Assembly (NCBI RefSeq): GCF_020832045.1
Contig: NZ_JAFIFK010000006.1
Location: 62,001 to 126,000, forward strand
Source: Halomonas sp.
GTDB taxonomy: Bacteria > Pseudomonadota > Gammaproteobacteria > Pseudomonadales > Halomonadaceae
Reading direction: 5' to 3'
DNA length: 64,000 bases
The translations under genes and the position numbers were made by a program. Below the pieces are notes generated by a model. That model did no database searches. It was not told where the DNA came from and saw only the letters and a list, made by a program, of their open reading frames with translations. Position 1 is the first letter of the stretch, and each line of letters begins with the position of its first letter. Of this stretch, positions 1 through 64,000 are shown piece after piece.

Positions 1-1
1 C

Positions 2-601
2 GAAGAGCTGGCCGAGCGGGACCTCGGCGCGCTGGGTGGGAACCTGGGCCGCCTAGCGGTGCAGGGGCTGCTGGCACTTGCACCGAGTAGGCGGCGCGCA
101 CTGTTGCGTCACGCCTGCCGCGAGCGAGGGCTGGCTGCACCGCCGGAGGCGCGCCTGGAAAGCCTGCTGTCCCAGCTCGAGGCGCGAAGCGACGCTCAAG
201 TGCGGGTTGACTGGCGTGGCGCCGAGGCGCGCATCTGGCGCGGTCACCTCTACCTGATGCCCCCTTGCGATCCGCTGATGTCGGGGTGGGTCGTCGGGTG
301 GGACGGCAGGAGGCCGCTGGAATCGCCCTGGGGCAAGAGCGAGGTCGGCTTGGGGCGTGTCGACGGCCAACCGGCACGGCTGACGTTGAAGGCTCGCCAG
401 GGCGGCGAGCGGCTGCGTATCAGTGAAAGAGGCGGCCGCGACCTCAAGCGCCTGTTGCAGGAAGCCCGCGTCCCGCCCTGGGAGCGCGAACGCGTCGTAG
501 TGGTCTGGCACGAGCAGACGCCGATAGCGGCACTGCTGGTGCCCGAAGGGCGCTGGTTGGCGGTGGCGGAAGGGTGGTCGTCGACGGCAGGCATTGGGTA
601 A
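2..601 (+). CDS. tilS: tRNA(Ile)-lysidine synthase, C-terminal part
   Basis: TilS modifies C34 of the CAU-anticodon tRNA-Ile to lysidine in the cytoplasm, using ATP and lysine. The frame is open from the window edge, so the N-terminal ATP-pyrophosphatase domain with its SGGxDS loop is missing; about 199 residues are visible. What is seen is the substrate-specificity linker (Leu/Arg-rich helix, then a segment reading DAQVRVDWRGAEARIWRGHLY, typical of the TilS middle domain) followed by the small C-terminal beta domain with a GRWLAVAEGW-type ending. The stop lies 4 bases from the convergent ppx stop. The identification rests on the linker pattern and position; the catalytic domain cannot be checked here. 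Confidence 0.85.
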   Translation, partial: EELAERDLGALGGNLGRLAVQGLLALAPSRRRALLRHACRERGLAAPPEARLESLLSQLEARSDAQVRVDWRGAEARIWRGHLYLMPPCDPLMSGWVVGWDGRRPLESPWGKSEVGLGRVDGQPARLTLKARQGGERLRISERGGRDLKRLLQEARVPPWERERVVVVWHEQTPIAALLVPEGRWLAVAEGWSSTAGIG

Positions 602-605
602 TGGC

Positions 606-1589
606 TTAGGCGTTCTGCGTCTTCTCTCGCGCCATCATATCCAGCAATACCCCTTCGCGCAGCGCTCCATCGGTATAGTTCATTGTGATCAGCTCGAATG
701 CCTCGAAAATGGCGCCTAGAATGGCCACGCCGGCGGGAAAGATCCGTGAGCGATCCGGTTTGAGCCCCGCCAGCGCGATTCTGTCCAGATCTCCGCAGTC
801 GATCAGCTGTTTACGCAGCTCCCGCAAGCCGCCGATGGTGATCACCCCCGCCTTACCGTCACGGGAGGCAAGTACCGAGGCGGCAGCCTTGATGGTACCG
901 CTTGAGCCCAACGCCTCGCCCCAGCCCAGCTCGCGGTAGGACGGCAGGATGCACTCTAGTCGAGCCAGCACGTCCGCTTCCGCCCGGCGCATGTTGGCTT
1001 CGGTTACCGCCCCGTCGCTGAAGTGCCGGCGGGTGTGAGTGACGCAGCCAACGTCGAGGCTCTTGAGCAGGCGCGGCCCTGAGGGGTCCCCAATGATGAA
1101 TTCGGTCGAGCCACCGCCTATATCGACGACCAGGCGACGCTCGCGGGTGGTCAGCGCTTGAGAAGCCCCCAGATAGATCAGACGTGCCTCTTCCTCGCCG
1201 GGGATGATTTCGACGCGACAGCCTAGCAGCGCTTCGGCGCGAGTCACGAAGGATTGCCGGTTGCGTGCCGTACGCAGGGCACTGGTGCCTACCACGCGCC
1301 GGCGCTCATGGGCCACTTCCTCCAGGTGGGGAAGGAAGCGGGCAAGGCAGGTCAAGGCACGTTCGATGGCAGCTTCGTTCAAATGGTTGTGCGTATCCAA
1401 CCCTGCAGCCAACTGCACCTTTTCACCGCAGCGCGCCACGACCTGCAACTCGTCGTCCTCAAAACGGGCGACGAGCAGGTGAAAGCTGTTGGAGCCCAGG
1501 TCGATCGCCGCCAGCTGTGTCAGGTTCGATTGCTGGGTGGGCGCAGCGTCATCGCTGGTGGGTTGAGGCCGTTCCATGGGTGGGTTCAT
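606..1589 (-). CDS. ppx: Exopolyphosphatase/GppA-family phosphatase, short form
   Basis: This is an ASKHA-fold phosphatase that removes terminal phosphate from polyphosphate or from pppGpp. Visible motifs are the P-loop-like AAIDLGSNSFHLLVA near residue 28, GTSALRTARN near 100, an IPGEEEARL segment, the second phosphate loop DIGGGSTEF and GSSGTIKAA near 230. The protein ends at 327 residues, directly after the LREGVLLDMMAR segment that closes the catalytic module, so the C-terminal HD-like domains of the roughly 500-residue E. coli and Pseudomonas Ppx/GppA are absent. Downstream is tilS, with no remnant of the missing part. Whether it prefers polyphosphate or pppGpp cannot be told from sequence. 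It is transcribed divergently from rho. Confidence 0.85.
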   Translation of the reverse strand: MNPPMERPQPTSDDAAPTQQSNLTQLAAIDLGSNSFHLLVARFEDDELQVVARCGEKVQLAAGLDTHNHLNEAAIERALTCLARFLPHLEEVAHERRRVVGTSALRTARNRQSFVTRAEALLGCRVEIIPGEEEARLIYLGASQALTTRERRLVVDIGGGSTEFIIGDPSGPRLLKSLDVGCVTHTRRHFSDGAVTEANMRRAEADVLARLECILPSYRELGWGEALGSSGTIKAAASVLASRDGKAGVITIGGLRELRKQLIDCGDLDRIALAGLKPDRSRIFPAGVAILGAIFEAFELITMNYTDGALREGVLLDMMAREKTQNA

Positions 1590-2030
1590 CGAGGCGTCCT
1601 TATAGCGAATGAGTCAAGGTTGCGGCGATGGCCCGAGCGTGTCAATCGCGCAGGGTTGATAAGCAGGGTTGCGTTCGTCGCCGCCCTTGACTAACATCGA
1701 GACGTTCGCCTGTTCCGAATGCTTTCCGACCGCGTCGCGGTCAACATCAAGTCGTCAGTCAGCCCCTTCATTGTCGCTCGTTGTCATGTGCCGAGAGCCA
1801 TGGTGGCACTTGAAACACATCAGGCGATGAGTTCAGCGACAAGAAGCGCTGCCCCCTCGAACACGATATCGTGCCGCGACCCCTCCCGCAGAGTGGTCGT
1901 ACCGCGCAAGCATCGCGCATGAGTGGCAGCTTCAGGCTCTGAACGCACCCAAGCGGCGTACCGTCTTTTCCGTACTATTCTCCCGGCCGCCGTGCCGCCA
2001 CGCTGACATGAGCCACTTCTGAACACACCG
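1590..2030. other. Divergent ppx/rho intergenic region with long rho leader
   Basis: These 441 bases contain no ORF that looks like a protein. They should hold the ppx promoter and the rho promoter plus leader. A 6-bp hairpin (GACCGC/GCGGTC, 1728-1742) without a T run is visible. In E. coli rho is autoregulated by Rho-dependent termination in its leader, so a long C-rich leader is expected; the stretch 1850-2000 is indeed C-rich. In Pseudomonas trxA lies here, but no thioredoxin CGPC motif is readable on either strand. Confidence 0.5.
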
Positions 2031-3290
2031 ATGAATCTTACCGAACTCAAGCAAAAATCCGTGCCAGACCTCTTGGAGATCGCCCGTGAAATGGGCATCG
2101 ACAACCTGGCCCGCTCACGCAAGCAGGACATCATTTTTGCCATCCTCAAGAAGCACGCCAAGAGCGGCGAGGACATCTACGGCGATGGTGTACTGGAAAT
2201 TCTCCAGGACGGCTTCGGCTTCCTGCGCAGCGCCGACAGCTCCTATCTGGCCGGCCCCGACGACATCTACGTCTCACCGTCGCAGATTCGTCGCTTCAAC
2301 CTGCGCAAGGGCGACTCGATTTCCGGCAAGATCCGTCCGCCGAAGGAAGGGGAGCGCTACTTCGCGCTGCTCAAGGTCAGCCAGATCAACTTCGACAAGC
2401 CGGAAAACGCCAAGCACAAGATCCTGTTCGAGAACCTCACGCCGCTGTTCCCCCAGGAGCGGCTGCGCATGGAGATCGGCAACGGTTCCACCGAAGATCT
2501 CACTGCCCGCATCATCGATCTGACCGCACCCATCGGCAAGGGCCAGCGCGGTCTGATCGTCTCGCCGCCCAAGGCGGGCAAGACGCTGATGTTGCAAAAC
2601 ATCGCCACTTCGATCACCCGCAACAACCCTGAGTGCCACCTGATCGTGCTGCTGATCGACGAGCGCCCCGAGGAAGTGACCGAGATGTCGCGCACCGTGC
2701 GCGGCGAAGTGGTCGCCTCGACCTTCGATGAGCCTCCGGCCCGCCACGTGCAGGTCGCCGAGATGGTCATCGAAAAGGCCAAGCGTCTGGTCGAGCACAA
2801 GAAGGACGTGGTCATCCTGCTCGATTCCATCACCCGCCTGGCGCGTGCCTACAACACCGTGGTGCCGAGCTCCGGCAAGGTGCTCACCGGTGGTGTCGAC
2901 GCCCACGCCCTGGAGAAGCCCAAGCGCTTCTTCGGCGCCGCACGTAACATCGAAGAAGGCGGTAGCCTGACCATCATCGCCACCGCGCTGGTCGATACCG
3001 GCTCGAAGATGGACGAAGTGATTTTCGAGGAGTTCAAGGGTACCGGCAACATGGAAGCCCATCTGGACCGCAAGCTCGCCGAGCGGCGCGTCTATCCTGC
3101 CCTCAACATCCGCCGTTCCGGCACTCGCCGCGAGGACCTGATCGCCTCCGAGGATGAAATGCAGCGCATGTGGATCCTGCGCAAGCTGCTCAACCCGATG
3201 GAAGATACCGCGGCAACCGAGTTCCTCATCGACCGTCTGAAAGATACCAAGACGAACCTGGAATTCTTCGAGGCGATGAAGCGCCGCTAG
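2031..3290 (+). CDS. rho: Transcription termination factor Rho
   Basis: Rho is a hexameric RNA-dependent ATPase that ends transcription of untranslated RNA. At 419 residues it has the standard length. The Rho N-terminal helical domain covers about residues 1-47, and the cold-shock RNA-binding domain follows with GFGFLR at 61-66 and the [13 protein letters not shown] strand near 77-90. The ATPase P-loop is SPPKAGKT at 178-185. The Walker B region [14 protein letters not shown] and the Q/R-loop segment [20 protein letters not shown] are intact, with a conserved C-terminal end. The start ATG begins the family-typical MNLTELK. A hairpin terminator follows 20 bases after the stop. Confidence 0.98.
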
Positions 3291-3309
3291 GCGGGATCGG
3301 CGGTGCGGC

Positions 3310-3338
3310 AAGGGGCAGCATGCTATGCTGCCCCTTTC
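3310..3338 (+). terminator. rho terminator hairpin
   Basis: An 11-bp perfect stem (AAGGGGCAGCA / TGCTGCCCCTT) with a 5-nt loop TGCTA is followed by only three Ts. It lies between rho and ubiD, so it may be partial and let some transcripts enter the ubiD operon. Confidence 0.7.
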
Positions 3339-3362
3339 GTCGTTCCGGAAACGGGAATTGTA

Positions 3363-4862
3363 ATGAAGTACAAAGATCTGCGTGACTTCATCGCCGCGCT
3401 GGAGGCCCAGGGCGAGCTGATACGTGTTTCAGCCGAGGTGGACCCTTACCTCGAGATCACCGAGATCTGCGACCGCACCCTGCGTGCCGGCGGCCCGGCG
3501 CTGCTGTTCGAGAACGTCAAGGGCCACGACATGCCGCTACTGGGCAACCTGTTCGGCACGCCGAAGCGGGTCGCCATGGGCATGGGCCAGGACAGCGTCG
3601 AGGCGCTTCGCGAAGTAGGCAAGCTGCTCGCCTTTCTCAAGGAGCCGGACCCGCCCAAGGGCTTCCGCGACGCCTGGGACAAGCTGCCGATCTTCAAGCA
3701 GGTGATGAGCATGGGGCCCAAGACGGTGCGCAGCGCCCCGGTGCAGGAGGTGGTGCTGGAGGGCGACGACGTCGACCTCGGCCGCCTGCCGATCCAACAC
3801 TGCTGGCCCGGCGATGCAGCGCCGCTGGTCACCTGGCCGCTGGTGGTCACCCGTGGGCCGCACAAGAAGCGCCAGAACCTTGGCATATACCGCCAGCAGA
3901 AACTGGGCAAGAACCGCCTGATCATGCGCTGGCTGTCCCATCGCGGCGGTGCGCTCGACTTCCAGGAGTTCCAGCAGACGAATCCTGGCGAGCCCTTCCC
4001 GGTGGCGGTGGCTTTGGGCGCCGACCCCGCGACCATTCTCGGCGCGGTGACCCCGGTACCGGATTCGCTCTCGGAATACGCCTTCGCCGGGCTCTTGCGC
4101 GGCTCGCGTACCGAGCTGGTCAAGTGCGCTCACGCCGATCTGGAAGTTCCCGCGTCGGCGGAAATCATCCTGGAAGGCTTTATCTACCCCGATGACATGG
4201 CCCCGGAAGGCCCCTACGGCGACCATACCGGCTACTACAACGAAGTCGACGAGTTCCCGGTATTTACCGTGACGCGCATGACCATGCGCCGCGACGCCAT
4301 CTACCACTCGACCTACACCGGTCGGCCGCCCGACGAGCCGGCGATACTCGGCGTTGCGCTCAACGAGGTGTTCGTGCCGATCCTGCGCAAGCAGTTTCCC
4401 GAGATCGTCGACTTCTACCTGCCGCCTGAGGGGTGCTCCTACCGCATGGCGGTGGTGACCATGAAGAAGCAGTATCCGGGCCATGCCAAACGCGTGATGA
4501 TGGGGGTGTGGAGCTTCTTGCGCCAGTTCATGTACACCAAGTTCGTGGTGGTGCTCGACGATGACGTCGATGCCCGCGACTGGAAGGACGTGATCTGGGC
4601 GATTACGACCCGTATGGATCCGGCCCGGGACACGGTGATGGTGGAAAACACGCCCATCGACTACCTCGACTTCGCCTCGCCGGTGGCGGGGTTGGGCTCG
4701 AAGATGGGACTCGATGCCACTGCCAAGTGGCCCGGCGAGACCGATCGCGAATGGGGCACGCCCATCGTCATGGACGAGGCCGTCAAGGCCCGCGTCAGCG
4801 AACGCTGGAACGAGCTGGGTATCGACCTGCCATCACACCCTGACGACAAGAGGCCCGCATGA
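3363..4862 (+). CDS. ubiD: 3-octaprenyl-4-hydroxybenzoate carboxy-lyase
   Basis: UbiD decarboxylates the polyprenyl-4-hydroxybenzoate intermediate of ubiquinone synthesis, using prenylated FMN made by UbiX. The 499-residue protein matches the usual 490-500. The start [14 protein letters not shown] is the family N-terminus, so the upstream in-frame ATG at 3303 is rejected because it lies in the rho terminator. Conserved blocks seen are [21 protein letters not shown], the prFMN/Mn site region IYRQQ..GKNRL, and the [11 protein letters not shown] motif that carries the acidic catalytic network. The stop overlaps the next start as ATGA, so translation with fre is probably coupled. Confidence 0.97.
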
Positions 4863-5638
4863 CCCCGAGGACCCTGACCTGCCAGGTAACGGCAGTGGAG
4901 GACCTGACCCCCGACGTTTTTCGCGTACGCCTGGAAGGGCGCGCCGAGGCCATGGCCCATGAACCGGGCCAGTATCTGGAGCTCAAGCTCGACGACGAGA
5001 CCTGGGTGCCGTTCTCCATTGCCAACGCCCATGTCGGCGACGGCATGCTGGAGCTGCACATCCAGCACTGGCCGGAACGCGAAAACTCCGCCCGCCTGCG
5101 TGAACTGATCGTGGTCGCTCACCATCTGACGGTGCGTCTGCCGGGAGGCGACTGCGTGCTCGATCCGACCAGCCGGCGTCCGCTGCTGCTGATCGCTGCC
5201 GGCACCGGTTTTTCCCAGATGAAGGCGATCGTCGAAGCCTCGCTGCACCAGTCACCCGCACGACCCATCGCACTGTGGTGGGCGGCCCGTGAACGGCGCG
5301 ACCTGTATCTCGAAAGCCTGGCGCGGGAATGGGCCGAGAGCCATGTTAACGTGACCTTCCATGTGGTCACCGAAACGGCGCCTGAAACCCCGGTGGTGGG
5401 TCAGGGCATCCTGGGCCACGACGGCCGCATCGATCAGGCGCTGGCCGCTGGCCTCGAAGACGTCAGCGGCCACGATGTCTACCTTTCCGGCTCACCGGGC
5501 ATGGTCTACGCCTGTGTCGACGTGCTGGCCTCGCTGGGGCTCGAGCCGAATCGGGTATTTTCCGATGTTTTCGCCTATGCGCCACGCCAGCCGCTGGTGC
5601 CCACCGCCGGTGTGCTGCGGCGGGGGAGTGCGGGTTGA
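4859..5638 (+). CDS. fre: NAD(P)H-flavin reductase, Fre family
   Basis: This is a ferredoxin-reductase-fold oxidoreductase of 259 residues that passes electrons from NAD(P)H to free flavin. The N-terminal beta barrel carries PGQYLELKL and the flavin-contact segment VPFSIANA, where many relatives have RPxSIA. The nucleotide-binding domain shows [16 protein letters not shown] near residues 103-120 and [12 protein letters not shown] near 205. It overlaps ubiD by 4 bases. Fre genes next to ubiD are common, and reduced FMN supply for UbiX-dependent cofactor synthesis is a reasonable inferred link. It has no 2Fe-2S domain. Confidence 0.88.
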
Positions 5639-6348
5639 GTGCCGCGCCGATCCTGATCACCGGCGGCGCCCAACGCTTGGGCCGCCACTGCGCCGAGCGG
5701 CTGTTGGACGATGGTCACCCGGTCATCGTCAGCTATCGTCGCGAACGGCCCGAACTTGACGTTCTGCGTGGCCGGGGCGTCATCACCCTGCAGGCGGACT
5801 TCGCCACCGAGGCAGGCATTCTCGACTTCATCGCCCGGTTGAAGGATATAACGTCGTCGCTGCGTGCCATCGTGCATAACGCCAGCGACTGGGCGCCGGA
5901 TAGCCGAGACGAGATGGCGGGCGCCAACTTCGAGCGACTGTTTCGCGTACACATGCTTGCCCCCTACCTGATCAACCTGCACTGTCGCGAACTGCTCGAC
6001 GCCTGCGGCGAACCCCAGCGCGACATCGTGCACATGACCGATTACGTAGTGCGCAAGGGCTCCAGGAAACATGCCGCCTACGCCGCCACCAAGGCGGGCC
6101 TCGACAACCTGACGCTCTCCTTCGCGGCGATGTATGCCCCCGAGATCCAGGTCAACGCCATTGCACCGGCGCTGATCATGCTCAATGAAGGGGACGACGA
6201 GGCTTATGCCGAGGCAGCGCGGGCCAAATCGGCCATGGAGATGGTGCCAGGGCCAGGCGTTATCTACCAAAGTCTGCGCTACCTGCTCGACAACCGTTAC
6301 GTGACCGGCATTACCCTGCCGGTCGATGGCGGGCGTCATCTTCGCTAG
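5635..6348 (+). CDS. folM: Dihydromonapterin reductase-like SDR
   Basis: This short-chain dehydrogenase of 237 residues probably reduces dihydromonapterin (and dihydrofolate weakly) with NADPH. The cofactor loop is TGGAQRLGRHCA (residues 9-20), followed by HNASDW at 81-86. The catalytic pair is Tyr149-Lys153 in AAYAATKAG. The usual catalytic Ser is Thr135 in VHMTDYV, a substitution typical of FolM rather than FabG. The start is TTG, overlapping the fre stop in TTGA; no ATG is available before the NADPH loop. It is the third gene of the ubiD-fre-folM unit. Tetrahydromonapterin is known as the cofactor of phenylalanine hydroxylase, which fits the aromatic genes downstream. Confidence 0.85.
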   Translation: MSAAPILITGGAQRLGRHCAERLLDDGHPVIVSYRRERPELDVLRGRGVITLQADFATEAGILDFIARLKDITSSLRAIVHNASDWAPDSRDEMAGANFERLFRVHMLAPYLINLHCRELLDACGEPQRDIVHMTDYVVRKGSRKHAAYAATKAGLDNLTLSFAAMYAPEIQVNAIAPALIMLNEGDDEAYAEAARAKSAMEMVPGPGVIYQSLRYLLDNRYVTGITLPVDGGRHLR

Positions 6349-6431
6349 ACTGTCAGTCATGGACACCGATCCCTGTCGCTAGCGCACGGCGACAGGGAGA
6401 AAACGAGCTAGCTGACGCAAAGGAGGCGAAC

Positions 6432-6554
6432 ATGGCACCGCTGAAGGAGTATCACGACGAAAGTGGCCCCATTTGGTTGCTGGCCCTGGTAGCGGTCTTG
6501 GTGGTGAACCTGCTGCCCCTGATCATTGGCGTGGCGCGAGCCGTACTGGCCTGA
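6432..6554 (+). CDS. 40-residue single-pass membrane miniprotein
   Basis: This small ORF has a near-perfect ribosome binding site (AAAGGAGG, 5 bases before ATG). It encodes a charged N-terminus (KEYHDESG, residues 5-12), one hydrophobic segment of about 22 residues from IWLLALVAVLVVN onward, and a short ARAVLA tail. I do not recognise a family. It sits 83 bases after folM and 61 bases before the aromatic leader peptide. The strong SD and the ideal membrane segment argue for expression. A direct role in the aroG leader is not evident. Confidence 0.6.
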   Translation: MAPLKEYHDESGPIWLLALVAVLVVNLLPLIIGVARAVLA

Positions 6555-6562
6555 AGCCGGGC

Positions 6563-6591
6563 TTGCCAAGCTTGTCGCGATGCGGCACGAT
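6563..6591 (+). promoter_or_regulatory. Candidate aroG leader promoter
   Basis: TTGCCA (6563-6568, five of six matches to the -35 consensus) is separated by 17 bases from CACGAT (6586-6591, three of six for the -10). Transcription would begin near 6598, giving a short untranslated lead before leader peptide 1, as in known attenuators. The -10 is weak. Confidence 0.35.
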
Positions 6592-6615
6592 GATCCGAGA
6601 ATCCTGGAGACAACC

Positions 6616-6747
6616 ATGACCCCGAGCCTTGATACAACCAGACCCGCTCTCGACTGCACCCCCGGTGCGGTGCGGTCGCGTGGTTTCGGTTTCGGCGGTC
6701 AGTATTGGTACTGGTTTAGCGCCGGTGTGCCGGCGGCCGGGTCCTGA
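6616..6747 (+). CDS. Aromatic leader peptide 1 of the aroG attenuator
   Basis: This 43-codon ORF has an SD (GGAGA, 6606-6610). Its N-terminal half is nondescript, then come two Phe codons (24 and 26) and an unbroken run YWYWF at codons 30-34 (6703-6717), ending at TGA 6745-6747. It lies immediately before a strong intrinsic terminator with a competing antiterminator. The design matches classical ribosome-mediated attenuation, with the ribosome sensing charged tRNA-Tyr, -Trp and -Phe. The gene it controls, a DAHP synthase, makes the precursor of exactly these three amino acids. The peptide itself probably has no function. A second, downstream ORF repeats the theme. Confidence 0.82.
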   Translation: MTPSLDTTRPALDCTPGAVRSRGFGFGGQYWYWFSAGVPAAGS

Positions 6748-6786
6748 ATCGGACGCAGCTGCTAGGGCACACCCAACCGGGTTGCC
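6724..6786 (+). promoter_or_regulatory. Attenuator pause stem and antiterminator arm
   Basis: Segment 1 GGTGTGCC (6724-6731) pairs perfectly with segment 2 GGCACACC (6766-6773). Segment 2 continues into CGGGTTGCC (6778-6786), which is the exact complement of GGCAACCCG (6808-6816), spanning the loop and both inner ends of the terminator stem. A ribosome stalled on codons 30-34 would cover segment 1 and favour the antiterminator. Confidence 0.75.
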
Positions 6787-6794
6787 TTCCTTCT

Positions 6795-6832
6795 AAAACC
6801 CCTGGTCGGCAACCCGACCGGGGGTTTTACAT
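6795..6832 (+). terminator. aroG attenuator terminator
   Basis: A 15-bp stem (AAAACCCCTGGTCGG / CCGACCGGGGGTTTT, one G-U pair) with the tetraloop CAAC is followed by a T-rich tail. It lies 47 bases after leader peptide 1 stops and 212 bases before aroG, so it would end transcription before the structural gene when aromatic tRNAs are charged. Confidence 0.88.
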
Positions 6833-6872
6833 TTGTTAGGCCCCCATAAAAGATCAACTGAGGAGACGCACC

Positions 6873-7037
6873 ATGACCGCATGCAGCGCCACTTTCGCCG
6901 CCCGCTCTCGCCACGACTATTATGGCTGGGGCTATGGCTGGCGATTTAGCGCCACGCGGTCGGCCCAGTGCGCCACCTCCGGCCGTGAGATGACCGGTGG
7001 CAAGACGACACGATGTATGCCGAACTCACGGAGTTGA
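6873..7037 (+). CDS. Aromatic leader peptide 2, upstream of aroG
   Basis: This 54-codon ORF has a good SD (AGGAG 6861-6865, 7 bases before ATG). Aromatic codons cluster at 16-25 (YYGWGYGWRF, 6918-6947), and the FSA that follows is shared with leader peptide 1, suggesting duplication. The TGA at 7035-7037 is 5 bases before the aroG ATG at 7043 and overlaps its SD region, so ribosomes leaving this ORF could load on aroG. Two crossing pairings are possible downstream of the codon run: 6972-6977 with 6996-7001, and 6983-6989 with 7025-7031; the latter covers the aroG SD. No T run follows, so the inferred control is at translation. Confidence 0.68.
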   Translation: MTACSATFAARSRHDYYGWGYGWRFSATRSAQCATSGREMTGGKTTRCMPNSRS

Positions 7038-7042
7038 CGATC

Positions 7043-8122
7043 ATGAACGCCCCCGCATCCCTCGCTGAACGCCTAGCCAACGGCCATTCCAATATCATCG
7101 CCGGTCCGAGTCGGGCTCACAGGACCCTGCCGACCCCCGCAGAGCTGCGGCACCGACTGCCGGTATCACGTCCGGTCGCCGAGCGCCTCGCGGCCCAGCG
7201 TCGCGCCATACAGGACATTATTGCCGGTCGCGACGACCGCATGCTGGTCGTGGTAGGCCCCTGTTCGATACATGACCCCCTGGCGGCACTGGAGTATGCC
7301 CAGCGTCTGGCCGAGCTTGCCCCCCGGCTTTCCGACCGCCTGCTGCCGGTAATGCGGGTCTATGTGGAGAAGCCGCGCACCACGGTGGGGTGGAAGGGAC
7401 TGGCCTACGATCCCGATCTGGACGGTAGCGGCGATATGGCGCGTGGTCTGCATCTCGCGCGTCACATGATGCATGAGATCGCCGCGCTGGGCCTGCCGGT
7501 GGCCACCGAAGTCCTGCAGCCGATGCTGGCCAGCTACCTCGACGATCTGCTGGCCTGGGTCGCCATTGGTGCCCGTACCACCGAGTCGCAGCTGCATCGC
7601 GAGCTGGCCAGCGGCCTAGAGGCGGCCGTGGGCTTCAAGAACGGTACGAGTGGCGACGTGGGCGTGGCCGTGGATGCCATACGTGCCGCTGCACACCCGC
7701 ATCAGCATTTCGGCCTCGATGAGCAGGGCCGGCCCGCGCTGTGCGAAACGCCGGGCAATGCCCACACCCATGTGGTGCTGCGTGGCGGTCACCATGGTCC
7801 CAACTACGATAGCCGCTCGGTCGGGGAGGCCCGTCGTGCGCTGGAGCAGGCGGGGCTTGCGGCAAGGCTGATGGTCGACTGCAGTCATGCCAACGCGCGC
7901 AAGGACCATCGTCGCCAAGCCGAGGTGCTGCGCGACGTGTTGGTTCAGCGAGCAGCGGGTGAGACATCGCTCATGGGACTGATGCTGGAGAGCCACCTCG
8001 AGGAGGGCAAGCAGCCGCTTACCCCCGGCGCGTTGCGCTATGGTATCTCCGTCACCGACCCCTGCCTGGGCTGGCAGGCCACCGAGGCCTTGCTGCTGGA
8101 GGCGGCCGAGCGGCTACGTTGA
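7043..8122 (+). CDS. aroG: 3-deoxy-7-phosphoheptulonate (DAHP) synthase, type I
   Basis: The enzyme joins phosphoenolpyruvate and erythrose 4-phosphate, the first step of the shikimate pathway. The 359 residues match the AroF/AroG/AroH class (about 350). Signatures are VVVGPCSIHDP (metal Cys), the KPRTTVGWKGL PEP loop, GARTTESQ, GFKNGT, and metal ligands in VVLRGG and DCSHAN with the late SVTDPCLGW. The ATG at 7043 has a GGAG SD at 7030-7033; an in-frame ATG at 7013 has no SD and lies inside leader peptide 2. Which aromatic amino acid inhibits it cannot be read safely, so the symbol is by class. Two leader peptides precede it. Confidence 0.93.
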   Translation: MNAPASLAERLANGHSNIIAGPSRAHRTLPTPAELRHRLPVSRPVAERLAAQRRAIQDIIAGRDDRMLVVVGPCSIHDPLAALEYAQRLAELAPRLSDRLLPVMRVYVEKPRTTVGWKGLAYDPDLDGSGDMARGLHLARHMMHEIAALGLPVATEVLQPMLASYLDDLLAWVAIGARTTESQLHRELASGLEAAVGFKNGTSGDVGVAVDAIRAAAHPHQHFGLDEQGRPALCETPGNAHTHVVLRGGHHGPNYDSRSVGEARRALEQAGLAARLMVDCSHANARKDHRRQAEVLRDVLVQRAAGETSLMGLMLESHLEEGKQPLTPGALRYGISVTDPCLGWQATEALLLEAAERLR

Positions 8123-8198
8123 CCCGTGCGTGGGCGACTGTACCTCGGCGGTCGATGCCGGGATAATCCCGGCATCGCATCGCCACAGGAGCCCTGGC

Positions 8199-8711
8199 AT
8201 GTCATTCATCTTCGAATATCACGAACCCGAGACCTACCGTCGCAAGGCGAAAATCATCAGCGTCGCCATGGCGGGGCAATTGATCGTCTTCGGATTGGTG
8301 TTTTCCCAGCTGCTGGTGGCGACCTTCGGCTCGAGCCTGTGGCTCAACGCGCTGGGCGTATTTTTCGGCTTGCTCGCTACCAGCTTGACCTTTGCCGTAC
8401 TTCGCGAACGCCCCTGGATGAGCGAGATGCGCTATGTCTGGCAGCTCAAGCACCATCTATCCCGCCTCAGCGGCTATCTCGCCACCCTGCGCCGTGAAAT
8501 GGACCAGGGTAATGCGGTAGCCCTGCATCTCATGACGGCCTACCACCAAGGCATGGCGCAGCTGGCCGAACTCAATGGCCGCACCCTGGACGACGATGCC
8601 GAGCTGCTGGGCGAGCGTGCCAGAATACGTCAGCTTCGCGAGGAGCGTGGCTTGCCCGCACAGGTCGAAGGCTTCGACCCCCACGACCTGGCGGCCTTCA
8701 AGCGCAGCTGA
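8199..8711 (+). CDS. DUF3087 family membrane protein
   Basis: The 170-residue product has an N-terminal YHEPETYRRK motif, two predicted membrane segments (about residues 20-42 and 46-66), then a soluble helical half with WMSEMRYVWQLKHHLSRL and a LMTAYHQGMAQLAELNG segment. This pattern is that of DUF3087, a family I know from Pseudomonas and relatives, of unknown function. The ATG with AGGA 8 bases upstream is preferred to the long upstream extension, which overlaps aroG in another frame. It is convergent with hemB, with only 2 bases between stops. Confidence 0.78.
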   Translation: MSFIFEYHEPETYRRKAKIISVAMAGQLIVFGLVFSQLLVATFGSSLWLNALGVFFGLLATSLTFAVLRERPWMSEMRYVWQLKHHLSRLSGYLATLRREMDQGNAVALHLMTAYHQGMAQLAELNGRTLDDDAELLGERARIRQLREERGLPAQVEGFDPHDLAAFKRS

Positions 8712-8713
8712 GG

Positions 8714-9727
<1,014 letters not shown>

Positions 9728-9859
9728 CTACTCCGGCTGTGGGCCACATTCGCCATAGGGTTTATTGGCGGCAGTGTGCCTGCAAAGGATGACGGTTCAA
9801 TGACACTCGAAACGCATGGTCCGAGTATATCAGTGCCACCACAGGCAGGAAGTCGCGCC

Positions 9860-9888
9860 TTGTCGCACCCCTCGCGACTCTCTAAAGT
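9860..9888 (+). promoter_or_regulatory. Candidate elbB promoter
   Basis: TTGTCG (9860-9865) and TAAAGT (9883-9888) are 17 bases apart, each with four of six consensus matches. The region 9713-9951 between hemB and elbB has no ORF and should carry both divergent promoters; the hemB one was not recognised. Confidence 0.3.
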
Positions 9889-9951
9889 GTTGGCTTCAGG
9901 ATTCGAGGCGAAGCCCTGCTTTCAAGGCGCCTTCACAACAAGGAGAAAGGC

Positions 9952-10614
9952 ATGAGCAAACAAGTGGCGGTCATCCTGTCGGGCTGCGGTGTCCAGGATG
10001 GCTCGGAAATCTACGAGACCACTCTGACCCTGTTGCGGCTTGATCAGTTGGGCATTGGCCATCGCTGCTTCGCGCCGGACATCATGCAGCATCATGTGAT
10101 CGATCATCGCAGCGGGGAAGCGGTAGAGGGCGAGGCGCGTAATGTATTGGTCGAATCGGCGCGCCTGGCGCGTGGCAATATTGCGCCGCTCGATGAGCTC
10201 CAAGTCGATGAGTTCGACGCCGTGATCCTGCCGGGTGGCTTCGGTGCAGCCAAGAACTTGTCGAACTTCGCCGAGGCGGGGAGCGATATGGAGCCGCTAC
10301 CCGAGTTGGTGGAGGCGCTGGCCCCCTTCTATGAGGCGCGCAAGCCCATCGGCCTGATGTGCATTACACCAGCGCTGGTGCCAAAGCTGCTGGGGCCGGG
10401 TATTGCCGTGACCGTCGGTCACGATCCCGGCGTGTCGGGAGCGATCAGCTCCATGGGGGGGCTGCATCGCAGCTGCGGCGTCGAGGATATCGTGGTGGAC
10501 TTCGAGAACCGGGTAGTTACCACGCCGGCCTATATGCTCGCCACCCGCATCGGCGAAGCCGCCACCGGTATCTTCAAGCTGGTCGAGCGGATCGATGAGC
10601 TCATGGACATGTAA
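9952..10614 (+). CDS. elbB: ElbB, DJ-1/PfpI-like protein (glyoxalase)
   Basis: This 220-residue protein of the class I glutamine-amidotransferase-like DJ-1 superfamily closely follows E. coli ElbB, which has weak glyoxalase activity and was once linked to early isoprenoid synthesis. Signature segments are ILSGCGVQDGSEIYE at residues 8-22, RNVLVESARLARGNI, LPGGFGAAKNLSNFA and the nucleophile elbow GLMCITPAL with its Cys. VVTTPAYMLA lies near the end. The SD AAGGAGAAAGGC precedes the ATG. It is convergent with tatC, separated by a terminator. Confidence 0.92.
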   Translation: MSKQVAVILSGCGVQDGSEIYETTLTLLRLDQLGIGHRCFAPDIMQHHVIDHRSGEAVEGEARNVLVESARLARGNIAPLDELQVDEFDAVILPGGFGAAKNLSNFAEAGSDMEPLPELVEALAPFYEARKPIGLMCITPALVPKLLGPGIAVTVGHDPGVSGAISSMGGLHRSCGVEDIVVDFENRVVTTPAYMLATRIGEAATGIFKLVERIDELMDM

Positions 10615-10629
10615 CGCCGTGCCCGATAC

Positions 10630-10663
10630 CAAGCGCCCCCGCTCGTGTCAGCGGGGGCGCTTG
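10630..10663. terminator. Bidirectional terminator between elbB and tatC
   Basis: A perfect 14-bp stem (CAAGCGCCCCCGCT / AGCGGGGGCGCTTG) with the 6-nt loop CGTGTC lies between two convergent genes. The T tract is poor on both strands, so efficiency is uncertain. Confidence 0.7.
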
Positions 10664-10688
10664 CGTTTGGATGCGGCGCGATAGTTCG

Positions 10689-11474
10689 TCAGGCGTTATC
10701 GCGCTCTTCGTCGGGGCGGGTCTCGGCCGCCTTGCGGCGTCGCCGACGCACCAGGCGGCCGAACAGGATGCCCACTTCGTAAAGCAGGTACATGGGGACG
10801 GCGAGCAGGCTCTGGGAGATGACGTCGGGCGGGGTCAGCAGCATACCGACCACGAAGCAGCCGAGGATGATATAGGGTCGTTTCCGCGCCAGGCTCTCCA
10901 CCGTTGTCGCGCCCGAGGCGATCAGCAGGAAGGTGGCGATGGGAATTTCGAAGGCCACGCCGAAGGCGAAGAACAGCTTCAATACGAAGTTCAGGTACTG
11001 GTTGATGTCGGTCATCACCGCCACGTTCTCCGGCCCTGTCTGGGTGAAGAACTGGAACAGCAGCGGGAATACCGCATAGTAGGCGAAGGCCGCTCCGGCG
11101 TAGAACAGGCCTACGCTCGATGCCAGCAGCGGCAGTGCCAGCGCTTTCTCGTTGTCATACAGCCCCGGGGCGACGAAGGCCCAGGCCTGGTGCAGTACGT
11201 AGGGAATGGCAACGAAGACCGCCACTACCAAGGTCAGCTTGAAGGGGGCCAGGAACGGGGATGCCACTTCGGTGGCGATCATCTGCGAGCCTTCCGGCAG
11301 CATCCCCATCAGCGGCTGAGCCACGAAGGTATAGATCTCGTTGGCGAACGGGTAGAGCCCGAGGAAAATCACGAAGATCGCCAGCACCGCACGCAGCAGT
11401 CGCGAACGCAGCTCGATCAGGTGCTCGATCAGGGGGGCCTGGCCAAGTTCCTGCTTGTCATCGGAGTCGCTCAT
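10689..11474 (-). CDS. tatC: Sec-independent protein translocase TatC
   Basis: TatC is the polytopic receptor that binds twin-arginine signal peptides with TatB. The 261 residues contain the family start PLIEHLIELRSRLLRA, six membrane segments, the FxxPF-like ATEVASPFLAPFKLTL segment, and MTDINQYLNFVLKLFFAFGVAFEIPI with the conserved Glu/Asp-rich periplasmic loop. The C-terminus is Arg-rich (RRRRRKAAETRPDEE). It overlaps tatB by 4 bases and is the last gene of the long minus-strand block. A Tat system fits export of folded redox enzymes. Confidence 0.97.
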   Translation of the reverse strand: MSDSDDKQELGQAPLIEHLIELRSRLLRAVLAIFVIFLGLYPFANEIYTFVAQPLMGMLPEGSQMIATEVASPFLAPFKLTLVVAVFVAIPYVLHQAWAFVAPGLYDNEKALALPLLASSVGLFYAGAAFAYYAVFPLLFQFFTQTGPENVAVMTDINQYLNFVLKLFFAFGVAFEIPIATFLLIASGATTVESLARKRPYIILGCFVVGMLLTPPDVISQSLLAVPMYLLYEVGILFGRLVRRRRRKAAETRPDEERDNA

Positions 11475-11914
11475 CGTGAAGCGGCATCCTTGTCATCGTC
11501 GTTGGGAGAAGAAGGCTGGCCAGCGGTGGCCCTGGCGTCGGCAAGGGCATCGTCGAGGCGCGCGGAGGCAGGCGGCGGCACGTCGCCATCTGGCTTTCGC
11601 GTAGCGGGCTCCTGGCTATCGTCATCGCCCTTGCGAGGCGTCGAAGTCGAGTATGGCTTGGCGATGCTCTCCACGTCGCGCTTGGCCTTGTTCAGGCTCT
11701 CGTCGAGCTTGGTCTGCTGTTCCTTGAGCTTCTGGCGCAGCTCCTCCGCCTCGAGCTGCGAGTTGATCTCCCGCTGCATGCTCGACACGGTGCGCTTGAT
11801 CTTGCCGACCCACAGTCCCGCCGTACGCGCGGCCTTGGGCAGGCGTTCCGGGCCGAGCACCAACAAGCCGACGATCCCGAGTATCAGGAGTTCGAGGAAG
11901 CCGATATCAAACAT
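11471..11914 (-). CDS. tatB: Sec-independent protein translocase TatB
   Basis: TatB has one N-terminal membrane helix (MFDIGFLELLILGIVGLLVLGPERLP, with the conserved Gly-Pro hinge) followed by an amphipathic helix and a charged, probably disordered tail rich in Lys, Glu, Pro and Asp; total 147 residues. It partners TatC in signal-peptide recognition. The order tatA-tatB-tatC with 6-nt spacing and a 4-nt overlap indicates one transcript. The Glu8 of the helix is the TatB-type residue. Confidence 0.95.
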   Translation of the reverse strand: MFDIGFLELLILGIVGLLVLGPERLPKAARTAGLWVGKIKRTVSSMQREINSQLEAEELRQKLKEQQTKLDESLNKAKRDVESIAKPYSTSTPRKGDDDSQEPATRKPDGDVPPPASARLDDALADARATAGQPSSPNDDDKDAASR

Positions 11915-11920
11915 AAGGGC

Positions 11921-12181
11921 TTACTTGCGCTCTTCTCGTTCCTCGACGCTGTCCGCCGCCTTTTTCTCTTCGGCGCGAACGTCATAGGTGTTGGGCTGCT
12001 CTTCGTGGCTCACCTTGGCCTGAGGCTTGCCATCCTTCTCTTCCTCATTGACGGCCTGCTTGAAGCCCTTGACCGCACCGCCCAGATCGGAGCCGACGTT
12101 GCGCAGCTTCTTGGTGCCGAAGATCAGGATGATGATGCCGAGTACTATCAGCAGTTGCCAGATACTGATGCCACCTAACAT
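11921..12181 (-). CDS. tatA: Sec-independent protein translocase TatA
   Basis: TatA oligomers form the translocation element of the Tat pathway. The 86 residues start with [27 protein letters not shown], the TatA-type helix with the FGTKKL hinge, then [15 protein letters not shown] and a charged tail ending in EEREERK. It is first of the tatABC genes, 46 bases downstream of hisE on the same strand. Confidence 0.95.
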
Positions 12182-12227
12182 GAAGGTTACCTCTGAGTCG
12201 GGATTCCGGCGGATCCGGAAGTCAATT

Positions 12228-12563
12228 TCACTTTGACCTTGCGGCCTTCTCTTCGTGCCCGGAAATGCCGAAACGCCGGGCCAGCTCGTCGAGCACGTCC
12301 CGGTGGTCCAGGCCCAGGTGCGACAGCATCACCAGGCTATGAAACCACAGGTCGGCGGTTTCGGCGATCAACGCTTGGCGTTCGTCGTCACCACCGGTCT
12401 CGGCATCCTTGGCTGCCAGCAGGGTTTCCGTGGCTTCCTCTCCGACCTTTTCGAGTATCTTGTTTAGCCCCTTGCCATGCAAGGCGGCAACGTAGGATTC
12501 GGTAGGATCGGCGCTGCGGCGTTGGCTCAGTACGTCGAAGAGTTCATCGAGAATATCACGCAT
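12228..12563 (-). CDS. hisE: Phosphoribosyl-ATP pyrophosphatase
   Basis: HisE hydrolyses phosphoribosyl-ATP to phosphoribosyl-AMP, the second step of histidine synthesis. The 111-residue all-alpha MazG-like protein shows [31 protein letters not shown], with the EExxE metal-binding motif, and [13 protein letters not shown] with the second acidic motif. It is monofunctional: no HisI (cyclohydrolase) domain is fused. In Pseudomonas hisI sits directly between ubiB and hisE; here only 30 bases separate them, so hisI must be elsewhere. Confidence 0.95.
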
Positions 12564-12593
12564 GCGAGCGACTCCGGTTGCGATGGATCAAGT

Positions 12594-14219
12594 TCATTGC
12601 CAAGCCAGCAGCAAGAGTCCGACAAGACCAGCCACCAGTACCGGCCAAGGCTGGTTCAAGGCCCATTGGGACAGCGGTTGCCAGGCCAGTGCCAGGGCCG
12701 TCAGCAGCAGCCCCAGGCGCAGGCGTCGACCGCCGCGGCGGCCGGCATGCAAGTGACGTTGAATGCCGCTCAGGGCGACGGCCTGACGACGACGTTGGCG
12801 ATGCTCCTGCTCGAGGCGGCTGAGCGCCTGATGGGCCACGCTGGGCAGCTCAGGGATCTGACGCGACAGTTCCGGTGCCTGGCGTTTAAGCGACTCCCAC
12901 AGGCCGACGGCACCGGCCCGCTCCTTCATCCAGCGCTCCAGATAGGGTTTGGCGGTGCTCCAAAGGTCGAGATCCGGATGGAGCTGGCGTCCCAGGCCTT
13001 CGATGTTGAGCAGGGTCTTTTGCAGCAGGACCAGCTGCGGCTGAACCTCCATGTTGAAGCGTCTGGCTGTCTGGAACAGCCCCAGCAGCACCTGGCCGAA
13101 GGAGATGTCCTTGAGCGGTTTTTCCAGAATCGGCTCACATACCGTCCGAATCGCGGCGGCGAACTCATTGGCGCGGGTCTCTTCCCCTACCCATCCCGAC
13201 TCGATGTGCAGCGCGGCGACTTCGTAGTAATCCTGATGGAAGAAGGCCAGCAGGTTGCGGGCGAGATAGTCCTGATCCTCGCGGGTCAGGCTGCCGACGA
13301 TGCCGCAGTCGATGGCAATGTACTGTGGATCATTGGGGTTTTCACGGGAGACGAAGATGTTGCCCGGGTGCATATCGGCATGAAAGAAGTTGTCGCGAAA
13401 CACCTGGGTGAAGAATATCTCCACGCCGCGCTCGGCAAGTCGCTTGAGGTCCGTACCCTGCGCCTTCAGCGCGGCGATGTCGGCAACCGGAATGCCGTGC
13501 ACGCGCTCCTGGACCATGACCCGCTTGCGGGTGTGCGACCAGTGGATGGCCGGAACGTAGAGCAGCGGGGAGCCGGCGAAGTTGCGCTTGAGCTGTGAGG
13601 TGTTGGCGGACTCCTTGCGCAGGTCGAGCTCGTCGAACAGGGTTGCTTCGTAGTCGCGTACGACCTCCACCGGGCGCAGCCGGCGCGCTTCGGGAATCAG
13701 CGTGAGCACACCGGCCACGCGGTACATCAGCGCCATGTCCTGGCGCATCACCCGGTCGATGGCGGGGCGGATGATCTTTACCACCACCTCCTCGCCGCTG
13801 TGCAGGCGGGCGGCGTGCACCTGGGCGATGGAGGCCGAAGCCAGCGGCTCAGGTTCGAAGTGAGCGAAGGCGACGTCGAGCGGCATGCGCAGCTCGGACT
13901 CTACCAGGGCGCGGGCCTCCTCGCCGGGGAAGGGCGGGACCTGATCCTGTAGACGCCTGAGCTCATCGGCAATCTCCTCGGGCAGCAGGTCGCGACGGGT
14001 GGAAAGCAGCTGACCGAACTTGACGAATACGGGGCCGAGCGATTCCAGCGCCAGGCGCAGCCGCTCACCGCCCGAGCGCCGGCCCACCGGCACCACCCGT
14101 AACGGTGAGAGCAGGAAGGCGAGCCGCAGCCACCAGGGCAGACGCTGCAATGGCAAGAGGGTATCGAGGCGGTAACGGGTGATGACCCATATGATGCGCA
14201 GCAGACGAAGCCCCATCAT
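12594..14219 (-). CDS. ubiB: Ubiquinone biosynthesis atypical kinase/ATPase
   Basis: UbiB is a membrane-anchored protein-kinase-like ATPase needed for ubiquinone synthesis. The 541 residues include the KxGQ motif [14 protein letters not shown] near 85, the Ala-rich loop [14 protein letters not shown], the invariant Lys in [20 protein letters not shown] (catalytic loop) and IDCGIVGSL. Two C-terminal membrane helices follow an Arg-rich stretch. The open frame extends upstream, but the start at 14219 (ATGATG) overlaps the ubiJ stop as ATGA and matches family length. It is in the ubiE-ubiJ-ubiB run, the classic order. Confidence 0.97.
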
Positions 14220-14854
14220 GCCGTGGCCTCGCTTGCCAGTTGCCGGCGCAACCTGGCGAGACGGGCTTCCAGGCGATCGGCGGCCACTTCCAGCTCGGTG
14301 AGGTGATCGCGCAAGGTGTCGACCTGTTGGCGCCCGGGGAACAGACGCGCCTCCTCGAAGACGTATTCGGCGATGTCGGCACGCATCTCCTGCCGGGCAC
14401 GCTGGCCCCATCGAGTCATGCGTCGTAATCCTTCCGCCAGGCTATGGGCCGGGGTATCGCCGAGCCAGCGGGCCAGCTCAGCCTCCCAGTCGATGTCCAG
14501 ATCCAGGAACAGGTCGCGGACCTCCTCGAGCAGGTGCACCCGCCCGTGGATGGTGAGTCGTCCACGGAGCATCAGGCGTTCCAGGGGCTCCCCACCCAGC
14601 AGCTCGCCCAGCGTCTCGGCATCGAGTTCGACCACCGCGTCGGCGCCGCTTTGGTCGTCGACGTCCGGGCGCATTAGGTCGACCCCATGCGGGTGAAAGC
14701 TCAGCAACAGCGACAGGGCCGGGCGCTCCATGCGCAGCAGCAGCCTACTACCGGCCAGCCGGGCCAGTCGCGTGGGGGCGGCCAGGTCGCGGGCAAGCAA
14801 GGCATTGAGTGTGCGCTCGATGCCGGCCAGCAGCAGAGTGGGAGTCAACGTCAT
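14216..14854 (-). CDS. ubiJ: Ubiquinone biosynthesis accessory factor UbiJ
   Basis: UbiJ is a lipid-binding SCP2-domain protein of the cytosolic Ubi complex. The 212 residues comprise an N-terminal SCP2-like part ([41 protein letters not shown]) and a C-terminal amphipathic coiled coil ([22 protein letters not shown]). Position between ubiE and ubiB, 7 bases after the former and overlapping the latter by 4, supports the call. Sequence identity in this family is low, so context carries weight. Confidence 0.9.
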
Positions 14855-14861
14855 TAGGCCC

Positions 14862-15629
14862 TCAAAGCTTGATGCCGCGGTGCAGGGCGACGATGCCCCC
14901 GGTGAGATTGGTGTACTCGACCCGTTCGAGACCGGCGGCTTCCATCATTGCCTTGAGCGTCTCTTGGTCGGGATGCATGCGAATCGACTCGGCCAGGTAG
15001 CGATAGCTGTCGGCGTCGCCTGCCACCATCTGGCCCATGGCGGGCAGCAGACGGAAGGAGTATTCGTCGTAGGCGCGGGTCAGCACGGGGTTGTTGGGCT
15101 TGGAGAACTCCAGCACCAGGAGACGGCCGCCAGGCTTGAGCACGCGAGCCATGGAGCGCAGCGCGGCGTCCTTGTCGGTGACGTTGCGCAGGCCGAAGGC
15201 GATGGTGATGCAGTCGAAGCTGTTGTCGGGGAACGGCAGGCATTCGGCATTGGCCTGTACGTACTCGACGTTGCCGCCGACACCGTTGTCGAGCAGCTTG
15301 TCACGGCCTACCCGCAGCATGGATTCATTGATATCGGCCAGTACCACCCGGCCGCGTGGCCCCACCATTCGCGAGAACTTCAGCGTAAGGTCGCCCGTGC
15401 CGCCGGCGATGTCGAGCACGCTATGGCCGGGTCGCACCCCGCTGCGCTCGATGGTCAGGCGCTTCCACAGCCGGTGGATGCCGAACGACATCAGGTCGTT
15501 CATGACGTCGTAGCGCGCCGCCACGGAGTGGAAGACATCAGCTACGCGGGAAGCCTTCTCCTCGATCGGCACTTCCTGATAGCCGAAGTGAGTGGTGCTC
15601 TGGTCCCCGGGGGTGGAGTTAGGGCTCAT
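14862..15629 (-). CDS. ubiE: Demethylmenaquinone/2-polyprenyl-6-methoxyphenol C-methyltransferase
   Basis: This SAM-dependent class I methyltransferase adds the C-methyl group in ubiquinone (and menaquinone) synthesis. The 255 residues show [36 protein letters not shown] at the N-terminus, motif [15 protein letters not shown], and later [13 protein letters not shown] and [15 protein letters not shown] at the C-terminus. The ATG at 15629 with GGGAG upstream is chosen over an ATG 20 codons earlier, because the family begins just before the Phe-Gly motif. It follows the DUF971 gene and precedes ubiJ. Confidence 0.97.
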
Positions 15630-15730
15630 TGCGTAAAGGCTCCCGAATCGCTGCGGAAAGGTGAGGACAAGCCTCATTTTGGGCCACATTGTAGCCTTCC
15701 CCAGCGGTTCTTGTCTTGACGCTCGCCTTT

Positions 15731-16114
15731 CTACAGCTGTTTGATTTCGATGCCCAGCGCTTCCCGAGATGCGCCGGCCTTCTCCAGACGCTGAAGATAG
15801 TCGGCCCAGTAGGCCTCGCGGTGCTGTGCCAGCTCGTAGAGATATTCCCAGCTATACAGGCCGCTGTCATGGCCGTCATCGAAGGCCAGCTTGACGGCGT
15901 AGCGCCCCACCGGCTCGATGTTCTTCAGGCCGACGTCCTTCTTGCCGACCTGAAGCACGGCCTGGCTGGGGTGATGCCCGCGCACCTCGGCAGAGGGGGA
16001 GTAGACGCGCAGGTACTCCACCGGCAGGCGGTGGCACTCACCGTCGGCGTAGGTCAGCTCCAGCTCACGGGCCTTCTTGTGGTAGTGAATCTTGCTGGGG
16101 ATGGGGGCGGTCAT
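15731..16114 (-). CDS. DUF971 domain protein
   Basis: This 127-residue protein belongs to DUF971, the domain also found at the N-terminus of gamma-butyrobetaine hydroxylases. It shows [63 protein letters not shown] and a helical tail. Stand-alone forms between hslU and ubiE are widespread in gammaproteobacteria; the function is not established. The start with AAGGA upstream is preferred over a 27-codon extension. Confidence 0.85.
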
Positions 16115-16350
16115 TTCGGTGTCCTTCGCAAGAATGGGCGACAGGCACCGGCTGAGCGATTCGCGACAATCAAGAGCGAAACCCTGACCCTGCACTTGCC
16201 GCTTGCGCGTCGGATAGGAACAAGGTCCCTCTTACCTGGCCTCGATCGACATCCCTGTCGATCGCCGCGCGCTGCTGCGCTTGGGTCTGCGCTCTTGCTA
16301 ATGTCGCTTCATTGCCCGCCCTGCGCCTTCATGGCAGTTCTGTTCACAGG
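16115..16350. other. hslU/DUF971 intergenic with hairpin
   Basis: These 236 bases have no ORF. A perfect 9-bp hairpin (CGATCGACA / TGTCGATCG, loop TCCC) lies at 16243-16264 but lacks a T run on either strand. It may be a partial terminator or an RNA processing site between hslU and the DUF971-ubi genes. Confidence 0.4.
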
Positions 16351-17673
16351 TTAGAGGATATACCGCGACAGATCCTCGTCCATGGCCAGTTCGCCGAGCT
16401 GGGAGTCGACGTAGTCGGCGTCGATGGTCAACGGGCCGCCGAAGTCGGCGCCCTTGAACGAGGCGTCTTCCAGTAGGCGCTCCATCACCGTGTGCAGGCG
16501 CCGTGCGCCGATGTTCTCGGTGCCCTCATTGACCTTCCAGGCAATCTCGGCGATGCGCTCGATGCCGTCCTCGGTGAAGTCGATATCGAGCCCCTCAGTG
16601 GCCAGCAGCGCCTTGTACTGCTTGGTCAGAGCGGCGGAAGGTTCGGTGAGGATGCGCTTGAAGTCTTCCGGTGAAAGTGCCTCGAGTTCGACCCGAATCG
16701 GCAGGCGGCCCTGTAGCTCGGGGATCAGGTCCGACGGACGCGACAGGTGGAAGGCGCCGGAGGCGATGAACAGGATGTGATCGGTCTTGACCATGCCGTA
16801 CTTGGTGGAGACCGTGGAGCCTTCGATCAGCGGCAGCAGGTCACGCTGAACACCCTCACGGGAAACTTCGCCGCCGCTGGACTGCCCGCTGCCCTTGGTT
16901 ACCTTGTCGATCTCGTCGAGAAAGACAATGCCGTTCTGCTCGACGGCATCGACGGCGCGATGCTTGATTTCCTCTTCATTGACCAGCTTGGCGGCTTCTT
17001 CATCGCGTAGCAGAGCGAAGGCGTCCTTGACCTTGACCCGACGGGTTTCGGTCTTGTGGCGCCCCATGTTGGAAAACAGACTCTGAAGCTGGCTGGTCAT
17101 CTCTTCCATTCCCGGTGGGGTCATGATGTCGATGCCCGGCCCCTGAGGAGTGATTTCGATGTCGATCTCCTTGTCGTCGAGATCGCCCTCGCGCAGCTTC
17201 TTGCGAAAGACCTGACGTGTCGAACTGTCGGCGCGCGGATTCTCCTCCTGGCCCCGAGGCGGCGGTAGCAGCGCGTCGAGGATGCGGTCCTCGGCGGCGT
17301 CTTCGGCGCGGTGGCGCACCTCGTCCTTGGCCTGTTCGCGTACCAGCTTGATGGCTGCCTCGGTGAGATCGCGGATGATCGATTCGACGTCGCGGCCGAC
17401 GTAACCCACCTCGGTGAACTTGGTGGCCTCGACCTTGATGAAGGGGGCGCGGGCGAGCTTGGCCAAGCGCCGGGCGATCTCGGTCTTGCCCACCCCGGTG
17501 GGGCCGATCATCAAGATGTTCTTGGGCGTGACCTCGGGGCGCAGGTCATCATCGAGCTGCATGCGCCGCCAGCGGTTGCGCAGGGCGATGGCCACGGCGC
17601 GCTTGGCGTCCTGCTGGCCGACAATGTACTGATCCAGGGCGTGGACGATCTCGCGGGGGGTCATCTGGGACAT
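16351..17673 (-). CDS. hslU: ATP-dependent protease ATPase subunit HslU
   Basis: HslU is the AAA+ unfoldase ring of the HslUV protease. The 440 residues include [21 protein letters not shown]-loop GPTGVGKT at 57-64, the pore motif GYVGRD, Walker [12 protein letters not shown], sensor [25 protein letters not shown] and the C-terminal LSRYIL tail that docks into HslV. The ATG at 17673 is chosen over a GTG five codons upstream by comparison with the E. coli N-terminus. It lies 11 bases after hslV. Confidence 0.98.
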
Positions 17674-17684
17674 GGTGGCGGCCT

Positions 17685-18203
17685 TCACAGCGTTTCGAGA
17701 GTAACGTGGTGGTTGGTGTACACGCAGATGTCGCCGGCGATCGCGAGCGATTTTTCGGTGATCTCCTGAGCCGACAGCTCGGTGTTCTCGAGCAGTGCGC
17801 GGGCGGCAGCCAGGGCGTAGTTACCGCCCGAGCCGATGGCGATGATGCCGCGCTCCGGTTCCACTACGTCGCCGTTGCCGGTGATGATCAGCGAGGCGTT
17901 CTTGTCGGCCACGGCGAGTAGCGCCTCGAGACGGCGCAGGGCGCGGTCGGTACGCCAGTCCTTGGCTAGCTCCACGGCCGCCTTGACCAGATTGCCCTGG
18001 TACTTCTCCAACTGCGCCTCGAAGCGCTCGAACAGGGTGAAGGCGTCGGCGGTGCCACCGGCAAAGCCGGCCAGCACCTGACCGCGATAGAGGCGGCGCA
18101 CCTTGCTGGCATTTCCTTTCATCACAGTATTGCCCAGCGATACCTGGCCGTCGCCCGCCAGCGCAACCTGGCCACCGCGGCGCACGGAAACGATCGTGGT
18201 CAT
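17685..18203 (-). CDS. hslV: ATP-dependent protease subunit HslV
   Basis: HslV is the proteasome-like peptidase of HslUV. The 172 residues start M-TTIVSVRR, so removal of Met exposes the catalytic Thr. [31 protein letters not shown] and [11 protein letters not shown] are typical. It pairs with hslU downstream and follows the SPOR gene, an order shared with Pseudomonas and E. coli (ftsN-hslV-hslU). Confidence 0.98.
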
Positions 18204-18341
18204 GGAGAGAACTCCGTAACGGGGAGCCGGGGCTCCCGGTGACTTTCGGCGCCCGGGCGTCCCGGGGCCGTGAATGAGCGTTCAACTGAAGTGCGGGCGG
18301 TGACCGATGAATTCAAGCGCCTGCGGCGAAGGGGTGGCGGC

Positions 18342-19064
18342 TCAGTTGGTGGCGCGATGCCGCAGGGGGGTGATTCCCTGCGTCGTCATCAGGTCTTCGG
18401 CGCGGCTCAGCTCGCGGTTATCGTCATAGGGGCCGACCATCACCCGGTGCCAGGTCTGGCCGTCGGCCGACTGTACCTGGCTGACCTGGGCCATCAGGCT
18501 CAGGTTGCGCAGGCGTTGGCGCAGCTGTTCGGCGTCCCCCTGCTCGCGGAAAGAGGCGGCCTGCAGCATGTAGCGTGTGCCCGCCGGTGCCGCCGCTTCG
18601 CGTTCTGGGGTAGCGTTGACCTCGTCTCGCAGATTGGCGGCAATGACCTGGGCAATGGGGTCGTCGTCAGGCGTCGGTTCGGCGGCGGCGCTGGGTTCGA
18701 GCGGTGGAGGCACGACGACCGTCGGTTCGGGGGGCGAGGCGGTGGATGCTACCTCTCGCGGCGCCACGACCTCTTCCGGCAGCAGGGTGTAGAATTCGAA
18801 CGTCGGCATTCGCGGTTCGCGTGGCTCGACGGTCGGGGCGGGCTGCTCCGTAGGGGTTCGTGGCATCAGGCTGGCCAGCGGCGAGTCGCTGCCCTCCTGC
18901 CAGGGGGCGGTGCCGTGCTGGTGCTGAGCCAGCAGGAAGCCGGCCACTACGCCGCCGACCCCCCACACCCATCCGGGCAGGCGGAAGCCTTGGCGAGCAG
19001 GCGTTGATCGCTTGCGACTGCTGGTAGTAGCGCCGCGTTTCTTGGGCGTGCGACGGGCAGCCAT
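18342..19064 (-). CDS. SPOR-domain cell-division protein, FtsN-like
   Basis: The 240 residues form a basic cytoplasmic N-terminus (ARRTPKKRG), one membrane helix at about 29-47 (WVWGVGGVVAGFLLAQHQ), a Pro/Glu-rich periplasmic linker of about 100 residues, and a C-terminal SPOR domain (YMLQAASFREQGDAEQLRQRL ... WHRVMVGPYDDNRELSRAEDLM) that binds denuded septal glycan. Position between argS and hslV is that of ftsN in E. coli and its counterpart in Pseudomonas. The essential FtsN E-domain cannot be confirmed by eye, so no symbol is given. Confidence 0.85.
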   Translation of the reverse strand: MAARRTPKKRGATTSSRKRSTPARQGFRLPGWVWGVGGVVAGFLLAQHQHGTAPWQEGSDSPLASLMPRTPTEQPAPTVEPREPRMPTFEFYTLLPEEVVAPREVASTASPPEPTVVVPPPLEPSAAAEPTPDDDPIAQVIAANLRDEVNATPEREAAAPAGTRYMLQAASFREQGDAEQLRQRLRNLSLMAQVSQVQSADGQTWHRVMVGPYDDNRELSRAEDLMTTQGITPLRHRATN

Positions 19065-19067
19065 GGT

Positions 19068-20753
19068 TTACATCTCCTCCGGCGCGCTGACACCCAGCAG
19101 GTCGAGTCCGTTACGCAGCACCTGGCGCGTGGCCAGGCCCAGCGCAAGGCGTGCATTGCGCAGTTCGTCGTCGTCGACCATCACCTTCACTGCGTTGTAA
19201 CAGGAGTGGAATTCGGCGGCGAGATCGAGCAGATACTGGGCGATCTGCTGCGGCTCGCGAGAGGCTGCGGCATGGGCAACCGCCTCGGGGAAGCGCGCCA
19301 GGCGGTTCATGACGGCCTTTTCCTGATCCTCTTTCAACTGCCCCAGGCTGACCATGGCCAGATCGAGCTCGAAGTCGAGCTGCTCGGCCTTGGCCTTGCG
19401 CAACATGCTGCAGACTCGGGCATGGGCGTACTGGACGTAGTAGACCGGATTGTCGTTGGACTGCGAGCGGGCCAGATCGATGTCGAAGGTGAGCTGCGAG
19501 TCGGCGCGGCGCGCGGCAAGGAAGAAGCGCGTGGCGTCGCGACCCACCTCGTCGATCAGGTCGCGTACGGTGACGTAGCTGCCGGCGCGCTTGGAGAGCT
19601 TCACCTCGACGCCGGAGCGGGTCACCATCACCATCTGGTGCAGCACATAGTCGGGCCAGCCCTTGGGTATGCCGACTTCCAGCGCCTGCAGGCCCGCACG
19701 CACCCGTGTCACGGTGGAGTGATGGTCGGCGCCCTGCTCGTTGATCACCGTCTTGAAGCCGCGCTGCCACTTGTTCAGGTGGTAGGCTACGTCGGGCAGG
19801 AAGTAGGTATAGCTGCCGTCCGACTTGCGCATCACCCGGTCCTTGTCGTCGCCGAAGTCGGTGGTGCGCAGCCACAGGGCGCCGTCCTGCTCGTAGGTAT
19901 GCCCCTTCTCGATCAGGCGTTCCACGGCTTCTTCGACCTTGCCTTCGCGATACAGCGATGACTCGAGGAAATAGACGTCGAAGGTGACACCGAAGGCCTT
20001 GAGATCGAGGTCCTGTTCACGGCGCAGCCAGGCTACGGCAAAGTCACGAATGGCGTCGAGGTCGTCCGGGTCGCCCTTGGCCGTTACATGACGATCGTCG
20101 GCATGCACCGTTTCGCCGGCCAGATAGTCGTTTGCCACTTCGATGATGTAGTTGCCGCGATAACCGTCGGTCGGCCAGGCATCGTCTTCGGGGGTGAGCT
20201 TCTTGGCGCGGGCCTGCACCGACAAGGCCAGGTTGGCGATCTGGGCGCCGGCGTCGTTGTAGTAGAACTCGCGGGTCACATCGAAGCCGGTAGCCTCGAG
20301 CAGGCGGCAGATGCAGTCGCCGATGGCGGCGCCGCGGCCGTGGCCTACGTGAAGGGGGCCGGTGGGGTTGGCCGAGACGAATTCCACCTGCACCTTCTGG
20401 CCCCGGCCCTCGAGGCTGCGGCCGTAGGTGTCGCCGGCATCGAGCACCTGGCGTACCACCTGGGCGGCAGCATCGGTGGCGGCGAAGAAGTTGATGAAGC
20501 CGGGCCCGGCGATCTCCACCTTGTCGATGGCATCGCTCTCGGGCAGCGCCGCGATCAGCGCCTCGGCCAGTTCACGGGGCTTCTTGGCGGCCGGCTTGGC
20601 GAGCATCAGCGCCAGGTTGGTGGCGTAGTCGCCGTGAGCCTTGTCGCGAGCGGGGTCGACCTTGATGGCTGGAGAGGCATCGGCGGGCAGGATGCCCTGC
20701 TGCTTGAGCGTGTCGACGGCGTTCTCGAGCAGGGTAATGATCGTCTCTTTCAT
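19068..20753 (-). CDS. argS: Arginyl-tRNA synthetase
   Basis: This class I synthetase of 561 residues charges tRNA-Arg. It has the N-terminal add1 domain, the HIGH-type motif [16 protein letters not shown] (HVGH near 135-138), a KMSKS-like loop KLSKRAG and the anticodon-binding DALR domain at the end ([22 protein letters not shown]). The start [12 protein letters not shown] matches the family; 23 upstream codons are discarded. Three bases separate it from the SPOR gene. The two tRNA-Arg genes at 57.2-57.5 kb are its substrates. Confidence 0.98.
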
Positions 20754-20876
20754 GAAGCGGTTATGTCCTGTAGCGACGGGCGCACGAGGTGACTTGAGGC
20801 ACTGGCGAAAAGGCGCGGCCACGAGTGGGCTGGTCGGCCATTATCGGCAATTGTGCCGCGGCTTTAAAGGCCGCGT

Positions 20877-23114
20877 TCAGCCTAGCGTCTGCGGATCGAC
20901 ATCCAGCGACCAGCGTACCCGGCGTGCTTCGGGCTTGGCTTCGAGCCATGAGGTCAGCCGGGCACAGGCAGCATGCAGCTGGCTGCGGCGCCCCGCGCTC
21001 AGCATCAACTGCATATGATAGCGGTTCTGGCGCCGCTCCATGGGGGCAGGAACCGGCCCCATGCAATTCACGTCGGGGGTATGTTCGGCGACCCATTGTC
21101 TTAGCATGTCCGCCGCTTCACGACCGAGTGCCGTAGCGGCTTCTTCCTTGGGGCTCTCCAGTCGCAACAAGGCAAGAAAACGGAAGGGGGGCAGGGCAGC
21201 GGCCCGCCGCTCCTCGAGCAACTGTTCGGCCAGAGCATCGTAGCCCTGATCGGCGAGCAGGCGCAGGTGGGGGTCGTCGGTATGCAGCGTCTGCACCAGC
21301 ACACGTCCCGGGTGAGACGCCCGGCCGGCGCGTCCGGCCACCTGAACCAGCAGCTGGGCGCTGTGTTCCAGGGCGCGAAAGTCGCTGGCGTAGAGCCCGG
21401 CGTCGGCGTTGACGACGATCACTAGTGTCACGTGGGGTAGATGATGGCCCTTGGCCAGCATCTGGGTGCCCACCAGCAGGCATGGCTCGCCGCGCCTGAC
21501 TTCGCCCAGCAGCTGTTCGAAGGCGTCGCGGCGCCGGGTGCTGTCGCGGTCGATGCGATGCACCGGGACCTTGGGGAAGAGCGCGGCGAGGGTTTCTTCG
21601 GTGCGCTCGGTGCCGCTGCCCAGGGGGCGCAGATCGGCGCTGCCGCAACTGGGACAGGCATCCGGTACCGGTCGTCGCTTGTCGCAATGGTGGCAGGCCA
21701 GCATCGGCGGCTGCCGGTGAAGGGTCATGCGCGCGTCGCAGGAGTCGCAGTCGGCCAGCCAGCCGCAGGCATGGCAGGCCAGGGTAGGAGCGAAGCCGCG
21801 ACGGTTGATGAACACCAGCACCTGATGGCCGGCCTCGAGCGTGGCGCGGATGGCCTCGATGGCCGGCGCGATGAGCCCGCCCTGGCGCGGCCGTCCGCGC
21901 AGGTCGATCAGCTCCAGCCGAGCCGGGGCGTGACGGCTGGCACGGCGGGTCAGATGCAGATGGCGGTAATTGCCGCGGCCGGCGTGATAGAGGCTTTCCA
22001 GGGAAGGCGTGGCGCTGCCCAGCAGCAGCGGAATGGCGTGATGCTTGGCGCGGGCCACGGCTAGGTCTCGAGCGTGATAGCGCAGTCCCTCGTGCTGCTT
22101 GAACGAGCTGTCATGTTCTTCATCGACGATGATCACCCCGGGGCGTGCCAGTGGCGTGAAGATGGCCGAACGGGTACCGATGACGATGGGTGCGCGGCCG
22201 CTGGCCACCGCCTCCCAGGCGTCGAGTCGTTCGTTGTCGGTGAGGCCGGAGTGCAGTGCCACCACCGGCACCCGGAAGCGACTACGAAAGCGCGCCAGGG
22301 TTTGCGGCGTCAGGCCGATTTCCGGAACCAGCAGCAGTGCCTGGCGGCCGCGGGCGACCACCGCTTCGATCAACTGGAGATACACCTCTGTCTTGCCACT
22401 GCCAGTGACACCGTGCAGCAGGCAGGGGTGAAATGCGTCGAGGCGTTCGTGAAGCGTCGCCAGTGCCGCGGCCTGTTCGCGGTTGAGAGGCAGGGCCGGC
22501 TCGGCGAGCAGCTGATCGGTGGCGGGCTCGGCGGCAGTAAGCGGCGTCTCGTGACGGGTGGCGAGCTGCTTGTCCACCAAGGTCATCAGCTGTTCGCGGC
22601 TGTACCCCTGGGCCAGTATCGCCTGGGTGTGCAGTCCCTGCGGATGCTGGCACAGCATCGCCAGCAGCTCGACCTGGCGGGGCGCACGCTTGAGGCGCGG
22701 ATCTGCTGCGTCGGGTTGCGCCAGAGCCTGCCAGCGCTCGAGTATGCGTCCGGCCAGCGGGCGGCCCTGGCGCAGCAACACGGGAAGGGCCTGATGCAGG
22801 GTATCGCCAAGCGAGTGCTGGTAGTAGCGCGCGGTAAAGCGACACAGCCACAGCCAATCTTCGGGTAGCGGCTCGGCATCCAGCCAGTCCGCCACCGGTT
22901 TCAGCTGGTCCAGGGGGAAGTCGCTGTGGTCGCCGCACTCCATGATCACGCCGATGACCTGACGACGACCGAACGGCACGCGGACCCGGATGCCAGGCTG
23001 CCACCCACCCGGGGGGCTGTTGCGGCCCGGTCGATAGTCGAATAGGCGCCTCAGAGGGGTAGGCACCGCGACGCGCAGTATGCGAAACGGGGTTGAGGAG
23101 ATAGGGTTTGACAA
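20877..23114 (-). CDS. priA: Primosomal protein N', replication restart helicase
   Basis: PriA recognises stalled forks and restarts replication. The 745 residues include the N-terminal DNA-binding domain (VPFGRRQVIGVIMECGDHSD), Walker A GVTGSGKTEVYL, DEEH box IIVDEEHDSSFKQHEG, the zinc-binding region with eight Cys from CHACGWLADCDSCD to CPSCG, and the ending VRWSLDVDP. No ATG fits; the likely start is TTG at 23114, placed 4 bases after GGAGG, just before the conserved FRILRVAVPTPLRRLFDY. The long open extension upstream crosses the rpmE promoter and is rejected. Confidence 0.95.
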   Translation of the reverse strand: MSNPISSTPFRILRVAVPTPLRRLFDYRPGRNSPPGGWQPGIRVRVPFGRRQVIGVIMECGDHSDFPLDQLKPVADWLDAEPLPEDWLWLCRFTARYYQHSLGDTLHQALPVLLRQGRPLAGRILERWQALAQPDAADPRLKRAPRQVELLAMLCQHPQGLHTQAILAQGYSREQLMTLVDKQLATRHETPLTAAEPATDQLLAEPALPLNREQAAALATLHERLDAFHPCLLHGVTGSGKTEVYLQLIEAVVARGRQALLLVPEIGLTPQTLARFRSRFRVPVVALHSGLTDNERLDAWEAVASGRAPIVIGTRSAIFTPLARPGVIIVDEEHDSSFKQHEGLRYHARDLAVARAKHHAIPLLLGSATPSLESLYHAGRGNYRHLHLTRRASRHAPARLELIDLRGRPRQGGLIAPAIEAIRATLEAGHQVLVFINRRGFAPTLACHACGWLADCDSCDARMTLHRQPPMLACHHCDKRRPVPDACPSCGSADLRPLGSGTERTEETLAALFPKVPVHRIDRDSTRRRDAFEQLLGEVRRGEPCLLVGTQMLAKGHHLPHVTLVIVVNADAGLYASDFRALEHSAQLLVQVAGRAGRASHPGRVLVQTLHTDDPHLRLLADQGYDALAEQLLEERRAAALPPFRFLALLRLESPKEEAATALGREAADMLRQWVAEHTPDVNCMGPVPAPMERRQNRYHMQLMLSAGRRSQLHAACARLTSWLEAKPEARRVRWSLDVDPQTLG

Positions 23115-23143
23115 TTGGCCTCCGCCGTCGGCTCTGCTAGAAT
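23115..23143 (+). promoter_or_regulatory. rpmE promoter
   Basis: TTGGCC (23115-23120) and TAGAAT (23138-23143) are 17 bases apart. The -35 abuts the priA start codon, so the divergent units overlap. The inferred start near 23150 gives rpmE an untranslated leader of about 130 nt. Such L31 leaders are known in several phyla to bind L31 for feedback control. Confidence 0.55.
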
Positions 23144-23282
23144 GTGCGGCCGTCGTGGCGCCTGGCTCTTGTGAAGCAGGCCTGGCGGCTACCGGTTGGT
23201 TAAGAGTTCTGACGACAGACAACCCCGTATGCGGTGCCTGGCAACGGATCAGGTGGCGGCATACCGCTCCATGAGGCTCAAG

Positions 23283-23498
23283 ATGAAACAAGGTATTCAC
23301 CCGGATTACAAGAAGGTCACCGCGACCTGTTCCTGCGGCGCGACCTTCGAAGTCGGCTCTACCGTCGGCCACGATCTGTCACTGGACGTTTGCTCCCAGT
23401 GCCACCCCTTCTATACCGGCAAGCAGAAGCAGGCGACCACTGGTGGTCGCGTCGAGCGCTTCAACAAGCGCTTTGGTGCCGCCATCAAGCGAGGCTGA
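23283..23498 (+). CDS. rpmE: 50S ribosomal protein L31, zinc-binding form
   Basis: L31 bridges the ribosomal subunits. The 71 residues read [19 protein letters not shown] onward, with Cys in the CSC and VCSQC positions, so this is the zinc-containing (C+) paralog. [20 protein letters not shown] is the rRNA-contact end. The upstream in-frame ATG at 23196 would add 29 residues unlike L31 and is rejected. A terminator follows 28 bases after the stop. Confidence 0.98.
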
Positions 23499-23525
23499 TT
23501 CGCTTCGCTGCGATGTCTGCCGTAG

Positions 23526-23554
23526 AAAACCCGCCTCCACGGCGGGTTTTTGTT
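23526..23554 (+). terminator. rpmE terminator
   Basis: A 10-bp perfect stem (AAAACCCGCC / GGCGGGTTTT) with loop TCCAC and a continuing T-rich tail is a typical intrinsic terminator. Confidence 0.9.
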
Positions 23555-23594
23555 TGCCTGTCATTCCAGTGGCAGGGGCAGGATAAGGTATGAG

Positions 23595-23638
23595 TTATAG
23601 CTGTGTCTTCAGCTATAAGTTGCAGCAAATGGCTGCAA
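23595..23638. promoter_or_regulatory. Two inverted repeats upstream of malic enzyme gene
   Basis: The first repeat is TTATAGCTG-N6-CAGCTATAA (23595-23618), the second TTGCAGC-N5-GCTGCAA (23620-23638). They sit in AT-rich DNA about 110-150 bases before the malic enzyme start. Perfect arms and close spacing suggest regulator binding sites; which regulator is unknown. Confidence 0.5.
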
Positions 23639-23748
23639 AAATTGGCAAATACACGCCTAAAATACGCGAACGGGCGTTTCATTGAGTTATGGAAAGTTTT
23701 TCTATATGGTAGATGGCCCTTAACAAAGTTGGTTACCGGACTTTCAGC

Positions 23749-25020
23749 ATGACAGACGCCAAGAAGCAGGCAGCCCTGGACTATCACGCCAAGCCCATTC
23801 CCGGAAAGCTCTCGGTGGAGCTGACCAAGCCCACCGCGACCGCTCGTGATCTTTCCCTGGCCTACAGTCCTGGTGTTGCCGAGCCGGTAAGGGAGATTGC
23901 CCGCGATCCCGAGAATGCCTACCGCTACACCGGTAAGGGTAATCTGGTGGCGGTGATTTCCGACGGCAGCGCCATCCTGGGGTTGGGTAACCTCGGCCCG
24001 CTGGCTAGCAAGCCGGTCATGGAAGGCAAGGGGGTGCTGTTCAAGTGTTTTGCCGGCATCAACTCGGTGGATGTCGAAGTCAACGCCGAGAGCCCTCAGG
24101 CCTTCATCGATACCGTAGCGCGCATTGCCGATACCTGGGGTGGCATCAACCTCGAGGATATCAAGGCGCCCGAATGCTTCGAGATCGAAGAGGCGCTCGT
24201 TGAGCAGTGCAATGTCCCGGTATTCCACGATGACCAGCACGGCACCGCCATCGTGACCGCCGCCGGGATGCTCAATGCGCTGGAAATCGCCGGCAAGCGT
24301 CTGGATGAAGCCAAGATCGTCTGTCTTGGTGCCGGAGCGGCGGCCATTGCCTGCATGAAGCTGCTGCTGGCCTGCGGTGCTCGCGCCGAAAACCTGGTAA
24401 TGCTCGACCGTCGCGGTGTGATTCACGCCGGGCGCGAGGGGCTCAACCCCTATAAAGCAATGTTTGCGGTTGAAACCGAGAAGCGCACCTTGGACGATGC
24501 CATCGACGGAGCCGACGTGTTCATCGGCCTCTCCGGGCCCAATCTGATGACCGCCGAGCACATGCGCAAGATGGCGCCCAATCCGATCGTCTTCGCCTGC
24601 ACGAATCCGGATCCCGAGATTCACCCCGACGTGGCGCGCGAGGCGAGGCCCGATGTGATCATGGCTACCGGCCGCTCGGATTTCCCCAACCAGGTCAACA
24701 ATGTGCTGGGCTTCCCCTTCATCTTCCGCGGAGCGCTCGATGTACGCGCCACCCGTATCAACGAAGAGATGAAGGTGGCTGCAGTGCATGCGCTCAAGGA
24801 TCTTGCTCGCGAGCCGGTGCCCCGGGAAGTGCTCGACGCCTACGAGCGCGATCACATGGAGTTCGGCCCCGAGTACATCATTCCCACGCCGGTCGACATA
24901 CGACTGCTCGAGCGCATCCCGGCCGCAGTGGCGCAGGCCGCGGTGGACTCCGGCGTGGCGCGACGCCCCTATCCGGCCCACTATCCGCTGCGTACGGTGG
25001 AAGACGTTTACGGCAGCTGA
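23749..25020 (+). CDS. NAD(P)-dependent malic enzyme, single-domain form
   Basis: The enzyme decarboxylates malate to pyruvate with reduction of NAD(P)+. The 423 residues cover only the malic enzyme unit; the C-terminal phosphotransacetylase-like domain of MaeB is absent. Conserved blocks are [65 protein letters not shown] (metal), [17 protein letters not shown], the nucleotide fold [17 protein letters not shown] and [13 protein letters not shown]. The start at 23749 ([16 protein letters not shown]) matches the family; an ATG 12 codons earlier is possible. Cofactor preference is not decidable by eye. With oadGAB in this window it supplies pyruvate/C4 interconversion. Confidence 0.93.
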
Positions 25021-25045
25021 GCGACGCCGATTCAGCTGCACCGCC

Positions 25046-25083
25046 AACGCACTGCGCCGACCCCAGGGTCGGCGCAGTGCGTT
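25046..25083. terminator. Bidirectional terminator, malic enzyme and DUF481 genes
   Basis: An 18-bp perfect stem (AACGCACTGCGCCGACCC and its complement) around a 2-base centre lies between convergent stops and ends in a short T run on the plus strand. Confidence 0.85.
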
Positions 25084-25105
25084 TGGGCATCGAGCGCCCG
25101 TATGA

Positions 25106-25858
25106 CTACCAGGTGAGAAGTAGCGTCGCGCTGGTGGTGTGGTCGGTTCTCGCCGACGCCGTTTCCGGTGGGTCCGAGTTGTGCCTGGCCTCATAGGATA
25201 GGCGCAGCGAGAGGCGCGAGTTTAGCCTTGCGGTAAGCGAGGAAATGGAGCGTGACGTGGTGTTTTCACGGGCGGCTTCCACCGACATCTCCTGACGTAC
25301 ATAGGAGTAAGGGGAGAGCGTCCACATGTAATCGAGCGCGGCGTAAGCCAGGCCCAGGCTGTCGTCCTCCTCGTCCCTGAGGCGATCATAGCGATAGCCC
25401 GGCCCCGCCTCGAGGGAGAGACGGTGTCGCTGGCTATCGATCACATGGCGGCCGTAGCCCGCGATGGCGGTGAGCTGGTGATCGTAGCCGCTGAAGCGGT
25501 CTCGCTCCCAGCGGCCGAAGCCGAACAGGTAGTGGGGGCCGTTGAAGTCATAGCGTTCGCGAGCGGACAGGAGATACTGCTCGGCGCTGGTGGTGCCGTC
25601 CCGTGTCACGTTGCGCACTTCGCCACGCAAGGTATGGCTCAGGCGCCCCGTCAGCCAGGTCAGCCTGCTCTTGCCGATCAGGGTCTGGCTGTCGGTATTG
25701 CCGGCGAGGTGGGTATAGCCTAGCTCCGCTTCACCACTGAAGTCAGGGGCGTCCTCCCCCGGTGGGGGAGGAGCGTAAAAAACGCTGGCAGAAAGTGCAG
25801 AGCTGGGCAAGAGCAATAGGGCGAATCCAGCGGCACGCCATGGCCTCATTCGTAGCAT
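25106..25858 (-). CDS. DUF481 outer-membrane beta-barrel protein
   Basis: The 250-residue protein has a signal peptide ([19 protein letters not shown]) and then alternating aromatic/polar strands typical of a small outer-membrane barrel: [51 protein letters not shown], and [17 protein letters not shown] before a terminal aromatic strand ending in TW. This is the DUF481 (YdiY-like, salt-induced outer-membrane protein) pattern. A TTG two codons upstream is also possible. It stands alone between malic enzyme and ponA. A link to salt response is only suggested by the family name. Confidence 0.82.
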
Positions 25859-25966
25859 AGACAACCAACCTGTCCTGTTTCCTGTTTTAGAGCCGCCTCG
25901 AAAGGCGGCGTTTCGGCAGTTGGCAAGACGGCGGCGGCATCCTTGCCGCCTGGCAACGGCAGGTCC

Positions 25967-28492
25967 CTAGAAGATCGCTTCGTAGCTCCCGGTACCCTGC
26001 GAGCCGCTGTGCTGTTCGACCTCCCTCTCGACGCGGCGAGGCTCCATGTCCGGCAGGTAGTTCGGATGAAATATCTCGCTAATGCCGCCGGGCTGGCCAT
26101 CGGCCAGGCGGCGCCCGGTCTGCTCGTCGACGCGGGCCCTGACCAGCCCGGAGGGCGTTGCCGGGCTCGCTTCGGCTCGGCCATTGAGGGCGTTGCCCAT
26201 GAAGTCGATCCAGATCGGCAGGGCCGCGTTGCCGCCGTACTCGGCAATGCTCTCGTTGTTGTCCTTGCCAATCCAGACGGTGACCACCAGGTCGCTGTTG
26301 TAGCCGGCGAACCAGCCGTCGCGCTGATCGTTGGTAGTGCCTGTCTTGCCTACCACGTCGTTGCGGTTGAGCGACAGAGCGGCTCGGCCGGTACCGCTCT
26401 CGATCACGTCACGCAGCATGTCGCGCAGGATGTAGACGGCAGTAGGGTCGGCGACTCGAGGAGCTATGTCATACGTCCTGCCGTCGATCACCACTTCGGT
26501 CTGGCCTTCATCGCAGTCACGGCAGACGATGGCCGGGCGGGCTTCGTCGAGCACGTTCTCGTCGCTGCCCCGGCTGACGCGTTCGATGAACCAGGGTGAT
26601 ACCCGGTGACCGCCGTTGGCCAGCACGGCGTAGGCGTTGGTCATCTCCAGCGGTGTCAGGTCGGCACTACCCAGCGCCAGCGACAGACCCCGCGGCAGGC
26701 GGCTCGAGGCGAAGCCGAAGCCCTCGAGATATTGGATGGTATTTTCGAGCCCCAGGGTCTGCAAAATGCGAATAGTGACCAGGTTGCGTGAGCGAGCCAG
26801 AGCCACTCGCAGCCGGGTCGGGCCGAGGAAATCGCCGCTCGAGTTCACCGGTCGCCACAGACTGCTGCCGTCGTGCATCACCACGGGAGCATCGTTGACC
26901 ACGCTGGAGGCGGTCATCAGCCCGGTATCCAGGGCGGCCAGGAAAACGAAGGGCTTGAAGATCGAGCCCGACTGCCGCTGCGCCTGTACGGCTCGGTTGA
27001 ATTTGCTGGCGTTGAAGCTAAAGCCGCCCTGCAGGGCGAGAATGGCGCCGGTATCGGGTTCCATGACCACGATCGAACCCTCGGCGTCGGGGCGCTGGGA
27101 GAGCCGCCAGCTGCCGTCTTCACGCTGCAGGATGCGCACCAGATCGCCGCGTGAGGCAATCTCGCTGGCAGAGCCCGGCTCCGGCCCGCGCGCCCTGGGG
27201 CTTCTGTAGGCGCGGGCCCAGGAGAGACCATCCCAGTTCAGGGTGACCAGTTCGCCGCCGCGGGCAAGCACGCGCATCTCGCGGCCTTCGCTGGCAACCA
27301 CGATGGCCGGCTGCAGCGGGCCGAAGCCGGGCGTGCGCTCGAGCACTCGCAGCCAGTTGCTGACGTCGCCTTCAACGCCTTCGACGCGAGTCTGGCTGCG
27401 CTCCGCGGCTTGCCGGGCGGTCTCCATGATCTCCGGCGACTCGGCCAGCTCCTCTTCGAGGCCGCGGCGCTCGGTGCGCTCCTGCGCCTCGGCGATGCTC
27501 GAGGGGATGTCGCTCTCTTCCGCTCCACGCCAGCCGTGGCGGGTATCGTAATCGATCAGGCCGCGAGCCAGGGCCTGACGGGCGTAGGGCTGCAAATCGC
27601 TGTCCAGCGTGGTGTGGATGCGATAGCCGCCGGTGTAAGCCTCTTCGCCGAAGCGTTCCACGGCGTACTGGCGGGCCATTTCCGAGACGTAATCGGCATC
27701 GACCTCGATCTGGGCGACATGCCGCCGAGCCGAGACCGGCTCCTGTACGGCGGCTTCATAGGTGGCCTGATCGATGTTGCCCAGCTGGCGCATGCGATAG
27801 AGGATCCAGTTGCGCCGGATCAGTGAGCGCTCGGGGTTGGCCAGGGGGTTGAACGAAGACGGTGCCTTGGGCAGACCGGCAATCATCGCCTTTTGTGCCA
27901 GGGTCAGCTCTTCCAGCGGCTTGTTGTAGTAAACCTCCGCGGCGGCGGCGATGCCGTAGGCGCGGTTGCCGAGGAAGATCTTGTTGACGTAGAGCTCGAA
28001 GATCTCCTCCTTGGTCAGGATGCGCTCCATCTGCAGCGCCAGGAGGATCTCGCGGATCTTGCGCGTGAAGGTACGGTCGAGCGTCAGCAGGTAGTTTCGC
28101 GCCACCTGCATGGTGATGGTGGAGCCGCCCGACTGGATGTCGCCGCCGCTTGAGACGAGCTCCACGGCGGCGCGAGCCAGGCCGCGGGGGTCGACGCCGC
28201 GATGCTCGAAGAAGGCCGCATCCTCGGCGGCCAGCAGGGCCTCGATGAAGTCTTCGGGGATCTCGTCGTAGGAGACCGCCATGCGGCGCTCCTCACCGAA
28301 CTCGCCTATCAGCTTGCCGTCACGGGTGAAAACGCGCAGCGGCGTGTGCAGCTCGAAATCTTGCAGCTGCCGCACGTCGGGCAGGCCCGGGGCGAAATAG
28401 AGCGCTGCACCGGCCACGCTGAGCAGGGCCGCAGAGAGCAGTGCAATCAACAGCCAGAAGGCCGAGAAAACCAACGTCTTGATCCACTTCAT
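25967..28492 (-). CDS. ponA: Penicillin-binding protein 1A
   Basis: This bifunctional class A PBP polymerises and cross-links peptidoglycan in the periplasm. The 841 residues have a short cytoplasmic tail, a membrane helix (about 8-33), the glycosyltransferase domain with AAEDAAFFEHRGVD (catalytic Glu90) and GGSTITMQVARN, then the transpeptidase with SIFK (Ser510), SRN near 570 and KTGTTND near 710. Between the domains lies a charged, coiled-coil-like stretch at about 325-375 (rich in Glu, Arg and Ala) that seems longer than in the Pseudomonas protein. It is divergent from pilM, the conserved arrangement. Confidence 0.96.
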   Translation of the reverse strand: MKWIKTLVFSAFWLLIALLSAALLSVAGAALYFAPGLPDVRQLQDFELHTPLRVFTRDGKLIGEFGEERRMAVSYDEIPEDFIEALLAAEDAAFFEHRGVDPRGLARAAVELVSSGGDIQSGGSTITMQVARNYLLTLDRTFTRKIREILLALQMERILTKEEIFELYVNKIFLGNRAYGIAAAAEVYYNKPLEELTLAQKAMIAGLPKAPSSFNPLANPERSLIRRNWILYRMRQLGNIDQATYEAAVQEPVSARRHVAQIEVDADYVSEMARQYAVERFGEEAYTGGYRIHTTLDSDLQPYARQALARGLIDYDTRHGWRGAEESDIPSSIAEAQERTERRGLEEELAESPEIMETARQAAERSQTRVEGVEGDVSNWLRVLERTPGFGPLQPAIVVASEGREMRVLARGGELVTLNWDGLSWARAYRSPRARGPEPGSASEIASRGDLVRILQREDGSWRLSQRPDAEGSIVVMEPDTGAILALQGGFSFNASKFNRAVQAQRQSGSIFKPFVFLAALDTGLMTASSVVNDAPVVMHDGSSLWRPVNSSGDFLGPTRLRVALARSRNLVTIRILQTLGLENTIQYLEGFGFASSRLPRGLSLALGSADLTPLEMTNAYAVLANGGHRVSPWFIERVSRGSDENVLDEARPAIVCRDCDEGQTEVVIDGRTYDIAPRVADPTAVYILRDMLRDVIESGTGRAALSLNRNDVVGKTGTTNDQRDGWFAGYNSDLVVTVWIGKDNNESIAEYGGNAALPIWIDFMGNALNGRAEASPATPSGLVRARVDEQTGRRLADGQPGGISEIFHPNYLPDMEPRRVEREVEQHSGSQGTGSYEAIF

Positions 28493-28764
28493 GAAAAGGC
28501 GTTATCCGTGGTGAGAGCAGTAAGAAAATGGCGATGAAAGGGAGCCTTCACTGGCCTTTCCATTATAAAGAATTCGGGCTGTCGGCCACCAGCGTTGAGG
28601 GAGCGATAGGTCCAACTTTGTGATAGTGGGCCATTTATCATGTAACCTCGAGCATAGAGAGCGAGTATGATCTTTCTCAGCCTTGTCGTTTCAAATTCAT
28701 AAGGCGCTAAAGGACAATTGAGCACAAGCGTTCATCGCAGCGTTTACGCAAGGGCAACGTATAG

Positions 28765-29826
28765 ATGCGACTCAGACCCTCCGGTAAAGGGTTGATCGGT
28801 GTCGATATTACCTCGGCCACGGTCAAGCTGATCGAACTCAGGCGGGTGGGCTCCCACTACCAGGTCGAAAGCTATGCCGTCAGGCCGCTGCGAGAGGGTG
28901 CCGTGGTCGAGCGGCGGATACGCGACATGGGCGAGGTAGCCGATGTGCTGCGACGCGCCGTCGAGAGCGCCCGGCCCTCTTCCCGCCTTGCCGTCGCGGC
29001 CGTGCCGGCCAGTGCCGCCATCACCAAGACCCTGACTTTTCCCGCCTCGCTCAACGATGACGAGATCGAAGCGCGCATTCAACTTGAATCCGACAAGCAT
29101 ATCCCGTTTCCGTTCAGTGAGGTCGCCTTCGATTTTCAGCGGCTGGGGCTCAATGCCCGCTATGGCGACCAACAGGATGTCCTGCTGGTCGCCTGTCGCC
29201 AGCAGGACGTCAACCAGCTTACCGATGCGCTGAATCAAGCCGGGCTGCTGCCGGCCGCTGTGGATGTGGAGGCCTTTGCCATGGAGCGCGCCTTCGGCGA
29301 GCTGCGCCAACAGCTGCCTCCCGCTGCCGGTGACGACGACTGCGTGGCGCTGGTCGACATCGGCGCCACCATGAACGCCTTTCACGTGCTGCGTGGCGGG
29401 CGCATCGTCTACAGCCGTGACACCGTGTTTGGCGGTCGCCAGCTCACCGAGGAAATCCGCGTGCGCTATGGCCTGACCCTGGAGGAGGCGGGCCTGGCCA
29501 AGAAGCGCGGCGGCCTGCCCGAGGATTACCGCACCAGCGTCCTGACACCTTTCATCGAAACCCTGGTTCAGCAGATCGGCCGCTCGCTGCAGCTTTATTA
29601 CACCGCCGGGCGAAAGCACGAGGTCAAGCGCATGGTTCTTGCCGGGGGTTCCAGCGTCATTCCGGGCCTGGCCGAACGGCTCGCCCAGGAAACCGCCATG
29701 CAGGTGGTCATCGCCAACCCCTTCCTGCGTATGCGGATCAACTCGCGCATCGACGTGCAGACCCTGGCCAGCGATGCGCCGGCCATGGTCACCGCTTGCG
29801 GCTTGGCCATGAGGTCGCCGCCATGA
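28765..29826 (+). CDS. pilM: Type IV pilus assembly protein PilM
   Basis: PilM is an actin-like cytoplasmic ATP-binding protein that links the pilus motor to PilN. The 353 residues start KGLIGVDITSATVKLIELRR (phosphate-1 loop) and include AIQLESDKHIPFPFSEVAFDF, LVDIGATMNAFHVLRGG (phosphate 2) and MVLAGGSSVIPGLAERLA (adenosine motif). It opens the pilMNOPQ operon, with each gene overlapping the next by 4 bases. The 272-base gap to ponA carries the divergent promoters, which I could not pin down. Confidence 0.96.
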   Translation: MRLRPSGKGLIGVDITSATVKLIELRRVGSHYQVESYAVRPLREGAVVERRIRDMGEVADVLRRAVESARPSSRLAVAAVPASAAITKTLTFPASLNDDEIEARIQLESDKHIPFPFSEVAFDFQRLGLNARYGDQQDVLLVACRQQDVNQLTDALNQAGLLPAAVDVEAFAMERAFGELRQQLPPAAGDDDCVALVDIGATMNAFHVLRGGRIVYSRDTVFGGRQLTEEIRVRYGLTLEEAGLAKKRGGLPEDYRTSVLTPFIETLVQQIGRSLQLYYTAGRKHEVKRMVLAGGSSVIPGLAERLAQETAMQVVIANPFLRMRINSRIDVQTLASDAPAMVTACGLAMRSPP

Positions 29827-30398
29827 GCATTGAGATCAACCTTCTTCCATGGCGGGAGAGCCAGCGCGCGCGCCGCAGCCGGCGCTTCTTTCTGGCATTG
29901 GCGTGCGTGGCGGTGATCGGGGTTGCGGGAGGGCTTGGCATGACGCACTTCTACGACATGGCGGTGAGCGCTCAGCAGCAACGCAACGCCCATGTCCAGC
30001 AGCGTATGCAGCAGCTCGACGGCGACATCCGCTCGATCCGCGAGTACGAGGCGATACGTGAGCGCATGATCGGCCAGGTGCAGGTTTTCAGCGACCTGCA
30101 GCAGGGGCGCTCCCAAACCGTGCGAGTCTTCCGCGACCTGACCCTGAGTCTGGTCGATGGCGTTCATTACACTCAAATGAGCCGACAAGGCGACCAATTG
30201 CGCCTGTCGGGACGCGCCGAGAGCAATCATCGCGTTTCCGAACAAATGCGTGCCCTGGGGGCCGTATCCGCCTTCTCCGAGCCGGTACTGTCGGAGGTCG
30301 AAGCCGACGGCGGCGAGCGCCGACGCTTCAGTCTCAGCGTGCTGCAGCTGCTGGAGGACACCCAGAGCCGCGTAGATGAAGAGGAGGATGGCTCATGA
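29823..30398 (+). CDS. pilN: Type IV pilus assembly protein PilN
   Basis: PilN is a bitopic inner-membrane protein. Its N-terminal SIEINLLPWRE motif docks in PilM. A membrane helix at about 22-42 (FFLALACVAVIGVAGGLGM) is followed by a coiled coil (QQRNAHVQQRMQQLDGDIRSI) and a ferredoxin-like periplasmic domain. The 191 residues match the family. The start overlaps the pilM stop in ATGA; an in-frame ATG nine codons earlier is rejected because INLLPWR sits at the extreme N-terminus in the family. Confidence 0.96.
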   Translation: MSIEINLLPWRESQRARRSRRFFLALACVAVIGVAGGLGMTHFYDMAVSAQQQRNAHVQQRMQQLDGDIRSIREYEAIRERMIGQVQVFSDLQQGRSQTVRVFRDLTLSLVDGVHYTQMSRQGDQLRLSGRAESNHRVSEQMRALGAVSAFSEPVLSEVEADGGERRRFSLSVLQLLEDTQSRVDEEEDGS

Positions 30399-31018
30399 AT
30401 GTGTCAGCCGAGCTTCGTCGCCTGCGGGAACTCGACTGGCGCGAGCTAGACCTCAAGGAGTCCGGCACTTGGCCATTGCTGCTGCAGTGGCTGTGCTGTC
30501 TGATGGTGCTCGGCCTGACCCTGGCCGTGACGCACTGGTACTTGGTCGGCCCCAAGGCAGGCGAGCTGCAGCGCGCCCAGGCCGAAGAGGCGCGCCTGCT
30601 GGCAGACTACCGCAACCGCGCCGCTCAGGCGGCTCAGCTGCCCGAGATGCTCGAGCAGATGGCACGGCTCGAATCCCGCATGAGTGAGCTGATGGCGATG
30701 CTGCCTTCCGGTGCGGAGATTCCGTCGCTGATCGACAGCATTAGTGAAAGCGCTCTCGATCACCATTTGACCATCGACTTCATCCGTCTACGCGCGACCG
30801 TGGAGCGCGACTTCTATATCGAGCGCCCCTTCGATGTCCAGGTCGAGGGCGAATACCACCATATCGCCGGATTCCTTGCCAGCGTCGCGGCGTTGCCTCG
30901 TATCGTCACGCTGCATGACTTCGTGCTGGCGTCGGCCGAGAGTGGCGAACGCCTGCGGCTTTCCATGCTGGCCCGCACTTACAGCTATCGGCCTCAGGGC
31001 GCGGAGGGGGGGCCATGA
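30395..31018 (+). CDS. pilO: Type IV pilus assembly protein PilO
   Basis: PilO pairs with PilN in the periplasmic alignment subcomplex. The 207 residues have a cytoplasmic start (LRRLRELDWRELDLKESGTWP), one membrane helix (LLLQWLCCLMVLGLTLAVTH), a coiled coil (AEEARLLADYRNRAAQAAQLPEML) and an alpha/beta domain with VQVEGEYHHIAGFLASVAALPRIVTL. Four-base overlaps join it to pilN and pilP. Confidence 0.96.
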   Translation: MNVSAELRRLRELDWRELDLKESGTWPLLLQWLCCLMVLGLTLAVTHWYLVGPKAGELQRAQAEEARLLADYRNRAAQAAQLPEMLEQMARLESRMSELMAMLPSGAEIPSLIDSISESALDHHLTIDFIRLRATVERDFYIERPFDVQVEGEYHHIAGFLASVAALPRIVTLHDFVLASAESGERLRLSMLARTYSYRPQGAEGGP

Positions 31019-31554
31019 GAGTGCGCTGGCCTCTGATGGCCGTAGTGCTGATGACCGTAGTGCTGATGACCGGATGTGCCGATCCTCAGCTGGGTGAGCT
31101 GGATCGTCGGCTGAGCGATATTCGCGATAATCCGGGGACGCCGCGTCCCTTGCAGATGCCGGATGTGCCCGAGTACGAAGCGGTCCCCTATCAGGCGAGC
31201 GATCGACGCAGCCCGTTCAGGCCTGAGCTGCCCGAACCGGAGCAGGTCCAGGCGGGCAGCAGCGATCTGGTGCCCGACCCCGAGCGGACCAGGGAGCCGC
31301 TTGAATCCCACGACCTGGAAGCGCTGCGGCTGGTGGGGATATTGACCATGAGTGGCCAGACCCACGCGCTGGTCAGGGCGCCGGGTGGCGAGGTTCACCG
31401 CTTGCGTACCGGCAACCACCTGGGACGCAATCATGGTCGCGTCGTCGGCATTACCGGCTCGACAGTGCAGTTGGTGGAGCTGGTGCCTACCGGTGGGGGT
31501 GGCTGGATGGAACGAACGACTCGCCTGGCGCTAGATGGTGGCGCCGCCAGATGA
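31015..31554 (+). CDS. pilP: Type IV pilus lipoprotein PilP
   Basis: PilP is an inner-membrane lipoprotein that connects PilNO with the secretin PilQ. The 179 residues have a signal peptide with lipobox LMTGC, a proline-rich linker, and the beta domain LEALRLVGILTMSGQTHALVRAPGGEVHRLRTGNHLGRNHGRV. The signal peptide contains a perfect tandem 15-bp repeat (31040-31069) giving VVLMT twice, so the hydrophobic core may vary in length between strains. Confidence 0.95.
   Translation: MRVRWPLMAVVLMTVVLMTGCADPQLGELDRRLSDIRDNPGTPRPLQMPDVPEYEAVPYQASDRRSPFRPELPEPEQVQAGSSDLVPDPERTREPLESHDLEALRLVGILTMSGQTHALVRAPGGEVHRLRTGNHLGRNHGRVVGITGSTVQLVELVPTGGGGWMERTTRLALDGGAAR
31040..31069 (+). repeat. 15-bp tandem duplication in the pilP signal sequence
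   Basis: CCGTAGTGCTGATGA occurs twice without a mismatch. It keeps the frame and adds five hydrophobic residues directly before the lipobox. Confidence 0.95.
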
Positions 31555-31592
31555 TGCACGCAGTGGGGAAACAGGCAGGGGGTAGAGGAAAA

Positions 31593-33722
31593 ATGAGATA
31601 CATGATGGGCACATTGATGGTGCTCTGCCTGACGATCGTGACGACGCCTGCTCTGGCAGCGTCTGCGCTGACCGATCTCGACTTTCGCCAAGGCGAACGT
31701 GGCGAGCTGCTGATCGACTTGAGTTTTCGTGGCGGAGTGCCCGAGGTTCGCGGCTATCGACTGGATGAGCCGGCGCGGCTGACCATCGATCTCGTCGATA
31801 CAACCAACGCGCTGGAGCGGCGGCGAATCGATCTGGGCATTGGCGGCGTCGAGCAGGTCATGGCCCTCGAGGCTGGATCGCGCACGCGGCTGGTCTTCAA
31901 TATGGAAGGACCGTTGCCTTACGAAACGGTGCAGCAAGGCGACCAGTTGAGACTCACCATTGGCGGCCAGGCGGAGGCGCCGACAGCGGCGGCGAGTCCT
32001 GAGCCGGTCGCTGCCCCACGGAGTGCCGAGCCTGTTACGCCTGCCCCAAGCGGTATGCCCACCATTGCCGATATCGACTTTCGCCGCGGCGAGGGTGGAG
32101 CCGGTCGTCTGATCGTCACCTTCGACCGCGCCGGCGTCGATGCCAGGGTGCGTGAGTCGGGTCGCCAGCGCATCGTGGCCGATCTCGTCGGTGTCGATTT
32201 ACCCGAATCGCACAATCAAGTTCTCGATGTCAGCGATTTCGGCACCCCATTGCGGCGCATCACCCCGCGGGTCGGGCGCGACGGCGTGACCCTGGAAATC
32301 GAGGGCAGCGGTGAATACGCCATGCTCTCCACCCAGAGCGGGCGTCAGCTCACCATCGAGGCGCAGCCCGTTACGCAGCAGGAGCGCGAGCAGCGAGTGC
32401 GCCAGCAGTTCCCCTACACCGGTGAGCGCATCACGCTTAATTTTCAGGATATCGAGGTGCGCTCGGTGCTGGCCATCATCGCCGACTTCACCGGGCTCAA
32501 CCTGGTGGCCAGCGACAGCGTGACCGGCCAGGTCACGTTAAACTTGCAAGACGTGCCCTGGGATCAAGCCCTGGATCTGGTGCTCAAGAGCCACGGGTTG
32601 TCCAGCCGTCAGGAGGGCAACGTCATCATGGTGGCGCCGGCCAGCGAGCTGGCCAACATCGAGCGGCAGGAGATCGAGTCGCGGGCTCAGGTCGAAACGC
32701 TGGCGCCGCTGGTTTCCGAATATGTGCAAGTACGCTACGCCCGGGCGGAGGATCTGGCCCAGCTGCTACGGGGTGGGGATGGCTTCGGCCTGCTCACCGA
32801 GCGCGGCCGGGTGGCGGTGGATCAACGTACCAACATGTTGCTCATCCAGGACACCGCTGACCAGATTCAGGAAATTCTGCGTACTCTGGACCAGCTCGAC
32901 GTGGCGGTGCGCCAGGTGCAGATCGAGGCGCGTATCGTCATCGCCCGCGACGGGGTGACTCAGCAGCTGGGGGTCAACTGGGGAGTGTCGTCACGGGGCA
33001 GCAGTCGCTTGAATCTGGGCGGTGCGTCCAGTGGGGCTCCCATCGCCGTGTATGGCGATGGCTTCACTGGTCAGCGCGACTCACGCGGACAGTTTACCGG
33101 CGGCTTCGAGGATCCTTCCGGCAGCCAGTTCCAGCGTGGCGGCCTCGCCGTCGACCTGGGTAGCGCCAACCCCATGACCAGCTTCGGCTTCGGCTACCTC
33201 TCGGGCGATATCCTGCTCGACCTGGAGCTACGTGCGCTGGAGAGCGAGAACAAGAGCCAGACCATCTCCCAGCCCCGAGTCATTACGGCCAATCAGCGTA
33301 CAGCCCTTATCCAGCAGGGGGAGGAGCGGGCGTTTCAGACCGTGAGTGATCAGGGTACTGAAACCGACTTCAAGGAGGCTCTGCTTTCGCTGGAAGTGAC
33401 GCCGCAGATAACGCCCGACAATCGCATTATCATGGATCTGGTGATCACCAATGACAGTTTCAGGGAGGCTCTGCCTGGCCAGGCGCCGCCAATCGATACC
33501 AACCGTATCGAAACCCAGGTGCTGGTGGACAATGGTGAAACGGTCGTGCTGGGCGGCATCCTGACGACTGAACAGCTCAGTCGTCTGGCCAAGACGCCGT
33601 TCTTCGGCGACCTGCCTGTGCTGGGAAGGCTTTTCCGGTACAATGAAAGCAGCAACCAGAAGGTGGAGCTGCTGGTATTCATCACTCCACGGATACTCGA
33701 GGACGGCTTGGCGATTCGCTGA
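31593..33722 (+). CDS. pilQ: Type IV pilus secretin PilQ
   Basis: PilQ forms the outer-membrane channel for the pilus and for DNA uptake. The 709 residues include a signal peptide ([20 protein letters not shown]), two AMIN peptidoglycan-binding domains (starting LTDLDFRQG and IADIDFRRG), the N0/STN-like domain [28 protein letters not shown], an N1 domain, and the secretin core with [23 protein letters not shown] and [12 protein letters not shown] near the C-terminus. The ATG at 31593 has AGAGG upstream and starts a normal signal peptide; ATG 31551 overlaps pilP but adds 14 residues. Confidence 0.96.
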
Positions 33723-34264
33723 TGCAGGATTTGCCCAATCTGATACTGATCGGCCCCATGGGGGCCGGCAAGAGCACCATCGGCCGCCTACTGGCGGCCG
33801 AACTTTCGCGTGAGTTCCTCGACAGCGACCATGAGATCCAGGCCCGCTGCGGTGCCGACATCCCCTGGATCTTCGACGTCGAGGGCGAGGCGGGCTTTCG
33901 TCAGCGCGAGACGCAAATGATCGAAGAGCTGACCGAGCTCGAGGGTGTGGTCATTGCCACCGGGGGGGGCGCCGTGCTGCGCGAGGAGAATCGCCGCCGG
34001 CTGCGCGAGCGCGGTAGCGTGATCTATCTGTTCACCACGGTCGAGCAGCAGCTCAAGCGCGTCGCCAAGGATCGTAACCGCCCCCTCCTTCAGCGACCCG
34101 ATCGCGAGGCCGTGCTACGTGAAATGTTCGATCTGCGCGACCCGCTCTATCGCGCCACTGCCGATATCGTCGTGCGTACCGACCGGCGCAGCCCGCGGGC
34201 AGTGGTCAACGAGATCGTGCGCCGCGTGCAGCGGCTGGTCGATCCTCTACAAGCCAAGGCCTGA
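33722..34264 (+). CDS. aroK: Shikimate kinase
   Basis: AroK phosphorylates shikimate at O3. The 180 residues have P-loop GPMGAGKST at 11-19, the shikimate-binding [21 protein letters not shown] and ATGGGAVLR, and the lid DRNRPLL. Its start codon shares one base with the pilQ stop, so it is co-transcribed with pil genes, an old gammaproteobacterial arrangement. It follows aroB two steps later in the pathway whose entry enzyme lies at 7 kb. Confidence 0.97.
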
Positions 34265-34267
34265 TCC

Positions 34268-35380
34268 ATGACCATGAGTGAAACTCCTTCGACCCAGCGT
34301 AGCCTGCAGGTGGCGCTGGGGGATCGTAGCTATCCCATCCATATCGGCTCCGGCCTGCTGGGCGATCCCACTTGGCTCTCTCCTTATCTCGCTGGCCGCC
34401 AAGTCTTGATAGTGACCAACGAGGCGGTGGCGCCTCTCTATCTCGAACGGCTGCGTCATGGGCTACCGAACGAGGCCGAGGTGCGTGAGCTGGTGCTGCC
34501 CGACGGCGAGGCGACCAAGACCCTGGCGTGTGTCAGCCGCATCTGGGATGCCCTTTTGGAGGCCGGCTTCAACCGTCGCTGCACACTGGTGGCGCTGGGC
34601 GGCGGGGTGATCGGCGACATGGTGGGATTCGCCGCTGCCTGCTATCAGCGCGGCGTGGCGTTCATCCAGGTGCCTACGACGCTGCTCTCCCAGGTGGATT
34701 CATCGGTGGGTGGCAAGACGGGGGTCAACCATCCGCTGGGCAAGAACATGGTGGGTGCCTTCTGGCAGCCACGGGCAGTACTGATCGATACCGACACATT
34801 GAAAACGCTCCCGGCAGCGGAGTTTTCGGCGGGTCTTGCCGAGGTGATCAAATACGGTTTGATTCGTGATGCCAAGTTCCTGGCCTGGCTCGAGGCCGAA
34901 ATGGCGGCGCTGCGCAACCTCGAGCCGGAGGCGCTGGCCTGGGCCATCGAGCGCAGCTGTCAGCTCAAGGCCGATATCGTGGCCGCCGACGAAACCGAGC
35001 AAGGCGTCCGTGCGCTGCTCAATCTCGGTCATACCTTCGGCCATGCCATCGAGGCGCACCAGGGCTACGGTAATTGGCTGCACGGCGAGGCCGTGGGCGT
35101 AGGCATGCTGATGGCAGCCGAGCTGTCGTGCCGCCTCGGGTGGCTGAGTGCTGACGAGGTAGAGCGCAGCGCGGCCATCATCGCTTCCGCCGGGCTTCCG
35201 CTCAAGGCGCCGGTGGGCATGGGTGCGGAAGACTTCCTGTCGCGGATGCGGCTGGACAAAAAGAATGTCGATGACCGTCTGCGCCTGGTTCTGCTCGAGA
35301 CCCTCGGAAAGGCGGTGGTATATGACGAAGCGCCTATGCCATTGCTTCAGGAGTTGCTGGAGAGATTCCCGCGGAGCTGA
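34268..35380 (+). CDS. aroB: 3-dehydroquinate synthase
   Basis: AroB cyclises DAHP to 3-dehydroquinate using transient NAD+ oxidation and a metal. The 370 residues show [10 protein letters not shown], the NAD-binding [40 protein letters not shown] and the metal-binding [14 protein letters not shown] with HGEAVGVGM. Three bases separate it from aroK. The start could be the second ATG (34274). A terminator closes the operon. Confidence 0.97.
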
Positions 35381-35408
35381 GTGTCGGGTCTATTCATTGG
35401 TTGGCTGC

Positions 35409-35438
35409 AAGGCCGCGCGAAGCGATTCGCGCGGCCTT
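35409..35438 (+). terminator. Terminator of the pilMNOPQ-aroKB operon
   Basis: A 13-bp stem (AAGGCCGCGCGAA / TTCGCGCGGCCTT) with loop GCGA is followed by a T-rich tail CTTCTTCGTT. Confidence 0.85.
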
Positions 35439-35842
35439 CTTCGTTGAGCTGACGTTGCACGCTCTCGGGCCCGGCGGGGTTTTCTGACGATTCCGGCATC
35501 AAATCCGCATGCCTCATGCCGCATCGGCATGGGTTGAAATGTTCAATTTAGACTAAAGTCGTAGGCATGTTATCTGACGTTAGAAAAACGTTTATGGGCT
35601 TCGCAAGTCGTTGAACTATTGGTTTTTTTTCCACCTTGTCGTCGTCCAAGTTGCGGATTTGGTGGAAGTTTTGGGAGGAGGGGCAAGGCGGGCGATTGCA
35701 TGGGAGGACACTAAGTGTCTATGCTGGGCGTCCTTTTTCTCGCGACGACAGCTGGCTGCTGCTCCAGCCATAATAAATAAAAAACCCATTAGAATATTCC
35801 AACGCTGTCGTTTGATCAATAGTCATTCTTTGAGGCACGCCC
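35439..35842 (+). promoter_or_regulatory. Long structured gltB upstream region
   Basis: About 400 bases without a convincing ORF precede gltB, and the DNA is clearly more AT-rich than its surroundings. Visible structure includes a 7-bp hairpin CATGCCG/CGGCATG at 35515-35531, whose left part can alternatively pair with GGCAT at 35495, the repeat TTGAA-N3-TTCAA near 35534, and a TGGCTG/CAGCCA hairpin at 35752-35769. No clear sigma-54 motif was found. I read it as promoter plus regulated leader for glutamate synthase; mechanism unknown. Confidence 0.45.
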
Positions 35843-38800
35843 ATGAACCGAGGCCTTCATCAACCAGGCGAGTTCCGTGACAACTGCGGATTCGGCCTGA
35901 TAGCACATATGGAAGGGCAGGCGAGCCATGACCTGCTGAGAACCGCCATCGAGTCCCTCACCTGCATGACCCATCGTGGCGGTATCGCCGCCGATGGCAA
36001 GACCGGTGATGGTTGCGGCCTGCTGCTCAAGATGCCCGAGGCGTTCATGCGCGAAGTGGCCGGCGAAGCTCTGGAAGTGGAGCTTGGCGAGCTGTTTGCT
36101 GTCGGTGCCGTGTTCCTCCCCGATGACGATGCCAAGGAAGCGCGTGCCCGCGGAATTCTCGAAGGTGAGCTGCGTGCCTGTGGTCTCGTCATTCGCGGCT
36201 GGCGCGACGTGCCGGTGGATCCCTCATACTGCGGCCCCATGGCGCGGGCCTGTCTACCGCGCATCCGCCATCTGTTCGTGGAGCCGGGCAAGCTCGGCGA
36301 TCCCGAGCGTTTCGATGTCGACCTGTTCATGGCTCGCCGCCGTGCCGAACAGATGCTGCGAGACGAAGAGGACTTCTACGTCTGCTCGCTGTCATCCCAG
36401 GTGATCTCCTACAAGGGCCTGATGATGCCGGTGGACCTTCCCACCTTCTATCAGGATCTGGGCGACGAGCGGTTGCAGACTTCCATCTGTGTGTTTCATC
36501 AGCGCTTCTCTACCAACACCGCGCCGCGCTGGCCGCTGGCTCAGCCGTTCCGTCTGCTCGCCCATAACGGTGAGATCAACACCATCGAAGCCAACCGCGG
36601 CTGGGCGAACTCGCGCAAGGCGAATTTCGTCAACGAGCGGTTGCCGGACATCGCCGAGCTGGATGAGATCGTCAATACCGTGGGCTCCGACTCCTCGAGC
36701 ATGGACAACATGCTCGAAGTGCTGCTGATGGGCGGCATGGAGTTGCATCGCGCCGTGCGCATGATGGTACCGCCGGCCTGGCAGAACGTCGAGACCATGG
36801 GCGCAGAGCTGCGCGCTTTCTACGAATACAACTCCATGCACATGGAGCCCTGGGACGGCCCCGCCGGTCTGGTCATGACCGATGGCCGTCAAGCCATCTG
36901 CATGCTCGATCGCAACGGCCTGCGTCCGGCGCGCTGGGTGATCACCAAGAACGGCTACATCACCTTGGCTTCGGAGATCGGCACTTACGGATACAAGCCC
37001 GACGACGTGGTGGCCAAGGGGCGTGTGGGGCCGGGGCAGATTCTCGCCGTGGACACTCACACCGGCGAAGTGCTGCACACCGCGGACATCGACGAGCGCT
37101 TGAAGTCGGCCTACCCCTACAAGCGCTGGCTGAAGGAAGAGGCACACTATCTCGAGTCGGCACTGACGGAGCTGGCCAGCTTCCAGAACATGGATGCCGA
37201 CGCAGTCAACACCTGGCAGAAGATGTACCAGGTCAGCTTCGAGGAGCGCGACCAGGTGCTGCGCCCGCTGGCCGAGAGCGGCCAGGAGGCTGTGGGCTCC
37301 ATGGGGGACGATACGCCCATGGCGGTGCTGTCACGCAAGGAGCGCCTGCTCACCGATTACTTCCGTCAGAAGTTCGCCCAGGTGACTAATCCGCCCATCG
37401 ATCCGCTGCGTGAAGCGATCGTGATGTCGCTGGAAACCTGCATCGGTGCCGAGCTCAACGTGTTCAAGGCCACGCCCGAGCACGCGCACAGGATCATACT
37501 GACCACTCCGGTGCTGTCGCCGCGCAAGTTCACGGCGCTGCTCGAGCAGGACGACCCGGCCTTTGCTCATCACCGCCTGTGCCTGGGCTACGACCCGGAG
37601 CAGATGGGACTCAAGGCGGCCATCGTCGAGCTGTGCCGCCAGGCGGAAGCGGCGGTACACGATGGCAAGGTGCTGCTGGTGCTCTCGGATGCCAACCTGG
37701 AAAAGGGGCAGCTGCCGATTCATGCGGCGCTCGCGGTGGGCGCGGTTCATCATCATCTGGGCAAGCTGGCCCTGCGCCCGCGTGCCAACATCGTGGTCGA
37801 GACCGGCTATGCCCGTGATGCCCATCAGATGGCGGTGCTGTTCGGCGTCGGTGCCACAGCGGTATTTCCGTGGCTGGCCTATCAGGTCATGGCCGACATG
37901 CACCGCACCGGCGAGCTTACCGGCAACCCGGCGGATGCCCGCGAGAACTACCGCAAGGGCATGCAGAAGGGGCTTTACAAGATCCTCTCCAAGATGGGCA
38001 TCTCGACGCTGGCCTCCTACCGTGGCTCGCAGCTGTTCGAGGCCGTTGGCCTTTCGTCCGAAGTGATCGAGCTGTGCTTTTCCGGCATGGCCTCGCGCAT
38101 CGAGGGCGCCGGCTTCAGCGAGCTGCAGCTGCAACAGGAGCTGTTGGCCCGTGACGCCTGGACGCCGCGCAAGGGTATCGTTCAGGGTGGGCTGCTCAAA
38201 TACGTCCACGACCATGAGTACCACGCCTATAACCCTGACGTGATCAAGGCGCTGCAGGAGGCCGTGCAGGAAGGCGACTACGTCAAATGGAAGAAGTTTG
38301 CCCGTCTGGTCAATGAGCGACCCGCGGCAACCATTCGCGACCTGCTGGTGCTCAAGCCTGCCGAGACGGCCCTGCCGCTGGAGGAGGTGGAGAGCATCGA
38401 CGAGCTGATTCCTCGCTTCGACAGTGCCGGTATGTCTTTGGGCGCGTTGTCGCCGGAAGCTCATGAGGCGCTGGCCCAGGCCATGAACGAGGCCGGTGGG
38501 CGCTCCAACTCAGGCGAGGGCGGCGAGGATCCGGCGCGCTACGGCACCATCCGTAGCTCCAAGATCAAGCAGATAGCCTCGGGCCGCTTCGGCGTCACCC
38601 CGGCCTACCTGGTCAACGCCGAGGTGCTGCAGATCAAGGTGGCTCAGGGTGCCAAGCCCGGCGAGGGTGGCCAGCTGCCCGGTGGCAAGGTCAACGATCT
38701 GATCGCGCGGCTGCGCTACTCCGTGCCCGGGGTAACGCTGATTTCGCCGCCACCGCACCACGATATCTACTCGATTGAAGATCTGGCGCAGCTGATCTTC

Positions 38801-40294
38801 GATCTCAAGCAGGTCAACCCCGAGGCTCAGGTGTCGGTGAAGCTGGTCTCCGAGCCCGGTATCGGCACCATCGCCACCGGCGTTGCCAAGGCCTACGCCG
38901 ACCTGATCACGGTGTCCGGCTACGACGGTGGTACCGCGGCCAGTCCGCTGACCTCTATCAAGCACGCCGGCAGCCCTTGGGAGCTGGGCTTGCCCGAGGT
39001 GCATCAGGCACTGCGCATCAACGGCCTGCGCGACAAGATTCGCTTGCAGACCGATGGCGGACTCAAGACGGGGCTCGACGTGGTCAAGGCGGCGATTCTC
39101 GGCGCCGAAAGCTTCGGCTTTGGCACCGCGCCGATGGTGGCGCTGGGCTGCAAGTACCTGCGTATCTGTCACCTCAACAACTGCGCCACCGGTGTGGCCA
39201 CGCAGCATCAGTATCTGCGCGATGAGCACTTCCGCGGCACTGTGGACATGGTCAAGAACTACTTCCGCTTCATCGCCGAAGAGGTGCGCGAACTGCTGGC
39301 GGCGATGGGCGTACGCAAGCTGACCGACCTGATCGGCCGTACCGACCTGCTCGAGGTGCTGGAAGGCGCTACCGCCTCTCAGCGCAAACTCGACCTCTCG
39401 CCGCTGCTGGTCAACGATTTCGTTCCGGCCGATGCACCGCAGTTCTGTCAGGTGAGCCGTAACGTGCCCCATGACCCGGGTGCCAAGAACCAGGAGGTGC
39501 TGGCGACCATCGAGCAGGCCATTGCCGACAAGAGTGGCGGTGAGTTCGCCTTCACCATCACCAACTGCGATCGCTCGGTCCCGGCGCTCTCCTCGGGTGC
39601 AGTCGCCAAGCACTACGGCGAGGCCGGGCTGGAGGATGCTCCGATCACGCTGCGCTTCACCGGGGTGGCCGGTCAGAGCTTCGGTGTGTGGAACGCCCGC
39701 GGGCTCAATCTCTATCTGGAAGGCGATGCCAACGACTATGTCGGCAAGGGCATGAACGGAGGCAAGGTGGTGCTGGTACCGCCGCGCGGCAGCCGCTTCG
39801 AAAGTCACAAGACGGCGATCATCGGCAATACCTGCCTGTATGGGGCTACCGGCGGCAAGCTGTTTGCCGCGGGCACCGCCGGCGAGCGTTTCGGCGTACG
39901 CAACTCCGGCGCCCATGCCGTGATCGAAGGAGCCGGCGACCACTGCTGCGAATACATGACCGGCGGACTGATCTGCGTGCTCGGCGAAACCGGGGTCAAC
40001 TTCGGTGCCGGCATGACCGGCGGCTTCGCCTATGTGCTCGACGAAGATCGTTCCTTCGTCGATCGTTACAATCATGAGCTGGTGGAGATCCACCGGGTCA
40101 ATACCGAGGCCATGGAGGCCTACCGGCGTCACCTGCGGGAGATGATCGAGGAGTTCGTGGCCGAGACCGACTCGGCCCGCGGACGCGAGATCCTCGACGA
40201 CTTCAGCGAATTCGTTCGCCATTTCTGGCTGGTCAAGCCCAAGGCGGCGAGCCTTGGCAGCCTGCTTGATGAATCGCGCAGACGTCCCGAGTAA
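35843..40294 (+). CDS. gltB: Glutamate synthase (NADPH) large chain
   Basis: GltB converts glutamine and 2-oxoglutarate to two glutamates with GltD. The 1483 residues match the family. The N-terminal class II amidotransferase nucleophile Cys15 lies in [15 protein letters not shown] after a 14-residue propeptide. Later come the FMN synthase domain ([50 protein letters not shown]), the 3Fe-4S Cys cluster in [19 protein letters not shown], and the C-terminal glycine-rich beta helix ([43 protein letters not shown]). In a halophile glutamate is also a major compatible solute. Confidence 0.98.
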
Positions 40295-41740
<1,446 letters not shown>

Positions 41741-41768
41741 GCGCTGCCAGGCGCTTTGCTCCCCGAAT

Positions 41769-41801
41769 CGCCCCGGCCATGTGCCGGGGCGTTTCGTTTT
41801 T
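41769..41801 (+). terminator. gltD terminator
   Basis: A 9-bp stem (CGCCCCGGC / GCCGGGGCG) with loop CATGT is followed by TTTCGTTTTT. Confidence 0.88.
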
Positions 41802-41874
41802 CATCTATGCGCTCTTTTCCATCTTCTCGACAGCTTCTAGGCTTTGAACAGGTACTTTCCGCTGAGGAGCGATC

Positions 41875-42429
41875 ATGGACGAGACGCTAATGGATTTGGG
41901 GCTTACCGATGAGCAAGGCGGACCGGTCGTACCCGAGCGGCTTAGCTTTGCCGACGATGGGCGCATTCCCAACAGCCGTCTGGCGACGCTGGTCTACCGC
42001 TCGAGAGGCGTGAACCCCGCCCTCGACCGCGAGACCATCGCTGAGCGCTTCGAGCGGTTGTTCAACACCTACGGTTGGCGGCCGAGCTGGCGCGGCGGCG
42101 TCTACGACTATCACCACTACCACTCCATCGCCCACGAGGCCTTCGGGGTGCTCTCGGGCTGGGGGCGATTGCGCCTGGGTGGTGAGGGCGGAAGCGATCT
42201 GGACTTGTACACCGGCGACGTGCTGGTGCTGCCGGCGGGTACCGGCCACTGTCATCTGGAGTCGAGCGACGACTTCCTGCTGCTGGCGGCCTATCCCGAG
42301 GACCAGCGCGAACTCGACCTGTTGCGAGCCGATCCGGCCGAGCACGACGCGGCAGTGGCGCGCATCGCCCGGGTCTCGCGGCCGTTTTGCGATCCGCTGG
42401 GCGGCAACAGCGCGCACTGGTGGTCGTGA
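41875..42429 (+). CDS. Cupin-domain protein, YjlB-like
   Basis: The 184 residues resemble Bacillus YjlB-type cupins. Seen are the entry SFADDGRIPNSRLATLVYR, WRPSWRGGVYDYHHYHSIAHEAFGVLSGWGRLRLGG (cupin motif 1 with the metal His cluster) and GDVLVLPAGTGHCHLESSDDFLLLAAYP (motif 2). No enzyme activity is established for this family as far as I know. It stands alone between gltD and pyrG with a good SD (GAGGAGCGATC). Confidence 0.8.
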   Translation: MDETLMDLGLTDEQGGPVVPERLSFADDGRIPNSRLATLVYRSRGVNPALDRETIAERFERLFNTYGWRPSWRGGVYDYHHYHSIAHEAFGVLSGWGRLRLGGEGGSDLDLYTGDVLVLPAGTGHCHLESSDDFLLLAAYPEDQRELDLLRADPAEHDAAVARIARVSRPFCDPLGGNSAHWWS

Positions 42430-42462
42430 CTCGGGCATCAGTCCGGTCTGCTGACGGCAAAA

Positions 42463-42491
42463 TTGAGCCATTGGTCGTAATCTGCTACGCT
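42463..42491 (+). promoter_or_regulatory. Candidate pyrG promoter
   Basis: TTGAGC (42463-42468) and TACGCT (42486-42491) are 17 bases apart, with a TG two bases before the -10 (extended -10 type). It lies 62 bases before the pyrG start. Confidence 0.4.
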
Positions 42492-42531
42492 GTCGTCCCA
42501 TCCTGGCGCGGCTTTCTGTCGTGCCTCATGA

Positions 42532-45077
<2,546 letters not shown>

Positions 45078-45149
45078 GACCGATTACCAGGCAGCTGCTG
45101 TATAAGCCGAGAGAGAAAAGCGCTTTCCCATCGACTCAATCAACGCTGA

Positions 45150-46463
<1,314 letters not shown>

Positions 46464-46504
46464 ACCGGGTTTTGAAGCAGAACCGACGTTATCGCTGACA
46501 AACG

Positions 46505-46522
46505 TGTAAGAGATTGCCTACA
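46505..46522 (+). promoter_or_regulatory. GacA/UvrY-type upstream activating sequence
   Basis: TGTAAG-N6-CCTACA matches the known GacA box TGTAAG-N6-CTTACA with one substitution. It lies about 100 bases upstream of the predicted start of the GGA-rich RNA, where such boxes occur at rsmY, rsmZ and csrB. It also overlaps the 3' untranslated part of eno. Confidence 0.75.
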
Positions 46523-46555
46523 TGGAAGCGACGAACTTAGCTTAGTGGTACTAGG

Positions 46556-46586
46556 AAAAACCGATACTTTGCGTGTCGGTTTTTTT
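46556..46586 (+). terminator. eno terminator
   Basis: An 11-bp stem (AAAAACCGATA / TGTCGGTTTTT, one G-U pair) with loop CTTTGCG is followed by more Ts. It insulates the RNA gene downstream from eno. Confidence 0.9.
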
Positions 46587-46621
46587 CTATCTTATTGTTT
46601 TTAAGGCCTCTTCAATAGCCC

Positions 46622-46874
46622 CTGTCAACCAGGAATCTTACGCAAGGTTGCCTGAGCCGCATTTGCGTCTTCTGCGGGAACTGCCAGAATGCACGTGGGA
46701 CAAGGCAGAGCGGGAGGCTCTCCAGCAGGATGCAACGGGATGCTTGATTCGTGGCACGCCCGGTGTGACAGGATGTCGCCTCCGGGTAGGGAAGCTGCCA
46801 CAGGAGAGAGGGCGGAAGGAACCGCCCAAGGAAATGCTGGGAGCCGGGCGGCCTTTAAGGGCCGCCTTTTTTTT
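46622..46874 (+). ncRNA. CsrB/RsmZ-family CsrA-sequestering small RNA
   Basis: This stretch of about 250 nt holds 13 GGA triplets on the plus strand (at 46632, 46677, 46698, 46713, 46728, 46738, 46771, 46790, 46803, 46814, 46818, 46830 and 46840), several in the CsrB-like form CAGGATG. Many sit in hairpin loops: AGAGC-GGGAG-GCTCT (46708-46722), GACA-GGA-TGTC (46767-46777) and GGGCGG-AAGGAA-CCGCCC (46810-46827). A GacA box lies upstream and a terminator (GGCGGCC/GGCCGCC, eight Ts) ends it. The site next to fdxA is where Pseudomonas has rsmZ. Such RNAs titrate CsrA. The exact 5' end is a guess (46620-46625). An ORF crosses it but lacks an SD. Confidence 0.85.
46847..46874 (+). terminator. Terminator of the CsrB/RsmZ-like RNA
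   Basis: A GC-only 7-bp stem (46847-46853 with 46860-46866), loop TTTAAG, then eight consecutive Ts. Confidence 0.92.
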
Positions 46875-46962
46875 CGTCTTTTTAAGCTGGTTCTGCATGG
46901 GCTCGCGGCGCTCGGTCGTGGCGCAGAGCCCTAGCAGTGGTCGAGGCAGGCAGGGCGGGGAA

Positions 46963-47022
46963 GAGCCTTCAGCACTCCAGATGAGCCTTCAGCGCTCCAG
47001 ATGAGCCTTCAGCGCTCCAGAT
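46963..47022. repeat. Three tandem 20-bp repeats at the 3' end of fdxA
   Basis: GAGCCTTCAGCGCTCCAGAT occurs three times head to tail (46963-46982 with one mismatch, 46983-47002, 47003-47022). On the minus strand each unit carries the last codons of fdxA (Leu-Glu-Arg-stop), so the gene end has been copied twice into its own downstream region. Confidence 0.95.
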
Positions 47023-47332
47023 ACTGCAGCTTGCCGGGCTTGCCGTCCCACTCCTCGGCATCGGCGGGTGAATCCTTCTTCTCGGCGATGTTGGGCCAAA
47101 CCTCCGACAGCTCGGCATTGAGCGCAATGAACGCTTCCTGGCCTTCCGGCAGCTCATCCTCCGAGAAGATCGCTTCGGCGGGGCATTCCGGTTCGCACAA
47201 GGCGCAGTCGATACACTCGTCCGGATGGATTACCAGGAAGTTGGGCCCCTCGTAGAAGCAGTCCACCGGGCAGACCTCGACGCAGTCGGTGTACTTGCAC
47301 TTGATGCAGTTTTCGGTGACGACAAAGGTCAT
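47009..47332 (-). CDS. fdxA: Seven-iron ferredoxin FdxA
   Basis: FdxA is a 3Fe-4S/4Fe-4S ferredoxin of 107 residues. Cys ligands appear in [23 protein letters not shown] and [19 protein letters not shown], followed by the C-terminal extension [18 protein letters not shown] typical of the Azotobacter/Pseudomonas type. The ATG at 47332 is preceded by GGAGG; the nine-codon extension is discarded. It sits between the small RNA gene and mutS as in Pseudomonas. Its last codons lie in a 20-bp tandem repeat. Confidence 0.96.
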
Positions 47333-47493
47333 GCCTGTCTCCCTCCTCTCAGCCGGCACGTGACGCTCCGGTTGGTGATGTTCGGTATCAGTCTTAATCC
47401 TGAAAGTTATAAAAAACTAACTTTTTATAAGGATGGAATAATTGGACGCTTCATTCTAGTCATGGCCACCAGCCTGAGCAAGCCGCAGGCTCA

Positions 47494-50085
47494 CTAGAGT
47501 TGCTCGCGCCAGGCATAGATCAACTCCAGGGCCTGGCGTGGCGTCAATCCGTCCGGGTCGAGACCGGCGAGAACATCGAGCAGCGGGTGTGGTGTGCTGG
47601 CGAACAGATCGCTCTGCATCGGCTTGGCGGCACCTGCGGCCTCGCTGCTTTTGCCGTGGCTGCTGCGATCGACCTCCTGCTGTTCTAGCTGCGCCAGCTT
47701 GTCCCGCGCCCGTGCGATGACGGACTGCGGCACGCCGGCCAACTGGGCTACCTGCAGCCCGTAGCTCTGACTGGCGGGGCCCTCTTCCACGCGATGCATG
47801 AACACGATCCCGTCGCGATGCTCGGCGGCGGTCAAGTGCACATTGGCTACGCCATCGGCATGCTCGGCCAGCGCAGTCATCTCGAAGTAGTGCGTGGCGA
47901 ACAGAGTAAAGGCACGCGTGCGGGTCAGGTGCTCGGCGCTGGCCCAGGCCAGCGACAGCCCGTCGAAGGTGCTGGTTCCGCGGCCGCTCTCGTCCATCAA
48001 CACCAGGCTCTGGTGGGTGGCGTTGTGCAGAATGCTGGCGGTCTCGGTCATCTCCACCATGAAGGTGGAGCGCCCCCCCGCCAGGTCGTCAGAGGAGCCG
48101 ATACGGGTGAAAATGCGGTCGATGGCGCCGATGCACGCTTCCTCGGCGGGCACGAAGCTGCCGGTGTGCGCGAGCAAGGTAATCAGCGCTGCCTGACGCA
48201 TGAAGGTCGATTTACCCCCCATGTTGGGACCGGTGATCACCAGCATGCGGCGGCTGTCATCGAGGACTAGATCGTTGGGCACGAAGGGGGCATCGCTGAC
48301 GTGCTCTACCACCGGGTGGCGACCGCCGCGAATCTCGATGCCCGGCGCCTCGGCGAGCTGTGGGCGCGAGAAGCCCAGCGCCTGGGCGCGTTCGGCGAAG
48401 GCCGTTAGTACGTCCAGTGCGGCCAGGGCACGTCCGCTGCCCTGCAGTGCGCCAAGTTCCGCGTTCAAGGAGTCGAGCAGGCCGTCGTAGAGCAGCTTCT
48501 CACGGGCTAGCGCCCGCGACTTGGCCGACAGGGCCTTGTCCTCGAACTCCTTGAGCTCGGGAATGATGAAGCGTTCGGCATTCTTCAGCGTCTGGCGGCG
48601 CACATAGTCCACCGGCACTTCCCGGGCCTGGGCGCGGGGGATCTCGATGAAGTAGCCATGCACCCGGTTGTAGCCCACCTTGAGGCCGGCAAGGCCAGTC
48701 CGCTCGCGTTCACGGGCCTCGAGCTGAACCAGATAATCGCCGGCGTGCTCGGCGAGCCCACGATAGTCGTCGAGTTCGGCATCGAAGCCGTCGCGGATCA
48801 CGCCGCCATCGCGAATCACTACCGGTGGGTTGTCGATCAGCCCCCGTGTGAGCAGGTCGGCTAGCTCGGGGTAGGGGCGAATGTGGTGAGCCAGCTCATC
48901 GAGTGCGGTGCCTTCGCTGTAGTCCTGCAGCTCGCGCTGCAGGTCCGGTAACGCTGCCAAGGCGTCGCGCAGGCGAGCGAGATCGCGCGGCCGTGCACTG
49001 TAAAGCGCTACTCGGGCAAGGATGCGCTCCACGTCGCCAATCGTCTTGAGCAGCTCCCTCAGGGCGACGAAGCCCTCGTGTTCCAGCAGCAGGGCGACCG
49101 CCGCCTGACGGCCCTGCACCTGGCTACGGTCTCGCAGTGGGCGATTGAGCCAGCGCTTGAGCAGTCGCGAGCCCATGGCAGTGGCCGTCGTGTCGAGCAC
49201 GCTGGCCAGGGTGTTGTCGCTCCCGCCGCCGAGATTGATGTCGATTTCCAGGTTCCGCCGGCTGGCAGCGTCGATCACCACGGCATCGTCGCGATTCTCG
49301 ACGCCCAAGGCGGTGACGTGGGGCAGGCGCGAACGCTGGGTGTCGCGAGCGTATTCCACCAACACACCGGCCGCGGTGAGGGCGGCTTCCAGATGGGCGC
49401 AGCCGAAACCGCGCAGATCCTGAACCTGGAACTGATCGCACAACAGTCGTGTGGCGGATTCGAGATCGAACAGCCAGTCGCTCTGGCGACGCAGACCCTG
49501 GCGGCCTTCCAGTGCCGGCGGCAGGGAAACGCTCTCGGGGATGAGCAGTTCCGCAGGGTCGAGTCGCTGCAGCTCGGCGAGCATGTCGCTTTCGCCTTCT
49601 ACTTCGAGCACGCTGAAGCGGCCGCTGGAGAGCTCCAGCCAGGCGATGCCCCAGCAGTTTCCGGCGGGGTGCACGGCCACCAGCAGATTGTCGCGGCGGG
49701 CGTCGAGCAGCGCCTCATCGTAGAGCGTGCCCGGCGTGACGATGCGTACTACCTTGCGCTCCACCGGTCCCTTGCTGGTTGCCGGGTCACCGAACTGCTC
49801 GCAGATCGCCACCGATTCGCCGGCCTTCACCAGGCGCGCAAGATACCCCTCGGCGCTATGGTAGGGCACGCCGGCCATGGGGATCGGCTTGCCGGCAGAC
49901 TGGCCGCGCTGGGTCAGGGTGATGTCCAGCAGGGCAGAGGCACGCTTGGCGTCGTCGAAGAACAGCTCATAGAAGTCGCCCATGCGATAGAACAGCAGCA
50001 CATCGGGGTGCTCGCGCTTTATCCTGAGGTACTGGGCCATCATCGGGGTATGGGCCGGCATGGCCGTCTTGACCGCGTCGTTCAT
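47494..50085 (-). CDS. mutS: DNA mismatch repair protein MutS
   Basis: MutS binds mismatches and starts repair with MutL. The 863 residues show the mismatch-binding Phe-x-Glu motif in [20 protein letters not shown], the clamp and lever domains, Walker [22 protein letters not shown] (Walker B) and FATHYFEMT. The start [20 protein letters not shown] is chosen by family length; a longer frame of 27 codons exists. It is divergent from pncC. Confidence 0.98.
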
Positions 50086-50263
50086 GCGTTCTCGGCTGAT
50101 TCGTCGATTGTGTGGGCGTGAGAGCGCCAAGGTTAACATGCGCCGCCCGTCGTCGACATGGCGCATGCGGACTGCTGATGCGGCAAGTATGCGCTATGGT
50201 GGCTGGCAACCGTAGGACAAGCGGTCGGCCCAGGCGCCGTCCTTTTCTAGCAGGAGCGATATC

Positions 50264-50776
50264 ATGCCTCACAGTGCTTCCAGTCTGGCCAATCTCGATC
50301 TCACTACGCTTGCCGAGCGCCTCGGTCGGCGCTGCCGCGAGCGGGGTATAAGCGTGACCGCAGCCGAGTCGTGTACCGGCGGCGGCGTGGCCAGCGCGAT
50401 CACCGCCGTGGCCGGCAGCTCGGCCTATTTCGAGACCGGTTACGTGACATACTCCAATGCCGCCAAGTCACGCCTGCTCAGCGTACCGGAAGCGTTGATC
50501 GCAGAGCACGGCGCGGTGAGTCGCGAAGTGGTCGAGGCAATGGTGGCGGGTGCCTGTCGCGACAGCGGGGCCAAGCTGGGGGTGGCGATCAGCGGCGTAG
50601 CCGGCCCCGACGGGGGCACGCCGGAAAAGCCGGTAGGCACCGTGTGGCTGGCCTGGGGTGACGAGACACGCCAGCGCGCCGAGCGGTATCAGTTTCCCGG
50701 CGACCGGCGAGCGGTGCGTGAGCGCGCGGTACGCGAAGCCATCGTCGGGTTGATCCGTCACCTCGAAGCCGAATGA
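50264..50776 (+). CDS. pncC: Nicotinamide-nucleotide amidohydrolase
   Basis: PncC (CinA C-terminal domain, stand-alone, 170 residues) deamidates NMN to nicotinate mononucleotide in pyridine nucleotide recycling. Signatures are [38 protein letters not shown] and [27 protein letters not shown]. It lies directly upstream of recA, a common association; a terminator separates them. SD AGGAGCGATATC precedes the ATG. Confidence 0.94.
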
Positions 50777-50791
50777 ACGTATCAAATTGCG

Positions 50792-50819
50792 CGGGTGGCT
50801 AGTCGCCCGGCTTTTTTTT
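50792..50819 (+). terminator. pncC terminator
   Basis: CGGGTG (50792-50797) pairs with CGCCCG (50804-50809, one G-U) around GCTAGT, followed by GC and eight Ts. Confidence 0.8.
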
Positions 50820-50829
50820 CGTCATACTA

Positions 50830-50845
50830 CTGTCCAACCATACAG
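50830..50845. promoter_or_regulatory. LexA (SOS) box of recA
   Basis: CTGTCCAACCATACAG fits the CTGT-N8-ACAG SOS consensus and is flanked by TA on the left. It lies 80-95 bases before the recA start, so recA (and recX) should be induced by DNA damage. Confidence 0.85.
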
Positions 50846-50924
50846 TGTCCAGGCGAGCTCCCCTTGGTGGCCCGCCATTCACTTTGCATCTGCAAGCGAC
50901 TGCGAGTTCTGCGAGGAAAGCCCC

Positions 50925-51986
50925 ATGGCACAGGATGAAAACCGTAGCAAGGCATTGAATGCCGCCCTTTCACAGATCGAGCGCCAGTTCGGCAAGGGCA
51001 CCGTGATGCGCCTGGGCGATACGCCGCGGGTGGTCATGCCGTCGGTCTCCACCGGCTCGTTGGGGCTCGACATCGCACTTGGCATCGGCGGCCTGCCCTT
51101 CGGCCGCGTGGTGGAGATCTTCGGGCCGGAGTCCTCGGGCAAAACCACTCTGACCCTGTCGGTGATCGCCGAGGCCCAGAAGCAGGGCAAGACGTGCGCC
51201 TTCATCGACGCCGAGCACGCCCTCGACCCCAGCTACGCCGAAAAGCTCGGCGTCAACCTCGACGACCTGCTGGTGTCCCAGCCCGATACCGGCGAGCAAG
51301 CGTTGGAGATCTGCGACATGCTGGTGCGCTCCGGCGGCGTCGACGTGATCATCATCGACTCGGTGGCGGCACTCACCCCGCGCGCCGAGATCGAGGGCGA
51401 AATGGGCGACTCCCATGTCGGTCTGCAGGCGCGCCTGATGTCCCAGGCGCTGCGCAAGATCACCGGTCACATCAAGAACGCCAACTGCCTGGTGGTGTTC
51501 ATCAATCAGATTCGCATGAAGATCGGCGTGATGTTCGGTAGCCCCGAGACCACTACCGGCGGCAACGCCCTCAAGTTCTACGCCAGCGTGCGCCTGGACA
51601 TCCGCCGTACCGGCTCGGTGAAGCAGGGCGACGAGGTCACCGGCAACGAAACCCGGGTCAAGGTGGTGAAGAACAAGGTGGCGCCGCCGTTTCGTCAGGC
51701 CGAGTTCCAGATCCTCTACGGCAAGGGCATCTACCATGCCGGCGAGGTGATCGATCTGGGCGTGCAGTGCAATCTGGTCGACAAGGCGGGTGCCTGGTAC
51801 AGCTACAAGGGCAACAAGATCGGCCAGGGCAAGGCCAACGCCGCCCAGTTCCTCGAGGATAACCCCGCGGTGATGGAAGAGATCGAGAGCCAGATTCGCG
51901 GCCAGCTACTGGCCACGGCATCGCCCAAGGAAGACGCCGAGGAATCGGCGGTCGCCGATGCCGAGCGCGAAGACGATCTGCTCTAA
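50925..51986 (+). CDS. recA: Recombinase RecA
   Basis: RecA forms the strand-exchange filament and triggers LexA self-cleavage. The 353 residues have Walker [13 protein letters not shown], Walker [25 protein letters not shown], loop L1/L2 region ([16 protein letters not shown] and [22 protein letters not shown]) and an acidic tail ending REDDLL. The start follows GAGGAAAGCCCC; the long upstream frame crosses the SOS box and is rejected. recX follows 3 bases later. Confidence 0.99.
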
Positions 51987-51989
51987 GCC

Positions 51990-52472
51990 ATGCCCATGCA
52001 GTACGCCGGTGAGCGCGATACGTCCCCCCGGGACGATGCCATCCGTCTACTGGCTCGGCGCGAGTATGCTCGCGCCGAGCTGACGCAGAGACTGCTGGCG
52101 CGCGCTCACTCTACCGAGGCGATCGACGCCTGTCTCGACGCGCTGGCCGACGAAGGCCTGCAATCCGATGCGCGCTTCGTCGAGAGCTTCCTGCGCTCCC
52201 GGATCGCACGCGGTCAGGGTCCCCTCAAGGTGCGCGCCGAGCTCGAGCGACGTGGCGTCGAGCGCGGCCTGATTGCGGCTGCATTGACCAAGGCCGAACG
52301 AGAGAGCGAGGTCGACTGGTTCGAGCTTGCCGCCGATGTGCTTGCTCGGCGTTTTTCCTCAGGCGACGGTTCCTTGCGAGAACGTGCCCGCCGCGAGCGC
52401 TTCCTGCTGTCTCGTGGTTTCGAGTTCGAGCAGGTCCGCCATGCCCTGGAGCGGCTCCACGCCGCCGAATGA
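51990..52472 (+). CDS. recX: RecA regulator RecX
   Basis: RecX limits RecA filament growth. The 160 residues are built of helical repeats: AIRLLARREYARAELTQRLLARAH, IDACLDALADEGLQSDARFVESFLRSRIARGQGPLKVRAELERRGV and RERFLLSRGFEFEQVRHALERL. It shares the SOS-controlled transcript with recA. The next gene, alaS, has its own promoter-like sequence. Confidence 0.94.
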   Translation: MPMQYAGERDTSPRDDAIRLLARREYARAELTQRLLARAHSTEAIDACLDALADEGLQSDARFVESFLRSRIARGQGPLKVRAELERRGVERGLIAAALTKAERESEVDWFELAADVLARRFSSGDGSLRERARRERFLLSRGFEFEQVRHALERLHAAE

Positions 52473-52516
52473 CCCCCCGCTTTTAGCGCCTCCCCTTTAG
52501 TCGCTTGACAACTGCG

Positions 52517-52522
52517 CTATAA
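52517..52522 (+). promoter_or_regulatory. alaS -10 element
   Basis: A perfect TATAAT lies 126 bases before alaS. No convincing -35 is found at 16-18 bases; the TTGACA at 52505 is only 7 bases away. The region 52473-52647 has no other gene. Confidence 0.45.
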
Positions 52523-52647
52523 TGCATCCCTTTGCGAACGCCCTTGGTGGCGCTCCTGACACGCCAAGGCGTGCGAATTCGGCCATGCGAAGCGGCGCCG
52601 AGCGCGCCTGCCCGTCGGGTGACCACGCTCATCGCCACGGACATACC

Positions 52648-55257
52648 ATGAAAAGCGCAGACATCAGACAGGCCTTTCTCAGCTACTTCGAAGAGCACGG
52701 CCATACCATCGTACCGTCGAGCTCACTGGTGCCGGGCAACGACCCGACGCTGCTCTTCACCAATGCCGGCATGGTGCCGTTCAAGGACGTCTTCCTCGGC
52801 CGCGACCCGCGCCCCTACGTGCGTGCCACCTCGGCGCAGCGCTGCGTGCGCGCCGGCGGCAAGCACAACGATCTCGACAACGTCGGCTACACCGCACGTC
52901 ACCATACCTTTTTCGAGATGCTGGGCAATTTCAGCTTTGGCGACTATTTCAAGCGTGATGCCATCCGCTTTGCCTGGGAGTTCCTGACCCAGCGTCTGGG
53001 GCTGCCGGCCGAAAAGCTGTGGGTCACCGTGCACATCAGCGATGACGAAGCGGAGAAGATCTGGAAGGAGGAGATCGGCGTCGACCCGCAGCGCTTCTCC
53101 AAGCTCGACGAGGATAACTTCTGGCAGATGGGCGACACCGGACCGTGCGGCCCCAGCTCCGAGATCTTCTTCGATCATGGCCCCGATGTGTGGGGCGGTC
53201 CGCCGGGCAGCCCCGAGGAGGACGGCGATCGCTACATCGAGATCTGGAATCTGGTGTTCATGCAGTTCGATCGCGATGAGGCCGGCAACCTGAACCCTCT
53301 GCCCAAGCCATCAATCGATACCGGCATGGGGCTCGAGCGTGTGGCAGCGGTTCTGCAGGGCGTGCACTCCAACTACGAGATCGACCTGTTCCAGAACCTG
53401 CTCGCGGCAGCGGCACAGCGCACCGGCCACGCCGACACGCGTCACCCTTCATTGCGGGTGATAGCCGACCATATTCGCTCCTGCGCTTTTCTCATCGCCG
53501 ACGGTGTGCTGCCTTCCAACGAGGGGCGCGGCTACGTGCTTCGCCGGATCATCCGTCGCGCCATTCGGCACGGCCACAAGCTGGGAGCCAAGGGCCACTT
53601 TTTTCACAAGTTGGTGGGAGCGCTCGATGTCGAGATGGGCGAGGCCTATCCCGAGCTGCGCGAGGCGCGCCACCAGATCGAACGCATCTTGCTGAAGGAG
53701 GAGGAGCAGTTCGCTCGTACTCTGGAGCATGGCATGGGTCTGCTGGAAGAGGCGCTTGCCGCACTCCAGGGCGAAGTGCTGCCCGGTGAGACGGTGTTCA
53801 AGCTCTACGACACCTATGGCTTCCCCTACGACCTAACTGCCGACGTGTGCCGCGAACGTGGCGTGACGCTGGACGAAGCCGGCTTTCAGCGTGAGCTCGA
53901 AGCCCAGCGTGAGCGTGCTCGGGCGGCCAGCCAGTTCGGCGCCGACTATGCCGCGGCACTGGAGCTCGAAGGTGAAACGGCCTTCACCGGCTACGACAAG
54001 CTCGAAGACAACGCCACTGTGACTGCCATCGTGGATCGCGAAGGCAATGCGCTGGTCGCGCTTGAACCAGAGCAGCGCGGCATCGTCGTGCTCGACCGCA
54101 CCCCGTTCTACGGTGAGTCGGGCGGTCAGGTGGGCGACACTGGCTATCTGTTCGTCGAGGGGGGCCGTTTCCTGGTGACCGATACCCAGAAGCACGGGGG
54201 GCACCACCTGCACCACGGGGTACTGCTGGAGGGCCGTCTGAGCGTAGGCGACGAGGTGCATCCTCAGGTAGATGCCAGGCTGCGCGGCGCCACCATTCGC
54301 AACCATTCCGCCACCCACCTGATGCACAAGGCGCTGCGCATGGTGCTTGGCGATCACGTACAGCAGAAGGGCTCGCTGGTCACCCCCGAGCGGCTGCGCT
54401 TCGACTTCAGCCACTTCGAAGCCATGACCCCTGAGCAGCTTGCCGAAGTGCAACGCCTGGTCAACGAGCAGATACTCGCCAATGCCCCAACCCGCATCGA
54501 GCAGATGACCCTCAATCAGGCCAAGGCCAAAGGTGCTGCGGCACTGTTCGAAGCCAAGTACGCCGACAGCGTGCGAGTCCTGACCATCGGCGCTGACGAC
54601 TTCTCCATCGAACTGTGTGGCGGCACCCACGTGGCGCGCAGCGGCGACATCGGCTGCTTCCACATCGTCGGCGAGCAGGGGATTGCCGCCGGCGTGCGCC
54701 GTATCGAGGCGATCACCGGCGAGGGGGCGCTGGCCCATTTCCATGAGCAGGAGGCACGCCTCGGCCGTATTGGCGAGCGCCTCAAGGCCAAGCCGGAACA
54801 GGTCGAAGAGCGCGTCGAATCGTTGGTGGAGCGCAACCGCAGCCTGGAAAAGGAGCTCGAGCGGCTCAAGGCCAAGCTGGCCAGCGCTGCCGGCAGCGAC
54901 ATGCTGAGCCAGGCCCAAGAAATTGCCGGGGTCAAGGTGCTGGCCACGCAGCTCGATGGCGTCTCCGCCAAGGAGCTACGCGGCGTGCTCGACCAGCTCA
55001 AGAACAAGCTGCGTTCAGGCATCGTGGTGCTGGGTGTGAGCGACAGGGAAGCCGGCAAGGTGAGCCTGATCGCGGGTGTCACCGACGACTTGACCGACAG
55101 GGTAAAGGCCGGCGAGCTGGTCAATCACGTGGCGACACAGGTCGGCGGCAAGGGCGGCGGCCGCGCCGACATGGCTCAGGCCGGCGGCAGCGACGTTGCC
55201 GCCCTGCCGACGGCCTTGGCGAGCGTTTCCGCCTGGGTAGAGCAGCGACTGCAGTAA
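52648..55257 (+). CDS. alaS: Alanyl-tRNA synthetase
   Basis: This class II synthetase of 869 residues has the aminoacylation core ([59 protein letters not shown]), the editing domain with zinc ligands in [10 protein letters not shown] and [13 protein letters not shown], and the C-terminal oligomerisation/DHHA1 domain with a coiled coil near 740-780. The start MKSADIRQ is the family N-terminus; an upstream ATG at 52522 is ignored. lysC follows 67 bases later. Confidence 0.98.
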
Positions 55258-55324
55258 CGGGGCACAGAGCACGACTTTCACTCATCCGAGCGTGCAACGT
55301 TCGACAAGCGAGGGAAAACCGTAG

Positions 55325-56575
55325 ATGGCACTTTACGTACAGAAATTCGGCGGTACCTCGGTGGGCTCCGTGGAGCGCATCAAGGCCGTGGCCGAGAAGG
55401 TCAAAGGCTTCCGCGACGATGGACACCAGATCGTGGTGGTGGTCTCGGCCATGAGCGGCGAGACGAACCGCTTGATCGGCATGGCCAATGAAATCAACGA
55501 CGAGCCCACCCCCCGCGAGATGGATATGCTGGTCTCCACCGGCGAGCAGGTGACCATATCGCTGCTGGCACTGGCCCTGCACAAGCTGGGCGTGCCTGCC
55601 ACTTCCTACACCGGCTCCCAGGTGGGCATTCTCACCGACAGTGCCCACACCAAGGCACGCATCCAGCGCATCGAGACCGACGAGATGCGCGATGACCTGG
55701 ATGAGGGCAAGGTGGTGGTCGTGGCCGGCTTCCAGGGCGTCGACGAGGAAGGCAACATCACCACCCTCGGTCGCGGCGGCTCGGATACCACCGGCGTGGC
55801 GCTGGCGGCGGCCCTCGGCGCCGACGAGTGCCAGATCTATACCGACGTCGACGGTGTCTACACCACCGACCCGCGAGTCTGCTCCAAGGCCCAGCGGCTC
55901 GACACCATCACCGTCGAGGAGATGCTGGAGCTGGCGAGCCTCGGCTCCAAGGTGTTGCAGATCCGCTCGGTGGAGTTTGCCGGCAAGTACAATGTCCCGC
56001 TGCGCGTGCTGTCCAGTTTTCAGGACGGCCCCGGCACCCTGATCGTTGCAGAATCCGACCAAGATGAGGACTCCATGGAAGAACCGCTGATCTCAGGTAT
56101 CGCCTTCACGGCCAACGAGGCCAAGCTGACCCTGCTCAACACGCCGGACGTCCCGGGCGTGGCCTCTCGCATTCTGGGCCCGATCGCCGATGCCAACATC
56201 GAAGTCGATATGATCGTGCAGAACGTGGCGCCGGCCGGCGACTATACCGACTTCACCTTCACCGTGGCCAAGGGCGACTACAAGAAGACGCTCAAGATCC
56301 TCGAAGAACAAGTGATTCCCGATCTGGGCGGTGGTGAGGTGAAAGGCGACGATAACATCGCCAAGGTGTCTTTGGTCGGCGTGGGTATGCGCTCCCATGC
56401 GGGGGTCGCTTCCAAGATGTTCCGCGTGCTGGCTGACGAAAACATCAACATCCGCATGGTTTCCACCTCCGAAATCAAGATTTCGGTCGTCATCGACGAA
56501 AAGCAGATGGAGCTCGCCGTTCGTGCCCTGCATACCGCATTCGGCCTGGACAAAAGCGACATCGAAAGCGCGTAG
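55325..56575 (+). CDS. lysC: Aspartate kinase, alpha subunit (with internal beta start)
   Basis: LysC phosphorylates aspartate at the head of lysine, threonine, methionine (and ectoine) synthesis. The 416 residues comprise the kinase domain ([61 protein letters not shown]) and two ACT regulatory domains. An in-frame ATG with an SD inside the gene should give a separate beta subunit, as in Corynebacterium and Bacillus enzymes. alaS-lysC-csrA order is shared with Pseudomonas. In a halophile flux to ectoine would also pass through this enzyme. Confidence 0.97.
56075..56575 (+). CDS. lysC: Aspartate kinase beta subunit, internal in-frame start
   Basis: ATG codon 251 of lysC is preceded by GAGGA at the right distance (GAGGACTCC-ATG). 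The product of 166 residues would start [21 protein letters not shown] and contain just the two ACT domains. The C. glutamicum beta subunit starts at the equivalent place with MEEAVLTGVA. So an alpha2-beta2 enzyme is likely. Confidence 0.75.
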   Translation: MEEPLISGIAFTANEAKLTLLNTPDVPGVASRILGPIADANIEVDMIVQNVAPAGDYTDFTFTVAKGDYKKTLKILEEQVIPDLGGGEVKGDDNIAKVSLVGVGMRSHAGVASKMFRVLADENINIRMVSTSEIKISVVIDEKQMELAVRALHTAFGLDKSDIESA

Positions 56576-56703
56576 AAAAAAACAGAAATTAACAAGGTAC
56601 GGACGACGTCCTCGGGTAGCTCTTCTACGCTGGGGAAGTCGGGCGCAATGAGTGGCCGGGCTTCCCTTCAACGCTGCCGACGTGTCAAGGTGGGGTTGGG
56701 TGG

Positions 56704-56744
56704 TGGTGCACATTGGTGCACAGTGGTAACAAGTGTTACATAAT
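56704..56744 (+). promoter_or_regulatory. csrA promoter with direct repeats and palindrome
   Basis: TGGTGCACA occurs twice, 10 bases apart (56704-56712 and 56714-56722), then the perfect palindrome GTAACA-AG-TGTTAC (56726-56739) abuts a -10-like CATAAT (56739-56744). The arrangement, one helical turn apart and overlapping the promoter, suggests a regulator site; identity unknown. Confidence 0.5.
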
Positions 56745-56757
56745 GAGAGATCTAAGC

Positions 56758-56803
56758 GTCGATGGGATCGACGTGTATCCCGTTGCAAGTCGTCTGAGAA
56801 GGA
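56758..56803 (+). promoter_or_regulatory. Candidate CsrA sites in the csrA leader
   Basis: A hairpin GTCGAT-GGG-ATCGAC (56758-56772) exposes a GGGA at its top, and a second GGA (56801-56803) is the SD itself (AAGGAGATC). Two GGA sites, one on the SD, are the arrangement used by CsrA to repress its own translation. Confidence 0.5.
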
Positions 56804-56811
56804 GATCAGTC

Positions 56812-57012
56812 ATGCTCATCCTGACCCGCCGAGTCGGAGAAACGCTGATGATCGGCGATGACATCACCGTGACCGTCCTTGGCGTCAAGGGCAATCAGGT
56901 CCGTATAGGCGTGAATGCGCCCAAGGATGTCGCCGTACATCGTGAAGAAATCTATCAACGCATCCAGCGTGAGAAGTCCGATGAAGAAGGAGGCAATAGC
57001 TCACACGGCTAA
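56812..57012 (+). CDS. csrA: Carbon storage regulator CsrA (RsmA)
   Basis: CsrA is a dimeric RNA-binding protein that represses or stabilises mRNAs by binding GGA motifs. The 66 residues start [51 protein letters not shown]; Leu4 and Arg44, which contact RNA, are present. The start after AAGGAG is preferred to an upstream ATG at 56713. Its likely titrating RNA is at 46.6-46.9 kb. It sits between lysC and tRNA-Ser as in Pseudomonas. Confidence 0.98.
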
Positions 57013-57065
57013 TGCCGTGCTGCCTTCGTCTGTTCCGTTATTGAGAAACAAATAACTGAATATGC

Positions 57066-57094
57066 TGGACAATGCGCTGCAGAAACGATAGAGT
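57066..57094 (+). promoter_or_regulatory. Promoter of the tRNA cluster
   Basis: TGGACA (57066-57071, five of six) and TAGAGT (57089-57094, four of six) are 17 bases apart, ending 18 bases before tRNA-Ser. Confidence 0.55.
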
Positions 57095-57112
57095 ATGCGC
57101 CGTGTCGTTGAG

Positions 57113-57205
57113 GGAGAGGTGGCCGAGTGGCTGAAGGCGCTCCCCTGCTAAGGGAGTATGGGGTTTATAGCCCCATCGAGGGTTCGAATCCCTCCCTCTC
57201 CGCCA
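57113..57205 (+). tRNA. tRNA-Ser (anticodon GCU)
   Basis: A 93-nt class II tRNA with acceptor stem GGAGAGG/CCTCTCC, D arm, anticodon loop CTGCTAA (GCU, reads AGC/AGU), a long variable arm (TATGGGG...CCCCATC), T loop TTCGAAT and encoded CCA (57203-57205). Confidence 0.97.
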
Positions 57206-57238
57206 TGCGACACGTAGCCGTTGTGCGAAATGTGATAT

Positions 57239-57315
57239 GCGCCCGTAGCTCAGCTGGATAGAGTACCTGACTACGAATCAGGTGGTCGGAGGTTCGAATC
57301 CTCCCGGGCGCGCCA
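57239..57315 (+). tRNA. tRNA-Arg (anticodon ACG), copy 1
   Basis: A 77-nt tRNA with acceptor GCGCCCG/CGGGCGC, anticodon loop CTACGAA (ACG, read as ICG after editing), T loop TTCGAAT and encoded CCA. It is identical to copy 2, 104 bases downstream. Confidence 0.97.
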
Positions 57316-57419
57316 CGAAGCATGCTGAAGGATCATTTCGATCGTTGGGTCATGGCTCCGGGTGTCACCAAGTTCGATGCAGTGGTGTGAGTCAAAGCAG
57401 GATCCTGGATCTTGCATCA

Positions 57420-57496
57420 GCGCCCGTAGCTCAGCTGGATAGAGTACCTGACTACGAATCAGGTGGTCGGAGGTTCGAATCCTCCCGGGCGCGCCA
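57420..57496 (+). tRNA. tRNA-Arg (anticodon ACG), copy 2
   Basis: Base-for-base identical to copy 1, including the CCA end. Spacers differ, so it is a gene duplication of the tRNA unit. Together they read CGU/CGC/CGA, frequent Arg codons in this GC-rich DNA. Confidence 0.97.
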
Positions 57497-57502
57497 GATA
57501 TC

Positions 57503-57532
57503 GACCCGTCCTCTTTCGAGGGCGGGTCTTTT
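57503..57532 (+). terminator. Terminator of the tRNA cluster
   Basis: An 11-bp stem (GACCCGTCCTC / GAGGGCGGGTC, one G-U) with loop TTTC is followed by TTTT. Confidence 0.88.
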
Positions 57533-57609
57533 GCTTATCGCCTCTGTCTCCGCAGGGGTATGCGAATCGACTGGCCGGATCGGCAGGATGCCGGTGGCGC
57601 GATCGTTTG

Positions 57610-57642
57610 GGTGCTCATCATGACGATGAGCACCTTTTTTTT
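57610..57642 (+). terminator. Second strong terminator after the tRNA cluster
   Basis: A perfect 10-bp stem (GGTGCTCATC / GATGAGCACC), loop ATGAC, then eight Ts. It follows the tRNA terminator by only 77 bases with no gene between, so it is a back-up or ends a short RNA of its own. Confidence 0.9.
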
Positions 57643-57697
57643 GCTCGTCACTTTCTTATACGTCGGATGGCTTTGTGCAATCTAAGGCATGCCCGTC

Positions 57698-58714
57698 TCA
57701 GGCTCGTTCTGCAACCTGGCGGTAAGCCATTGTCTCTTTTTCGCTGAGACCGGCCATTAGTGCATCCAGGTCGTTAATACGTTTCAGAGCATGAAAGCGA
57801 CGTTCGGCTTCGCTATCTCGCTGGCGCATGTGATTGAGCCACTGCTTCACCAGAGAGGTAACAATGCGGCCGGGAAGTGTGGTACGTTGCAATGCAGCAT
57901 ATTCGGCCAGGATGTCGGCACGATGGTGCCATTGGGTGGGGGGGAGCTGCTCGCCGGTATCGAGCCAGTGGCGGATGCGCTGGGCCAGGAGCGGATCGGC
58001 AAGTGCGCCGCGGCCGAGCATGACGTCGCGGCAGCCGGAGAGCGTACGCGCCTTCCAATAGTCCTCGAGACTCCAGATATCGCCGTTGGCCACGACGGGT
58101 ATGCCGAGGTGCCTGCGGATGCGTCCGATCCACTCCCAGTGCGCCGGAGGACGATATCCCTCGTCGCGGGTTCGCGCGTGCACGACGAGCTGTGTTGCCC
58201 CGCCGTCCTCCGCCGCCTTGGCGCAGTCGAGTGCCAGGCGCCGATGGGAAAAGCCGAGGCGGATCTTGGCAGTGACCGGAATCTGGCTTCCCACGGCTCG
58301 GTGGACGGCCGCAACGGCGGCATGGACGCGGCGAGGGTCGCGTAACAGCGAAGCGCCCCCGTCGTGACGGTTGACCAGCTTTGCCGGGCAGCCGAAGTTG
58401 AGATCGATGGCGCTGGCGCCCAGCTCTCTGGCCTGCTCGGCGTTGGCCGCCAAGGCAGCTGGTTCGCTGCCGAGCAGCTGAAGGACCACGGGAACGCCCG
58501 AGGGCGTTCGTACCCGTGTGGCAAGCTCGGGGCAGTGGCGCAGGAAGACTTTCGGCGGCAGTCGGGCATCGACCACGCGGACGAACTCCGTTACCGCCCA
58601 GTCGAAGCCGGGGTGGCGGGTAAGGAGGTCGCGGGCATGGGCATCGATCACGCCTTCCATGGGCGCGAGACCGATCCTACCTTGTAGTAAAACAACAACG
58701 CTGGCTTCCACCAT
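57698..58714 (-). CDS. dusC: tRNA-dihydrouridine(16) synthase, DusC-type
   Basis: This FMN enzyme reduces uridine in the tRNA D loop. The 338 residues have LAPMEGVIDAHARDLL, the catalytic Cys in DLNFGCPAKLVNRHDGGASLL, VTAKIRLGF, LVVHARTRDEGYRPPAHWEWI, VVANGDIWS and DVMLGRGALADP. The motifs AKLVNRHDGGA and WS...C fit DusC better than DusA or DusB. ATG 58714 is chosen; an ATG six codons earlier is possible and neither has a clear SD. It is adjacent to three tRNA genes that carry D loops. Confidence 0.9.
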   Translation of the reverse strand: MVEASVVVLLQGRIGLAPMEGVIDAHARDLLTRHPGFDWAVTEFVRVVDARLPPKVFLRHCPELATRVRTPSGVPVVLQLLGSEPAALAANAEQARELGASAIDLNFGCPAKLVNRHDGGASLLRDPRRVHAAVAAVHRAVGSQIPVTAKIRLGFSHRRLALDCAKAAEDGGATQLVVHARTRDEGYRPPAHWEWIGRIRRHLGIPVVANGDIWSLEDYWKARTLSGCRDVMLGRGALADPLLAQRIRHWLDTGEQLPPTQWHHRADILAEYAALQRTTLPGRIVTSLVKQWLNHMRQRDSEAERRFHALKRINDLDALMAGLSEKETMAYRQVAERA

Positions 58715-58828
58715 GGGGTGCTTGCAATTCATTCAGAGTGTGGCAGTTTATATGGCCAACTTTTTTACGATTGGCGACATGTTTGCGGCAGTTAGTTAAC
58801 AAGTCGTGCAGAATGAGGGAGAGCAATC

Positions 58829-59086
58829 ATGCAGGATCAGCAGTTGCTGCTCGACGGCCTTGCCCTGATGGGCGTTGGTATGGGGTTCGTTTTTGTTTTT
58901 CTTACCATCCTCGTGCTGACCACCACCCTGATGTCGCTGGTGGTGCGCCGCCTGTCCCCGACCCCGGCTCCCTCGGCCCCGGTGTCGTCTCCGACATCTC
59001 CAATCAAGCCTAAAAGCGATGACGCCGAACTCATGGCCGTCATCAGCGCCGCCGTACATCGCTATCGCCGCCGCCATCGCCGCTGA
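58829..59086 (+). CDS. oadG: Oxaloacetate decarboxylase gamma subunit
   Basis: OadG is a small membrane protein that holds the alpha and beta subunits together and binds zinc at its C-terminus. The 85 residues have one membrane helix (MGVGMGFVFVFLTILVLTTTLMSLVV), a Pro-rich linker and AELMAVISAAVHRYRRRHRR, the His/Arg-rich end typical of the family. SD GAGGGAGAGCAATC precedes it. First gene of oadGAB. Confidence 0.93.
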   Translation: MQDQQLLLDGLALMGVGMGFVFVFLTILVLTTTLMSLVVRRLSPTPAPSAPVSSPTSPIKPKSDDAELMAVISAAVHRYRRRHRR

Positions 59087-59140
59087 GCGGCACGGGCGAG
59101 CCATATTACTACACAACACGCTATTCACGGGGTCATCTTC

Positions 59141-60979
59141 ATGAGTGAGACCAATCGCCCGCTGGGCATCACCGACGTTGTCCTGCGCGACGCCCACCAG
59201 TCGCTGTTCGCCACCCGGATGCGGCTCGACGACATGCTGCCGATTGCCGAGAAACTCGATCGGGTCGGCTTCTGGTCGCTTGAGTCCTGGGGCGGCGCCA
59301 CATTCGACGCCTGTATCCGCTACCTCGGAGAGGATCCGTGGGAGCGGATACGGGCGTTGAAGGAGGCGATGCCCAATACCCCGCAGCAGATGCTGCTGCG
59401 AGGCCAGAACCTGCTTGGCTACCGCCACTATGCCGACGACGTAGTGGATCGCTTCGTCGAGCGCGCCAAAACCAACGGCGTGGACGTGTTCCGAGTATTC
59501 GACGCCATGAACGACCCGCGTAACTTGGAGCGGGCCATCAAGGCCGTGCGTGACGTGGGCGGCCACGCGCAGGGCACCATCTCCTACACCGTGAGTCCGG
59601 TGCACACGCTGGACAGTTGGGTGGAGTTGGCCGAGACCATCGCCGACATGGGGGCCGACTCCCTGGCGATCAAGGACATGGCCGGCCTGCTGGCACCCTA
59701 CGATGCATATGAGTTGGTCTCGCGCCTGAAGAAGGTTCTGTCCATCCCGATCCACATGCAGTGCCATGCCACCACGGGCATGTCTACCGCCACCATCCTC
59801 AAGGCGGTCGAGGCAGGCATCGATAACGTCGATACCGCCATCTCCTCGATGTCAATGACCTATGGTCACAGCCCGACCGAATCGGTAGTGGCGATCCTCA
59901 AGGGCACCCAGCGCGATACCAATCTCGATCTCGAACTGCTCGAGGAGATTGCCGGCTATTTTCGCGAGGTGCGCAAGAAGTACGCCGCCTTCGAGGGTTC
60001 ACTGAAGGGTATCGACTCGCGCATCCTGGTGGCTCAGGTGCCGGGCGGCATGCTCACCAATATGGAAGGTCAGCTCAAGGAGCAGGGAGCCGGCGACAAG
60101 CTCGACGACGTTCTCCTTGAAATTCCTCGCGTTCGTGAGGACCTGGGCTTCATCCCGCTGGTCACGCCCACGTCGCAGATCGTCGGCACCCAGGCGGTAA
60201 TGAACGTGATGATGGGCGAACGCTACAAGTCGATCTCGAAGGAAGTGCAGGCGCTGCTTAAGGGCGAGTATGGCGCTGCGCCGGCTCCCTTGAACAAAGA
60301 GCTGCAGAATCGTGTGCTCGAGGGTGGCGAGCCCATCACTTGCCGCCCCGCCGATCTGCTCGAGGCCGAAATGGAGCGCCTTGCCAGCGAGCTCAAGGAA
60401 AAGGCCAAGACCGAGGGCGTGCGGCTTGCCGAGGGCGAACGCGTGATCGATGACGTACTGACCTACGCCCTGTTCCCGCAGATTGGCCTCAAGTTCCTCA
60501 AGAACCGCGACAACCCCGAGGCTTTCGAGCCGGTGCCTCAGGCCCCGGAGCAGGGAGGCGCCAGCGCCAACCTGCCCGTCGCGTCCAAGCAGGGCGGCGC
60601 CGTGGCCAAGCCCACGGACAGTGTGCCTGCCGGCCCCGAAACGTACACGGTTACAGTCAACGGTAAGCAGTACGTGGTCGAGGTTGCCGAGGGTGGCGAG
60701 ATCGGCAGCGTGACGCAGCCGGCCGGGCAAGCGGCTGCGCAGCCTGCCGAAAGCGCTCCGGCCTCCAGCGGCGAGGCAATCGCTGCACCGTTGGCGGGGA
60801 ACATCTTCAAGGTCAACGTGCGCCCTGGCGACAGCGTCAAGGAAGGCGATGTGGTGATCATCCTCGAAGCGATGAAGATGGAAACCGAAGTGCGGGCCGC
60901 CACTGGTGGCACCGTTTCCGAGGTCTTGGTCGGTGAGGGCGACAGCGTCTCCGTCGGCGACACCCTGATCGTGCTCTAA
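59141..60979 (+). CDS. oadA: Oxaloacetate decarboxylase alpha subunit
   Basis: OadA transfers CO2 from oxaloacetate to biotin in the cytoplasm. The 612 residues include the HMGL-like carboxyltransferase domain ([54 protein letters not shown] with metal His), the conserved association domain, a Pro/Ala-rich linker at about 470-535, and the biotinyl domain with EAMKMETEV (biotin Lys). It starts 54 bases after oadG. In reverse sense the fold is shared with pyruvate carboxylase, but oadB next to it settles the call. Confidence 0.96.
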
Positions 60980-60990
60980 GGATCTCTATC

Positions 60991-62313
60991 ATGGATAAGC
61001 TATTGACCCTGTGGGAGGGTTCGGGCCTCTATAACCTGACCTTGGGTCAGGCGGTCATGATCCTGGTAGGCCTGGGGTTGCTCTATCTCGCCATCCACAA
61101 GAAGTTCGAGCCGCTGCTGCTGGTGCCGATCGGCTTCGGCGGGATACTGGCCAACATACCCGAGGCGGGGCTTGCCATCTCGGCGCTGGATCAAGCCATC
61201 GAGGTGGCCCGCCCGGCGGTGCTGCAGCAAGTCGCCATGGCACTGGGTGCGACGCTCGATCCGCTGGCCGGCGAGGAAGCTTGGCGCGCCACTTTGCGGG
61301 CGCTGGTCGACAACGGTGCCGCGCCGGATCAGATCCGCGCTGCACGAGACGTAGCAATGAACGTCGGCTACGGCGACGGCTTGCTGTATGTCTTCTATTC
61401 CGTCGCCGTCGCCTCTGGCATTGCACCGCTGCTGATCTTCATGGGCGTCGGGGCGATGACAGACTTCGGCCCCCTGCTGGCCAATCCGCGCACCCTGTTC
61501 CTGGGAGCGGCAGCGCAATTCGGCATCTTTGCCACCCTGTTCGGCGCGGTAGGCATGTCGGCCCTGGGCTGGATGGACTTCTCCCTGGAGCAGGCAGCCG
61601 CCATCGGCATTATCGGTGGCGCCGACGGTCCGACCTCAATCTATGTCTCGAGCGTGCTGGCCCCGGAGCTGCTCGGCGCCATCGCGGTGGCGGCCTATGC
61701 CTATATGGCATTGGTGCCGATGCTCCAGCCGCCGATCATGAAGCTACTCACCACCCGCAAGGAACGCGAGATCACCATGACCCAGCTGCGGCCGGTCTCC
61801 AAGCTGGAAAAAATCGTCTTTCCGCTTGCGCTGCTTATGCTGGTCGCCCTGTTCTTGCCGGATGCCGCGCCGCTGCTAGGCATGTTTTGCTTCGGCAACC
61901 TGATGCGCGAGTGCGGCGTGGTGGAACGCTTGACCGATACGGCCCAGAACGCGCTGATCAATATCGTCACCATCGTGCTTGGGCTGGCCGTGGGGTCGCG
62001 ACTGATGGCCGAAACCTTCCTGGCCGTCGAAACGCTGGGCATCATGGCGCTGGGTATGGTGGCCTTCGCCATCGGCACTGCAGCGGGGGTGCTCATGGCC
62101 AAGCTGATGAACCTCATGAGCCGCATGCCCATCAACCCGCTGATCGGGGCGGCCGGGGTATCGGCAGTGCCCATGGCGGCCAGGGTAGCTAATAAAGTGG
62201 GGCTGGAGTCGAACCCCCACAACTTCCTGTTGATGCATGCCATGGGGCCCAATGTGGCCGGGGTGATCGGGTCGGCGGTAGCGGCGGGGGTGATGATCAA
62301 GTACTTGGGCTAA
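60991..62313 (+). CDS. oadB: Oxaloacetate decarboxylase beta subunit, Na+ pump
   Basis: OadB decarboxylates carboxybiotin and exports Na+. The 440 residues are strongly hydrophobic, with about nine to ten membrane segments. Signatures include [37 protein letters not shown], the re-entrant Na+-site loop [16 protein letters not shown] with the essential Asp, and [19 protein letters not shown]. The 11-base gap after oadA and a strong terminator define the operon. The pump gives a Na+ gradient from gluconeogenic or citrate-derived oxaloacetate, useful in a salt-loving cell. Confidence 0.96.
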
Positions 62314-62328
62314 CGGCAGCCCTGACAC

Positions 62329-62366
62329 AAAACGCCCACCGGTGGGGTACTGCCGGTGGGCGTTTT
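62329..62366. terminator. oadGAB terminator
   Basis: A perfect 14-bp stem (AAAACGCCCACCGG / CCGGTGGGCGTTTT) with a 10-nt loop serves the oad operon and, on the other strand, the ferredoxin gene. Confidence 0.92.
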
Positions 62367-62389
62367 GCTTGGTCTATCCGTCCATCCAG

Positions 62390-62731
62390 TCACGACGTAG
62401 TGACACTACCGGATCGGCTGTTGGTGCCCGCAGCAGAGGGACTTTCCTGAGCCAGTTCGAGATCTTCTTCCACCCATAGCTGGCAGGCGAGTCGGTAACC
62501 CTCTTCGAGCCGTCCCCCGAGCATTTTCTTCTCTTTCCAGTTGGGCTCCGGCAGCGACTCGCCACCCTTGACCACTTTGCACATGCACTTGGCACATTTA
62601 CCCATACCACAGCCGTAGCTCAGGTGAGGGTAAGGAAACTGGCGGATTCCGGCACGTACGACCAGATTGGTGTTGGGCTGGACTTCGCCTTCGAAGATCT
62701 CGCCGTTCTTGTGAATCTTGATCAGGGGCAT
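62390..62731 (-). CDS. 2Fe-2S plant-type ferredoxin
   Basis: The 113 residues carry the plant-type cluster ligands in YGCGMGKCAKCMCKV (Cys-x4-Cys-x2-Cys) and the fourth Cys in RLACQLW about 30 residues later. The N-terminus reads PLIKIHKNGEIFEGEVQPNTNLV, and the tail is Ser-rich and probably disordered. Such ferredoxins donate electrons to oxygenases or reductases; the partner is not in this window. An in-frame GTG three codons upstream is possible. A palindromic operator lies in its promoter region. Confidence 0.85.
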   Translation of the reverse strand: MPLIKIHKNGEIFEGEVQPNTNLVVRAGIRQFPYPHLSYGCGMGKCAKCMCKVVKGGESLPEPNWKEKKMLGGRLEEGYRLACQLWVEEDLELAQESPSAAGTNSRSGSVTTS

Positions 62732-62796
62732 GGCAATCACCTGCTCTCATTTATCGTCAGTTCGTGCATCGCTTCTGGCTGCACGGCGGCTGCGCT

Positions 62797-62827
62797 ATCT
62801 TATGGCATATGGTATACCATGTGCCAT
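62797..62827 (-). promoter_or_regulatory. 26-bp palindromic operator in the ferredoxin promoter
   Basis: The core ATGGTATACCAT (62809-62820) is a perfect palindrome flanked by ATGGCAT and GTGCCAT, which extend it to 62802-62827 with one mismatch pair. On the minus strand it fills the spacer between TGGCAC (62826-62821) and a -10-like TAAGAT (62802-62797). TGGTATACCA is the core of sites for GntR regulators of the FadR/UxuR type, so repression by such a protein is inferred. Confidence 0.7.
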
Positions 62828-62876
62828 TTAATCGATTTCGTCAACCCACACTTTCACCATCATAGACCTGATAAGA

Positions 62877-62901
62877 GACACCCCGGCCTGGCCGGGGTGT
62901 C
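62877..62901 (-). terminator. Hairpin after the permease gene
   Basis: An 11-bp perfect stem (GACACCCCGGC / GCCGGGGTGTC) with loop CTG lies 25 bases after the permease stop. The T run is poor. Confidence 0.7.
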
Positions 62902-62925
62902 GTCTCGAGGTTTAGCTTGGTATCG

Positions 62926-64000
62926 CTATATCAACAGGAAGACGGCAAGTAGTGAGGCGACGACGATGCCCGAGATCACCGGCACGAAGTTACGCCGCAC
63001 TAGGGCTGCAGGGCTTACCCCGGCGATGCCGGCGTCCGCTGCCACCCCGAAGGCCCAAGCCGCCAGGGTGCCGCCACCGGCGAAGATCGCGGCTACCTGC
63101 CCCAGCGCTGCCAGCACATGCACATCGACACCCGCGCCGGTACCCAGCGCACCCGATAGCGAGCCCACCAGCGGCAGGCCGGAGAAGCCCGAACCGTCCA
63201 TGCCGGAAAGCAGGCCGATGAATGCCATGCCGAACACCAGCAGGAAGACATTGCCATCAATGTAGTGGCCGATGTTATGGCCGATATCGAAGAGGAAGCC
63301 AGCCGCGCCGGCACCGATCACCTCGGCAGAGTGGCCGGGATGGCCCAGGAAGAAGAAACCGGCAATTGGAATGATCGGCGCGAAGATCTTGATAGCGAAG
63401 AAGAAACCTTCACGGGTATAGCTGCTGATTCCATCCAGGGCGTGGTGGCCGTGTGAGGCAAACGAAGAGAGCACTAGCAGCACGGTGGCGGTGCCGCCCA
63501 GCAGCGCCGTGGCGCCGCCGCCGCGAATCGCCTGATCGGGCAGGAACAGGGCACGATAGATCATCAACCCGGCAATGCCGATTAGGATCACCGGTACGGC
63601 GATGGCGAAGATCCTTGCGTAAGGGCCGGCTTCAGGCTGGTTCTCTTCCTTGACGGTATTTGTCTCGACCGCCGCGGCACCTGCCGAACGGGGTGTAAAG
63701 ACTTCATCTGTCTGGGGAGCTTCCAGGACGCCGGAGCGCATGTCCCGACGCAAGTGCAGGCAGGCGATGGTGATCGCCACCACGCCCACGACCAGCGAGA
63801 ACAGCAGGGTGTAGGGCACCAGCGTCGTGGTTTCGATGCCGGCGGCGCCCGCGGTCAGACGGCTCGCGCCTTGGATTACCGGGTCGGCGGAGAGCGCCAT
63901 GCCGTGACCGAACAGGTTCACCGCCATGGCGGCGCCGATGGCTGGCAACCCCACTTGCATGGCGACTGGGATCAATACGGTACCGACCAGGGCAACGGCC
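62926..64000 (-). CDS. Polytopic membrane transporter, C-terminal part
   Basis: The frame continues past the window edge, so the true start is not seen; about 358 residues are visible. There are about eight hydrophobic segments, a central hydrophilic loop (about 60 residues after LHLRRDMRSG) and Gly-rich motifs such as NLFGHGMALSADPVIQGAS, GFLFDIGHNIGHYIDGN and GMDGSGFSGLPLVGSLSGALG. This looks like a secondary transporter of the ion-transporter type; I do not recognise the family or substrate. Neighbouring oad genes suggest, weakly, a carboxylate. It is upstream of the ferredoxin on the same strand but separated by a hairpin. Confidence 0.6.
   Translation of the reverse strand, partial: AVALVGTVLIPVAMQVGLPAIGAAMAVNLFGHGMALSADPVIQGASRLTAGAAGIETTTLVPYTLLFSLVVGVVAITIACLHLRRDMRSGVLEAPQTDEVFTPRSAGAAAVETNTVKEENQPEAGPYARIFAIAVPVILIGIAGLMIYRALFLPDQAIRGGGATALLGGTATVLLVLSSFASHGHHALDGISSYTREGFFFAIKIFAPIIPIAGFFFLGHPGHSAEVIGAGAAGFLFDIGHNIGHYIDGNVFLLVFGMAFIGLLSGMDGSGFSGLPLVGSLSGALGTGAGVDVHVLAALGQVAAIFAGGGTLAAWAFGVAADAGIAGVSPAALVRRNFVPVISGIVVASLLAVFLLI

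Follow-up and report, generated by a model that had tools for sequence, protein, structure and literature searches.

The aroG-type gene for 3-deoxy-7-phosphoheptulonate (DAHP) synthase in the analysed window, a 64 kb stretch of DNA whose closest named relatives among the matches listed are Billgrantia and Halomonas, is preceded by two short ORFs in series. Both carry a run of aromatic codons; the first is followed by an intrinsic terminator and the second is not. This arrangement, which the first-pass annotation had put forward, suggests that the same aromatic shortage signal is read twice. Two crossing helices are conserved just downstream of the aromatic codons of the second leader, one of which would compete with a helix at the Shine-Dalgarno (SD) sequence of aroG in the lineage of the window. 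We propose that the two leaders are attenuators in series and that the second would be a stalling-dependent translational switch of aroG, a reading to which we give a probability slightly below one half (about 0.47).

Two serial aromatic leaders upstream of aroG

Profile search assigned the product of the gene at 7043-8122 (+ strand, as for all features below) to the AroFGH family of DAHP synthases, with 445.8 bits against TIGR00034 and 508.8 bits against NF009395, each above the curated cut-off, and with the narrower AroG and AroH models scoring below their own cut-offs. From 5' to 3', the region consists of leader 1, the intrinsic terminator, leader 2 and the aroG start codon ATG at 7043, with the aroG SD GGAG at 7030-7033. 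A scan of the six frames of the 64 kb for ORFs of 15-110 residues containing at least six Phe, Tyr or Trp in 10 residues found exactly two, namely leaders 1 and 2. Another small ORF (6432-6554), which has the ribosome site AAGGAGG and encodes a membrane-like peptide of 40 residues (MAPLKEYHDESGPIWLLALVAVLVVNLLPLIIGVARAVLA), sits between a dihydromonapterin reductase gene and leader 1; counterparts were seen upstream in eight of the 12 loci tried (L001, L005 and L082-L087). Three tandem tRNA genes are located at 57113-57493.

For comparison, upstream regions were taken from three sources: 80 named loci of aroG relatives (the best 80 among the matches listed), 30 loci drawn from a search across 151 genomes of the family, every one of which carries a relative of the gene, and 100 further stretches, three of them paralogues. 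The two resulting locus sets overlap in genomes, and 155 unique sequences remained after removal of duplicates.

Leader 1 (6616-6747) encodes 43 residues (...FGFGGQYWYWFSAGVPAAGS) and is recognised from the sequence and its relatives; the intrinsic terminator downstream (6794-6829) comprises 16 pairs and a T-rich tail. Transcription attenuators of the trp/phe type consist of a codon run, a leader stop and a terminator. Leader 1 is alike in all three, and shows both features that were tested, an aromatic leader ORF followed by an intrinsic terminator, whereas leader 2 differs in having no terminator. By analogy with known attenuators, leader 1 and its terminator would decide whether RNA polymerase gets to aroG. 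Among the relatives, the corresponding Y..W-F stretch occurs upstream in 151 of 155 loci, with TTT as its Phe codon in 150 of these 151, and a rule-based call placed a terminator-like site 5' of leader 2 in 126 of 153 loci. A loose leader 1 pattern matched 91 of 97 orthologue stretches, including some false matches such as L117.

The Rfam family RF00627, “Pseudomonas sRNA P15”, maps to the final part of leader 1 plus its terminator. The match in the window (6693-6824) reaches 34.6 bits and stays below the gathering threshold of 70 bits, and a search over 274 genomes of the class gave five matches, one of them above the cut-off. In Pseudomonas, RF00627 scored above the threshold in all 20 loci tried (L023-L044), each time at this position. 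The Rfam family P37 also matches at the leader 1 attenuator of the window, below its threshold. P15 is among the sRNAs detected by Livny et al., as listed in PMC2375449. It is catalogued as an sRNA, without leader 2; in our reading, the P15 RNA is instead the attenuated leader, left when the DAHP synthase attenuator aborts at its first stage, and the independent-sRNA annotation might have to be revised.

Leader 2 (6873-7037) encodes 54 residues behind its own SD, GAGGAG (6860-6865), and ends with a stop codon (7035-7037) five nucleotides before the aroG ATG. The aromatic run YYGWGYGWRF occupies codons 16-25 (6918-6947) and leads into the near-invariant TGG CGA TTT AGC (6939-6950). The ORF, its SD, the run and the stop are all found where the first-pass annotation had placed them, as are the Phe-Ser-Ala codons shared by the two leaders (TTT AGC GCC at 6715-6723 in leader 1 and at 6945-6953 in leader 2). 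Each of the 155 unique sequences has, 5' of the run and in its frame, an ATG with an SD-like motif, against 36.4 expected from shuffled upstream sequence; with strict SD motifs the numbers are 154 and 16.4, respectively. Arg is encoded by CGA in 154 of the unique sequences and Phe by TTT in all 155, in loci picked for the residues W-R-F irrespective of codon; the background shares in 11 genes of the window are 12.3% of Arg codons and 13.0% of Phe codons, respectively. Third positions hold 0.46 of the changes in the aromatic part of leader 2, a slight enrichment over the share of about 0.33 expected without coding constraint. In the tail past the helices this share is 0.35, so the tail peptide is hardly constrained.

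Beyond the W-R-F codons of leader 2, only one of 153 loci has a terminator-like site, and the terminator scan reports none at 6830-7042 of the window. As a classical transcription attenuator, leader 2 therefore has the ORF with pathway codons and lacks the intrinsic terminator; it most likely acts on aroG translation. A separate transcript for leader 2 is unlikely, with its ATG at a median of 41 nt past the last T-run in the 147 of 155 loci measured. A simple scan of 6400-7100 found no sigma-70-like site, which is weak evidence because none was found for leader 1 either. Programmed frameshifting into aroG was rejected, since the distance from the leader 2 stop to the aroG start takes all three frames (including -4, -1, 2, 3, 4, 5, 6 and 7); no canonical slippery heptamer was seen by eye, though helix S1 described below starts 7-9 nt past TTT.

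Non-conservation of the second ORF, which the first-pass annotation had named as evidence against its own proposal, was not seen. A W-R-F leader 2 with preceding aromatic residues is present in 105 of the 110 loci of the first set (all but L015, L016, L018, L022 and L100), and the second set, with 97 orthologue loci, yielded a W-R-F/Y leader 2 in 68 once two false matches (L145 and L150) were dropped. Another 27 loci of the second set gave no pattern match; at least two of these (L211 and L212) carry leader 2 by eye. In Salinicola-type loci the gene directly follows the terminator of leader 1, and leader 2 is absent. A wider look at 20 stretches for ORFs with five aromatic residues in 10 gave a mosaic picture: of four Pseudomonadaceae loci, three have both leaders (L219, L220 and L222) and one leader 1 only (L221); one further family has both leaders in L224, leader 1 only in L223, and no passing ORF in L225, where a YWFS stretch is seen by eye; another family has leader 1 only in four of four loci (L226-L229); and leader 1 is present in L238. 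Among more distant relatives or second copies, no aromatic leader was found in L230 and L232-L237, and L231 has one doubtful ORF. Likewise, no aromatic leader was seen at the four DAHP synthase paralogues inspected (L213, L214, L215 and L235). From its distribution in these sequences, leader 1 looks older and leader 2 like a later addition, without which some lineages manage. Leader 1-like ORFs or stretches with variant runs (for example FFWWFGYGFYFSQ, or GYWRWF by eye) were also observed before the gene without a recognised leader 2, at L223, L226-L229, L130, L137, L145 and L150.

The profile R1 has a single copy in its own genome, the studied site; over 274 genomes of the class it matched its own genome only, and over 145 genomes of the order it gave three matches, all in its own family. 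R1 is bound to sequence, uses strict filters and misses family members with replaced helices, so its absence elsewhere is weak evidence.

Crossing helices past the aromatic codons

Helix S1 pairs CGGTCGG (6957-6963, extending to 6955) with CCGGCCG (6979-6985, extending to 6987), and helix S2 pairs GCCACC (6972-6977) with GGTGGC (6996-7001), such that the two helices cross. Counted from TGG, S1 joins +18..+24 with +40..+46, and S2 joins +33..+38 with +57..+62. S2 had been noted by the first-pass annotation, and is indeed conserved, with compensatory changes in distant members; S1, which overlaps the SD helix, had been overlooked. Among the 155 sequences, the S1 3' arm starts at +40 in 117 of 117 strict matches, the S2 3' arm follows 17 nt past it in 115 of these 117, and at least five of the seven S1 pairs are formed at the expected places in 133 of 155.

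In the 122 unique helix-bearing sequences, with kinship ignored, 95.4% of the S1 cells are paired, against at most 91.7% in 1000 shuffles, and 31 cells are changed on both sides, against at most 13 in shuffles. For S2, 94.7% of the cells are paired (shuffles at most 92.2%) and 17 are double-changed (at most 10), again with kinship ignored; its 10 pair types lie within the shuffle range of up to 12. Some slid controls gave no fewer double-changed cells at much lower pairing, with 41 at 46% paired for S1 moved by +3, and 18 at 54% for S2 moved by -3. A formal covariation count on 34 aligned sequences found 98.2% paired, a value reached in none of 500 shuffles (kinship ignored), and six double-changed cells (0 of 500 shuffles), with nine cells at 50% paired when slid by +3.

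The most telling support for both helices comes from lineages in which the letters are replaced and the pairing is kept. In L202, L204 and L208-L212, S1 is rebuilt from other letters at the same offset with seven of seven pairs, accompanied by an S2 of six to seven pairs at shifted places. Both helices persist, their arms shifted, in the Cobetia-type loci L027 and L197, and L196 has them in a weaker form. On the Pseudomonas side, S1 and S2 are absent in 19 of 55 leaders examined; leaders of the P. aeruginosa/stutzeri type keep CGA-TTT without them.

Judged from the pairing pattern, S1 and S2 form a candidate H-type pseudoknot with loops of 8, 1 and 10 nt, and the data allow equally two helices used in turn. 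With a penalty of 9.6 kcal/mol, the energy model did not predict the pseudoknot as dominant, with a median probability of 0. The helices are conserved and their loops little conserved; because of the latter, a riboswitch is not favoured.

A proposed switch at the aroG start and its alternatives

Helix B pairs CCGTGAG (6983-6989) with CTCACGG (7025-7031), at the places given by the first-pass annotation, which took CTCACGG to cover the aroG SD; the overlap extends to the first two bases of GGAG. The 5' arm of helix B overlaps the S1 3' arm, and in its extended form S1 shares 6983-6987 with it, which makes the overlooked S1 the competitor for the bases of the SD helix. In 51 sequences with a near stop, the mean pairing energy of the S1 3' region with the SD region was -11.4 kcal/mol for own partners and -10.3 kcal/mol for swapped ones (0 of 2000 permutations, which ignore relatedness), and own pairing beat the swapped mean in 29 of the 51. 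By our own reading of the list, these comprise 16 of 19 Billgrantia/Halomonas sequences, where the exceptions are L005 (a tie), L095 and L097, versus 13 of 32 elsewhere. Within the Billgrantia/Halomonas group, the letters of helix B are replaced by complementary ones (GTAGCG:CGCTAC and GTGAGC:GCTCAC). These data support helix B as a feature of the window's lineage that is not general, being weak or absent outside this group.

Other partners for the SD region were tried in the same way. Pairing with the aromatic codons was dropped for want of a signal (W-R-F-S region, own -9.05 versus swapped -8.98, with 734 of 2000 permutations as good), and the S2 3' arm pairs with its own SD more weakly than with swapped ones (-8.3 versus -9.1). 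An anti-SD mimic, CTCCG:CGGAG, gave a weaker signal (19 of 2000 at least as good) and is changed in L003, L004 and L009.

Two layouts of the leader 2 stop were found. In 75 of the 100 unique Halomonadaceae sequences with an assigned aroG start, the stop overlaps this start or lies at most 12 nt before it. In 53 Pseudomonas-side sequences, including the gammaproteobacterium L070, aroG follows the stop after 15-50 nt, and after 39-50 nt in 48 of the 53. The distant-stop class (73 loci) has a strong hairpin past the stop, with a median of about -20 kcal/mol. The hairpin was seen to enclose or directly follow the stop, for example in L008, L010, L013, L024-L026 and L042. With the stop 15-50 nt upstream and the hairpin in between in the distant-stop class, the SD step of the window does not apply on the Pseudomonas side.

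In the proposed mechanism, the two serial attenuators would sense how much Tyr, Trp and Phe is available. At the first stage, leader 1 and its terminator would gate transcription into aroG. At the second, leader 2 would be translated, and with aromatics short the ribosome would stall on the aromatic codons up to TGG-CGA-TTT, leaving the RNA just downstream free to fold into S1, probably together with S2 as a pseudoknot. By the geometry, a stall anywhere up to TTT would leave S1 free or just touched, and a ribosome moving onward would melt it. In the window's lineage, the folded S1 would use up CCGTGAG, so that CTCACGG and the aroG ribosome site remain open and aroG is translated; S1 being the natural competitor of the SD helix, starvation would therefore open aroG. 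With plentiful aromatic aminoacyl-tRNAs, ribosomes would cross S1 and free CCGTGAG to pair with CTCACGG, and those finishing leader 2 would end on top of the aroG start, thereby reducing independent initiation. Distant-stop relatives (Pseudomonas and Chromohalobacter) keep the leader and often the helices, and must use a different step at the aroG start. More tentatively, the whole would be a two-stage cascade in which one shortage of aromatic aminoacyl-tRNAs is read at the terminator and then by a pseudoknot translation switch in leader 2, kept from Halomonas to Pseudomonas, with P15 as the aborted product of the first stage.

The idea of the annotation that stalling frees the SD fits this anatomy, and folding models give it no clear support. 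When ribosome masks were applied to the folds, the SD did not open consistently in response to a stall: in near-stop loci the modelled opening was 0.42 when free, 0.43 when stalled and 0.41 with the ribosome on S1. Imposing the pseudoknot left the SD more open than placing a ribosome on S1 did in 41 of 67 near-stop loci and in eight of 48 distant-stop loci.

A stop codon beside a start codon usually couples the translation of the two ORFs; complete translation of leader 2 would then promote that of aroG, an effect opposite in sign to the proposed switch. This positive coupling is the main rival, and we consider it unlikely. It holds that full translation of leader 2 opens the aroG ribosome site, with the terminating ribosome melting helix B (or the stop-SD hairpin where the stop is distant) and with the aromatic run tuning a gate or booster. 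The near-stop layout in three quarters of the Halomonadaceae sequences speaks for it, as does the distant-stop hairpin, whose own arms pair better than swapped ones (36 non-redundant loci; -20.3 versus -15.4, equalled in none of 2000 permutations). However, simple shuffles show this hairpin to be no more than moderately unusual (median z -1.6, with 20 of 73 loci below -2), the entry enzyme would be lowered when aromatics are scarce, contrary to normal feedback logic, and coupling gives no reason for S1 and S2 just past the aromatic codons.

Less probable still is an effect of leader 2 on transcription or mRNA stability, in which stalling would expose or hide a Rho or RNase site before aroG. 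The missing terminator past leader 2 is consistent with this, the Pseudomonas stretch from S2 to the leader 2 stop looks C/A-rich by eye, and Rho has been suggested for terminator-less cys leaders in Actinobacteria (PMC1262725); but a Rho site exposed by stalling would switch the gene off on starvation. Least probable is a mainly mechanical role read from the sequence pattern, in which the pseudoknot and CGA-TTT would set a programmed pause that synchronises ribosomes, with sensing via codon speed and a secondary SD helix: the constant offset from TGG to S1, its retention where the letters are replaced, and conserved helices around variable loops would all suit such a roadblock, but the P. aeruginosa/stutzeri-type leaders retain CGA-TTT and have neither helix.

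Comparison with known systems

If the stalling-dependent switch is correct, the entry enzyme of the shikimate pathway is gated twice by one signal, at two levels, in widespread genera, and a catalogued sRNA, P15, is reinterpreted. Some of these genera are of industrial use. Why an attenuator should be doubled would also become testable, for instance as a steeper response or a lower leak, and the lineages with both leaders, with leader 1 only, and with a helix-less leader 2 provide a natural set.

Among the open-literature matches listed, most subscription papers being outside this scope, we found no description of two leaders before this DAHP synthase gene. The accounts of uORFC-13-1 before aroF in Acholeplasma (PMC8632094) and of predicted motifs before aroF and aroH in Shewanella (PMC2659441) place a leader and an RNA motif, respectively, before DAHP synthase genes; these are single elements, and the passages describing them mention neither a second terminator-less leader nor crossing helices. 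ErmBL/ErmBL2 (PMC8274638) does have two leader peptides before one gene and translational control, but its stalling is induced by a drug and not by amino acid supply.

The nearest described designs that we found are the LEU element and the tandem attenuators of mgtCBR, and leader 2 is filed under neither. In mgtCBR of Salmonella (PMC3641672), two short ORFs also stand in series; both are described as acting on transcription, with ATP and proline as signals, whereas here both leaders carry aromatic codons and a terminator follows only the first. The LEU element upstream of leuA in Actinobacteria (PMC1262725) belongs to another gene, phylum and amino acid, and its base stem pairs the Leu codon run with the SD, a pairing for which the W-R-F-S and SD regions gave no signal here; the passages on it mention no second serial leader. 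It nevertheless shares with leader 2 an ORF rich in the amino acid of the pathway and the lack of an obvious terminator, and its pseudoknot, in which unpaired bases are not conserved, and its SD helix resemble the candidate pseudoknot and helix B.
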